In this document: positions 1-41,564 of the stretch, in pieces | Position numbering within the stretch: the first letter of the stretch is position 1 | How the letters are laid out: every line of letters starts with the position of its first letter | Virus record (IMG/VR): IMGVR_UViG_3300046792_000051 | Coordinates: 1 to 41,564 of that record | Strand: one strand, 5' to 3' | Origin: a virus | DNA: 41,564 nt | The notes under the pieces: model-generated | The model's database searches: none | What the model saw: the letters and a program-made list of their open reading frames with translations, nothing else | What the model was told of the DNA's origin: nothing | Translations under genes and position numbers: made by a program

Positions 1-204
1 AGCGCGTCGCCATCGGATTCAACAGCCTTGAGGCACACGGCCTCGGTCTGGTCTTTGACGTACTGCAGCGCGCCGCCATTGGATTCAACAGCCTTGAGGC
101 ACACGGCCTCGGTCTGGTCTTTGACGTACTGCAGCGCGTAGCCATTGGATTCAACAGCCTTGAGGCACACGGCCTCGGTCTGGTCTTTGACGTACCGCAG
201 CGCG
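1..204. repeat. 66-bp tandem coding repeat, left-hand part
   Basis: Units of exactly 66 bp (22 codons) recur with near-perfect identity. The phase mark gacgtactgcagcgcg is at 57 and 123, with a one-base variant at 189. Units differ at the four to six bases coding the variable triplet. The array continues at 41450-41564. Positions 53-173 are identical to 41444-41564, so the contig was opened inside this array. Confidence 0.95.
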
Positions 205-272
205 TCGCCATCGGATTCAACAGCCTTGAGTGATGCTTCGATACCTACGATTGCACTAAATTTGATTTTCAC
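1..272 (-). CDS. DUF4116-type 22-residue repeat protein, N-terminal part (runs off contig start)
   Basis: Leftward gene starting at GTG 272; a GGAG sits 9 bases upstream. An ATG four codons upstream in another frame stops almost at once, so GTG is preferred. After about 14 residues the protein is a tandem array of 22-residue units of the form LKAVESNGxALQYVKDQTE followed by AVC. This resembles the DUF4116 repeats known in phage and bacterial proteins, whose function is unknown. Units differ mainly at one triplet (DGD, NGY, NGG). The reading frame continues across the contig join to 41388, where the C-terminus lies. It is the first gene after the recombination-operon terminator and probably belongs to the long leftward early operon. 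Confidence 0.8.
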   Translation of the reverse strand, partial: MKIKFSAIVGIEASLKAVESDGDALRYVKDQTEAVCLKAVESNGYALQYVKDQTEAVCLKAVESNGGALQYVKDQTEAVCLKAVESDGDA

Positions 273-324
273 GGTTCATTTCTCCAGGTTAAAAACTCTT
301 TGGTGAAGGCCCGGCAGACCTTCG

Positions 325-349
325 CTAAAAAGCCCCGAGTGATCGGGGA
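325..349 (-). terminator. Leftward intrinsic terminator after recT
   Basis: Read leftward, a CCCCGA/TCGGGG stem with a 4-base loop (333-348) is followed by a T-run at 327-331. It lies about 30 bases past the recT stop and would end, or make conditional, transcription of the exonuclease-recT segment before the DUF4116 gene. A second small hairpin (GAAGG/CCTTC, about 305-323) follows. Genes beyond need read-through, antitermination or their own promoter. Confidence 0.7.
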
Positions 350-380
350 ACTGGCCGGGGCCAGGGGGAGGGACATTCAT

Positions 381-1367
381 TCATCCGGCGAGCTGCTTAT
401 CACGCTCAAGCAATGCCGCGAGCAGCTTGTCTTGGTCTGAGCCGGATGCCATGTTCTGCACGTCGTCGCCGATGAGTTGCAGCGTCGCAAGGTCAGTGCA
501 TGCCTCGATCTGCTCAAGCGTTGGGCTTGAGTCGTTGCCGATTGCTTGCGTGCCCTTACTGATCTCGCCCGTTGCTGGGTCAACGCCCTCCGGCACGAAA
601 GCAAAGTCGCCGTCGATGGTGTCGAGGTGCTGATCTTTTCCAGACTCGGCCATGCCGTCCAAAACGGCGGCAGTCTGGAACTCAATCGACAGTGGCAGGT
701 ACTTCGCAAGGCGACGAATCGCAGTCTTGCGGCCCATCTCGATAAAGTGATCTTTCCACGGGCCGTATGCACCCTTGCTCTGAGTCGAGGCCATGATCTG
801 ATGCACTTGGTGCAGGCTCATGAACTCAAACGAGTGGCCGCCATCCTTCAGTTTGGCAACGGCGTAGAAGCCGATAACGTCCCCACGCTCACCGAGTGCC
901 GGCTTGTGCTCAAGTCGCTCATCCAGGCCATACACCATGTCGAACTGGTCGTGCTGGCATACCTCATGCGCTGCAATGCTCACGATCTGACCAGATCGGC
1001 GCGCAAGGTCGATCAGGCCTTTGTAGCCGATGATGACCTGCACGGACTTGACCCACTTGCTGCCGCGCTTGGTGTTGAACGGCACGAGGTAGGCATGACC
1101 CAAAACCGTATTTGGCTCAAGGCCCATCTGTGCGCATTGGCCGATGGCGCCCACCAGCGATGCAACGTCGCATTCGGCAAGTGCCGGCGTCGTCGTGGCC
1201 GCGATCTGCGCGACCTTCAGCAAGCGTTCGGCGTTCAAGTGCTTGGGCAGCATCTTGGCTATCTCGCCTTTCTTGGCCTGCAGCAAATGCGCGATCTGCT
1301 CTTTCGGTTTCATGTCGGCCAAGGGCTTACCGGTTGCGACTGCCTTGAGTGCTTGGGTGGTGCTCAT
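381..1367 (-). CDS. recT: RecT-family single-strand annealing protein
   Basis: Protein of 328 residues. The N-terminal half carries the RecT-family core: an early segment on incremental processing with AECDVASLVGAIGQCAQMGL, then LGHAYLVPF and VQVIIGYKGLIDLARRSG, which is the most conserved RecT block. RecT proteins anneal complementary single strands and promote strand exchange at ends resected by a partner exonuclease. The start ATG overlaps the stop of the upstream exonuclease by 4 bases, so the two are translationally coupled. The C-terminus is variable and acidic, as in the family. In a phage it supports recombination-dependent replication and repair of linear DNA. Confidence 0.93.
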   Translation of the reverse strand: MSTTQALKAVATGKPLADMKPKEQIAHLLQAKKGEIAKMLPKHLNAERLLKVAQIAATTTPALAECDVASLVGAIGQCAQMGLEPNTVLGHAYLVPFNTKRGSKWVKSVQVIIGYKGLIDLARRSGQIVSIAAHEVCQHDQFDMVYGLDERLEHKPALGERGDVIGFYAVAKLKDGGHSFEFMSLHQVHQIMASTQSKGAYGPWKDHFIEMGRKTAIRRLAKYLPLSIEFQTAAVLDGMAESGKDQHLDTIDGDFAFVPEGVDPATGEISKGTQAIGNDSSPTLEQIEACTDLATLQLIGDDVQNMASGSDQDKLLAALLERDKQLAG

Positions 1368-2311
1368 GATTGCTTGCCTTTCTTGAGTCGAAGGACTCGG
1401 ATGGTTTTGGTCTTGGTGTACTGAGCGACGATTTCGGGCAGCTCAGCCTTGAGTAAGGTTTGGTCGATGCGGCTGTCTTTCTGTCCCTTCCATGTCGCCA
1501 ACTCTTGGCCCGCGAATGTGAGGACAGAATTCGGGCTGATGAACTCACCCACCTCGAAAGTCAGCGACTCTTCGATGTCTTCGAGTGCCTTTATCTGGCG
1601 CTTGACATCGGCGAGGCGTGAAACCTTTTCGCGAATGTCGTCGGTTGCCTCGATAGACTGGCCGTTGTCGAGCGGGAACAGCGCTTTGATGTCACCGAAC
1701 GTCATCGGGTCGGGGGGCGCGTCAGCGAGAACGTGATCGACCCAGAACGAGACCAGCATCGGGCGCATGCCGGCGATGGTTTCTTCGTCGCGGTTGACCC
1801 AGTAGATTTCGACCTCATCAAAGCTGCGTAGGGCAGCAACCAGGCAGCGCGAGCGGCCCGTGATCATCAAGCCGTGCATGAATTGCGCGGCGTATTCGAT
1901 GGGCACGTCTTCGGTGTCTTCTTCGCCCCACTTCTTACGAGCGAAGCCCGATACGCTCTTTGCATCGCCGTTGATGTGCTCGCCGTCTAGAAGAATCTCG
2001 AAGTCGATTTCGCACGACAAAAACGCATGCTCCGGATCAACATAGCGCTGATTGGTTGCGAGCAGTTCGACCTCATGTCCGCGCTCGCGCAGTTTGTCGA
2101 TCACCATGTCGATGATGAAGGGCTCAAGCTTGTGCCCTCGGTCGAAAATCTTCTGGCGCGCAGCGTCTGGCGCTTCACGCTCAACGCGCCCGGTCTTTTG
2201 CTGCCACAACTCGACAGGGGTAGCCCACGGGCTCAGGCCCATGACTGCAGCGGCGTCTGAGCCGCCCAGGAACTTGGATCGGTCTGGATGGGTAACGATT
2301 GGCGCATTCAT
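1364..2311 (-). CDS. YqaJ/lambda-exonuclease-like recombinase nuclease
   Basis: Protein of 315 residues from ATG 2311; a GGGGAG sits 9 bases upstream. The open frame extends upstream to 2482, but that part overlaps another gene and looks non-coding. The N-terminus FLGGSDAAAVMGLSPWATP followed by VELWQQKTG is the YqaJ signature. EID near residue 110, GDAKSV near 125 and QFMHGLMITG near 150 fit the metal-binding and QxxxY parts of the PD-(D/E)XK nuclease fold. It should resect double-strand ends 5'-3' and hand the 3' strand to RecT, encoded immediately downstream with ATGA overlap. Confidence 0.88.
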   Translation of the reverse strand: MNAPIVTHPDRSKFLGGSDAAAVMGLSPWATPVELWQQKTGRVEREAPDAARQKIFDRGHKLEPFIIDMVIDKLRERGHEVELLATNQRYVDPEHAFLSCEIDFEILLDGEHINGDAKSVSGFARKKWGEEDTEDVPIEYAAQFMHGLMITGRSRCLVAALRSFDEVEIYWVNRDEETIAGMRPMLVSFWVDHVLADAPPDPMTFGDIKALFPLDNGQSIEATDDIREKVSRLADVKRQIKALEDIEESLTFEVGEFISPNSVLTFAGQELATWKGQKDSRIDQTLLKAELPEIVAQYTKTKTIRVLRLKKGKQS

Positions 2312-2529
2312 TGCTTCAAACTCCCCACAATCAAACCAACAACCAGCCCAGCCACAGCGCAGAAGCACCAGACGGGCACCCAGAAATTGAACGCTTCGAA
2401 GCGCGTCAACGGCTCGCCCTCTTCGCTCTGCACAGGCTTCAGAACCAACGCGCCGTCTTCGCTGAAACACTCCGGCACCCACTCACGCAGAGGCACGCCC
2501 TGGGGGCATTCGTTGTGCTGCCAGTTCAT
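2308..2529 (-). CDS. Small single-pass membrane protein
   Basis: Predicted 73-residue protein starting at ATG 2529, overlapping the stop of the upstream gene by 4 bases (ATGA). The first 50 residues are polar and acidic (MNWQHNECPQGVPLREW). The C-terminal 25 form one clear transmembrane segment (VPVWCFCAVAGLVVGLIVG), giving a probable tail-anchored topology. It ends inside the start region of the exonuclease gene. Family not recognised; its position in the leftward early operon is the only context. Confidence 0.7.
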   Translation of the reverse strand: MNWQHNECPQGVPLREWVPECFSEDGALVLKPVQSEEGEPLTRFEAFNFWVPVWCFCAVAGLVVGLIVGSLKQ

Positions 2530-2933
2530 AGCAGGCCCCTTGCTTGCGCGATGTTCTCGGCATTGCTCGTGGCGTAGTCTTCGCAAATCAGCTTGCGCAG
2601 GGCGCTGGCGTGCGTCGAATCGCATTCCTTCAGCAGCAGGAAAAACGCCTCCTGTACCTCCAGACTGTCCATGACCTCGTTCACGGCCTCGACGCGGTGC
2701 ACCGATGTTTCGATAGGGTTGCAGCCGGCATGCGGATGAGGGCGCGTCGAGTCCAGCAGCGTGCGGTCGCCTGCGAGGGCTTGCGACATGGCAACGCGCA
2801 GTTCGAGCGTCACGAGCTTCAGGGCGTTTGCGCGAGCTTCATCGCGGTCGAGCCCGTCCTGATACTTTGACTCCGCAGACTTCGCGAACTTGCTGCCGAC
2901 GTTGGCGTCTGTGAGGTTGTAGATTTGGGCCAT
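2526..2933 (-). CDS. Hypothetical early protein
   Basis: Protein of 135 residues beginning MAQIYNLTDANVGSK. The ATG at 2933 overlaps the upstream stop (TGATG). The open frame extends to 3134, but that extension crosses the promoter and operators, so it is rejected. The sequence is charged and largely helical, with one HPH cluster (STRPHPHAGC). No family recognised. It is the second gene of the leftward operon. Confidence 0.75.
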   Translation of the reverse strand: MAQIYNLTDANVGSKFAKSAESKYQDGLDRDEARANALKLVTLELRVAMSQALAGDRTLLDSTRPHPHAGCNPIETSVHRVEAVNEVMDSLEVQEAFFLLLKECDSTHASALRKLICEDYATSNAENIAQARGLL

Positions 2934-3091
2934 CACAGCACCGCCTCTGCCATCTCTTCGGCTTGCGCTGCAAGCGCTTCGCACAATGCGCGGTCGCGAC
3001 CGATGGTCTTTTGTGCGTAGGCCAAAAGAGCCTCGCGGATCAGGTCGGCTTTTCTGCTCTCGGCTGCCTGGCTTGCGTTGATCTGTCCCAT
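2933..3091 (-). CDS. Small helical protein, first gene of leftward operon
   Basis: Predicted 52-residue protein (MGQINASQAAESRKADLIRE start; ends EEMAEAVL) at ATG 3091 with AGGTG a few bases upstream. It is Ala/Glu-rich and probably one or two helices. The stop overlaps the next ATG (TGATG). The three operators and the proposed promoter lie 30-100 bases upstream, so this is the promoter-proximal gene of the left operon. Family not recognised. Confidence 0.7.
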   Translation of the reverse strand: MGQINASQAAESRKADLIREALLAYAQKTIGRDRALCEALAAQAEEMAEAVL

Positions 3092-3123
3092 ACGTCACCT
3101 TTGGTTTGGTGTTGCGATGGGAG

Positions 3124-3153
3124 AATGTTCGCAAAAGATTGCGAAGTAGTCAA
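3124..3153 (-). promoter_or_regulatory. Proposed leftward early promoter (PL-like)
   Basis: On the minus strand, TTGACT (3148-3153) is separated by 18 bases from AACATT (3124-3129). The -35 matches consensus well and the -10 is weak. A near-perfect operator palindrome (3128-3145) fills the spacer, so repressor binding would block RNA polymerase. The first leftward gene starts about 30 bases downstream. The exact -10 is uncertain. Confidence 0.55.
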
Positions 3154-3189
3154 GCAAAAGATTGCGATGTATGCGCAAAAGGTTGCGAC
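3128..3189. promoter_or_regulatory. Left operator cluster, three repressor sites
   Basis: Three 18-bp sites of the same form: 3128-3145 (perfect inverted repeat TTCGCAA-N4-TTGCGAA), 3151-3168 (half-sites AGCAA and TTGCGA) and 3172-3189 (GCGCAA and TTGCGA). Centres are 23 and 21 bp apart, about two helical turns, which permits cooperative binding on one DNA face. The same motif flanks the repressor start at 5417-5481. The layout matches the lambda OL/OR system. Confidence 0.8.
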
Positions 3190-3218
3190 TTTACAATGTA
3201 ACATCCGCCACACAGCCG

Positions 3219-3246
3219 CAAAAAAGCCCGCTCGCGGCGGGCTGGT
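3219..3246 (-). terminator. Leftward intrinsic terminator upstream of PL
   Basis: Minus-strand hairpin AGCCCGC/GCGGGCT (3225-3231 and 3237-3243) followed by a run of T (3219-3224 read leftward). No leftward gene is visible just upstream, between 3246 and 3458. It may insulate PL from stray transcription or end a small leftward RNA. Confidence 0.55.
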
Positions 3247-3458
3247 GGGGCTACCACAACGGGAGCGAACGGGAAAAGCGCGGGAGTGGGGCGTATGCAG
3301 GCGTCTGCACGCAAACCAGAATTTGTGCAATGCGTCAAACAGGGCACGAAACGACCCCTTGATTCGGGGAACTAGGGGTTACGTACGCTGGGGCGATGCC
3401 TCAAAATGAAGGGGCTGAAAATTCGGGCCTCGCACGCCCATGACAAGGAGAGATATCC
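3247..3458. other. Intergenic region upstream of the HicB-like gene
   Basis: With 3092-3246, this is the longest stretch without a gene. No convincing ORF is present on either strand. Near 3353-3380 there is an interrupted inverted repeat (ACCCCT and AGGGGT), with CGGGG between, that could be an operator or promoter element for the toxin-antitoxin-like pair. An AGGAGA ribosome site lies at about 3446-3452. Confidence 0.4.
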
Positions 3459-3758
3459 ATGACCGCGACAGCTACTATCTGCGCAAAATACAAGAACGTG
3501 GACGGCATCCACGTCTTCTATTCGGATGACATGCCCGGGCTCTATGTGGCGCACAAGGACGCGAAAACTGCGTTTGATGATGTTGGCCCTTCTATCCAGG
3601 CTCTACTCAAACTGGATGAGGGTGTTGATGTCGAGGTGAAGGCCGCCCAAGACTTCCGCGAGTTCCTGCACATCCTGCGCAAAGACAAAGACGCGGCCAA
3701 TGGGTCACAGCTCGTCATGTCCGACAAGCGCTACTTTATTGGGGCTGCTGCGGCGTGA
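3459..3758 (+). CDS. HicB/DUF1902-like antitoxin candidate
   Basis: Protein of 99 residues with an AGGAGA ribosome site. The N-terminal beta-rich part IHVFYSDDMPGLYVAHKDAK followed by TAFDDVGPSIQALLKLDEGV resembles the HicB/DUF1902 pattern (xxDxPGLxxxxxxxxxAxxxxxxAI). No separate DNA-binding domain is obvious in the C-terminal 40 residues. The stop overlaps the GTG start of the HicA-like gene by 4 bases. Such antitoxins normally bind and neutralise the partner mRNA interferase. The gene is oriented against the repressor-lipoprotein transcript and probably has its own promoter. Assignment rests on pattern and gene pairing. Confidence 0.5.
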   Translation: MTATATICAKYKNVDGIHVFYSDDMPGLYVAHKDAKTAFDDVGPSIQALLKLDEGVDVEVKAAQDFREFLHILRKDKDAANGSQLVMSDKRYFIGAAAA

Positions 3759-3979
3759 ATCCGTACAAAGTAAAAACCTGGGGAGAGATTGAAAAGGCGC
3801 TTCGTGATTCCGGGTATGAGCCAACGGGTAGCAAGACCGCTACCGGCGAGTTTTGGCGATGCTCAAAATCTGGGCGCCACATTCAAGTTCCCAACTCACT
3901 GGACGACATGTACCCGAACTACATCTATCGCGATCTGATAGATCGAATAGAAAAAGCTGGGTCATCCCACTTGCACTAA
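3755..3979 (+). CDS. HicA-like mRNA interferase candidate
   Basis: Protein of 74 residues starting at GTG 3755, overlapping the preceding stop (GTGA). The pattern of a helix with WGEIEKALRDSGYE, a strand segment GEFWRCSKSGRHIQVPNS and a final helix YRDLIDRIEKAG fits the small double-stranded-RNA-binding-like fold of HicA. The RHIQVP segment would carry the catalytic His; the classical GSHH form is replaced by SGRH. HicA toxins cleave mRNA when freed from HicB. A bidirectional terminator follows directly. It could instead be an unrelated small phage protein. Confidence 0.5.
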   Translation: MNPYKVKTWGEIEKALRDSGYEPTGSKTATGEFWRCSKSGRHIQVPNSLDDMYPNYIYRDLIDRIEKAGSSHLH

Positions 3980-3982
3980 ACC

Positions 3983-4006
3983 AAAGCCCGCATCAGCGGG
4001 CTTTTT
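3983..4006. terminator. Bidirectional intrinsic terminator
   Basis: Stem AAGCCCGC/GCGGGCTT (3984-3991 and 3996-4003) with loop ATCA, followed by TTT on the plus strand. On the minus strand the stem is followed by TTGGTTT. It separates the rightward HicBA-like pair from the leftward repressor-lipoprotein transcript, which converge here. Confidence 0.85.
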
Positions 4007-4022
4007 GTTGGGCGCGTTGGTT

Positions 4023-4808
4023 CTAAAGCTTGGGCGGCAGGTCTACATGCACGTCGATAATTTTCCCACCTCTCCAGACCTGAAAAACGACATCGCCGGC
4101 AGGGGTGGCGTCGATTGCCGTGGAGAACTGTTCATCGCTCCATATCTGGGTGCCGCCAACCGACAGCAGAATGTCCCCCGCAAGAATGTTGGCTCGAAAT
4201 GCTGCGGTGTCATCCACCACGAGATCGACCATCAACCCGCCGTTTCTCTCAACAGCGCGCCTAGCTGCGTCATTCAATGTGCTGGTGTGCAGGCCTAGGC
4301 GCCATTTCCTTTTTGCCAGATAGACGGCCAAGTAAGAGGATCGGTGCACCGTGACGGGTATGTATGTGGTGGTTGTCCCGTATGTGGTTGTGGTGGAGCT
4401 TCCATAGGCGTTGACGACCCCACCAGATCCGAAAGCTGTCGCGTTACCAGTGCTGTGCGAAGTCGTGCTGGACGGGAGTGTTAGAGGAACGGATGAGGTG
4501 GTGGAGCCAACGTAGTCCACTTGGAGCAGCGCAACTTCCGCACCCAGCTTGACGCCGAATTCCGCAAGATCGCGGTCGCTCGCACCATCCCCTGGCCCAA
4601 CAAAAGACGACTCGCCAAAGGCAACAAACCCCTTTCTTTCAAGCGCCTTCACGCTCTCTTTGATGTTTGCCGTTTTGATGACCGATGGCGGCCCCTGGTG
4701 AGGGATAACTCCGCGCACCTCAGCCGAGCTTGATGCTCCAGTGTAAAAATCCTTGTACGGCGCTGCGCACCCAGTCAGCAGCACGCACGCTGCGATGATT
4801 TTCCACAT
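4023..4808 (-). CDS. PDZ-domain lipoprotein, probable lysogenic-conversion gene
   Basis: Protein of 261 residues from ATG 4808, with GAGGGG just upstream. A signal peptide (MWKIIAACVLLTGC) with lipobox LTGC puts the lipidated Cys at residue 14. A Ser/Thr-rich middle (about 110-160) is followed by a C-terminal PDZ-like region (about 190-258: LMVDLVVDDTAAFRANILAG followed by DILLSVGG). The start is 10 bases after the repressor stop on the same strand, so it should be made in the lysogen with CI. It is probably envelope-anchored. Roles such as altered surface, superinfection exclusion or protease modulation are inference. It is followed by the bidirectional terminator. Confidence 0.75.
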   Translation of the reverse strand: MWKIIAACVLLTGCAAPYKDFYTGASSSAEVRGVIPHQGPPSVIKTANIKESVKALERKGFVAFGESSFVGPGDGASDRDLAEFGVKLGAEVALLQVDYVGSTTSSVPLTLPSSTTSHSTGNATAFGSGGVVNAYGSSTTTTYGTTTTYIPVTVHRSSYLAVYLAKRKWRLGLHTSTLNDAARRAVERNGGLMVDLVVDDTAAFRANILAGDILLSVGGTQIWSDEQFSTAIDATPAGDVVFQVWRGGKIIDVHVDLPPKL

Positions 4809-4818
4809 ACCCCCCCCC

Positions 4819-5418
4819 TCAAATGCCCTGCGGCTTTTTTGTTTCTTCCAGCTTCTCATACCAAGCAGCCTCCCGAGCACCTGGCGCTGCGTTCAGTGGA
4901 TCATCCACAGTGGTCAGCGGCAGCGTTCCTTGCTTCGGGTTGCCGTCACCGATCTTGATGGTTACGCGCTGATTCGGCCAAGACCTCGATAGCTCGGCGG
5001 TTTCGCGCATCCGCCGACTGGCGATCAGGCGCTCGGCTGCCGCGACCAGCTCGCGCGCCTCTTTCATGACGGCGCCCATGATCTCGGCCTGACGTTCTGG
5101 CCCTAGGTCGCCCAGGGCGCGCAGGAATTCAGCCTCTTCGCCGACCACGGTAAATGCGGGCAGGTTGCCCTCTGAGTGCTCGGTTAGAAGGTCGACGACC
5201 GACACGCCAAGAGCCCGAGCAAGTCGCTCGACTTCTGCCAGTTTGGCGGATCGCTCCTTGCCGGTGCTGGTCACTGCCGGCTCGGTGTCCAGGTAGTTGC
5301 CGATGGTGTTTGCGGCCACGCCTGCCTGCTTTGACAGGGCGAGAGCCGACAGTTTTGCTGCGCCCATGTAACGGGCAAGGTTCTCGGCAAGGATCTGGTT
5401 TGCGGTCTTTTTGGGCAT
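4819..5418 (-). CDS. CI-like repressor (HTH, no autoprotease domain)
   Basis: Protein of 199 residues. Residues about 8-75 form a Cro/CI-type HTH domain (LSALALSKQAGVAANTIGNY). The C-terminal half (about 95-199) is helical and shows no S24/LexA peptidase motifs (no Ser-Lys dyad context), so induction by RecA-stimulated self-cleavage is not predicted. It faces the Cro-like gene across three operators, one of which overlaps its own start codon, so autoregulation is likely. No good ribosome site precedes the ATG, as for lambda cI from PRM. Residues near 170 contain QGTLPL, a pattern resembling clamp-binding peptides, possibly by chance. Confidence 0.85.
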   Translation of the reverse strand: MPKKTANQILAENLARYMGAAKLSALALSKQAGVAANTIGNYLDTEPAVTSTGKERSAKLAEVERLARALGVSVVDLLTEHSEGNLPAFTVVGEEAEFLRALGDLGPERQAEIMGAVMKEARELVAAAERLIASRRMRETAELSRSWPNQRVTIKIGDGNPKQGTLPLTTVDDPLNAAPGAREAAWYEKLEETKKPQGI

Positions 5419-5481
5419 AGCAATACTTTGCTATCCTTGATTCGCAATGTGTTGCTTGCCATATTCGCAAAAGATTGCGAT
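5417..5481. promoter_or_regulatory. Right operator cluster, three repressor sites
   Basis: Three 18-bp palindromic sites: 5417-5434 (perfect ATAGCAA-N4-TTGCTAT), 5441-5458 (TTCGCAA-N4-TTGCTTG) and 5464-5481 (TTCGCAA-N4-TTGCGAT). Starts are 24 and 23 bp apart. Site 5464-5481 matches the left cluster site at 3128 in 17 of 18 positions. The first site covers the repressor start codon and the last overlaps the proposed rightward -10/start region. Together with the left cluster this gives six operators. Confidence 0.85.
5437..5465 (+). promoter_or_regulatory. Proposed rightward early promoter (PR-like)
   Basis: TTGATT (5437-5442), a 17-base spacer and CATATT (5460-5465). Operator 5441-5458 fills the spacer and 5464-5481 covers the -10 and start. 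Transcription would begin near 5472, about 20 bases before the cro-like ATG. Confidence 0.6.
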
Positions 5482-5490
5482 ACTTGCGGC

Positions 5491-5706
5491 ATGAGCACAC
5501 AACCCGAACCCGAACTCGATACCGAAGTCCGCGCAGGGCTGGAGCGTCATCGCGGCGATTGGCCTCGAATTGCCCAGTCTGCAAGCGTAAGCCATTCGTG
5601 GATCTCGCAATTCGTGCGGGGAAAGATTCCGAACCCCGGCTATGCGACGTTGAAGCGTCTGCATTCCGCGCTCGACGAACGCCACCCCACCAAGGCGGGG
5701 ACGTGA
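5491..5706 (+). CDS. Cro-like HTH regulator
   Basis: Predicted 71-residue protein. An HTH lies at about residues 20-55 (IAQSASVSHSWISQFVRGKI), followed by YATLKRLHSAL. The start ATG 5491 is chosen over an upstream in-frame start at 5428, because the latter would place the operators inside the gene. The ribosome site is weak. As first gene of the rightward operon opposite the CI-like gene, it is expected to bind the same operators with different order preference and favour lytic growth. Confidence 0.75.
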   Translation: MSTQPEPELDTEVRAGLERHRGDWPRIAQSASVSHSWISQFVRGKIPNPGYATLKRLHSALDERHPTKAGT

Positions 5707-5731
5707 GATGCACTCAAGCAAGGAGACCCTG

Positions 5732-5938
5732 ATGTCATTCGACAAAGACCAAGCCGCGCAGTACGCAATTGACCGCGCTACTGATGCCGCCATGCAGGCC
5801 GAACTGCAGGGACTTGATGCCAAGCCGGCAGCCCTGGCGGTCATTCGCGCATACAAGGCGGCAGTTTCTGAGCTGATGAAGCCCGAGGCGGCTACTTCTT
5901 CGCGCCGGGCTCCTCGCAAAGCTGCTTCAAAAGCGTGA
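5732..5938 (+). CDS. Small early protein with basic C-terminal tail
   Basis: Protein of 68 residues (MSFDKDQAAQYAIDRATDAA start). AGGAG lies 6-7 bases before ATG 5732, which is therefore preferred over ATG 5708. It is an Ala-rich helical body with a basic Ser/Arg/Lys tail (SSRRAPRKAASKA), suggesting nucleic-acid contact. Family not recognised. The last 47 bases overlap, antisense, the leftward gene 5892-6071. Confidence 0.65.
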   Translation: MSFDKDQAAQYAIDRATDAAMQAELQGLDAKPAALAVIRAYKAAVSELMKPEAATSSRRAPRKAASKA

Positions 5939-6071
5939 GCAGATACATGGCATCCGACTTCGCGTGCTTCTCTGCTGACGACTCGGTCAAGTGCGAGCCG
6001 ATCAAGCGGATCGCGTTCGCGCGCAGTGCTTCTTGCACCAAAGCCAGTGCGTTTGCTTCGCTGAGTTTCAT
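5892..6071 (-). CDS. Small leftward gene inside the rightward early operon
   Basis: Protein of 59 residues (MKLSEANALALVQEALRANA start, ends CEEPGAKK). A strong AAGGAGG ribosome site lies just upstream of ATG 6071. It is helical and amphipathic. It runs against all its neighbours and overlaps the 3' end of gene 5732-5938. Its transcript would continue antisense to cro toward the repressor. Family not recognised. Confidence 0.65.
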   Translation of the reverse strand: MKLSEANALALVQEALRANAIRLIGSHLTESSAEKHAKSDAMYLLTLLKQLCEEPGAKK

Positions 6072-6131
6072 GGGCGCCCTCCTTGGGCTGGTTGGTTGTG
6101 GAACCTCCAGCGTAACCGAGGCAGGGCGCCC
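6072..6131. promoter_or_regulatory. Divergent intergenic region with two identical palindromic octamers
   Basis: GGGCGCCC occurs at 6072-6079 and 6124-6131, 52 bp apart, between the divergent starts of the leftward gene (6071) and the rightward gene (6151). A weak leftward promoter (TTGGTG, TACGCT) can be drawn between them. The pair could be operators for an unidentified regulator. Confidence 0.35.
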
Positions 6132-6150
6132 ACCAATTTGGAGCGCCTAA

Positions 6151-6267
6151 ATGCGCCGCATCGCCTCCCACGTCGCCGCCGCAGCTGTCGGCATAGCCAT
6201 GTGCAACGACTCGCCCGCGCTGTTCTTGTTCGCCGCGCTGGTGATGTTTTCGCTGGCGCTTGATTGA
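6151..6267 (+). CDS. 38-residue membrane peptide
   Basis: Starts ATG 6151 with GGAG 7 bases upstream. It begins MRRIASHVAAAAVGIAM and continues with a hydrophobic segment (ALFLFAALVMFSLAL), giving one transmembrane helix that nearly fills the protein. It restores rightward transcription order after the opposing gene. Function unknown. Confidence 0.55.
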   Translation: MRRIASHVAAAAVGIAMCNDSPALFLFAALVMFSLALD

Positions 6268-6300
6268 GATTGCTTCCATGCAGTCAATTTTTTGACCTGC

Positions 6301-6324
6301 TCAACCTGTAAATCAACCTGTAAA
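6301..6324. repeat. Tandem 12-bp repeat before an early gene
   Basis: TCAACCTGTAAA occurs twice in immediate succession (6301-6312, 6313-6324). A third ACCTG follows TTGAC at 6292-6299. The repeats lie 17 bases before ATG 6341, where no normal ribosome site is present. They may be a regulator site, such as a CII-type direct repeat. Confidence 0.5.
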
Positions 6325-6340
6325 CCGATTGGATTTTTCA

Positions 6341-6712
6341 ATGCAGCGCGACATGTTTCCCATCAACGACCTGCCGGCGCTGCAGTGGGTCGATACCGAA
6401 GTAGTCAAGGGGTGGGCCACATGGCGAGATGCCGTCGTGTGGTGCTGGGAAGGCAGGCCGTTTCGCGGTCAGAACGAGGCGGGCGATCAGGCAATTTTTC
6501 GCATGTGGTGCAAGAAGTATTACGGCCTGAAAGTGCACGCCCCTCACGTCTCTCGCTGGGTCAACAAGAAGACAAAAGCGCCGATGGATTTGCCGCCCGA
6601 TCTGGTCGGCGCCTTCGAGTCATTCACCGGATGGCGCGGCCTGACGCAACGCTTCAGCCGCTCCGCAAAAGTCACAACCGTCGAGGAAATGCAAGCTCGT
6701 CTTGCTGCCTGA
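6341..6712 (+). CDS. Early protein with N-terminal clamp-binding-like peptide
   Basis: Protein of 123 residues from ATG 6341; a TTG at 6329 would add four residues. The first residues, MQRDMFPIND, contain Q-R-D-M-F, which fits the bacterial clamp-binding pentapeptide (QxxLF; compare QADMF in E. coli DnaE). The rest is Trp-rich (WATWRDAVVWCWEGRPF), then a basic HTH-like segment HAPHVSRWVNKKTKAPMDLP. This segment resembles small phage regulators of the CII type, but the match is not decisive. A phage clamp is encoded two genes downstream. Confidence 0.65.
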   Translation: MQRDMFPINDLPALQWVDTEVVKGWATWRDAVVWCWEGRPFRGQNEAGDQAIFRMWCKKYYGLKVHAPHVSRWVNKKTKAPMDLPPDLVGAFESFTGWRGLTQRFSRSAKVTTVEEMQARLAA

Positions 6713-6728
6713 CGACAAGGAGTTAACC

Positions 6729-7025
6729 ATGCTAGGAACAGAAGCCGTCGCACGTGATCGCGCATTTTTCGAACGCAACGCCCAGTTCATGACGCCCACC
6801 GAGCGCGAGCGCTATGCGTGGCTTTCTGGCGCCCCAAACGCGCCGCTTCTGGAGTCTCAATACGATGCCGGCTTTGAGGCTGGCGAGGAAAGTCGGCGCA
6901 TTGAACTCGAATTACGTATTGATGACGCAGAAAACAAAGCAGTCGAACTCGAAGAAGAAAACGACGAGCTGATGGCAGAAGTTGGCGAGCTGAAGGAGCG
7001 CGTTGCTGAGCTGGAGGCGCAATGA
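6729..7025 (+). CDS. Coiled-coil early protein
   Basis: Protein of 98 residues from ATG 6729 with AAGGAG 7 bases upstream. An upstream in-frame start at 6702 lacks a site. Residues about 50-98 are a strongly acidic heptad-repeat coiled coil (VELEEENDELMAEVGELKER). The stop overlaps the clamp gene start (ATGA). Possibly an adaptor for the clamp; family not recognised. Confidence 0.7.
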   Translation: MLGTEAVARDRAFFERNAQFMTPTERERYAWLSGAPNAPLLESQYDAGFEAGEESRRIELELRIDDAENKAVELEEENDELMAEVGELKERVAELEAQ

Positions 7026-8092
7026 CGCCGAAGGCCCTTCTTGAGTTGCTTGCGCTGCCGCTTAGTGTCGCGCCGCGCAATTCGTCGCTGCGCATGCTGC
7101 AGACGCTGCTGATCGAAGACGGGCAGGTGACTGCGTTCGACTGCGCAACCGCCGTCAAGATCGACCTGCGCGAGTTTCGCGTGTTCGACGGTGTGAATGG
7201 ATGCGTGGATGCACACAAGCTGCAGATCGCTCTCTCTACCCTGCAGCCTGCGTGCGAGATCGTCGCCATTCAGTCGGACGACAAGCTGGTCATCAAAGGC
7301 GGATCGGCGCGACGCACGCTGCCGATGCTGCCAGCGCTTGACTATGCGCGTCCGGCATGGGGTGAACCCGATCAGCCACTTAAAGAGCCGAAGCTTCTTG
7401 CGCGCGCCCTGCGCTTTGTTCGGCATGCGTCGGCCCAGCATGACATTCGCCCCTATCTCAATGGCGTAACGGCTGCCGGCGGCGACCTTCTTGCTTCGGA
7501 TGGCGCGCGCGCCGCCAAGTTCATCGATGCAGCCCAGGCATGCGGCATTGATGCTGAGTGCATCTTTCCCGTGACGGATCTGGATCGAATGATTTCGATG
7601 GCAGAGCAGCCCGGCGAATTCATGGCGGGCATTGTCAAGCGCAACCCAAAAGATGCGCGCGCCTACGTGATGCGCGCCGGCATCGTGACCATGCAATTCC
7701 TGTTAGTCGAGGCCAAAGCCGCGCCGTTTGATCGAATCTTCCCGGCCTTGCACGCGCCCAATCAGATGACCGTGCGCCGATCTGATTTGCTATCGGTTTG
7801 CAACGGCATGGAAAAGATTTGGCGGGCCGACAGCAAGCTCCCGAGCTGCGCCAGCTTCAATTTTGACGGCACAACCATTCGCATCGAGCTGCCCTCCGAT
7901 CAGGCTGCAGAAACCATTGAGGCGAGCGGCGCCTCACTTGAGTTTGGATTCCGCCCCTATCAGCTTGGCAACGCACTCGATGCGCTTTCCGGCGAAGAGG
8001 TCACGCTGTCGCAAGGCAAGCAGGGCGGCGCGATCTACATCACCGGCAGCGACCCGCAGACATCCTGCGTCGTGATGCCTACGAAGGTTTGA
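7022..8092 (+). CDS. DnaN-like sliding clamp (DNA polymerase III beta-like)
   Basis: Protein of 356 residues, close to the usual 366 of bacterial DnaN, with the expected three-domain length. The central motif near 140-170, HDIRPYLNGVTAAGGDLLAS followed by DGARAAKF, matches the DnaN signature in which RxYLNG precedes TDGHRLA. The C-terminus ends CVVMPTKV, like the VMPMRL end of DnaN. Clamps encircle DNA and tether polymerases and repair enzymes. The gene overlaps the coiled-coil gene by ATGA and precedes the replication initiator and helicase loader, so it is part of the phage replication module. Divergence from cellular DnaN is strong. Whether it forms rings with, or instead of, host clamp is unknown. 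Confidence 0.8.
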   Translation: MTPKALLELLALPLSVAPRNSSLRMLQTLLIEDGQVTAFDCATAVKIDLREFRVFDGVNGCVDAHKLQIALSTLQPACEIVAIQSDDKLVIKGGSARRTLPMLPALDYARPAWGEPDQPLKEPKLLARALRFVRHASAQHDIRPYLNGVTAAGGDLLASDGARAAKFIDAAQACGIDAECIFPVTDLDRMISMAEQPGEFMAGIVKRNPKDARAYVMRAGIVTMQFLLVEAKAAPFDRIFPALHAPNQMTVRRSDLLSVCNGMEKIWRADSKLPSCASFNFDGTTIRIELPSDQAAETIEASGASLEFGFRPYQLGNALDALSGEEVTLSQGKQGGAIYITGSDPQTSCVVMPTKV

Positions 8093-8094
8093 CT

Positions 8095-8133
8095 ATGAGA
8101 GCCCGCAACACCGACCCCAAGGAGATTGCGTGA
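8095..8133 (+). CDS. 12-codon leader ORF coupled to the replication gene
   Basis: ATG 8095 is preceded by GAAGG and encodes MRARNTDPKEIA. Its TGA overlaps the GTG start of the next gene (GTGA). The ribosome site of the next gene (AAGGAG) lies inside it. It could couple translation of the initiator to ribosome flow from the clamp gene, or be incidental. Confidence 0.35.
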   Translation: MRARNTDPKEIA

Positions 8134-9005
8134 CGGCACGCCCCGCACCATACCCAGCCGACACCAAGGCCAAGGGCTGGCGGTTTGAGCTGGATCTGGA
8201 GCGCGTTCTCCAGTCTGACACCTGGGCGCTTGCAGCTGAAGTCGCCATGGCCCAGCAAACGCTACTGATGATCTGGACGGTCGCATGGTTGCAGGTTCCG
8301 TGCGGCTCGATGCCGTCCGACCCAGAAGTCGTGCGCGCTAAGGTCAAGGTGCCGCCGAAGCTGTGGGCTCCTATGCGAGACATCGTTTTGCGCGGCTGGT
8401 GGCTTGCTGATGACGGGCGGCTGTATCACGACACCATCGTCGAGCGCGTGCAAGACATGCTCGGGCGCAAGCAGTCCGAGCGCCAGCGCAAGGCCGACTA
8501 CCGCGCAAAGATGGACGCCCAAAGACTGGCGCAGTCGTCCGGCAATGTCCCACAAATGTCCCACGGGACAGACGCAGGACAGACACCGGACGGACACGGG
8601 AAAGACGACACCGGAACCGGAACCGGAACCGGAACCGGAACCAGTAATACAAATACAAGCCCCCCTCTATCGCGCGCGAGCCTTGCCGACATCGAGGTGT
8701 CGCAAATGACCCCGGACTGGTCGCCATCCGATGGGTTCAGGACCACCGCAAAACTCGCCGGCATTCCGCTCGCCGATGAAGCCCTCATGGCATCGGGAAT
8801 CGCCGAGTTTCGGTCGTACTGGCTCACCAGACCGGGCGACGTGAAGACCCAAGCCGAGTGGGAGCACGCCCTGCTCAAGAGCCTGAAGCATGCCCAGGCC
8901 AACACCAAGCAAACCACCGCCAAAACCGCACGCAAGACCGGGCACACCGGCTTCGATGCAATCGACTACACCGCAGGAGTGAACCCCGATGGAACACTTG
9001 CCTAA
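8130..9005 (+). CDS. DUF1376/DnaT-like replication protein
   Basis: Protein of 291 residues from GTG 8130 (AAGGAG upstream). The N-terminal part (about 10-125) resembles DUF1376-type winged-helix initiator domains. A Thr/Gly linker (about 158-172) follows, then a C-terminal DnaT-like DNA-binding region (about 193-255: TPDWSPSDGFRTTAKLAGIP, then EFRSYWLTRPGDVKTQAEWE). It should bind single-stranded or origin DNA and, with the DnaC-like protein, load host DnaB. The stop lies inside the next gene, so translation is coupled. The linker is coded by a hexanucleotide repeat. Confidence 0.8.
   Translation: MTARPAPYPADTKAKGWRFELDLERVLQSDTWALAAEVAMAQQTLLMIWTVAWLQVPCGSMPSDPEVVRAKVKVPPKLWAPMRDIVLRGWWLADDGRLYHDTIVERVQDMLGRKQSERQRKADYRAKMDAQRLAQSSGNVPQMSHGTDAGQTPDGHGKDDTGTGTGTGTGTSNTNTSPPLSRASLADIEVSQMTPDWSPSDGFRTTAKLAGIPLADEALMASGIAEFRSYWLTRPGDVKTQAEWEHALLKSLKHAQANTKQTTAKTARKTGHTGFDAIDYTAGVNPDGTLA
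8611..8642 (+). repeat. Hexanucleotide microsatellite (ccggaa)5 in the initiator gene
   Basis: Five perfect ccggaa units plus cc code for alternating Thr-Gly in the interdomain linker. Slippage would change linker length in steps of two residues without frameshift. Confidence 0.9.
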
Positions 9006-9750
9006 CGCCCCGCAAACCCGCGCCGATACATGCGCAGAGCATGGCGACTTCGAGGCCAAAAACCTCTTCGGTCGAATCTGGTCGAAGTGCCCGGTGTGCG
9101 ACGCGAAACGCGCCGAAGAAGACCGCGCGCGAACCGCGCAAATGGAGCGCGAGCACCGAGAAAACCGTGCTCGAAAATTGCTCGGTCGTGCCGCCATCCC
9201 GGCCCGCTTCATCGGTCGAGGATTCGACAACTTCGAGGCCGACACAGATGCCAAGCGGCAGGCGCTGACCACGCTGCGCGACTACTCCGAGTCGTTCGAC
9301 GACTACGCCAAAAACGGGCGCGGTCTGATCCTCTCGGGCAAACCGGGAACAGGGAAAAGCCATCTCGCTGCCGCAGTGCTTCAGGCGCACATCGAGCGCG
9401 ACGTGCTGTACGCAACGTGTCTTGACCTGATTCGCATGGTGCGCGAGACGTGGCGCAAAGACTCCGACCAGTCTGAGCGCCAAGTGTTGGCCTACCTGGG
9501 CGGGTTAGATCTGCTGGTGATCGACGAAATGGGCGTGCAGTACGGCACCGAGGGCGAGCAAACGATTCTGTTCGACATTCTCGACGCCCGTTACCGCGAC
9601 ATGCAGCCGACCATCCTGCTCACGAACCAGGGCGCCGAAGGTCTGCGCGGATACCTGGGTGATCGAACCTTCGACCGGCTGCGCGAGACGTGCCGCATCG
9701 TGGCTTTCGAGTGGGAGAGCTACCGACCGAAGGCGAGGGCTGCGGCATGA
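8989..9750 (+). CDS. DnaC-like helicase loader (AAA+ ATPase)
   Basis: Protein of 253 residues from ATG 8989 with AGGAG upstream. N-terminal Cys pair motifs (TCAEHG and CPVC near 14-38) suggest a zinc site. The AAA+ core has Walker A GKPGTGKS near 118-125, Walker B LLVIDE near 177 and sensor segment ILLTNQ near 206. This is the DnaC/IstB organisation. It should deliver host DnaB to the phage origin with the upstream DnaT-like protein. The stop overlaps the next gene by ATGA. Confidence 0.92.
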   Translation: MEHLPNAPQTRADTCAEHGDFEAKNLFGRIWSKCPVCDAKRAEEDRARTAQMEREHRENRARKLLGRAAIPARFIGRGFDNFEADTDAKRQALTTLRDYSESFDDYAKNGRGLILSGKPGTGKSHLAAAVLQAHIERDVLYATCLDLIRMVRETWRKDSDQSERQVLAYLGGLDLLVIDEMGVQYGTEGEQTILFDILDARYRDMQPTILLTNQGAEGLRGYLGDRTFDRLRETCRIVAFEWESYRPKARAAA

Positions 9751-9911
9751 ACTGCCACCCCTCCAAACCCTGCCCGCAGGCCGGCACATGCGCGCACCTC
9801 AAGACCAACGTCGGGCACCGGATCGACGGCACAAAGGCGCTCATCAACGCCGTGTGTTTTCTGTTCGTCCACAAGCGGCACCCGGCTGTTTTGCAGAAAG
9901 CGGCGGCATGA
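9747..9911 (+). CDS. Small Cys-rich protein
   Basis: Predicted 54-residue protein beginning MNCHPSKPCPQAGTCAHLKT. The Cys/His spacing (C-H then C, C-x-H) suggests metal binding. It is coupled to the DnaC-like gene by ATGA overlap and to the next gene in the same way. Function unknown. Confidence 0.65.
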   Translation: MNCHPSKPCPQAGTCAHLKTNVGHRIDGTKALINAVCFLFVHKRHPAVLQKAAA

Positions 9912-10090
9912 AATGCACAAGATGCAACCGCCCCATGTTCTCTCCAACCGTGACCGTCAAGACACGCGGCAGCCTGAAGTTCTACGGCCCGAAGTGCGCG
10001 CGGCTGGCATTCCCGCCAGAGCCACGCAGCAGGGTCAAGCAGTCAGCAGGCACGGCGGACGATCCGAGGCAGATGGGGTTGCCGCTGTGA
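9908..10090 (+). CDS. Small zinc protein ending in a clamp-binding-like hexapeptide
   Basis: Protein of 60 residues starting MKCTRCNRPMFSPTVTVKTR. CxxC at residues 3-6 and a later Cys (YGPKC) suggest a zinc ribbon. The last six residues are QMGLPL, which fits the hexapeptide beta-clamp-binding pattern (QLSLPL in Hda, QLVLGL at the C-terminus of Pol IV). ATG overlaps the preceding stop and GTGA links it to the HNH gene. A phage clamp is made from the same operon. Function is inferred, not known. Confidence 0.7.
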   Translation: MKCTRCNRPMFSPTVTVKTRGSLKFYGPKCARLAFPPEPRSRVKQSAGTADDPRQMGLPL

Positions 10091-10782
10091 GCGATACCGT
10101 TTGCCTGATCTGCGGCAGCCCCGGGCACACGTCGAGCAGTTGCCAGTCTGAGGCGGCTAAGGCGTTGCGCGACAAGCCGCTGCACACATCGCGCGCGCGC
10201 ATTTCGGCGGCCCGACTGCGCGGCGTCACTTGCCTTGAAGACATCCGCGAGCGCTGCCGAATCGACGAGGACACCGGCTGCTGGAACTGGGCATGGGCCA
10301 AGTCGAAGTCCACAACGCCCACCCCCGTTGCGCACATCGCAGCCGGCGTGCTGGGGTTTGATCGATATGCGCTGATACCGGCTTACCGCGCCGCGTGGCT
10401 ATTCGTTGGCAACGCAATCCCGCAAGGCTATGTGGTGTACCGGCGCTGTTGCAACACCGAGTGCTGTAACCCTGAGCACCTCAAGACCGGCACGAAAAAG
10501 CAGATGCACGCGCACTACTCGAAGTCGGGTAAGAACAAGGGGAAGCCTCACCGCCGCATCGTCAACGCGATAAGCCGCAGAAAGATGATGACGCCGCCCG
10601 AGCGCGTCAAGCAGGTAGAGGACATGCTCGCAGCCGGCCACCTGCAAAAGCAAATCATGGCCGCACTGCACATGGACGGCGAGACGGTGCGCCGAATCCG
10701 AAACGGCCAGCACCCGAACTGCAGCCGGCCCGTTTCGCGCGCTCTGCCTGGGGCATCGGTGTTTTCGTGGGGGAATGCATGA
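10087..10782 (+). CDS. HNH-type protein with zinc knuckle and C-terminal HTH
   Basis: Protein of 231 residues from GTG 10087. The N-terminus has a CCHC zinc knuckle (CLICGSPGHTSSSC, C-x2-C-x4-H-x4-C). The centre (about 65-150) is HNH-like: YRRCCNTECCNPEHLKTGTK with a following basic region. The C-terminus (about 175-215) has a resolvase-like HTH (HLQKQIMAALHMDGETVRRI). Such proteins include homing endonucleases and phage nucleases. The canonical His-Asn-His order is only partly visible, so activity is uncertain. Confidence 0.65.
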   Translation: MSDTVCLICGSPGHTSSSCQSEAAKALRDKPLHTSRARISAARLRGVTCLEDIRERCRIDEDTGCWNWAWAKSKSTTPTPVAHIAAGVLGFDRYALIPAYRAAWLFVGNAIPQGYVVYRRCCNTECCNPEHLKTGTKKQMHAHYSKSGKNKGKPHRRIVNAISRRKMMTPPERVKQVEDMLAAGHLQKQIMAALHMDGETVRRIRNGQHPNCSRPVSRALPGASVFSWGNA

Positions 10783-11090
10783 CCCGCATCTACATCGCCG
10801 GCCCGATGACTGGCCATGCCGATTTCAACTACCCGGCGTTTAACTGCGCCGCCGCGAAGCTGCGCGCCATCGGCTACGAGGTCGAGAACCCGGCCGAGAA
10901 CCCCGATCAGCCGACGTGGCAGCACTACATGCGCCTGGCTGTGCGTCAGCTCGCATCGTGCGATGCCGTCGCGCTGCTGCCGGGGTGGGAGACATCGCGC
11001 GGAGCGAAGGAGGAGTTCAGGCTCGCGCAGGTGCTGGGCATCGAGTGCAAGCCGTTGATGGACTGGTTGCTGGCGGAGTGTGTGCGATGA
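10779..11090 (+). CDS. DUF4406 protein (nucleoside deoxyribosyltransferase-like fold)
   Basis: Protein of 103 residues from ATG 10779 (ATGA overlap with the HNH gene). [20 protein letters not shown] and [20 protein letters not shown] match the DUF4406 signatures, a Rossmann-like fold related to nucleoside 2-deoxyribosyltransferases. Phages often carry it in early operons; its substrate is not established. The stop overlaps the rusA start. Confidence 0.85.
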
Positions 11091-11467
11091 CCGAGCTGCG
11101 CCTGCCCTGGCCGCCAAAGGAGCTGAGCCCGAATGCTCGCGTGCATTGGAGCAAGCGCAGTAGGGCGGCTGCGGCCTATCGCAAGGAGTGCGGGTGGATC
11201 GTGCGCATTGCAGGCATCAAGGCGCCCGACTCCGAGCGCATCGCCCTGTGGATCGACTTCTTTCCGCCCGACAAGCGCCACCGCGATGACGACAACTTGC
11301 TTGCCGCGTTCAAGGCTGGACGCGATGGCATCGCTGATGCGCTCGGGGTCAATGACAAGCGGTTTGTGAGTCACCCATTTGTGCAGGACACGACTGGCGG
11401 ATATGTGCGGGTGCGGATTACGAGCATGCCGACTCGCGACGCGGCCATGCAGGTTTGGGGGAGTTGA
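11087..11467 (+). CDS. rusA: RusA-family Holliday junction resolvase
   Basis: Predicted 126-residue protein from ATG 11087. It begins with a beta-strand [18 protein letters not shown], then [20 protein letters not shown] and LGVNDKRF, which are the RusA acidic signature (D-x-D-N, D-G-I, xxD). RusA dimers cut four-way junctions symmetrically. In this phage it would resolve recombination intermediates before packaging and pairs logically with the RecT/exonuclease module. Confidence 0.92.
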
Positions 11468-11468
11468 G

Positions 11469-11666
11469 GTGATCTGGTCAATCGTTTCTGCTGCTGCCTC
11501 TGCCGCATACACCATTGGGCAAGACGTGAATAAGCGATCTAGCCAAAGCAAAGCAGAGCCAAAGCAGACACCAGGGCACTCATGCCCCAACTGCGGCGCC
11601 CCCAAAGAGCCTCACCAGTGCAGCTACTGCAAGACGTTGTTTGATAACGGGGATCACCGGAAATGA
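11469..11666 (+). CDS. Small zinc-ribbon protein with hydrophobic N-terminus
   Basis: Predicted 65-residue protein from GTG 11469 (GGGGGAG upstream). The N-terminus IWSIVSAAASAAYTIG is weakly hydrophobic. The C-terminus has two CxxC knuckles (SCPNCGAPKEPHQCSYC), a zinc ribbon. Family not recognised. It overlaps the next gene by ATGA. Confidence 0.6.
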   Translation: MIWSIVSAAASAAYTIGQDVNKRSSQSKAEPKQTPGHSCPNCGAPKEPHQCSYCKTLFDNGDHRK

Positions 11667-11896
11667 CACCCATGCGCGCAATCAGACTCAGGCTAGGCGT
11701 GACGCAGATAGCTGTGGCCGATGGCGTCGGATGCAGCCGCACGCGCATCGTGCGCTACGAGCAGGGCGAAGAGATGCCGCCAGAGACGGCGCGCAGGCTC
11801 ATTGCCTATGCGCAGTCGCTCGGACTGGCGCTGCAGATGAACCACGTTTATGGCGGCGAGAGGCTGCCGGAGATGCCTAGAAGGGTGGCGGTATGA
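11663..11896 (+). CDS. XRE-type HTH regulator
   Basis: Protein of 77 residues. RLRLGVTQIAVADGVGCSRT followed by RIVRYEQGEEMPPETARRLI is a compact HTH_3 domain. It sits just before the packaging genes, where lambdoid phages place late regulators, but no antiterminator features are seen. Coupled to both neighbours by ATGA overlaps. Confidence 0.75.
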   Translation: MTPMRAIRLRLGVTQIAVADGVGCSRTRIVRYEQGEEMPPETARRLIAYAQSLGLALQMNHVYGGERLPEMPRRVAV

Positions 11897-12099
11897 CCAC
11901 CCGCCCCCGCAACTTCAATCGCCGCCCACATGAGCACGTCGTGTCTGAGGTGCCACAGCAAGGCTGCGGCGGCAAGCGCTGCTATGAATCGTTCAACGTG
12001 GCCTCACGCATGGCAAAGCGCACGCGGCGCCAGCATGATGTGAAGGTCGAGGCTTACAAGTGCCAGCATTGCCGGTCGTGGCATGTTGGGGAGAGGTGA
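11893..12099 (+). CDS. Small zinc-finger-like protein
   Basis: Basic 68-residue protein. Two Cys pairs, CGGKRC near 25 and CQHC near 57 with a nearby WHVGER end, form a plausible zinc site (YKCQHCRSWHVG). This type occurs next to small terminase genes in several phages. Function unknown. Confidence 0.65.
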   Translation: MTTRPRNFNRRPHEHVVSEVPQQGCGGKRCYESFNVASRMAKRTRRQHDVKVEAYKCQHCRSWHVGER

Positions 12100-12102
12100 G
12101 GG

Positions 12103-12558
12103 ATGCAGTACACAACCGAGATTGCCAACACGATCTGCGAGCGCATCGCCGATGGCGAGTTTCTGCGCGTTATTTGCCGCGATGAGGGCATGCCCAACTG
12201 GCGCACGGTATATCTGTGGATCGACACGCGTCCAGAGTTCGCCGAGCGCATGGAGCTTGCGCGCAAGATCGGCGCCGATGCGATTGCCGAAGACTCGCTG
12301 ATCGAGCTGGACAAACCGCCTGAGCGCTGCGAAACGCAGTTTGGCGACAAGGTGGACGCGGGGCATGTGCAGATCATGAAGGTGCGCGCAGACCACCGGC
12401 TCAAGATGCTGGCGAAGTGGCACCCGAAGAAGTACGGGGAGAAGGTGGCGATTGGTGGGGCAGACGATCTGCCGCCCATCAAGAACATGACCGACGACAA
12501 GCTGCTAGAGCGCGTCAAGGAGCTGCAAGCGAAGGTGGGCTTGGATGGCTCGAAGTGA
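12103..12558 (+). CDS. Terminase small subunit
   Basis: Protein of 151 residues. The N-terminal HTH-like segment (TICERIADGEFLRVICRDEG, then PNWRTVYLWI) and the helical middle KIGADAIAEDSLIE match Sf6/P22-type small terminases. The C-terminal HRLKMLAKWHPKKYGEKV is typical of this group. It recognises the packaging site and recruits the large subunit, whose gene overlaps by 14 bases. Confidence 0.88.
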   Translation: MQYTTEIANTICERIADGEFLRVICRDEGMPNWRTVYLWIDTRPEFAERMELARKIGADAIAEDSLIELDKPPERCETQFGDKVDAGHVQIMKVRADHRLKMLAKWHPKKYGEKVAIGGADDLPPIKNMTDDKLLERVKELQAKVGLDGSK

Positions 12559-14002
12559 GCTTGAAGAGTTGGCGCTGCTGTACGAAGAGATCGCCCTGCG
12601 CAAGCAGGAGCGCCGATACTTGACGCAGTACGCCACGCTCTACGATTGGCAGAAGGAGTTCGTGGCCGCGACCGCGCGCTACTCGCAGTGCTGCCTGATC
12701 GCCGCTAACCGGATCGGCAAGACCTACACCGGCACATACATGGACGCGGTGCACGCTCTGGGCGCCTACCCGGATGACTGGGCCGGCCACGCGTTCGACC
12801 ATGCGCCGCTGATCTGGTGCCTGGGCTACTCGGGCGAGAAGACGCGCGACCTGTTGCAGACCCCAATGCTCGGGCGCAAGATCGGCAACACGTTCGAGGG
12901 TGGATTGATCCCAGCCTCGCATATCAAAGACTACGAGTCGATGACCGGCACGCCTAATGCCTTGCGCTCGGTGTACGTCAAGCAGATCGGCGGTGGCGAC
13001 ATCCAGGCCGATGTGTCGCGCATACAGTTCTGGAGCTACAGCCAAGGCCAGCACGCGCTGATGGGTGACGGCGTGGACTGGTTCCATGTTGACGAAGAGC
13101 CGAGAGACGCGACGATCTATCCACAGGTGTTGGTTCGGACTGCGACCGGTGACAAGGGGCGCGGCGGGCGCGGCATCCTGACGTTCACGCCTGAGAACGG
13201 ACGCACCGAGCTGGTTCTGCAGTTCATGGAGACGCCGGGCGCTGCGCAGTTCTGCATGCAAAAGGGCTGGGATGATGCGCCTCACTTGACCGAGAAGGTT
13301 AAGGAGGACTTGCTCGCCAGCTTCCCGGCGCACCAGCGCGCCATGCGCACAAAGGGCGTGCCGATGCTGGGGCATGGCCGCATCTACGACCTAGCCGAAG
13401 AGGATGTGACGAGCTCGCCATTTGACATCCCGCCGCACTTCAAGGTGATCGACGGCATGGACTTCGGATGGGATCACCCGCAGGCGCACATTCAGCTTGT
13501 GATTGATCTCGACAACGATAAGTACTGGGTCACGCGCGCATGGAAGAAGCGCCATGTGCTGGCCGATGTGGCGTGGGGCTCGGTGAAGTCGTGGGCCGCT
13601 GGCGTGCCGACTGCATGGCCTGCCGACGGCCTGCAGACTGAGAAGGGCAGCGGCAAGCAGCAAAAGGTTTACTACTCCGAGTCGGGGTTCAAGATGCTCG
13701 GGCAGCATGCCCAGTGGCCGGACGGATCGAACGGCGTAGAGGCGGGCCTGCTTGAGATTCGCGACCTGATGATCAAGGGCAAGTTCAAGATATTCGCCGG
13801 CCTTCGTGATGTGCTTGACGAGGTGCTGCAGTACCACCGGGACGAGAATGGGAAGATCGCCAAGACGGGCGACGACGCGCTCGATGCGGTGCGCTACGCC
13901 TACATGATGAGGCGGTTTGCTGTGCCGTTCTCGGATGTGGGGGCGCCGAAGAAGACACCAGTCACCCCCATCCCGATCAAGTCACCATTTGCACGCCGCT
14001 AG
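12545..14002 (+). CDS. terL: Terminase large subunit
   Basis: Protein of 485 residues. The ATPase domain has Walker A-like AANRIGKTYTG near 53-63 and Walker B WFHVDEEP near 178. The nuclease domain contains DGMDFGWDHP near 301 and the acidic GDDALDAVRYAYM near the C-terminus. This is the P22/Sf6 family form. It packages DNA into the prohead, probably by a headful mechanism given the relatives; the mechanism is inferred. Confidence 0.95.
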   Translation: MARSELEELALLYEEIALRKQERRYLTQYATLYDWQKEFVAATARYSQCCLIAANRIGKTYTGTYMDAVHALGAYPDDWAGHAFDHAPLIWCLGYSGEKTRDLLQTPMLGRKIGNTFEGGLIPASHIKDYESMTGTPNALRSVYVKQIGGGDIQADVSRIQFWSYSQGQHALMGDGVDWFHVDEEPRDATIYPQVLVRTATGDKGRGGRGILTFTPENGRTELVLQFMETPGAAQFCMQKGWDDAPHLTEKVKEDLLASFPAHQRAMRTKGVPMLGHGRIYDLAEEDVTSSPFDIPPHFKVIDGMDFGWDHPQAHIQLVIDLDNDKYWVTRAWKKRHVLADVAWGSVKSWAAGVPTAWPADGLQTEKGSGKQQKVYYSESGFKMLGQHAQWPDGSNGVEAGLLEIRDLMIKGKFKIFAGLRDVLDEVLQYHRDENGKIAKTGDDALDAVRYAYMMRRFAVPFSDVGAPKKTPVTPIPIKSPFARR

Positions 14003-14098
14003 CGCCCTGCCTACAATTCGCGCAACCACGACGCCACGGCGTCCGCTGAGTATTTCGAGCGCCAGCAGCTCATCAAACCCACACCGGGGTGATGACTC
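14003..14098. other. Short intergenic segment before portal gene
   Basis: Non-coding 96 bases containing a small hairpin GACGC/GCGTC near 14030-14045. GGGGTGA lies just before the portal ATG. No terminator or promoter is clear. Confidence 0.4.
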
Positions 14099-16150
14099 AT
14101 GGCTCGAAAGTCAAACGAACAGATTCAGCGAGACGTTCACGCGGACGCACTCGCCAAGTTCTCGAAAATCCAGGCCGCGCTTCGCGATGAGCGCCTGCAA
14201 TGCCTGCAAGACCGCCGCTTTTACTCGATTGCCGGCGCACAGTGGGAAGGCCCGCTAGGCGAGCAGTTCGAGAACAAGGTGCGCATGGAGATGAACAAGA
14301 TTCACCTGTCGGTGATTCGCATCTTCTCCGAGTACCGAAACAACCGCATCACGGTCGATTTCCAGTCGCGCGACGGCGCAACCGATGACAAGCTGGCCGA
14401 CACCTGCGACGGCCTGTACCGAGCAGACGAAAAGAACAGCGTGGCAGAAGAGGCCTACGACAACTGCTTTGAAGAGGGCGTCGGCGGAGGCTTCGGGGCA
14501 TTTCGCCTGCGCTCGGACTACGAGGACGAAGAGGACGACGAGAACGAGGCGCAGCGGGTCTACTTCGAGCCGATTGCCGACGCCGATAGCTCGGTGTTCT
14601 TCGACCTCAATTCAAAGCGCTACGACAAGACCGACGCCGATCACTGTTTTGTGCTGACAGCGCACCCGCGCCAGTGGTACATCGACGAGTACGGCGACGA
14701 CCCGGCGAGCTGGCCTAAAGTCATTCACCAGCGTTACTTCGACTGGTACACGCCCGATGTGGTCTATCTGGCCGAGTATTACCAAGTCGAACAGGTGCCC
14801 GAGAAGATCAACATCTACCGGGGGCTGGACGAAACTGATATGCGTGTCCCGCAGTCTGAGTTGGACTCAGACCCAGAGAAAGAGCGCGAGTTGGCCGCCA
14901 CGGGCTTCCGGCTGGTCAACGTCAAGAACGTCAAGCGCAGGCGCATCCACAAGTACCTGATGAGCGGCTCGAAGATCGTCGAGGATTGCGGGCTGATCGC
15001 TGGCCGAAACATCCCGATCATTCCGTTCTACGCCAAGCGCTGGTTCGTCGACAACATCGAGCGCTGCATGGGCCATGTGCGGCTCGCCAAGGATGCGCAG
15101 CGCCTGTTCAATTCGCTCATGTCGTGGCTGGCAACGATGGCCGCGCGCTTCGACATGGAGAAGCCCATCCTCGCGCCCGAGCAGATTCAGGGCTACGCGC
15201 AGATGTGGGCCGACGACAACATCGAGCAGTACCCCTATCTGCTGCTGAACCCGCTCACCGACCCGACGACCGGGCAGATCGTGGCGACCGGGCCGACTGC
15301 TTACACCAAGGCGCCAAACGTGCCGCCAGCGATGGCCGCGCTCATGCAGCTGGCTGGCGATGCACTCTCAGAGCTGACCGGCAGCCAGGCGCAGGGCGAG
15401 CAGATCCAGCCCAACATCAGCGGAAAGGTAGTCGAGCTGATCCAGCAGCGGCTTGACATGCAGGTCTTCATCTACATGGACAACATGAAGAAGACCGTGC
15501 GCCGTGGCGGCGAGGTGTGGCTCTCGATGATGAAGGACATCGCCATCGAGAAAGAACGCCGCATGAAAGTGGTTGAGTCAGATTACAAGACGGTCAGCAG
15601 CACGGTGCTCAATCGCCCGATTGTTGGGGAGGACGGCGAAGAGCTGCTGGAGAACGACATCAGCAAGGCCACGTTTGAAGTGGATGTCGACGTGGGGCCA
15701 TCGAGCAGCAGCCGGCGCGCGTCTACCGTGCGCTCACTGACTGCGCTGGCGTCCGTCACGCAAGACCCCGAGACGCAGCAAATCTTGACCTACGCCACGA
15801 TCCAGAACATGGAAGGCGAGGGCCTGCAAGACCTGCGCGCCTGGGCTCGAAACAAAGCGATCCGCATGGGCGCCGTGAAGCCGACTGATGAGGAAGCACA
15901 GGATATGCAAGCCGAGCAGCAGAACACGCCGCCCGATGCACAGACGCAGTACCTGCAAGCCGCCGCGCAGCAGGCCGAAGCCGACGCCATCAAGAAGCGC
16001 GCCGAGACGGTCGAGACGATGGCAAGCGCAGACCTCAAGCGGGCGCAGACCGTCAAGACCGTGGCCGATGCGCATGGGCAGCACACCGACACGCAGATCA
16101 ACGCATCAGAGGCCATCCGCCGCGCTGCATTGCCGCCAGGGTCTGTTTAA
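14099..16150 (+). CDS. P22-type portal protein
   Basis: Protein of 683 residues, near the 725 of P22 gp1. The N-terminal region with RRFYSIAGAQWEG, then EMNKIHLSVIRIFSEYRNNR and ITVDFQSRDGATDD, is typical of the P22 portal family. An acidic insert (YEDEEDDENEAQ) follows. The C-terminal 120 residues are a long Ala/Gln-rich helix that would form the barrel. Dodecameric portals form the DNA channel and dock the tail. Followed by a strong hairpin. Confidence 0.93.
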   Translation: MARKSNEQIQRDVHADALAKFSKIQAALRDERLQCLQDRRFYSIAGAQWEGPLGEQFENKVRMEMNKIHLSVIRIFSEYRNNRITVDFQSRDGATDDKLADTCDGLYRADEKNSVAEEAYDNCFEEGVGGGFGAFRLRSDYEDEEDDENEAQRVYFEPIADADSSVFFDLNSKRYDKTDADHCFVLTAHPRQWYIDEYGDDPASWPKVIHQRYFDWYTPDVVYLAEYYQVEQVPEKINIYRGLDETDMRVPQSELDSDPEKERELAATGFRLVNVKNVKRRRIHKYLMSGSKIVEDCGLIAGRNIPIIPFYAKRWFVDNIERCMGHVRLAKDAQRLFNSLMSWLATMAARFDMEKPILAPEQIQGYAQMWADDNIEQYPYLLLNPLTDPTTGQIVATGPTAYTKAPNVPPAMAALMQLAGDALSELTGSQAQGEQIQPNISGKVVELIQQRLDMQVFIYMDNMKKTVRRGGEVWLSMMKDIAIEKERRMKVVESDYKTVSSTVLNRPIVGEDGEELLENDISKATFEVDVDVGPSSSSRRASTVRSLTALASVTQDPETQQILTYATIQNMEGEGLQDLRAWARNKAIRMGAVKPTDEEAQDMQAEQQNTPPDAQTQYLQAAAQQAEADAIKKRAETVETMASADLKRAQTVKTVADAHGQHTDTQINASEAIRRAALPPGSV

Positions 16151-16152
16151 CG

Positions 16153-16173
16153 TATGTGCGTGCCGCGCACATA
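16153..16173 (+). other. Perfect 8-bp hairpin after portal stop
   Basis: TATGTGCG-N5-CGCACATA starts two bases after the portal TAA. It lacks a T-tract, so it is not a classic terminator. It may stabilise the upstream mRNA end or attenuate transcription. A weak promoter-like pair (TTGCTT, TAATCT) follows near 16190-16220. Confidence 0.5.
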
Positions 16174-16248
16174 TGAACGGGCGAAACTATTGCTTGCTTG
16201 TGTGCTCAGTGCAAATAATCTGCGCCATCGAATCAAAGTGATTACTGC

Positions 16249-17169
16249 ATGGCAGACATTGAAGACATCGACGACGACGCATCGAATCAAGCCGACGGCC
16301 TGAGCGAGCAATCGCAGGCCGCAGCCGGTGAAGGTGCCGACGACTCAGGGCGAGATGCTCAGGGCGACGGCACACAGACCGAGGGCTCAGATGGTCAAGG
16401 CGATGGCGGCGAAGACGGCGGTGTAGTCATCACGATTGGCGAAGAGCAGCCGCCGCAGGACGACCAGCAACGTGCGCCCGAGTGGGTGCGCGATCTGCGC
16501 AAGAGCAACCGCGAGAAGGATCGCCGGATTCGCGAGCTTGAGCAGCAGGTGGCGCAGGTTCGCCCGGTAGATGCGGCTGTTGTTCTCGGGCCGAAGCCGA
16601 CCCTGGCAAACCCCACCGGCAACGAGGCCGATGCATACGACGAAGAGAAGTTTGCAGAGGCATTGCAGGCGTGGCACGAGCGAGACGCCAAGATCAAGTC
16701 CGCAGCTGCTGCCCGCCAAGAAGAAGAGCGCCGCGCACAGGACGCATGGAGCCAGCGCATGCAGGAGTACAGCAAGCGCAAGACTGAGCTGGCAGTGCCT
16801 GACTTCGAGGATGCTGAAGATGTTTTTGAGGGAACCCTGAGCCAAGTGCAGCGCGGCATCATTTTGAATGGCGCCGACAAGCCCGAGGTAGTGGTGTATG
16901 CGCTGGGAAAGGCGCCGGCCAAGCTGAAAGAGCTGGCGAAGATTTCAGACCCGGTGAAGTTTTGCTTTGCCGTGGCGAAGCTGGAGACGCAATTGAAGGT
17001 GACGCCTCGCAAGGTGGCGCCTGCACCCGAGAAGAGAGTGCAGGGACAGGCCCCGGTGACGGGTTCCATCGAATCACAGCTCGCAGCCCTTGAGGCTGAA
17101 GCGCTGAAGACGGGCGACCGCTCCAAGGTCGCAGCGTTTCGGCGCGAGCAACGGCGCGCACAGGCCTAA
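16249..17169 (+). CDS. Scaffolding protein
   Basis: Protein of 306 residues. The first 85 are highly acidic and Gly/Asp/Gln-rich (MADIEDIDDDASNQADGLSE start). A helical charged middle with coiled-coil character follows (RKSNREKDRRIRELEQQVAQ) and the C-terminus is basic. Position between portal and coat and this composition match P22 gp8. It directs procapsid assembly and then exits. Confidence 0.85.
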   Translation: MADIEDIDDDASNQADGLSEQSQAAAGEGADDSGRDAQGDGTQTEGSDGQGDGGEDGGVVITIGEEQPPQDDQQRAPEWVRDLRKSNREKDRRIRELEQQVAQVRPVDAAVVLGPKPTLANPTGNEADAYDEEKFAEALQAWHERDAKIKSAAAARQEEERRAQDAWSQRMQEYSKRKTELAVPDFEDAEDVFEGTLSQVQRGIILNGADKPEVVVYALGKAPAKLKELAKISDPVKFCFAVAKLETQLKVTPRKVAPAPEKRVQGQAPVTGSIESQLAALEAEALKTGDRSKVAAFRREQRRAQA

Positions 17170-17244
17170 CCACTGTGCAACCTGACTGCGCGAGGTCATA
17201 GCGCAGCGGCATCGCCCACCGTCAACGGGCAGTAGTGAGGCATC

Positions 17245-17306
17245 CATCCGGCCCTGAGCGGATGAGTTCAAGCAGCGCGGCGCAAGCCGCACACAGCAAC
17301 TCATCC
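17245..17306 (+). ncRNA. Structured leader upstream of the coat gene
   Basis: A 9-bp stem GGATGAGTT/AACTCATCC (17260-17268, 17298-17306) encloses an inner hairpin GCGGC-GCAA-GCCGC (17277-17290) with a GNRA-type loop. The 5' arm can alternatively pair with CATCCG (17245-17250) via CGGATG (17259-17264), so two exclusive folds exist. The coat ribosome site AGGAG follows within 7 bases. Probably cis-acting mRNA structure for expression or stability. Confidence 0.55.
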
Positions 17307-17320
17307 ATTTAGGAGCCAGC

Positions 17321-18592
17321 ATGGCTAATAGCTTTTCCAAGCAGGAGACCGTCGCATTCGATCAGGTCTTCGAGAAGTTCGAGGACGGCCTTGTCGTCTC
17401 GAAACTGTTCAACACCTACAACATTAACGACACCCTGGCCGAGCGCTCGGGCAATACCGTGTGGCGCCCCATGCCCTATGTGGCGCAGTCGTTCACTGGC
17501 GTCGATCAATCGTCCAACTTTGCCCGCAACTACACGCAGTTGAGCGTGCCGACCACGCTTGGCTACAGCCACTCTGTCCCGCTGACTCTATCGTCCACTG
17601 AACTGCGCGACATGCTGCAGCAACAGCGCCTGGGCGATGCAGCCATGCAGCGCCTGGCATCCGACATCAACGTCGATTGCTCGAACCTTGCGGCCCTGAC
17701 CGGCACCGTGGTTGTGAAGCGCACGACTGCAGCTGCGGGCTTTGACGACGTGGCGGCCATTGACAACGCGTTCAACCGCGTCGGCGTTCCGATGTACGAC
17801 CGCAAGGCTGTGTACGCATCGGCGCACTACAACGCGATGGCAAGCAATCTGGCTGGTCGAGGCACGATGCAAGGCAAGCCGGTTACCGCGTTCGAGCGCG
17901 CACTGGTTGGTCAAGTCGCCAACTTCGACACCTACAAGTTGGATTACGCCTATCGCCTGACCGCTGCGGCTGGTGTGACTGTGACCGTCAACGGCGCGAA
18001 CCAGTACTACACCCCGAAGGCCACCAGCACGGCGGGCACTGGCGAAGTGTCGAACGTGGACAACCGCTATCAGAACCTGACGATTGCCGTCACGTCTGGC
18101 ACGGTGAAGGTGGGCGACGGCTTCACCTTCGCGGGCGTCAACGAGGTGCACCACATCACGAAGACCGACACCGGCAACCTGAAGACCTTCCGCATTACCG
18201 CGATTGTCTCGGGCGGCGGCGGCTCTGGCGTGGTCACGATCTCGCCTCCGATCATCTCGGGCGGCGGCGGCACTGACCCCGAGCTGCAATACAAGAACGT
18301 GAGCGCCACGCCGGCTAACGGTGCAGCCATCACCTGGCTGAACACGGTATCGACCGAAGTGAACCCGTTCTGGCAGGGCGACGCGTTTGAAATCGTGCCT
18401 GGTCGCTATATGCCGCAAGAAGACGCCGGTCTGGCAATCATGTCTTCGACCACTGACCAGGGCATCACCGTGACGATGACCCGTCAAGGCGCCATCAACG
18501 ACTTGAGCACGAAGTACCGCTGGGACGTGTTCTTCGGCTTGGTGAACAAGCAGCCGCAGATGTCGGGCATCGAGCTGTTCTCACAGACCTGA
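17321..18592 (+). CDS. P22-type major coat protein
   Basis: Protein of 423 residues (P22 gp5 has 430), with AGGAG before the ATG. The start (MANSFSKQETVAFDQVFEKF), ERSGNTVWRPMPYVAQ, and the C-terminal SSTTDQGITVTMTRQGAIND followed by YRWDVFFGL match the P22 coat family (HK97 fold). The Gly-rich, beta-rich segment about 220-320 corresponds to the inserted I-domain region. Forms the T=7-type shell in relatives. Confidence 0.95.
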   Translation: MANSFSKQETVAFDQVFEKFEDGLVVSKLFNTYNINDTLAERSGNTVWRPMPYVAQSFTGVDQSSNFARNYTQLSVPTTLGYSHSVPLTLSSTELRDMLQQQRLGDAAMQRLASDINVDCSNLAALTGTVVVKRTTAAAGFDDVAAIDNAFNRVGVPMYDRKAVYASAHYNAMASNLAGRGTMQGKPVTAFERALVGQVANFDTYKLDYAYRLTAAAGVTVTVNGANQYYTPKATSTAGTGEVSNVDNRYQNLTIAVTSGTVKVGDGFTFAGVNEVHHITKTDTGNLKTFRITAIVSGGGGSGVVTISPPIISGGGGTDPELQYKNVSATPANGAAITWLNTVSTEVNPFWQGDAFEIVPGRYMPQEDAGLAIMSSTTDQGITVTMTRQGAINDLSTKYRWDVFFGLVNKQPQMSGIELFSQT

Positions 18593-18610
18593 TCGCCGAT
18601 TGAGTCAACC

Positions 18611-18630
18611 GGGCCGCCTGAGTGCGGCCC
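18611..18630 (+). terminator. Weak terminator or attenuator after coat gene
   Basis: Strong stem GGGCCGC/GCGGCCC (18611-18617, 18624-18630) followed by only a short T-containing stretch (ATCTTCT). It could reduce read-through after the highly expressed coat gene, or stabilise the coat mRNA. Confidence 0.5.
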
Positions 18631-18654
18631 ATCTTCTACACACAAGGATTTCGC

Positions 18655-18987
18655 ATGGATCAGTTCCCGCAAATGCTCTATGTGCACCCGGGCCGAGAAG
18701 CGCTGCACGGCAGCACGTTCGACACGCTTGTCGTCAACAGCGCCGAGGATTTGGAAGCCGCCAAGGCCGAAGGCTGGAGCATCGGCACCGACGAGGCCAA
18801 AGCCGCATTTGCTGCCAAGCAAGAGGCCGCCAAGGTCGCCGCACAGCCTGCGCCAGCGATCAATGATGCCGCCCCCGCAACCCGCGAAGAGCTGGAGCAG
18901 AAAGCGGCTGAGCTGGGCATCAAGTTCGACGGGCGCACCGGCGACAAGAAACTGGCCGACCTGATCGCGGCCACGCTCGGAACCTGA
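18655..18987 (+). CDS. Small head-region protein with HeH/LEM-like C-terminus
   Basis: Protein of 110 residues from ATG 18655 with AAGGA upstream. The N-terminal half resembles small phage head proteins (MLYVHPGREALHGSTFDTLV). An Ala-rich linker leads to a C-terminal helix-extended loop-helix motif (ATREELEQKAAELGIKFDGR, then KLADLIAATL). Such domains occur in small phage head-associated proteins. The exact role is unknown. Confidence 0.65.
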   Translation: MDQFPQMLYVHPGREALHGSTFDTLVVNSAEDLEAAKAEGWSIGTDEAKAAFAAKQEAAKVAAQPAPAINDAAPATREELEQKAAELGIKFDGRTGDKKLADLIAATLGT

Positions 18988-18999
18988 TCGGCGCATGCC

Positions 19000-19488
19000 A
19001 TGAGCTGGACAAAGGGCGAAATCGTTGCGGACGCGTACAACGAGCTGGCTATAGCCGGCTGGGTGTATGACCTCGACGAAGGCGAGCTGCAGTGGGCAGG
19101 CCAGCGCCTTGATGCGCTCATGGCTCAGTGGGACATGCAGGGCATTCGGCTCGGCTATGCGCTCTCGTCGTCGCCCTCTGTGCTTGATCTCGACACCGAC
19201 TCAGGCATCCCGCTCGGCGCCGTGCGCGCGGCGGTGCTGAACCTCGCCAAGAGCATCGCAGCCGGCAAGGGCAAGCAACTGCCAGCGCAGACGCTGATCG
19301 AGGCAAAGAACGGGCTTGATTTGCTCAAGGGCCGCGCCGCATTCCCGCCGTCGCAGCAGCTGCCCAACACGCTACAGCGCGGCCAAGGCGCCAAGCCCTG
19401 GCGCACCGTCAATCGGCCCTACATGCCGACGCCTGATACCACCTCACCGCAGGTTGGCACAGACGGCGGACTCGAATTCAAGGGATAG
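19000..19488 (+). CDS. P22 gp4-like head-tail adaptor
   Basis: Protein of 162 residues. It begins MSWTKGEIVADAYNELAIAG and continues LQWAGQRLDALMAQWDMQGI, which fits the P22 gp4 tail accessory family (166 residues). It contacts the portal bottom and helps retain packaged DNA. In P22, gp4 also shows cell-wall-degrading activity; whether this one does is unknown. Confidence 0.85.
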   Translation: MSWTKGEIVADAYNELAIAGWVYDLDEGELQWAGQRLDALMAQWDMQGIRLGYALSSSPSVLDLDTDSGIPLGAVRAAVLNLAKSIAAGKGKQLPAQTLIEAKNGLDLLKGRAAFPPSQQLPNTLQRGQGAKPWRTVNRPYMPTPDTTSPQVGTDGGLEFKG

Positions 19489-19493
19489 CCGCA

Positions 19494-19946
19494 ATGGGCA
19501 TTCAAAACCTTACTCAGAGCGACATCAGCGCATCGGCGCAGGTGCCGTTCTATGACGTGGCGAACGGTGCAGACCGGCGCACATCGGTTACGCAGTTCGC
19601 CGAAGTGCTGCAGGGCCTGCTGAGCGTCAGTGAACTGCAGTCGCAGTACTACGCCCCGAGCGCAACCGGTTGGAGCGTCACAGTCGCGCCGTCCACGGTG
19701 GGCGAGAGCGTCTACCTGTTGATTACGCCGGTCGCTGGCTATGCGGCAGGGACTATCACGCTGCCCGCCTCGTCATCCCTGGCGCACGGTCAAGAGATTG
19801 TGGTCGCGTGCACCCAGTCAGTCACCACGCTGACGGTTTCAGGCAACGGCGCCACGGTCAACGGCGCCCCTTCAACGCTGGCCGCAAATGGCTATTTCCG
19901 GCTGCGCTATGACGGCGTGCTGGGCACTTGGAATCGGATCGGCTGA
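19494..19946 (+). CDS. Structural protein, beta-rich, fibre or decoration type
   Basis: Protein of 150 residues. The first 55 (MGIQNLTQSDISASAQVPFY, then DVANGADRRTSVTQFAEVLQ) resemble N-terminal particle-attachment segments of phage tail proteins. The rest is Thr/Ser/Gly-rich beta (TITLPASSSLAHGQEIVVAC, ending YDGVLGTWNRIG), typical of small fibre or decoration domains. It directly precedes the large spike. Confidence 0.6.
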   Translation: MGIQNLTQSDISASAQVPFYDVANGADRRTSVTQFAEVLQGLLSVSELQSQYYAPSATGWSVTVAPSTVGESVYLLITPVAGYAAGTITLPASSSLAHGQEIVVACTQSVTTLTVSGNGATVNGAPSTLAANGYFRLRYDGVLGTWNRIG

Positions 19947-19954
19947 GGTACCCC

Positions 19955-22207
19955 ATGGCATCACTTGCACTCAATGTATCGACCGCAGTCACGCTGCCCG
20001 CAGGCTCGACTCTGTTCGTCTACGGCTCAGGCCTGGCCGTGCTCGGCCCTGGCCGGCAAGCTGGCGTGCAGATTGGCATCAACAACAAAGGATCGGTTGG
20101 CCCGTTTCAGGCGGATCAGGTCATCTATCTGACCGCAACCGGATCGGCGCTGACGTACAGCACGAGCACCAGCGGATCGGAAGAGCCGGTGTTGCGCTTG
20201 TCCCGCTCGGCTGCTGGCGATGTGCAAGGGGTTGAAAGCCTCGACGGCGGGCAGACGGACGGCGCCGCAGCGGTAGCGGCTGCTATCAACATCGTTGGCG
20301 AAACGCTGGGCACCGAAGCGGGGCTGCTTGCTGCGATGGCGCTGTGCAACAGCATGGTGGGTGGCGGCGAAGTCCGGCTGAAGTATCAGACCTACAGCCT
20401 GACAGCCACACTGCCGAATTACACAAACGTGACGCTGGTTGGTGCCGGCTGGAAGCCCTTGTACTCGGACATTCCAGACAGCGGAAGCACTCAATACGGC
20501 GAAGGGTCGCGGCTGCTTGCGACGGGCAATTTCCCAATCTATGCACGCAACGCCGGCACGTGGGATCCTGTAACGCGCACGAACACTGCTGACCTGTCCG
20601 ACGCTGCGGCAACCACGCTTTACGGTTCCGGCACCACTGCACAACAAGCATTCTCGAACACGGCCACCACGCAAAGCGCGTTTAAGAATCTCTGCCTCGA
20701 TGGTGGCAATGTAGCCCCCTACGGCATGATCGCCGGCTCGATGAACAAGGCGTCGTTCATCTACTGCGACCCCGCAGATAACGTTCTGTTCGTGAACTTC
20801 ACGAAAGACCCGTTCCGCTTCGAGAACTTCATTCACATCAACATGCCGAAGTGCCGCGTGTTCAACTGCGGCAGTCTGGGTGCGCTGGGATCAAGTAGCA
20901 AGACCGCACTCTTGCAGCCGGGCAACTCCGACTTCAATGATTTGCTCGGCTCTATCCCGTCAAGCACGAATATCAGCAGCCGCGGCCTGATGGTGTACGC
21001 CCGCAACGGATCGATTCACAACCTCATCAAGCTGGTTCGCGTTCAGTGCAACCGCTTCAACCAGTCGAACTATTCCGAGGCGCTGACGGTCACGAATGCA
21101 ACGCCGGACATCCCGGTTACCGATCTGTCGAAGTACACCGAGGAACTGCCGTTTGTGTTCAGCACCGGCAGCTACGGCCTGCCCGACGTGGTGAACAACG
21201 TGGGCGGTACGCTGTATGTGCTGTCGCGCTCGGGCACAAGCGGCGCAGGCACGGTGCGCTTCTCGTGGCAGCCCGGTATCTCGTCCGCGCTCTACACCCC
21301 AACGGGTACGGGCGCCGTGACTGCGCGAACCTATGGGTTCCCAGCAATCGAGGCGTCGGCCTACGATACGTCCACCATCAACCAGCTCACGGTTGGCTCT
21401 GGTTCTGACGTTGAAAGTGGCGGTACAGCCCAGGTGCAGTTCTCGAACTGTCTTGATTTTTACTGTGACATCAAGACGCCGAACACGGTCAGCATCTACA
21501 CGCCGAATATTGCGGTGCTGAACAGCCCGCAGGGTGAGATTCGCGGCAACGGCTTCCCGACCATCTACCTGAACAAAGCCACCGGCGGGATGACCGCATC
21601 CGCTCAGGTGCGTATCTTCGGCACCAAGGGGCAAGGCGTTGGTATGCTTGGGTTGGGCATGTGGAAGCTGTTGAGCGGTGCTTTCCAAGTCAACCTGAAC
21701 GCATCGGCAGACGCAAGCAGCGCGACGGTCGGGCTGCCCACGCTGGGCATGGACAACGGCGGATTTTGGCTACCCCAATCTCGCGGCTATATCGGGTCGG
21801 CGCTGCGCAATCGGTTCACCGCCAACAAGACCATCACATGGAACTTCGATGTCGGCCTGATCGTGATGGATGGCGCGGCGGCAGTGGCAACGCTGCCCGT
21901 CGTGGACGCCAACAGCTCGGGCCAGTTCATCCCCATCTATTTTGCGCAGGCTGGCTCTCTGACGACTCAGAGCAGTCAAGCTCTTGTCGGCATGTCTGGA
22001 ACAACGATCACATGCCCAGCCGGCACCTTCCTGATTGCGTTCGCACAGCAAAACAACGGCACGTATTCATGGGGCATCGCCTCAAACAACGCGTCGCTCG
22101 GCCTCGGCAGCTATGCGAATGACGCCGGGGCAAGTGGTGGTGGCGTGCCTGTGGGTGCTACCTACGTCAACAGCTCGACTGGCGCTGTAACGCGTCGCCT
22201 CGTGTAA
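19955..22207 (+). CDS. Large beta-helix-type tail spike candidate
   Basis: Protein of 750 residues from ATG 19955 (GAGGT upstream). The N-terminal 110 residues are a beta domain that may attach to the particle. From about residue 105, GGEVRLKYQTYSLTATLPNY followed by TNVTLVGAGWKP is the usual entry of a right-handed parallel beta-helix (pectate-lyase-like) seen in spikes. The C-terminal region is beta-rich and ends VGATYVNSSTGAVTRRLV. Probably a receptor-binding or polysaccharide-degrading spike. Its stop overlaps the next start (TAATG). Confidence 0.65.
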   Translation: MASLALNVSTAVTLPAGSTLFVYGSGLAVLGPGRQAGVQIGINNKGSVGPFQADQVIYLTATGSALTYSTSTSGSEEPVLRLSRSAAGDVQGVESLDGGQTDGAAAVAAAINIVGETLGTEAGLLAAMALCNSMVGGGEVRLKYQTYSLTATLPNYTNVTLVGAGWKPLYSDIPDSGSTQYGEGSRLLATGNFPIYARNAGTWDPVTRTNTADLSDAAATTLYGSGTTAQQAFSNTATTQSAFKNLCLDGGNVAPYGMIAGSMNKASFIYCDPADNVLFVNFTKDPFRFENFIHINMPKCRVFNCGSLGALGSSSKTALLQPGNSDFNDLLGSIPSSTNISSRGLMVYARNGSIHNLIKLVRVQCNRFNQSNYSEALTVTNATPDIPVTDLSKYTEELPFVFSTGSYGLPDVVNNVGGTLYVLSRSGTSGAGTVRFSWQPGISSALYTPTGTGAVTARTYGFPAIEASAYDTSTINQLTVGSGSDVESGGTAQVQFSNCLDFYCDIKTPNTVSIYTPNIAVLNSPQGEIRGNGFPTIYLNKATGGMTASAQVRIFGTKGQGVGMLGLGMWKLLSGAFQVNLNASADASSATVGLPTLGMDNGGFWLPQSRGYIGSALRNRFTANKTITWNFDVGLIVMDGAAAVATLPVVDANSSGQFIPIYFAQAGSLTTQSSQALVGMSGTTITCPAGTFLIAFAQQNNGTYSWGIASNNASLGLGSYANDAGASGGGVPVGATYVNSSTGAVTRRLV

Positions 22208-22797
22208 TGCACCCCCTCATCCTCCTGGCCGCGCTGTGCGTGGCGTTCATCGGATCGGCTCAGGCGCAGGCCCCGGGTCAAGTCGGCATCGAAGGCAGTC
22301 AGATCTATTTCGCCGCTGACACGCCGCTTGATGCTGATGGCCGCGCCGTGGTGCGGTATGGCGTGTTCAAGTCGCTAGGCGGGCCTGCTGATTCGTTCGT
22401 GCTGGGTCGCGCCAAGAAGGGTGACATGTGCTCGAACGCTGCGTTCGGGTCAGACCCATACCCCGGGGTTGGTAAGGCTTGCTACGTGGTCAAGGACGTG
22501 GAGTGCTTGCCGTCTCAGATCGGCGGCACCGGATCACGGTTTGTGCAGTCGTTCAACTCGCTCGGCGCTTGGGCTGGCTTCTGGTGCAAAGACGAGCAGG
22601 GCGTGTGGACGCCTCGCGTGGTGGCCATCACAAAGCAGTACACCGACAACGTGACAGCGTGGAAGACGGTTTCAGCCTTCATGCAGAACCCACAAGCCAA
22701 GCTGCTGACGTTCGGCGCTGACCCGTTCACGGATGCCCCGCTGCGCGCGGTGTGGGTGCCTGAAGTGGCAAAGCTCGATGCAGTGAAACCGAAGTGA
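22207..22797 (+). CDS. Secreted Cys-containing protein in the tail gene cluster
   Basis: Protein of 196 residues with a clear Sec signal peptide (MHPLILLAALCVAFIGSAQA; cleavage near 20-22). The mature part has four Cys (in MCSN, KACY, VECLP, FWCKD), enough for two disulfides, so a periplasmic or extracellular location is expected. No lysozyme, amidase or peptidase motif is visible. A signal peptide on a gene between spike and gp10 is unusual for a virion component. Family not recognised. Confidence 0.7.
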   Translation: MHPLILLAALCVAFIGSAQAQAPGQVGIEGSQIYFAADTPLDADGRAVVRYGVFKSLGGPADSFVLGRAKKGDMCSNAAFGSDPYPGVGKACYVVKDVECLPSQIGGTGSRFVQSFNSLGAWAGFWCKDEQGVWTPRVVAITKQYTDNVTAWKTVSAFMQNPQAKLLTFGADPFTDAPLRAVWVPEVAKLDAVKPK

Positions 22798-22806
22798 AAG
22801 GCAGAT

Positions 22807-23139
22807 ATGTCTAGTGGAACCCCATTCCTCCCAGCGCGTGGCGCAAATCAGGTGCTGAGCGCCACAACGTCGAACCAGACCGTCTTGCTCGGCAAGAGCA
22901 ACAAGGCCATTCGCTTTGTGAACGCCGGCACCACGGTTGTTTTCGTGCGCACGTTCGACAGCGCGAACGATCTGGCCGCCGCCAAGGTTGCAAGCTCGGC
23001 AGACACGCCCGTCGCAGTCTCAGGCGCCGCCGGCTCGGTGCTGGTGATCGAGAAGCCAGAGTTCCACGACTCGCTGGCCTACATCGCCGCATCCGGCACG
23101 CCCACGCTGTACGCACAGCCGGGCGAGGGCGGCTACTGA
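22807..23139 (+). CDS. Small beta-rich structural protein
   Basis: Protein of 110 residues. The fold is Ala/Val/Thr-rich and beta (NQTVLLGKSNKAIRFVNAGT, VVFVRTFDSAND), similar in flavour to small capsid-decoration or tail-attachment proteins. Paralogous in style to 24889-25230 (same length and composition). No family name can be assigned with confidence. Confidence 0.6.
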   Translation: MSSGTPFLPARGANQVLSATTSNQTVLLGKSNKAIRFVNAGTTVVFVRTFDSANDLAAAKVASSADTPVAVSGAAGSVLVIEKPEFHDSLAYIAASGTPTLYAQPGEGGY

Positions 23140-23157
23140 TCCGCAAGAGGGCAGGAC

Positions 23158-24588
23158 GTGCAAGTCAACATCATGAATGGCACCTCCAGCGACTCGGCTG
23201 GTGACTGGCGCACGACCTACCCGCGCAATCTCGTGCCGGTGCCAAAAGATCAAGGCATCAGCAAGGGCTACCTGCGACCGGCTGAAGGCATCACAGACTT
23301 TGCAACCGGCCCCGGGGTTGGTCGCGGCGGCATCAACTGGCAGGGCGTGCACTACCGCGTGATGGGCTCGAAGCTGGTTCGTGTGGCGCAAGACGGCACC
23401 GTCACGACGCTGGGCGATGTTGGCAGCGACGGCAAGATGGCGACACTCGATTACGGCTTCGACCGCCTGGCTATCTGGTCAGCGGGTGGCCTGTACTACT
23501 GGGACGGTACGACACTCACTCAGGTGGTAGACCCAGATCTGGGCGGCGTGAACACTGGCAAGTGGGTCGCCGGCTACTACCTGAGCACGGACGGCACGTA
23601 CATCATCGCGACCGAGCTGAATGATCCGACATCGGTACTCCCGACCAAGTACGGCAGCGCAGAGTCAGACCCCGACCCGATCAACGCAATCGACGAGCTG
23701 CGCAACGAGGTCTACGCCTTCGGACGCTACACCATCGAAGTCTTTCAGAACGTGGGCGGTGACAACTTCCCGTTTCAGGTGGTGCAGAGCGCGCAGATCA
23801 CCAAGGGAATCGTAGGTGCTCACGCCTACTGCAGCCTGGGCAACACATTCGCGTTTTTGGGCTCTGGCAAGGATGAAGAGCCGGCTGTGTATGTCGTGGT
23901 GCCGGGAGACGTTGCCAAGATCAGCACACGCGAGATCGACACACTCTTGCAGAGCTACGGAGAGGATGTGCTGGCCGATGCTTTCATGGAATGCCGGGTC
24001 ACAAAGAATCATCAATGGGTGCTGATCCATTTGCCAGACAAGTGCCTGATTCATGACACGGTAGGAAGCAAGGCGGTAGGCGAGCCACTGTGGTACTGGG
24101 TGGACTCATCGCCAACCGAAGAGCCGTCAACCTACCGCGCACGCCGCGCCGTGTGGTGCTACGACAAATGGATCTGCGAAGACCCGACCAGCTCGAAGCT
24201 GGGCACGCTTACCGCAGACGTTTCGACGCACTTCGGCGCAGATGTGCAGCACGAATTCAGCACGGACATCCTCTACAACGCCGGCAATTCGGCCATCGTT
24301 CACGAGGTTGAGCTGGTCTGCTTGACTGGCCGCGTGGCGCTCGGAGCAGACCCCGTGGTGTGGACGAGCTACAGCCTTGACGGCCAGACGTGGAGCCAAG
24401 AGCGCAGTGCGCGAGCCGGGCGGCATGGCAAGCGAAGCCAGCGCATTGCGTGGCGCACTCAAGGCGAGATCAGGCACACGCGCATGCAGCGCTTTCGCTG
24501 GACGAGTGATGCGCATCTGTCAGCCGCTCGGCTGGAGGTCAGCCTGGAGCCGCTCGACAACCACATGAAGGCGCCGAACTATGGTTGA
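23158..24588 (+). CDS. P22 gp10-like packaged-DNA stabilisation protein
   Basis: Protein of 476 residues (P22 gp10 has 472) from GTG 23158. DWRTTYPRNLVPVPKDQGIS, then GYLRPAEGI, and YTIEVFQNVGGDNFPFQVVQ with IVGAHAYCSLGNTFAFLGSG are hallmarks of the family. It forms the hexameric tail hub below gp4 and seals the head after packaging. It overlaps the next gene by 8 bases. Confidence 0.93.
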   Translation: MQVNIMNGTSSDSAGDWRTTYPRNLVPVPKDQGISKGYLRPAEGITDFATGPGVGRGGINWQGVHYRVMGSKLVRVAQDGTVTTLGDVGSDGKMATLDYGFDRLAIWSAGGLYYWDGTTLTQVVDPDLGGVNTGKWVAGYYLSTDGTYIIATELNDPTSVLPTKYGSAESDPDPINAIDELRNEVYAFGRYTIEVFQNVGGDNFPFQVVQSAQITKGIVGAHAYCSLGNTFAFLGSGKDEEPAVYVVVPGDVAKISTREIDTLLQSYGEDVLADAFMECRVTKNHQWVLIHLPDKCLIHDTVGSKAVGEPLWYWVDSSPTEEPSTYRARRAVWCYDKWICEDPTSSKLGTLTADVSTHFGADVQHEFSTDILYNAGNSAIVHEVELVCLTGRVALGADPVVWTSYSLDGQTWSQERSARAGRHGKRSQRIAWRTQGEIRHTRMQRFRWTSDAHLSAARLEVSLEPLDNHMKAPNYG

Positions 24589-24898
24589 TGTCGTCGTCAA
24601 GACAAACCGCATTCCGCGCTCAGAGCTGCAGGCCATCTCGGGCGGCAATGTGCGGCTTTTGCGCATGCTGGAGTCGTTGCAGCAAGACATCGTGGTCACG
24701 CTGCCGGATGCCATCGGGCAAAGCCAGGTAGATGTGACGACGCTGCAAGCGCAGGTTGCGGCGCAACAGGCGCTGATCGACCAGCTTCAAGGCATGGTGT
24801 TCGCAGCGATGCGCCTGTCATCCGACATTCAAAAACTACGCCAGCAGCTCGAAGAGGTGCAGGCATTGACTATGGCGGGACGATCCGTATGGCACTGA
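24581..24898 (+). CDS. Coiled-coil protein in the tail-needle position
   Basis: Protein of 105 residues. Residues about 30-92 form a long Gln/Leu heptad coiled coil (TTLQAQVAAQQALIDQLQGM, IQKLRQQLEEVQAL). In P22 the gene after gp10 is the trimeric needle gp26 (233 residues). This one could be a shortened needle or plug, but sequence similarity is not evident. It overlaps both neighbours. Confidence 0.55.
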   Translation: MVDVVVKTNRIPRSELQAISGGNVRLLRMLESLQQDIVVTLPDAIGQSQVDVTTLQAQVAAQQALIDQLQGMVFAAMRLSSDIQKLRQQLEEVQALTMAGRSVWH

Positions 24899-25230
24899 CC
24901 ATCAGCCAGCTTTTCGCGCCGGTTCAACTTGGCAACGCCGATGCGGTGCTGTTCACGATGCCCAGTACGCCGAGCACTCTCGTGTGTCAAAACATGCGTG
25001 TGCGCTTGACAAACACCGACACGTCGCCGCGCACCGTAACGCTGAATGTGGATGCTGCGGCTACTGGCTCAGGTGTCGCAAACCGCTGCCTGTCAGCCAA
25101 GAGCATTGCGGCAAATGACTACCTCGACGTGGACATCCCCGTCATGAAAGCGGGCGACACGCTGCGCGGCCTTGCCGACACTGCCGCCAAGGTAACCATG
25201 CACCAACTGTCGGGCTCATACTGGAGCTAG
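24889..25230 (+). CDS. Small beta-rich structural protein
   Basis: Protein of 113 residues. MALTISQLFAPVQLGNADAV followed by strands RVRLTNTDTSPRTVTLNVDA and DIPVMKAGDTLRGLADTA looks like a small beta-sandwich virion protein. It resembles proteins often found next to ejection-protein genes. No specific family assigned. Confidence 0.6.
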   Translation: MALTISQLFAPVQLGNADAVLFTMPSTPSTLVCQNMRVRLTNTDTSPRTVTLNVDAAATGSGVANRCLSAKSIAANDYLDVDIPVMKAGDTLRGLADTAAKVTMHQLSGSYWS

Positions 25231-25356
25231 ACGAGACTCTGCGCATCGTCTTAAAATGCGCGCAACTCGATAAGGCATCGCGCCTTGTCCGCTGAGTTAA
25301 CCGGGTCGCCAGCAGCCCATACGAAACCCCCGACGCGGGGAGTATGGAGCCGCTGA
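25231..25356. other. Intergenic region with two hairpins before the modification cassette
   Basis: A hairpin AAGGC/GCCTT (25272-25286) lies inside a longer AACTC/GAGTT pairing (25264-25298). A second hairpin, CCCCG-ACG-CGGGG (25328-25340), precedes GGAG at 25346 and the ATG at 25357. No T-tract follows, so these are probably mRNA structures or a weak attenuator that separates the hydroxylase and GNAT genes from upstream tail genes. Confidence 0.45.
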
Positions 25357-25935
25357 ATGAGTCACTTTCAACGCATTGCCTCGGGCGTGAACGTCACGCC
25401 GCTGATGTTGGCAATTGCCCGCCGCCCCGACCTCTGGAAAGAGGACACGTATCTGCGCGACTACCCGCAGGGGCCATTCGGCGAAGTCGAATCCATCATG
25501 TTGCGCTTTCCAGAAAAGCGCGTGTTCGAGCAAGAGGCCGAAGTCGAGGCGTACAAGCGCGGAGAACACTTCTACGACCAGCACGAGTCCATCGACTACC
25601 CAGCCTACAAGGTGTTGACCGAGGCCCGGCCTCTGGTCATGAACGTGTTTGCAGCCGTGGCCGGCGAGCGCCTTGGCCGCGTCATCATCAACAAGATCAA
25701 GCCGGGCGGGCGCATCTACCCGCACCCCGACACGCATGAGCACGCGAGCTACTTCAGCCGCTTTCATGTCGTCCTTCAGAGCGCGCCCGGGGTGGTGTTC
25801 CGTGCTGGCGACGAGCAAACGCACTGGGAAACCGGCTCGGTCTTCTGGTTCAACAATGCCGTTGAGCACGAGGTCATCAACAACAGCGCCGTGGATCGCA
25901 TCCACATGGTGATCGACGCGCGGTGCAGCCAATGA
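25357..25935 (+). CDS. Aspartyl/asparaginyl beta-hydroxylase-like 2OG-Fe(II) oxygenase
   Basis: Protein of 192 residues. The C-terminal double-stranded beta-helix region (about 95-190) keeps the expected metal and cosubstrate residues: HPDTHEH (HxD), WETGSVFWFNN, EHEVINNS (distal His) and DRIHMVID (2OG-binding Arg). These enzymes hydroxylate Asp, Asn or related side chains using 2-oxoglutarate and oxygen. The gene lies in the virion operon and overlaps the GNAT gene by 4 bases, suggesting joint modification of a viral or host protein. The substrate is unknown. Confidence 0.8.
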   Translation: MSHFQRIASGVNVTPLMLAIARRPDLWKEDTYLRDYPQGPFGEVESIMLRFPEKRVFEQEAEVEAYKRGEHFYDQHESIDYPAYKVLTEARPLVMNVFAAVAGERLGRVIINKIKPGGRIYPHPDTHEHASYFSRFHVVLQSAPGVVFRAGDEQTHWETGSVFWFNNAVEHEVINNSAVDRIHMVIDARCSQ

Positions 25936-26387
25936 TTACCGCACACGTCGAATCATTTGAGCAGCGCCTTCCTGAGCTGAAGCCGATACTGCCACTGCAC
26001 TACGAAGAGCTGGCGCTGGACAAAGACAAGGTTCCGCTCGATCCGCAATATGACCTGTATGTCGAGCGCGAGCGCTTGGGTCAGGTGGTATTCGTCACGC
26101 TGCGCCAGGCCGGCGAGCTGATCGGCTACTTCATCGGATTCGTGGCGCCCGGCCTGCACTACAAGACGTGCCTTACCTGCACGCCGGACATCTTCTACGT
26201 GCGCCCAGATCATCGCGGCAACAAGGCCGGGTTCATCCTGTTCGATGCCGTCGAGCGCGAGCTTAAACGGCGCGGTGTGCAGCGCTGGTTTGTGGGTGCC
26301 AAGGTGCACTTTGATGCCTCGTGGTTGTTTGAGCGCCTCGGGTTCGAACGCGTCGAGACGACCTACTCGAAGTGGCTGGGGGCGTGA
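25932..26387 (+). CDS. GNAT-family acetyltransferase
   Basis: Predicted 151-residue protein from ATG 25932 (overlap with the hydroxylase stop). GELIGYFIGFVAPGLHYKTC, DIFYVRPDHRGNKAGFILFD and WLFERLGFERVETTYSKWLG show the GNAT order: beta4, an acetyl-CoA loop of the RGNKAG form and the final beta-strand. The acceptor could be a protein lysine or N-terminus. Genes of this kind occur near ejection proteins in P22-like phages; their targets are not established. Confidence 0.82.
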   Translation: MITAHVESFEQRLPELKPILPLHYEELALDKDKVPLDPQYDLYVERERLGQVVFVTLRQAGELIGYFIGFVAPGLHYKTCLTCTPDIFYVRPDHRGNKAGFILFDAVERELKRRGVQRWFVGAKVHFDASWLFERLGFERVETTYSKWLGA

Positions 26388-26388
26388 C

Positions 26389-27132
26389 ATGGTTGCAGCA
26401 GCAGTAGCAGCGGCGGCGGTGGTGGGCGGGGCTTACTCAGCCAACCAGCAGAGCAAAGCAGCGCGCAAAGGGGCGAGCGCGCAAGAGCAGGCCGCGCTGG
26501 CCGGCATTGACGAGCAGAGCCGCCAGTTCGACAAGGTGCAGCAGCTGCTGTCGCCATACGTCAACGCCGGAAATCAGTCGCTCGGTGCGCAAAAGGGTTT
26601 GCTCGGGCTCAATGGGCAGGATGCGCAGCAGCAAGCGATTGACGCAATCCAGAACGGCCCGCAGTTCCAGGCGATGCTCAATCGCGGGCAGACCAGCATC
26701 CTTCAAAACGCCAGCGCTACGGGCGGCCTGCGTGGCGGCAACACTCAGGCCGCGCTTGCTCAGTTCTCGCCGACTCTACTTGCTCAGACCATCAACGACC
26801 AGTATTCGAAGTTGATGGGCGTCACGTCCATGGGCCAGAACGCGGCAGCCGGCACGGGCAATGCTGCGATGGCATCAGGCAATGCCATCTCGAACCTGTT
26901 GCAGCAGCAGGGTGCGGCTCAGGCTGGCGGCGCGCTGGGTGAGGCCAAAGCGCAAACCGGGTATGCGAATGCGATCAATAGCGCGTTTGGCGCCTATGCC
27001 GGCATGGGGGGCAAGGGCGGAGGCATCAATAACTTGTACACCGGAAAAGGATCAACCGGTTCAGGCATCGGCAATGCCGGCGCAGGCGATTACTACGCGT
27101 GGCAGAAAGCAATTGAGCGGGGTGATTTCTGA
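26389..27132 (+). CDS. DNA ejection protein (gp7 position)
   Basis: Predicted 247-residue protein from ATG 26389. A hydrophobic Ala/Val N-terminus (MVAAAVAAAAVVGGAYSANQ) is followed by a Gln/Ala-rich helix and a Gly/Ala/Asn-rich domain (SATGGLRGGNTQAALAQFSP). This pattern is common in the first ejection protein of podophages. It should be ejected with the genome and help form a channel in the envelope. TGATG links it to the next gene. Confidence 0.75.
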   Translation: MVAAAVAAAAVVGGAYSANQQSKAARKGASAQEQAALAGIDEQSRQFDKVQQLLSPYVNAGNQSLGAQKGLLGLNGQDAQQQAIDAIQNGPQFQAMLNRGQTSILQNASATGGLRGGNTQAALAQFSPTLLAQTINDQYSKLMGVTSMGQNAAAGTGNAAMASGNAISNLLQQQGAAQAGGALGEAKAQTGYANAINSAFGAYAGMGGKGGGINNLYTGKGSTGSGIGNAGAGDYYAWQKAIERGDF

Positions 27133-28469
27133 TGGCCGACTTTTCACCGATCAACTACGCGGTAGACGTGCAGCAGCCATTCCAGGCTGCGCTCCAGGGC
27201 TACCAGGCCGGGGCCGCGATCCGCAATGACCAGCTGCAGCAGCAACAGCAGCAAGCCGCATTGCAGCAGCAACAGCGGCAGCAGCAGGCTCTTCAGCAGT
27301 TTTCTGCAATCCAGAATCCTACGGCTGACGATCACGCTCGCCTGATGCTGGCAATCCCGCAGTATCGCGAGCAGATTGATGGCGCCTGGAAGATGCGCAG
27401 CGATGCTCAGCAGCAAAACCAGCTATCCGATCTCATGCAGTGGGGCTCTGCTATCAAGTCGGGTAATTCAGATGTTGCCGCTTCGCTGATGGACGCCAGG
27501 GCCGATGCTTTGGAGGCATCAAGCGGCGGCAAGCCTTCGCCCGAGTCTCAGGCCATGCGTGTGCACGCCGAACAGGTGCGTATCGACCCGCAGTTTGCCT
27601 TAGGCCAGATCAAGGCAAAGATTTCTGCTTTCCCGAATGCGGAGAAGGCCACGTCATCGCTGACCGCTTTGGATACGCTGCCGGGGAAAACACGCGAGCA
27701 AAACGCCAAGGCGACGACGGCGGAGGTCGAGGCAAACGCCGCACCCGAAACGGTTGCCCTCAAGAACAAGGACATTCGCAGCCAGATCAAAGACCGCGCA
27801 GCGCGGCTCCTGCTGGATCAGGACAAGCTTGCGAGCGAAACAGGTGTCAAGCTCGAAGAACTTCGCCAGAAGAACGCCACGCTGCCGGATGACGCTCGCA
27901 AGATCGTCAACGACTCGACGGTCGAGGCAACGGCTGCGGATCAGTCGGCCGCGCAATTGATTGATGCAGCAGACCAGTTTGACAAGCTTGATCCTCATTC
28001 AGGGTTGCGCGCCAAGTGGGGCGAGGGGCTTGCATCCATTTTCGGCACTCAAGATGCTGTGACATCGCTTCGTCAGCAGTACGTGCGTTTGCGCACCAGC
28101 CAGACCATGAAAATGCTGCCGCCAGGGCCAGCATCGGACAAAGACATTGAGCTTGCCCTGAAGGGCTTCCCATCCGAAAACGCAGACCCTGCAGTTATCT
28201 CTAGCTTTCTGCGTGGAACAGCCAAGCTGCAGCAGTACAACGCAACCATGAACAGCGCGAAGGCTGAATGGGTCAATGCTGTAGGGCACCTAGGCAAGCC
28301 GAAGACCGACATTGAGATCGACGGCACGACGGTGCCGGCTGGCTCGACGTTTACCGACTTCGCTCGCCAGTTCATGCAACGAAAAGCGGATGAGCGCGGC
28401 GCCCAGCAGTCTGTGCAGCAGATCCAGGGGCGCGGATACATGCGCTGGGCCAACGGCGGGGCGCAGTAA
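27132..28469 (+). CDS. DNA ejection protein (gp20 position)
   Basis: Predicted 445-residue protein. The N-terminus contains a Gln run (about 37-60). The rest is helical and Ala/Lys/Glu-rich without membrane segments (NDSTVEATAADQSAAQLIDA). Length and position between gp7-like and transglycosylase proteins match P22 gp20 (471 residues). Coupled to its neighbours by TGATG and TAATG. Confidence 0.75.
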   Translation: MADFSPINYAVDVQQPFQAALQGYQAGAAIRNDQLQQQQQQAALQQQQRQQQALQQFSAIQNPTADDHARLMLAIPQYREQIDGAWKMRSDAQQQNQLSDLMQWGSAIKSGNSDVAASLMDARADALEASSGGKPSPESQAMRVHAEQVRIDPQFALGQIKAKISAFPNAEKATSSLTALDTLPGKTREQNAKATTAEVEANAAPETVALKNKDIRSQIKDRAARLLLDQDKLASETGVKLEELRQKNATLPDDARKIVNDSTVEATAADQSAAQLIDAADQFDKLDPHSGLRAKWGEGLASIFGTQDAVTSLRQQYVRLRTSQTMKMLPPGPASDKDIELALKGFPSENADPAVISSFLRGTAKLQQYNATMNSAKAEWVNAVGHLGKPKTDIEIDGTTVPAGSTFTDFARQFMQRKADERGAQQSVQQIQGRGYMRWANGGAQ

Positions 28470-31189
28470 TGGCCGAGGCGCCCGAATTCCCAAACAGCTA
28501 TAAAGACACGCTCTATGCGGGGCTCGATGCCGCGACCGAGAAGAAGCTCGGGCTGCCGGCTGGCCTGCTGCCGTCTATTCGCACGGTTGGCGAGCGCAGC
28601 AACCACAGCCAAGTGAGCGATGCCGGCGCGCGCACGGTCTATCAGATCACGCCTCAGACCCGAAAACTGTCCATCGACAAATGGGGCATCGACCCCTATC
28701 TGTCGCCGCAGAATGCCTCGGAAGTGGCCGGCATGCTGCTGAAAGACTCGTTAGACCGCAATAAGGGCGATGCCTCGCAGGCGGTGGGTGAATACATCGG
28801 CGGCACGGATCGCAGCAACTGGGGGCCGAAGACTCGCGCCTACATTTCGCGCGTGACGAGTGCGCAGCCGCAGGCGGTTGCACCGCAGCCAGCACTTGAG
28901 CCAGACGATCTTCCCGCATCCGCTCAGCCAAGTACGTTCGAGCGCCTGTCGGCGCAGATGCTGCCAAAGCAGGCGCCATCGCAAGTGCAGGCCATCTACA
29001 AGGCCTATCAATCCGGGCAGATGACCCATCAGGAGCGTTCGGAGTTTGAGCAGGATGTGCGCGACGGCAAGATGATGCTGCCGCGCGGTGCCAAGCTGAG
29101 CGCCAACCCGGACACCGACATCACTCCAGGTGCTGATGGCGTGCCGGTTATGCCGCCTTCGGTGATCGACGCATACGCGGATGGCAGGATGTCTGAAAAA
29201 GACAAGGCCGAGCTTGAAAGCGATTGGAAAGCCGGGCGCATCAAGCTGCCGCCCGGCGCCCAGCTTGGCAACTCCTATGCTGCCGCACGCATTCCGACAG
29301 ATGGGTCGAATCCTGAAACGGCGCCATCCGCTGGTGCGCCTGTTGCCTATGTGCCGCCACCAACCCTTGGAGAGAAGGCCGTAGGAGCTGGTGAGGCGGC
29401 TCTATCCACTGTCACCGGCATGACTGGCGGGCTCGCTGGCATGTGGAAGGGGGCCGCGACCGGGCTGGTTGACGAGATGAAGGCCCGCGCAGAGGGTAAG
29501 CCTACCGCTGGCATCCTCGACAATGCTGTGCAGCAGGGCGCAGCCGACTGGACATATCAGCCGCGAACGCAGACCGGCCAGGAATATGCCCAGGCGGTGA
29601 ACGAGTTTGCGGCGCAAAACCTGATGCCCTTTGCTGGATCGCCAGAATTGCTTGGTGCTGCTGTCGATGTGGCCCGACCTGCTGCACGCGCAGCCGCCGA
29701 CACAACCCGATCCGGCGTCTCGACTGCCGCAGAAGCTACACGAGCCGGAGCCGCGCGCGTATCGGATGGCACTGGTCGCATGATCGAACCGGTGCGCCAA
29801 ACGTTCAATGACTTGCTTGGGCGCGATTCTGCGCCGGATGCGGAGACTTCGGTAACGCCGGGCACCCAGGGAAGCGTAGGCTCTGCCGGCACCGACATTG
29901 CTCGCCAGCGCGTCGAGACTGCCAAGGGTATGCCGGTTCCCATCGACTTGACCAAGGGGCAGGCAACGCGCGACTTCGCGCAACTGCGGTTTGAGCAGGA
30001 GTCGGCCAAAGACCCGAACGCTGGCGCCGCGCTGCGCGACCGCTACTCAGAGCAAAACCAGCGCATCCTTCAAAACTTCGATGCATGGGTTGATGCCAGC
30101 GGCGCACAGGCCCCGGACTTGCGCGCAACTGGCGCTCTCGTCGATGACGCCATCGTCAAGCAGGCAGCGCGCGACAAGGCTGCGATTCGCGTTGCCTACA
30201 AGAACGCAGAAAAGGCCGGCGAGACGATGGCGCCGGTTGATGTGTCGCCTGTCGTCAAGGTGCTGAATGATTCCGTCTCGGCTGAATCCACGGCCCCCGT
30301 GCTCAAGGCTGCGAAGTCTGAATTGGTTCGGCTTGGTGGCGCGTCGCTGGATGACGCCGGCACGCTGACATCCAAGAAGATGACGCTCGGCGACATGGAG
30401 CAACTGCGCAAGTTCATCAACAAGATCACCGGCATCGACCCAACCAATCAGAAGTTTGCAGCCGACATCAAGGGCGCAATTGATGCAACCACGGACGGGC
30501 AGGGCGGACAGCTCTACCAGCAGGCCCGCGCACTGCGCCAGCGCTACGCCCAGAACTACGAGAACCGCGCCACGATCTCCAAACTGCTGTCCGACCGCAA
30601 GGGCACGACAGACCGCGCCGTCGCGCTGGAGGATGTGTTTGCGCATTCGATCCTCAAGGGCGGCCTGGACGATGTACGCAACCTGCGGCGCGTGCTGCAT
30701 CGCAGCGGCGAGCAGGGGCAGCAGGCGTGGCGCGAACTGCAAGGCCAGACTGTGCAGTGGCTCAAGGACGAAGCAACCAAGGGCGTGACCACGGACGAGC
30801 GCGGCAACCGGGTGATTTCGCCCGCAGGCCTGGAGCGTGCCATTCGCTCGCTCGACCACGATGGGCGGCTTGACTTCATCTTCGGCAGGCGCGGCGCGCA
30901 ACAAATCCGCGACATCAACGATCTGGCGAAGTACGTCCACACAGTGCCGCCCGGATCAGTGAACACCTCCAACACGGCGAGCGTTTTGCTGGCCGCATTG
31001 ACAGAGGCCGGCGTAACGGGCGGCCTTACCGGTCTGCCGGTGCCCATCGTCTCCGGCCTCAAAGCCCTGACGCAGCACGTCAAAAACAACCGTTTACGCG
31101 CTCGAATCAATGACGCGCTGAACCCGTCGCGGCAGATCCAGCAAGAGCCCGCGCGTCCGACCAAGCCATCAAAAAGGACGGTGCACTGA
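28469..31189 (+). CDS. Ejection protein with lytic transglycosylase domain (gp16 position)
   Basis: Protein of 906 residues. The N-terminal region (about 25-130) is SLT-like: IRTVGERSNHSQVSDAGART followed by VYQITPQTRK, with catalytic Glu in GERSN, and GDASQAVGEYIGGTDRSNWG. Two short repeats (about 165-200 and 230-265: YKAYQSGQMTHQERSEFEQD and a YADGRMSEKDKAELESDWKA copy) follow. The remainder is helical with a hydrophobic stretch near 290-320. It should open peptidoglycan during DNA entry and is the largest virion protein here. Confidence 0.85.
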   Translation: MAEAPEFPNSYKDTLYAGLDAATEKKLGLPAGLLPSIRTVGERSNHSQVSDAGARTVYQITPQTRKLSIDKWGIDPYLSPQNASEVAGMLLKDSLDRNKGDASQAVGEYIGGTDRSNWGPKTRAYISRVTSAQPQAVAPQPALEPDDLPASAQPSTFERLSAQMLPKQAPSQVQAIYKAYQSGQMTHQERSEFEQDVRDGKMMLPRGAKLSANPDTDITPGADGVPVMPPSVIDAYADGRMSEKDKAELESDWKAGRIKLPPGAQLGNSYAAARIPTDGSNPETAPSAGAPVAYVPPPTLGEKAVGAGEAALSTVTGMTGGLAGMWKGAATGLVDEMKARAEGKPTAGILDNAVQQGAADWTYQPRTQTGQEYAQAVNEFAAQNLMPFAGSPELLGAAVDVARPAARAAADTTRSGVSTAAEATRAGAARVSDGTGRMIEPVRQTFNDLLGRDSAPDAETSVTPGTQGSVGSAGTDIARQRVETAKGMPVPIDLTKGQATRDFAQLRFEQESAKDPNAGAALRDRYSEQNQRILQNFDAWVDASGAQAPDLRATGALVDDAIVKQAARDKAAIRVAYKNAEKAGETMAPVDVSPVVKVLNDSVSAESTAPVLKAAKSELVRLGGASLDDAGTLTSKKMTLGDMEQLRKFINKITGIDPTNQKFAADIKGAIDATTDGQGGQLYQQARALRQRYAQNYENRATISKLLSDRKGTTDRAVALEDVFAHSILKGGLDDVRNLRRVLHRSGEQGQQAWRELQGQTVQWLKDEATKGVTTDERGNRVISPAGLERAIRSLDHDGRLDFIFGRRGAQQIRDINDLAKYVHTVPPGSVNTSNTASVLLAALTEAGVTGGLTGLPVPIVSGLKALTQHVKNNRLRARINDALNPSRQIQQEPARPTKPSKRTVH

Positions 31190-32610
31190 TGCTCGCCACA
31201 ACCTCCCCCTTCCCGCAGTACTTCGATAAGGACGGCACACCGCTCGACAGTGGCGCGCTGTACTTTGGCGCCGCCAATGGAAACCCGCGCACTGCGCCTA
31301 TCACCGTCTACTGGGACAGCGCCGGCACGCAGCCTGCAGCACAGCCCATCAAGACGGTGAGCGGCTATGTCGTGCGCAACGGAACTCCGGCCATGCTGTA
31401 CGCCAACTCAGACTACTCGCTGCTGGTCAACGACAAGCGCGGGCGCCAGGTGTTTTATGCGGCCAACTCTGCCGCCTTCAGTCTGTCTTCGCAAATCACC
31501 GCGATCAGCGCGCAGATCGTGCAGGTTCAGACCGATGTGCAAAACGCGGCCTATGTCACTTCGCATGCTGGCGGCACGGCTGACGCGATCACGGCGACAT
31601 TCACGCCCAACATCACGGCGCTGACCGATGGGATGGTGGTTCATGTGCGCGCAGCCTTTGCCAATGCGACCACCACACCCACGCTGACGGCCGGCACCAC
31701 GCCAGCAAAGACCATCGTCAAGGGCAACAACCAGGCCCTGTCCCCGAGCGACATCCCTGGTGCCGGGGCGTGGTCTGCGTTTGAGTACGACTCGACACTG
31801 GATAAGTGGGAGCTGCTGAACCCGGCATCGACGCAATACGCGCCGGCCTGCAGCGGGGCCTTCAAGAATCTGCAGATCAGCACCACCGGCATTTCGGCGA
31901 TTGTGTCGGTTTCGTTTGATGAGCTGGTTGTGGGCGACGGCGCAGGCCTGTACCGCACGCTGCGGGCTCAGAGCTACAGCATCAACACGGGCGGCACGGT
32001 TGGGCAGCCGCTATCCCTGTCTACTGGCACGCTCGCCACGGGCACATGGTACGCAATCTGGGTATGGTCAAACGGCGCCAACTCGACGGCCACCATCGAT
32101 CCCAGCGGCACCGCGCCGACTGCACCGACCGGCTACTCGGGCGGCGCAAAGACCCGCGTCGGATGGGTTCGCACTGATGGCACGGTCAACAAGTTCCCAC
32201 TCGGTCTGCTGCAGTTTGGGCGCGATTGCTGGTGGAAGATCGGCACGGGCACCAACCTCATCGGCTACCCGGTATTTGCCTCCGGCGTGAACGGCTCAAT
32301 CAGCGTGCCGACCTACGTCTCGGCGTCGCTCTCCGCAAGCGTCCCAAGCACGACATGCTCAGCCGTGGTTGGCGCATGGATGGGGGCCAGCACCTCATCG
32401 ACCACCCTGGTTGCATCCAACAACTCGCACGGCGCGATTGCAACCGGCACCGGGAATGCCCAGCTGATGGTCACGATGGTGTCGCCTGGCGCCGGCCTTT
32501 CGATGTACCAACAGGCGGAGATCGTTCTACAAACAACCCAAACGCTTTATGTCGCGATGGACAACGCACTTTGCGGCGCCGTCATTCGCGGCTGGAAGGA
32601 CAACCTATGA
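31189..32610 (+). CDS. Tail spike/fibre with P22-type head-binding domain
   Basis: Protein of 473 residues. The first 100 (SPFPQYFDKDGTPLDSGALY, PITVYWDSAGTQPAAQPIKT, NSDYSLLVNDKRGRQVFYA) match the P22 tailspike head-binding domain. A short coiled segment follows (QITAISAQIVQVQTDVQNAA), then Thr/Gly/Ser-rich beta modules. There is no obvious endorhamnosidase-type beta-helix, so the receptor domain differs from P22. It overlaps a chaperone-like gene by ATGA. Confidence 0.85.
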   Translation: MLATTSPFPQYFDKDGTPLDSGALYFGAANGNPRTAPITVYWDSAGTQPAAQPIKTVSGYVVRNGTPAMLYANSDYSLLVNDKRGRQVFYAANSAAFSLSSQITAISAQIVQVQTDVQNAAYVTSHAGGTADAITATFTPNITALTDGMVVHVRAAFANATTTPTLTAGTTPAKTIVKGNNQALSPSDIPGAGAWSAFEYDSTLDKWELLNPASTQYAPACSGAFKNLQISTTGISAIVSVSFDELVVGDGAGLYRTLRAQSYSINTGGTVGQPLSLSTGTLATGTWYAIWVWSNGANSTATIDPSGTAPTAPTGYSGGAKTRVGWVRTDGTVNKFPLGLLQFGRDCWWKIGTGTNLIGYPVFASGVNGSISVPTYVSASLSASVPSTTCSAVVGAWMGASTSSTTLVASNNSHGAIATGTGNAQLMVTMVSPGAGLSMYQQAEIVLQTTQTLYVAMDNALCGAVIRGWKDNL

Positions 32611-32879
32611 GCGGATTTGCAGTTCGCAACGATGGGCAGGGCTGGCGCGCAGTCAGCGCCCCGAACCAGTGTGGCGCCGATGAATCGTGGCAAGCGGATC
32701 AGCCCGCTGCGCCCAAGCCACCGAGCGCGCGCATCACGCAGATCAAGGCAGCATTGCTCGAGATCGACCTGAAGAAGATTCGGGCCATCACCGACGCGGA
32801 GCTGACCGGCGACAAAACCCGCCTTCAGACCCTCGAAACCCAAGCTGCAGCGCTTCGCACCGAGCTTGCAACCCTTTAA
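32607..32879 (+). CDS. Tail fibre assembly chaperone-like protein
   Basis: Predicted 90-residue protein beginning MSGFAVRNDGQGWRAVSAPN, with ESWQADQPAAPKP and a C-terminal coiled helix (LQTLETQAAALRTELATL). The Gly-Trp-Arg start and the place right after the fibre gene match small tail-fibre assembly proteins. It may fold the fibre C-terminus or be part of it. Confidence 0.65.
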   Translation: MSGFAVRNDGQGWRAVSAPNQCGADESWQADQPAAPKPPSARITQIKAALLEIDLKKIRAITDAELTGDKTRLQTLETQAAALRTELATL

Positions 32880-32959
32880 CCATCCCGCCCGCACCGCCAG
32901 CGGCAGCGGTGCGAGCTTTGAATCTGGCCGCCTACGGGCAAGAAATGGAAAGCAGAAGC

Positions 32960-33334
32960 ATGTCTGGAATTGAAACTTCAGGAGCAATCGGGCTTGCGGC
33001 GGCGAAGCTGGCAGGCGCAAAGGTGGCGCTCGGCATGGCCGGCGCGGCGCTGCTCTACCTATTCATGCCACCAGAGCGCCCGGATGGCAGCTTCAACCGG
33101 CGCGAGTTCGCGGCGCGCATGGCTGTGGCCGGATTCTTCTCACTGCTGCTCGGCGACTGGTTCGTCGACGTTGTGAATGGTCTGGTGCCTGCACTCAAGG
33201 CCCCGGCTCATCCGGCCCCTTTCTGGCTGGCATGCGGCGCGCCTGGCTGGTGGGTGTCGCGCGCTGCCGCGCTGTGGCTGTACAAGCGCCGCGACAAGGA
33301 TGTGGGCGAGATCGTGCGCGAGATCCACCCGTGA
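32960..33334 (+). CDS. Holin, multi-pass
   Basis: Predicted 124-residue protein from ATG 32960; ATG 32945 is an alternative start five codons upstream. Three hydrophobic segments are seen: VALGMAGAALLYLFMP, MAVAGFFSLLLGDWFVDVV, and APFWLACGAPGWWVSRAAAL. The basic C-terminus (LYKRRDKDVGEIVREIHP) is typical of phage holins of the three-helix type. It forms lethal inner-membrane holes at the set time. GTGA overlap leads to the spanin gene. Confidence 0.8.
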   Translation: MSGIETSGAIGLAAAKLAGAKVALGMAGAALLYLFMPPERPDGSFNRREFAARMAVAGFFSLLLGDWFVDVVNGLVPALKAPAHPAPFWLACGAPGWWVSRAAALWLYKRRDKDVGEIVREIHP

Positions 33335-33684
33335 GCATTCCCGCCATTGCCGCAGCCTGGGCGATCTCGCTGCTCCTGGCGCTTGGTGGCGGGTGGAAGC
33401 TAGGCATCGACCACATGAAGGCGAGCGCAGCGGACATCGAAGCCGCGCGAGTCGAAACCCGTGAAGCCGCACAACAAGGAGCCGCCGATGCAATCAGCAA
33501 AATCGAAGTGCGCAATGTCACGGTACGCCAAGCCCTGCAACGCGAGATCATCGAAAGGCCGGTGTTTCGTGATTGCCGCTCTGGCCCTGCTGCTGTGCAG
33601 TTGCTCAACCGTGCAGCCGGCATCGAACCCATCGAGCCCGCTGGTAGTGGCGTCATGCCCGCCGCCTCCGAGCCTGGCCGATGA
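33331..33684 (+). CDS. Rz-like inner-membrane spanin
   Basis: Predicted 117-residue protein from GTG 33331. The N-terminal transmembrane segment (IPAIAAAWAISLLLALGGGW) is followed by a helical periplasmic domain (ADIEAARVETREAAQQGAAD). A Cys (FRDC) and Pro-rich end match Rz proteins. With the embedded Rz1 lipoprotein it would fuse inner and outer membranes at lysis. Confidence 0.8.
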   Translation: MSIPAIAAAWAISLLLALGGGWKLGIDHMKASAADIEAARVETREAAQQGAADAISKIEVRNVTVRQALQREIIERPVFRDCRSGPAAVQLLNRAAGIEPIEPAGSGVMPAASEPGR

Positions 33685-33766
33685 CAGCTTCGGCGCATGG
33701 GTAACCTACGCCGTCGAGATCACCGGGCAGTATGCGAAGTGCCGGGCTGCGGCACTGAGCCAGTGA
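33515..33766 (+). CDS. Rz1-like outer-membrane lipoprotein, embedded in Rz
   Basis: Predicted 83-residue protein in another frame of Rz, starting at ATG 33515 (33461 is an upstream alternative). Signal sequence and lipobox: CFVIAALALLLCSC, lipidated Cys near residue 30. The Pro/Ser-rich mature region (PASNPSSPLVVASCPPPPSL) is typical of Rz1. Overlapping coding is usual for this pair. Confidence 0.75.
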   Translation: MSRYAKPCNARSSKGRCFVIAALALLLCSCSTVQPASNPSSPLVVASCPPPPSLADDSFGAWVTYAVEITGQYAKCRAAALSQ

Positions 33767-34065
33767 CCCGCAACACCCCACCCACCCAGCGCGGCAGCAA
33801 CACCACCGAACTGCTGCGCCTGCTGGCCGATGGCCCGAAGTCGCGGTTTGATTTGCGCAAAGCCGGCATTGAAGAGCCTGGGCTGCGCAAGGCTGTGCAA
33901 TACCTTCGAGACAAGGGCTGGGCGTTTGATGGTGTGGTGCTCACCGACGCCGGCAAGCAAGCCGCGCAGGAGCTGGCAGGCTGGGTCTACGAGGATGCGC
34001 CCAAGGTGCCAGCGGATCACATCGTCGAGCAGGTGCGCGAGTGGCGCGGTGTGCGGTGGGGGTAG
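33763..34065 (+). CDS. Winged-helix-like protein at the end of the lysis cluster
   Basis: Predicted 100-residue protein from GTG 33763, overlapping the Rz1 stop. NTTELLRLLADGPKSRFDLR, then LRKAVQYLRDKGWAFDGVVL, is a winged helix-turn-helix pattern. It is the last rightward gene before attP. Possibly a DNA-binding regulator; no specific family. Confidence 0.6.
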   Translation: MTRNTPPTQRGSNTTELLRLLADGPKSRFDLRKAGIEEPGLRKAVQYLRDKGWAFDGVVLTDAGKQAAQELAGWVYEDAPKVPADHIVEQVREWRGVRWG

Positions 34066-34073
34066 CCTGAACT

Positions 34074-34281
34074 GTGTGGGAAGAATCTGCCACACATCCC
34101 ACACAAACCGCGCATCAAGCGCATGGATCCCTAGGTAAATCGCACAATTTGCCAGCGTGAATAGCGTGCTGGACGGACTTAAAATCCGCCGACGCTTAAA
34201 ACGTCATGACGGTTCGAGTCCGTTTCCGGGCACCAACAGCGATAGCATCTACTAACTTGCAAAAACCGTGTGGGATGAATC
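34074..34281. other. Phage attachment site attP with arm-type repeats
   Basis: The core is the 3' half of a tRNA-Leu gene (34173-34235). It is flanked by GTGTGGGAAGAATC at 34074-34087 and GTGTGGGATGAATC at 34268-34281 (13 of 14 identical, direct). An inverted partial copy, CATCCCACAC, lies at 34095-34104. These look like integrase arm-binding sites. The integrase stop lies 8 bases beyond. Confidence 0.8.
34173..34235 (+). tRNA. tRNA-Leu(UAA) 3' half only (integration core, not a complete gene)
   Basis: Anticodon loop CTTAAAA (34178-34184; anticodon TAA), long variable arm with GACG/CGTC stem, T-arm GACGG-TTCGAGT-CCGTT (34208-34224), acceptor strand TCCGGGC, A and encoded CCA (34233-34235). 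No matching 5' acceptor GCCCGGA or D-arm is present upstream. It restores the host gene after integration rather than acting as a phage tRNA. Confidence 0.85.
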
Positions 34282-34288
34282 GCATTTG

Positions 34289-35254
34289 CTACCCCGCCTT
34301 TTTCTTGCCGATGGTGGCCACGGCATCAAGCAGAGAATCAGAGCTAAGGTGCGCGTAACGCTTGGTCGATTGCGCTGATTTGTGGCCTAACACAGCGCCC
34401 ACGGTGTAGAGGTTCACGCCCGAGTTAATCATCTCTGATGCGCTGGAATGGCGCAGGTCATGAAACCTTAGATCGGTGTAGCCTAGACCCTGGGCTGCCT
34501 TGCTGAAGCAGCCCTGAACCGTTCTGACGTGGATTGTTCGCGGCCAGCGCCTGGCGATGTGGGCAACCTTCCCATGCACCGGGATCATGCGGCGCTCGCC
34601 GTTCTTGGTGTCGCTCAGTAACCAGCCGCGTTCAGTCGGTTCAGCCCTCAAAACCTCACCCAGTCTCATCCCGGAATAGAAGGCGACCAGCGCCACGGCC
34701 CGGGCGTCTCGGTTCGTCATGGCTCGGGCTATCTTGAGCATATCCAGCCGCGTGATGTAGCGGTGTCGCTCGTTCTTGACCTTGGGCAGAACCAGGCGCT
34801 CAGCCGGGTCGTGCTGGCCTAGGCCGTGTGTCTTCCATGCCCACCGGCAGGCGGCGCGCAGGTAGGCCATTCGGTTTCGGATGGTGGCCGGCTTCAGGTG
34901 TGCGGCTTGCTGCTTTGCGTAGGCCCTTGCCACGCCTGCCAGCTCGTCGATGTAGCGCCCACGGTAGGCGGCTTCGCACTGGGCCAGTTCGCGGGTCAGA
35001 ATCGCTTGATTCTTGAGCCCCGGCGCGTGCTCTGTCAGGTAGAGCAGCAGCGCCTCAGAGATCAGGGGGCGGCGCTTTGCCGCACCAGTTGCAACGGCGA
35101 ACAATCTGCCGTCTTGCTCGCTTGAGTAGGCTTGCGCGTCTTCACGACTCCACTCTTTCGGAAGAAGTTTTGTAATGCGCTGTCGCTGTCCGTTAACGAT
35201 ACGACTGAATTCGTAGCGCCAGCGCTTGCGGCTTTTGTCGTAGTAGATCGGCAT
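34289..35254 (-). CDS. int: Tyrosine-family integrase
   Basis: Protein of 321 residues. The N-terminal arm-binding-like part is followed by a core-binding SAM-like region (about 75-160). The catalytic domain has YSGMRLGE (Arg), RFHDLRHSSAS (HxxR), VLGHKSAQSTKRYAHLS (His and Tyr nucleophile). It catalyses site-specific recombination at the adjacent tRNA-Leu core. The 5' 190 bases overlap the excisionase-like gene in another frame. Last gene of the leftward operon. Confidence 0.95.
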   Translation of the reverse strand: MPIYYDKSRKRWRYEFSRIVNGQRQRITKLLPKEWSREDAQAYSSEQDGRLFAVATGAAKRRPLISEALLLYLTEHAPGLKNQAILTRELAQCEAAYRGRYIDELAGVARAYAKQQAAHLKPATIRNRMAYLRAACRWAWKTHGLGQHDPAERLVLPKVKNERHRYITRLDMLKIARAMTNRDARAVALVAFYSGMRLGEVLRAEPTERGWLLSDTKNGERRMIPVHGKVAHIARRWPRTIHVRTVQGCFSKAAQGLGYTDLRFHDLRHSSASEMINSGVNLYTVGAVLGHKSAQSTKRYAHLSSDSLLDAVATIGKKKAG

Positions 35255-35400
35255 AGCGCTCGGTAAGCCTCCACGTCTGCGGGGTCGAATCGTACCGCGT
35301 CGCCGAAACGGTACCCGACAAGCTCGCCTTTTTGGTACAGGCTGTAAACGTGGCGGCGGCTGATGCCCAGTTGCAGGGCTACTTCACTCGCTTTGAACAT
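35062..35400 (-). CDS. Excisionase-like HTH protein overlapping int
   Basis: Predicted 112-residue protein from ATG 35400 (AAGGAG upstream). Residues about 1-50 (MFKASEVALQLGISRRHVYS, LYQKGELVGYRFGDAVRFDP) are a MerR-like/HTH_17 domain used by excisionases and AlpA-type regulators. The C-terminal 60 residues are low-complexity and lie over the start of int in another frame. It should direct excision or control int translation. Confidence 0.75.
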   Translation of the reverse strand: MFKASEVALQLGISRRHVYSLYQKGELVGYRFGDAVRFDPADVEAYRALCRSTTTKAASAGATNSVVSLTDSDSALQNFFRKSGVVKTRKPTQASKTADCSPLQLVRQSAAP

Positions 35401-35416
35401 CACTACTCCTTAGGCT
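35398..35416. repeat. 19-bp start-region repeat, copy 1
   Basis: CATCACTACTCCTTAGGCT is identical to 36167-36185. Read leftward it contains a stop-like TAG, AAGGAG and the ATG of the excisionase-like gene. The second copy carries the ATG of the methyltransferase gene. It looks like a duplicated translation-start cassette. Confidence 0.8.
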
Positions 35417-36169
35417 TCACATCCCAAAAGACTGCTGCTCAAGTGGCTGCTGATTTTCTTGAGGCAGCAACTGGCCTTGCGCTTGAGCGCTGGCAATGCG
35501 TTCGCAGGCAATGTCGAAATACCGGCGTTCAGCTTCCACCCCGACGAAGCGCAGCCCCATCTGAGCGGCTGCAACTCCGGTGCTGCCTGCTCCCATGTAT
35601 GGGTCAAGCACGCTGGCTGGCGTGCCGGCCTGCTCAATGCACCAGCGCATCAGAATCTCAGGCTTCTGTGCCGGGTGGTAGCGCTGCTGGCCCGCAGTCA
35701 CCTCATGGCGGGCGCCTTCGCCCACGCACAGGCCATCCCACAGCAGCCGGAAAATGCGCAGCGGTTGCTGGCGGTTGATCCAGGCCGCTTCGCCGTCGCC
35801 CTGGTCGCGGCGCTTGCCGGTCGGCACCTTGTCCCACACCAGCCAGCTCCCTTCGGGCAGCCGGTCATGGAACTTGTGCGCTCCCCACAGCACCACGGTC
35901 GGCGCCAGGCCCAGCAGCGGCGCGGGGTCGAAGGGCTCATCGTCGCCCATGATGTCGGGGTAGGTGTTGGGTGTCATCTTCAGCGTCTTGCCGTTGCGCT
36001 GAATCACGGCAGTCTCTCGGGTGCCGCCTTTGTAAAAGGTGTTCACCTTGTAGGCTTGTCCGTAGGGCGGGTCGGTCACCACGGCGGCGCACGCAGGCAG
36101 CAGTGGGAGCACGTCCCGGCAGTCTCCGTGCCAAAGTTCCGCATTGCCAATCACTACTTTCTCTGCCAT
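35417..36169 (-). CDS. Orphan beta-type DNA adenine methyltransferase
   Basis: Predicted 250-residue protein from ATG 36169 (AAGGAG upstream). Motif IV TDPPYGQAYK near 32 precedes motif I LDPYMGAGSTGVAAA near 192, the order of beta-class N6-adenine (or N4-cytosine) methyltransferases. No restriction partner is nearby. In phages such enzymes protect DNA from host restriction or alter regulation. Target site is unknown. Confidence 0.88.
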   Translation of the reverse strand: MAEKVVIGNAELWHGDCRDVLPLLPACAAVVTDPPYGQAYKVNTFYKGGTRETAVIQRNGKTLKMTPNTYPDIMGDDEPFDPAPLLGLAPTVVLWGAHKFHDRLPEGSWLVWDKVPTGKRRDQGDGEAAWINRQQPLRIFRLLWDGLCVGEGARHEVTAGQQRYHPAQKPEILMRWCIEQAGTPASVLDPYMGAGSTGVAAAQMGLRFVGVEAERRYFDIACERIASAQAQGQLLPQENQQPLEQQSFGM

Positions 36170-36185
36170 CACTACTCCTTAGGCT
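36167..36185. repeat. 19-bp start-region repeat, copy 2
   Basis: Identical to 35398-35416 and likewise spans the ribosome site and start codon of a leftward gene (methyltransferase). Confidence 0.8.
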
Positions 36186-36240
36186 GCCTCTTGTCCCTGA
36201 ACCGATCCCGCTGCTGGCGGCGTTGGTGGCCTTTTTTCAT
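36172..36240 (-). CDS. Possible 22-residue basic peptide
   Basis: ATG 36240 overlaps the previous stop (ATGA) and has AAGGAG about 10 bases upstream. It encodes a very basic peptide (MKKGHQRRQQRDRFRDKRQP start). Its stop lies in the methyltransferase ribosome site. Real translation is plausible but unproven. Confidence 0.35.
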   Translation of the reverse strand: MKKGHQRRQQRDRFRDKRQPKE

Positions 36241-36374
36241 GGAGTCTGCTCTCCTTGGCAAAGTGGGCACGGCAGCAAATAGTCGTTCCACGGATCGCGG
36301 CCATCACCGTGGCAGCGCTCGCACTCGGGCTCATCGCTGTCGTCGTAGTCGAAATCTTCGTCGGGCTCACACAT
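36237..36374 (-). CDS. Small acidic zinc-ribbon protein
   Basis: Predicted 45-residue protein MCEPDEDFDYDDSDEPECER onward, with CERC and CPLC Cys pairs 17 residues apart, a zinc ribbon. The ATG follows the upstream stop by one base. Function unknown. Confidence 0.6.
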   Translation of the reverse strand: MCEPDEDFDYDDSDEPECERCHGDGRDPWNDYLLPCPLCQGEQTP

Positions 36375-36375
36375 A

Positions 36376-36822
36376 TCACCGCACCCCCTCAGCCAGCGCA
36401 CGAATGGCGGCAGCAAGCTCCTCGCATGCATCGCGAGCGGCCCAATCGGCCTCGTCTGCGACTTGGTACTCGGTGCGCTTTTTGTCTGCCAACTTCGCCG
36501 CCTCTTTCAGAACAAGCTTCGTGTATTGCGCGAGCGCGTCAGGCGTGAATATGAGGTTGCCATTCGAGACATACGTCCGATTTCCGTAGTCCTTGACCAC
36601 GACGTAGGTTGCGCCAGCTTCACGCGCCAGCTTCTCCACGTCGAAACCAAGCGCCTCTTTCGACACGTCTTGCGCATGTGTAGAGTCGTTCGGCTTGAGT
36701 GGCTCAAATCTCAGTCCGCAATCTGCGCAAGACCAAAAGCCGCTTGGTGCTCCGGTATCTTCATACACCCATGTTTTTATCGTCGTGTGCTGGCACTTGC
36801 TATCAGTGTCAGTGGTGCTCAT
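36376..36822 (-). CDS. Early protein with N-terminal Cys-rich motif
   Basis: Protein of 148 residues. C-x-H at 10-12 and CADC at about 32-35 (GFWSCADCGLRFEPL) form a zinc-ribbon-like start. The rest is helical (LAREAGATYVVVKDYGNRTY, AADKKRTE-type helices). ATGA overlap with the upstream gene. No family assigned. Confidence 0.65.
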   Translation of the reverse strand: MSTTDTDSKCQHTTIKTWVYEDTGAPSGFWSCADCGLRFEPLKPNDSTHAQDVSKEALGFDVEKLAREAGATYVVVKDYGNRTYVSNGNLIFTPDALAQYTKLVLKEAAKLADKKRTEYQVADEADWAARDACEELAAAIRALAEGVR

Positions 36823-37637
36823 GGTGTGGGTTCCTCCCCGCCAGTGATGCCGGCAGGTGGCGCGGGCAGGGGCATCCAGCTTTCATAAGGGGGCGTGTAG
36901 CTGACGCCGTGGCCGCCGATCATTTCAACGTGTTCGGCGTTGTTATGCCAATCCATCCAGCAGCCTTCCTCCTTGAAATCAAAGCGGTGGCACTCTTCTC
37001 CATCACTGTCTTTCCAGCGGACAACAACGCACTCGGTCATGTCGTCAGGAGCCGACTCAATCGGCAACCACCCTTGCGCCTGCGGTGCTGCCGGGGCGGA
37101 TGAGATCAGCGCAACATAACGGTCGATTTTGTTTTCCGGCACCGCCGCAACAGTAGGGTATGCCGGGGCGGATGAGAGCATGGCGCGGGCTTTGTCTCGA
37201 ATGACGCCAAGCCAATGGCGCCTTGATGCTTTGTCTGATCCGCCCGCCAAGCTGTTCAATGGCTCACTTCCAGCGGTGGCAATGTTCTCGACGAATTCAC
37301 GCCACCCTGCCGGCACCGCTGCCGCTTGCTCCCCTGGATGCGACAACAGCGCATCGCACACCCGCTTCACCACATCCCGATTCGGCGCCTGGTCGCTGAT
37401 CTCTACAAAACCACGCAGCCACTTTGCAGCCGTCTGGGCGTTTGCAAATTGCTCGGGGGTGGGCTGTTGCGCCTGGGGCTTGGTGAGGGCGGCTTGCCAT
37501 GTCAGCCACATCCATTGCGTGTACATGTCGGCAAATTCGTTGCGCTCTTCGCTCCAGTCATCAGCGAAGCTCAAGCCCTCACGTTCACCGATAAGTTTCA
37601 AACCGGTGATAAACGCCTCTCGCTGTGTGTCAGTCAT
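36819..37637 (-). CDS. Early protein with C-terminal DUF551-like domain
   Basis: Predicted 272-residue protein from ATG 37637 (AGGAAGG upstream). The helical N-terminal half (MTDTQREAFITGLKLIGERE) is followed by an Ala/Pro linker. The C-terminal domain starts GWLPIESAPDDMTECVVVRW and ends ESWMPLPAPP, matching DUF551-type domains frequent in phage early operons. Function unknown. Confidence 0.7.
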   Translation of the reverse strand: MTDTQREAFITGLKLIGEREGLSFADDWSEERNEFADMYTQWMWLTWQAALTKPQAQQPTPEQFANAQTAAKWLRGFVEISDQAPNRDVVKRVCDALLSHPGEQAAAVPAGWREFVENIATAGSEPLNSLAGGSDKASRRHWLGVIRDKARAMLSSAPAYPTVAAVPENKIDRYVALISSAPAAPQAQGWLPIESAPDDMTECVVVRWKDSDGEECHRFDFKEEGCWMDWHNNAEHVEMIGGHGVSYTPPYESWMPLPAPPAGITGGEEPTP

Positions 37638-37767
37638 TGGGGTGGGCCTTCCTAAGCAACAGCCAGTCGATGAAATTGAGCCAACGATTCGCGCCAGCAC
37701 ATGATGCAAGGTACCCGCACAAGGCAAGCCCGCAAATAGACAGCACGATGGCGATGATTGCTGTCAT
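37630..37767 (-). CDS. Small membrane protein, 45 residues
   Basis: ATG 37767 overlaps the preceding HTH gene stop (ATGA). An N-terminal transmembrane helix (MTAIIAIVLSICGLALCGYL) precedes a short polar tail with WLNFIDWLLLRKAHPND. The stop lies 8 bases inside the next gene. Family not recognised. Confidence 0.6.
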   Translation of the reverse strand: MTAIIAIVLSICGLALCGYLASCAGANRWLNFIDWLLLRKAHPND

Positions 37768-37973
37768 GCCTCGCCTTTCAAAACCTCGTACAGCGGCACG
37801 GCGCGAAGTCCCAAGGCGTTAAGCGTGGCCTCGCTCGGTGCTACTTTTTTACCGTTCATCAAACGGCTAATAAATGATTTGTCTACGCCAGTTGCAAGCG
37901 CTGCGGCTCTGACGCCGCCGTGCTTGGTGACGATCTTCGTAACCGCTTCTTCAAGTGTCACCAACTTAGCCAT
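37764..37973 (-). CDS. Small HTH regulator
   Basis: Predicted 69-residue protein (MAKLVTLEEAVTKIVTKHGG start) with HTH AAALATGVDKSFISRLMNGK followed by ATLNALGLRAVPLYEVLKGE. This is a Cro/C1-type domain of minimal size. It overlaps the previous gene by 8 bases. It may regulate part of the leftward operon. Confidence 0.75.
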   Translation of the reverse strand: MAKLVTLEEAVTKIVTKHGGVRAAALATGVDKSFISRLMNGKKVAPSEATLNALGLRAVPLYEVLKGEA

Positions 37974-38559
37974 TGCTGCCCCCACCCTGCGATAGCGCCG
38001 ATTGCACGATCTCATTGATCGTCTCTTCGGCTTGTGATCGAGACTGGCCCAGAATGCCAAGATGCACATGCCATGCCGGCTTAATGCGCTCGACAAACTC
38101 GGCAATGCTTGGCTCACTCACCACCGCCCCGGCCTGCTGTTGACCGTCCGCAAAACCTTGTCGATAGTTGACCCAATCAGGCTTGAATGGCGCTGCCTGC
38201 GCTGGTGCTGTAGCTGGCTGCGCGGCGAGGGCTTCCAGGTAGTCGAGAATCGTCGTCAGCGTTTTACGGTGCACCGGGACGTATTCGTTATTGTGCTGAA
38301 CAGCGTCATCGACCCACAGGCGCATGTTGTCCACCAGCTTCTTGCAGCGATCCACCAACCCCACCCGGTCTGCCTGCAACTGACGATCCACCGTAGCGGG
38401 GTCAGGAGGGCATTCGAGGTCCGCTTGATCGGGTGGCGACGGTTGGGCTAGGGCTTCAAACACAACGTCGAGAAGCTCGGCCGTCTGGCTGTTTGTTGTG
38501 TAGCCCAGCTCTCGAAACTTGGTGTGCAACGCCTCTCTCAATTTCGATTCAGTGTTCAT
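37966..38559 (-). CDS. Hypothetical early protein
   Basis: Predicted 197-residue protein from ATG 38559 (ATGA overlap with the previous gene). Helical N-terminus (MNTESKLREALHTKFRELGY), a middle with CKKLVDNMRLWVDDAVQHNN and an Ala/Pro-rich linker. A second helical part contains WVNYRQGFADGQQQAG. Of the type found in phage accessory operons; no domain recognised. Confidence 0.65.
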   Translation of the reverse strand: MNTESKLREALHTKFRELGYTTNSQTAELLDVVFEALAQPSPPDQADLECPPDPATVDRQLQADRVGLVDRCKKLVDNMRLWVDDAVQHNNEYVPVHRKTLTTILDYLEALAAQPATAPAQAAPFKPDWVNYRQGFADGQQQAGAVVSEPSIAEFVERIKPAWHVHLGILGQSRSQAEETINEIVQSALSQGGGSNG

Positions 38560-38891
38560 GACTTTTGCCCCTGATGGCCCATCACCCACGCGTCGTCATT
38601 ACATTCGAGGGCCAGTGGATTTCCTGGGTGAGTGCAACAACCGCACGGCGCGGAAATGAAGCACTCACACCCACGATCACCGTAGACCGCCTCGAAGTCT
38701 TCGTTGTCTGCCGCTGAGTCATCGGTCAGTCGAAGGCGAACCATCTTCGGCGGTTTATCACTGGCTTGCGCACTTGACCAGTCCGAAGCTGATGCGCGCA
38801 TTGGCTCATTCTTTTTTACTGCACGGACTAGTTGGCCGAGATACTTCGGCACGTCGTCGGGCAATCGCATTGCGTTCGGAAGTAGGCTCAC
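38556..38891 (-). CDS. Hypothetical early protein with Cys cluster
   Basis: Predicted 111-residue protein from GTG 38891 (AAGGAG upstream, GTGA overlap). The C-terminal half has CECFISAPCGCCTHPGNP followed by LECND, a dense Cys cluster that may bind metal. No family recognised. Confidence 0.65.
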   Translation of the reverse strand: MSLLPNAMRLPDDVPKYLGQLVRAVKKNEPMRASASDWSSAQASDKPPKMVRLRLTDDSAADNEDFEAVYGDRGCECFISAPCGCCTHPGNPLALECNDDAWVMGHQGQKS

Positions 38892-39802
38892 GGCCGCTCC
38901 TTGATGTTGTGGAGGGATTCGAGGGTGAAAAGAACTGCGAGGGCATAGTCCAGGGTGCTGCGCCCGCGCATAAGTGCCTCGTGCTGCTCATCAGTCATCG
39001 GCACAGGCTTGGCGGGCTGTGTAAGCGGGTGGCATTCAGGAGCATCAACATCAATGCCGAACGTGCCGCCCAAGTCGTACACACCGCGAACGTGCAGATA
39101 CTGTTCAATGCCATCAGGCCAGCGGGCGCGGATCAGATACTCCGGGGTCATTGACGGCCGTGCTGCGGGCTCAGGCTTCGACAGACCATATTCGCGGCCC
39201 ATGTCCCAAGCCTCGCGTGTCGGCTTGCCTTCTGGATATGGGTTGCTCAACTCAGATCGGCGAGCTTGCCCAACGCCCTGTTCATAAGCCGTGGTGATCT
39301 GCAATACCTCGAAGTTGCCAACTTTGGCGGGCTGTGCTGGCTGGGGTGCCGACCACGCTGCCACAGCGCGCCCATACTTGAAGGCAAGCTCTTTGTCCTG
39401 CGGCCTCAAATGCTGACCCGTGGCCGCGTAGTAAAGCTGCTCCAGGTCTTTGTCCGCAACAGCCTCGCCACGCTGCGACAGCGCTTCGAGCCATGCGGCG
39501 TCGCGTTCGGCGAGTAGGGCGTGGATTTGATCGGCGGTGTAGACGTACTGCTTTTTGTCGGTCTTGTAGCCATCCGCAAAGTAGCCCCAAAACTCAGATG
39601 TGTTGGGCGGCGATTGGCGAACTCCGACAATTTCGCCGATGTGCTCAGGCAGCTTCGGCAGGGGTGGGGTGGTGGTCATGTTCTGTTCGTCCTCTTCGCT
39701 TTCTTGGCAATTCGTTCTGCCGCATGAGTCGCATTGAGTGTGGGTAAGGTTCGAGAGTGGGCCTCGCCATATGACGTGGCCGCCGCAATATGAGCACTTC
39801 AC
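38888..39802 (-). CDS. Early protein: zinc ribbon plus hypothetical domain
   Basis: Predicted 304-residue protein from GTG 39802 (GAGGGG upstream, one base after the preceding stop). The first 35 residues form a zinc ribbon (KCSYCGGH and QCDSCGRTNC). A second start at ATG 39679 would give 263 residues without it. Later segments include SQRGEAVADKDLEQLYYAAT and MTPEYLIRARWPDGIEQYLH. Which start is used is unclear; both may be. Confidence 0.6.
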   Translation of the reverse strand: MKCSYCGGHVIWRGPLSNLTHTQCDSCGRTNCQESEEDEQNMTTTPPLPKLPEHIGEIVGVRQSPPNTSEFWGYFADGYKTDKKQYVYTADQIHALLAERDAAWLEALSQRGEAVADKDLEQLYYAATGQHLRPQDKELAFKYGRAVAAWSAPQPAQPAKVGNFEVLQITTAYEQGVGQARRSELSNPYPEGKPTREAWDMGREYGLSKPEPAARPSMTPEYLIRARWPDGIEQYLHVRGVYDLGGTFGIDVDAPECHPLTQPAKPVPMTDEQHEALMRGRSTLDYALAVLFTLESLHNIKERP

Positions 39803-39803
39803 C

Positions 39804-40217
39804 TCACACCCCCTCAGCGCCAAGTGCGGCGCGATTCCTAATGCTTGCGTAGGCGCCATCAAGCAGGCTTCGCAGGCGGGATACTTCTTTCTCAAGATCG
39901 CGATTGTCCTGAACGAGAACGCCATACGCTTCTTTGGCTCCTTCTTCGGCCAATACAAGCATGTCCCGCTCCAGCGTCACGCGGTCAACCTGAGCCAGCA
40001 ACGCCGCCTCACGCTCTGAGCCCATGCCGTTTAGGCGGGCTTGCTCTTGCACTTCGGCGCTGGCGCGGTCTAGGTCTGTGAGTAGGGCGCGCGTGTCATG
40101 CGCGTACTGAGCCTGGGCGCTGCGGGATATCTGGGCATCAACGACGGCAAGCAGTTTGCGCAACCGGCCAACATGGTCGTCGGCGGCCAGCGCCTTGCGT
40201 ATCGGTTCGTGGGTCAT
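39804..40217 (-). CDS. Coiled-coil early protein
   Basis: Predicted 137-residue protein (MTHEPIRKALAADDHVGRLR start), ATGA-coupled to the gene before. Two long helices with heptads (EREAALLAQVDRVTLERDML, NRDLEKEVSRLRSLLDGAYA). No family assigned. Confidence 0.65.
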   Translation of the reverse strand: MTHEPIRKALAADDHVGRLRKLLAVVDAQISRSAQAQYAHDTRALLTDLDRASAEVQEQARLNGMGSEREAALLAQVDRVTLERDMLVLAEEGAKEAYGVLVQDNRDLEKEVSRLRSLLDGAYASIRNRAALGAEGV

Positions 40218-40459
40218 TTGGTCACCTCACCCTTGCTCGGGTCAGAGGCAAGGCCTCGCCAGGGCAGGTTTTGTTTTGATGACGCGAACTCTCGTTCCTT
40301 GCCGACGTTTTCGTCGGAGTAACCAAATGTCTTGCCGTTCCACCAGCATTTGCCGATATTCGATGGTTCTCCTTCTTTTCCATACTCGCGCTCATATGCG
40401 CCCACTCGAACTGGCCTCACCTCAGGCGGAAACCACCCCGTCAATTTCGGATCACTCAC
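40214..40459 (-). CDS. Small early protein
   Basis: Predicted 81-residue protein from GTG 40459 (AGGAG upstream, inside the end of the previous gene). GWFPPEVRPVRVGAYEREYG and CWWNGKTFGY suggest a compact beta domain. Similar small proteins occur in phage accessory regions. Function unknown. Confidence 0.6.
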   Translation of the reverse strand: MSDPKLTGWFPPEVRPVRVGAYEREYGKEGEPSNIGKCWWNGKTFGYSDENVGKEREFASSKQNLPWRGLASDPSKGEVTK

Positions 40460-40799
40460 GGCTTGCTCCTGTTGCGCGGGCGATGGCTGCGCGGGCTTTC
40501 TTGAAGGGTTCATCAAACTCAACGTCGATTCCTGCCGGGTAGTCACTGGATAGATTGGCCGATACATGGCATTCGAGGGCTCGAAGCGCCTCCAACAGAT
40601 CAGGTGCGGCGGCAATCAATGCTGCATTGGCTGCCATCTGTGCTTCATCGGCCTCCTGCGATTCCTCGGTTGCGTGGTTGATGTCAAGCAAGCAAATGCC
40701 GTGATCGAATCCAGGCGCAACAATGGTCGTGTCTGACCAAGAGTTGTTGACGACCTTCCACGGCCCCGGTGTGTGCGCTTTGTTGGGTTGGGTGGGCAT
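40452..40799 (-). CDS. Conserved phage accessory protein (HTPGPW type)
   Basis: Predicted 115-residue protein from ATG 40799 (GGGGAG upstream). KAHTPGPWKVVNNSWSDTTI at the start and AANAALIAAAPDLLEALRAL followed by KARAAIARATG near the end form a pattern common to small phage accessory proteins. Molecular role unknown. Confidence 0.75.
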   Translation of the reverse strand: MPTQPNKAHTPGPWKVVNNSWSDTTIVAPGFDHGICLLDINHATEESQEADEAQMAANAALIAAAPDLLEALRALECHVSANLSSDYPAGIDVEFDEPFKKARAAIARATGASRE

Positions 40800-40801
40800 G
40801 G

Positions 40802-41011
40802 TTACTCCCCTGATGAGCCGTAGCCGTCGCCGTAGCCGTAGCCGTAGCCGTCGCCGGAGCCGTCGCCGTAGCCGGAGCCGTCGCCGGAGCCGTAGCCGTA
40901 GCCGTCGCCGTAGCCGTCGCCGGAGCCGTCGCCGTAGCCGGAGCCGTCGCCGGAGCCGGAGCCGTAGCCGTCGCCGTAGCCGTCGCCGGAGCGAAACGCA
41001 TGCTTAGGCAT
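40802..41011 (-). CDS. (Gly-X)n low-complexity protein, X = Asp, Tyr or Ser
   Basis: Predicted 69-residue protein. After MPKHAFRS every second residue from about 9 to 66 is Gly; the alternate residue is Asp, Tyr or Ser (GDGYGDGYGSGSGDGSGYGD). The ATG overlaps the previous stop, and AAGGAG lies upstream. Codons at X are GAC, TAC or TCC only. Probably disordered; possible metal- or surface-binding or condensate-like behaviour is speculation. Confidence 0.7.
   Translation of the reverse strand: MPKHAFRSGDGYGDGYGSGSGDGSGYGDGSGDGYGDGYGYGSGDGSGYGDGSGDGYGYGYGDGYGSSGE
40813..40992. repeat. Imperfect 6-bp tandem repeat inside the (Gly-X)n gene
   Basis: About 30 consecutive units of the form NNgccg on the plus strand, with the first two bases ta, tc or ga/gg, coding X and Gly. 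Larger blocks (for example tcgccggagccgtcgccg) recur, showing growth by slippage or unequal exchange. The frame is always kept. Confidence 0.85.
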
Positions 41012-41363
41012 GGATTGACTCCTTGGCTTTTGTGCTGCACGGGATCAACTCACACACGCCGGTAAGCGCAATTTCAGGGTTCACCACATCCAGTTTTGAC
41101 TTGGCTTTGTTGATGCCGTTTTGAGCGACACCAGACAATGCAACACCGTCAGCGGCTTTCCATGACCAGAGTCGAGTGCTGTTTTTGAGGATGACGCTCT
41201 CACCGTCAACACTCACGACTTCGCCCGCATGAACGCCAGCCGAATAGCAGCGCGCAATCACGTATCGACCCACAAACGGATGTGCCGATTGAGTGGATTG
41301 CGTTGCGCCAAACAGTGCGGCCAATTCTTTAGTTTGTCCGATAGTCAGTTCATTGATATTCAT
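41004..41363 (-). CDS. DUF6948-like phage protein
   Basis: Predicted 119-residue protein from ATG 41363 (GGAGAG upstream). HPFVGRYVIARCYSAGVHAG, then VILKNSTRLWSWKAADGVAL and a CELIPCS end match the DUF6948-type proteins of phages. Function unknown. It starts 24 bases after the DUF4116 gene stop, in the same operon. Confidence 0.75.
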   Translation of the reverse strand: MNINELTIGQTKELAALFGATQSTQSAHPFVGRYVIARCYSAGVHAGEVVSVDGESVILKNSTRLWSWKAADGVALSGVAQNGINKAKSKLDVVNPEIALTGVCELIPCSTKAKESIHA

Positions 41364-41387
41364 GTTCTCTCCAGTGGTGGGGGTTAC

Positions 41388-41564
41388 TCAGGCTTCAACT
41401 TCAATGCCGACCTTCGCAGCGATTGAAATGAACCACTCCAAAACTTTGACGTACTGCAGCGCGCCGCCATTGGATTCAACAGCCTTGAGGCACACGGCCT
41501 CGGTCTGGTCTTTGACGTACTGCAGCGCGTAGCCATTGGATTCAACAGCCTTGAGGCACACGGC
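41388..41564 (-). CDS. DUF4116-type repeat protein, C-terminal part (runs off contig end)
   Basis: C-terminal continuation of the gene at 1-272. The frame is open at the contig edge, carries one NGY and one NGG unit, then a unique tail VLEWFISIAAKVGIEVEA and TGA at 41390-41388. The number of units between the ends is not resolved by the sequence. Confidence 0.8.
   Translation of the reverse strand, partial: AVCLKAVESNGYALQYVKDQTEAVCLKAVESNGGALQYVKVLEWFISIAAKVGIEVEA
41450..41564. repeat. 66-bp tandem coding repeat, right-hand part
   Basis: Two units at the contig end. Positions 41444-41564 are identical to 53-173. Joining the ends directly does not keep the 66-bp phase; about 25 bases, or an overlap choice, are needed. 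Confidence 0.95.

Follow-up and report, generated by a model that had tools for sequence, protein, structure and literature searches.

What role does a beta-type sliding clamp play in a temperate phage that shows no DNA polymerase of its own? The question arises in a 41,564-base IMG/VR virus record, analysed here over its whole length (the window), where a DnaN-like gene occupies positions 7022–8092 of the forward strand. DNA polymerases of families A, B and C have no match in this record, therefore any clamp it encodes would have to work with enzymes of the host. The literature that we searched offers no answer to why polymerase-less phages carry a beta clamp.

A tyrosine integrase (reverse strand, 34289–35254, PHROG 1) and a CI-like repressor (reverse strand, 4819–5418) indicate that the phage is temperate. 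Its structural genes are of P22 type (a portal of PHROG 156, a scaffold, Hc3 and a P22 gp7-like ejection protein); by its gene content the phage would be a P22-like podovirus. It also encodes a RecT-like annealing protein (reverse strand, 381–1367), a RecE-like exonuclease (reverse strand, 1364–2482) and a DNA methyltransferase. From the methyltransferase to the contig end runs a block of leftward ORFs (reverse strand, 36376–41363), nearly all without a PHROG or Pfam match; an array of 12/18-bp repeats (AGCCGT) lies at 40816–40992, in a leftward gene region that has no family match. The left end (1–230) carries a 66-bp tandem repeat that recurs at the right end (41444–41564) with 121 identical bases, which suggests that the contig closes on itself through this repeat; since the ends share these bases, the record may be nearly complete. 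The host is probably a betaproteobacterium, because relatives of the phage DnaC-like protein occur in an Aquabacterium MAG, the only one found in the bacterial genome collection, and in Burkholderia phages, the top matches among phage records.

The clamp ORF encodes 356 residues, with clamp domains at approximately 1–115, 120–240 and 245–356. As the preliminary description stated, it contains an RPYLNG signature (forward strand, 7448–7465; R152–G157 of E. coli DnaN), followed by DGARAA (forward strand, 7499–7516; DGHRLA, residues 173–178 in E. coli), the altered core of the partner pocket, and its C-terminus reads VMPTKV. The profile of PHROG 947, "DNA polymerase processivity factor", matches residues 5–355 of the 356 with E=1.3e-30, the alignment spanning profile positions 11–364 of 368. 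A phmmer search against PDB sequences aligns the protein over its full length with the Stenotrophomonas and Pseudomonas beta clamps (E=2.4e-12 to 1e-11). The NCBIfam DnaN model TIGR00663 also matches, at E=1.2e-8, but the score of 34.3 bits does not reach the equivalog cut-off of 137.65 bits, and none of the Pfam models PF00712, PF02767 and PF02768 matches at E up to 1. Curated DnaN models miss proteins like this clamp; other phage clamps do pass Pfam, with all three domains in Lalka27a and BenchScraper and two in Psul1.

We modelled the monomer with AF2, using as input an alignment of 13 phage clamps from IMG/VR. The model is of moderate confidence (mean pLDDT 70.4, pTM 0.60) and has the helix and strand order expected of three tandem clamp domains. 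Searched with Foldseek, its top 50 PDB rows are all DnaN (E around 1e-20), and many named rows from a viral library are phage beta clamps. VIA-align superposes it on beta clamps with Z-scores of 19.4–20.6 over 310–331 residues, covering 1–356; the 7–8 Å rmsd of these alignments probably reflects uncertain angles between the modelled domains. The core glycines and prolines of the family are kept. Because the PHROG 947, phmmer and TIGR00663 matches are joined by the predicted fold, the resemblance is not a chance one: the product of 7022–8092 is a full-length DnaN homologue. The two checks proposed in the preliminary description, three tandem clamp domains in a predicted structure and similarity to DnaN in profile searches, have both come out in its favour.

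The gene sits in a tight replication operon. This opens with a 127-residue protein (forward strand, 6329–6712), a homologue of which lies near dnaC in the Aquabacterium MAG prophage (L104), and continues with a 107-residue coiled-coil protein (forward strand, 6702–7025). The TGA of the latter and the ATG of the clamp gene overlap in an ATGA (forward strand, 7022–7025), through which translation of the clamp would be coupled to that of its upstream neighbour. Downstream come a DnaT-like replication initiation protein of 291 residues (forward strand, 8130–9005; PF17948, the DnaT DNA-binding domain, E=4e-12; PHROG 1408) and a DnaC-like helicase loader of 253 residues (forward strand, 8989–9750; PHROG 50, E=3e-70). 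As the layout around CI is lambda-like, this position would put the clamp with the early genes. The picture given earlier, in which a temperate podovirus has a DnaN-like clamp next to genes for DnaT- and DnaC-like proteins, agrees with PHROG 947, PF17948, PHROG 50, the integrase and CI, and the P22-type genes. In the Aquabacterium MAG, a lipoprotein-like gene (SPFH-type by eye; L104:6240–7052) is found upstream of dnaC, near the place equivalent to that of the clamp.

No close relative of the clamp was found in IMG/VR, GTDB genome contigs or phage records; the IMG/VR and GTDB scans used short exact peptide patterns, by which distant relatives could be missed. Plasmids yielded only DnaN at 24–32% identity and no direct relative, nor did one appear at E≤1e-22 when about 770 more genomes, from the order and the class of Aquabacterium, were searched. 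Burkholderiaceae genomes gave their best matches at 28–35% identity by local alignment, and these look like chromosomal DnaN. Some of these genomes have a second DnaN-like gene (L123 in G285, L124 in G121), L123 with the pocket changes H175N and M362S. In a tree of 37 sequences the phage clamp has the longest branch (7.77 changes per site) and falls, weakly, with the DnaN of betaproteobacteria.

The clamp is absent from the IMG/VR phages with a related DnaC (48–81% identity, and one weak match) and from the Aquabacterium MAG locus with the dnaC relative; in these clamp-less relatives the dnaT-like gene is preceded by other small genes. Nor did a clamp appear in the regions retrieved from 80 phages with a related portal, of which only some extend far enough upstream. 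Since relatives of the phage have this dnaT-dnaC pair but do without the clamp, gene content indicates that it is an accessory gain in this phage group. Such an accessory status, the very long branch and the lack of conserved relatives would also suit a captured host-like dnaN that drifts without function. Yet the frame is intact over 356 codons, its start and stop codons fit the operon, the codon usage matches that of the phage's other genes, and core and fold residues are kept: a decaying passenger is the least likely of the explanations considered, and we give it very little credence.

What the divergence has changed can be read from the functional residues, listed in E. coli numbering after PMC11139829 and PMC5042465. 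Residues D150 and R152 of loop II, essential in the E. coli clamp (PMC5042465), are both kept, as are L155, G174, R176, R246, V360, M362 and P363 of the partner pocket. The pocket changes are T172S, H175A, L177A, P242A, N320R, Y323Q, M364T and R365K. Altogether 8 of 17 pocket residues are identical to E. coli, the lowest number among the clamps compared, and the conserved pocket made of R152, L155, T172, H175, L177, P242, N320, Y323 and M362–R365 is not retained as a whole. Fifteen pocket columns have a conservation of 90% or more in 30 other clamps; the phage protein keeps 7 of the 15, the others 12–15. We see no sign that the pocket has been lost preferentially over other parts of the protein, where 18 of 33 conserved columns are kept.

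L177, P242 and N320 are present in nearly every other clamp sampled. P242A and Y323Q are less certain than H175A, L177A and N320R, since a proline and a tyrosine sit one residue away. We also considered whether an altered pocket is unique to this phage clamp and ruled this out: actinophage, Thermus and cyanophage clamps drift too, and with the more distant phage clamps included 10–12 of 17 pocket residues are kept; therefore only the extent of the change and the losses of L177, P242 and N320 are special here.

The pore and the dimer interface are changed as well. At positions that touch DNA in E. coli, or neighbour those that do, we find R73H, R80S, R197V and K198T, and R24 is probably replaced by N. 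The summed charge of the pore helices is +2, at the low end of the set, where the phage clamp is not alone. How R24, I272 and L273 are placed varies with the alignment, MAFFT disagreeing with phmmer, which gives I/W for I272/L273. In the dimer core, I78 has become alanine and F106 arginine, and charged interface partners are lost. No relative sharing the changes of pocket, pore and interface was found in the collections searched.

These substitutions bear on how the clamp would act on the host. The preliminary description had proposed that mixed rings might poison host replication; the dimer-core changes and lost charged partners disfavour this and suggest a private interface instead. More broadly, an imperfect clamp could serve as a decoy, titrating the host clamp loader or forming mixed rings and so slowing host replication. 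Phages do attack DnaN: Twort Gp168 blocks the DNA channel of the host clamp (PMC11139829), and a decoy would reach the same end by another route. Subsite I of the pocket, bound by the delta subunit of the clamp loader (PMC11139829), is partly kept here. However, a decoy would be expected to retain the pocket, and a poison acting through mixed rings the interface, whereas H175A, L177A, N320R, I78A and F106R alter both, which makes this reading less likely; the gene, moreover, lies between phage replication genes. We regard a decoy as improbable.

The main rival is a clamp fold that has been repurposed and is no longer a processivity factor encircling DNA, for example as a scaffold for RecE/RecT, for DnaT/DnaC or for the upstream coiled-coil protein. 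The failed DnaN cut-off and the absence of any Pfam clamp domain, when other phage clamps pass Pfam, would fit such a change of function, as would the longest branch of the tree, the poorly conserved pocket and the changed pore and dimer positions. A scan of the phage proteins for clamp-binding motifs is in line with it too: there is no canonical QLxLF and no convincing partner. A QTILF in DnaC is unconvincing, being common to clamp-less relatives. Against this, the three domains, the core glycines and prolines, D150 and R152 have all been kept, and drifted pockets also occur in clamps of Arthrobacter, Thermus, Synechococcus and Mycobacterium phages whose context looks functional. Repurposing is thus possible, if unlikely.

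We favour, with a probability of roughly 0.55, a beta-type clamp dedicated to the phage, which would serve phage DNA once DnaT and DnaC have directed the loading of host DnaB. Homology and fold, the tight operon, its place among the early genes, the codon usage, the retained D150, R152 and other pocket residues, the lack of a family A, B or C polymerase and a similar layout in phages Lalka27a and M1EM-1 all speak for it. The clamp would be an early product, its translation coupled to that of the replication operon, while the DnaT- and DnaC-like proteins, as judged from their families, would load host DnaB at the phage origin. It would then assemble on primed phage DNA as a homodimeric ring of its own, presumably loaded by the host clamp loader, and could tether host polymerase and/or partners chosen by the phage to phage DNA. 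The changed pocket would lower the affinity for ordinary QLxLF motifs and shift the choice of partners. Because the dimer core has changed, phage homodimers should be favoured over mixed rings with host DnaN. The replacement of pore residues, of I78 and F106 and of half of the pocket may hamper loading or the binding of polymerase. The altered pocket would fit the earlier suggestion that polymerase or repair partners are redirected, but the search for a phage partner with a canonical clamp-binding motif gave none.

A stronger version of the dedicated clamp, which we put forward tentatively and consider rather doubtful, is an orthogonal one: with its own dimer interface and partner code, it would operate alongside the host clamp, the two sharing neither subunits nor ordinary QLxLF partners. 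If true, it would amount to a separate tool-belt on the phage's own DNA. The changed pocket and interface constitute a natural test of whether such a clamp works with host Pol III or with a different set of partners, and biochemistry could gain an orthogonal clamp from this protein.

It had been supposed that a phage of this type would normally use the host clamp, so that a private one is surprising. This overstates the case, since about 100 phage records, several of them from temperate phages, contain full-length DnaN relatives. A tblastn search with a plasmid DnaN found relatives in 117 phage records, 98 of them over at least 80% of the length. Some of the 117 are bacterial contamination, e.g. 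L148 with its dnaA-dnaN-recF. Genuine phage clamps include those of temperate phages or prophages, namely Aurantimonas AmM-1 (CI), Paracoccus Psul1 (integrase), Microcystis Mae-JY04 (CI) and a prophage of M. abscessus; another is carried by Rhizobium phage 16-3, which we take to be temperate. Phage-encoded DnaN (PHROG 947) is already known as a kind, and what is new here is the strong divergence.

Single-domain pieces of the clamp are common in phages and seem to be mislabelled. PHROG 3007, labelled "RusA-like Holliday junction resolvase", appears to comprise proteins of about 170–190 residues that match the central domain of DnaN only; examples are Bcep781 gp15 (L009:3953–4534), EP23 (L139:2998–3510) and many enterobacterial phages. 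On Bcep781 gp15, PF02767 scores 28.0 bits against a cut-off of 27; EP23 falls below it.

Compared with bacterial DnaN (TIGR00663; E. coli 2POL), the phage clamp agrees in length, in its three clamp domains, in the RxYLNG and DGxR motifs and in the VMP tail. It differs in scoring below the equivalog cut-off, in lacking about the first five residues, in H175A, L177A, N320R, M364T and R365K of the pocket and in its replaced pore and dimer core. The PHROG 947 factors of Rhizobium 16-3, Aurantimonas AmM-1, Paracoccus Psul1 and Microcystis Mae-JY04 are likewise phage-borne and full-length, several of them from temperate phages, but these four keep 17 of 17 E. coli pocket residues, against 8 here. 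Closer in this respect are the divergent clamps of Thermus phage Lalka27a, Arthrobacter phages BenchScraper and Jawnski, Synechococcus phage S-H1 and the M. abscessus prophage, whose pockets have drifted to 10–11 of 17; L177 (replaced by Ile in the M. abscessus prophage), P242 and N320 are all retained there, unlike in the window clamp. Twort Gp168 is, as here, a phage protein of the clamp system, but it is an inhibitor that binds the DNA channel of the host clamp and is not described as a clamp itself (PMC11139829). In gene order, the clamp of Salinibacter phage M1EM-1 adjoins a primase-like gene, and Lalka27a brings together RecT, a clamp, an O-like initiator and a DnaB-like helicase, following the same logic as the phage described here.
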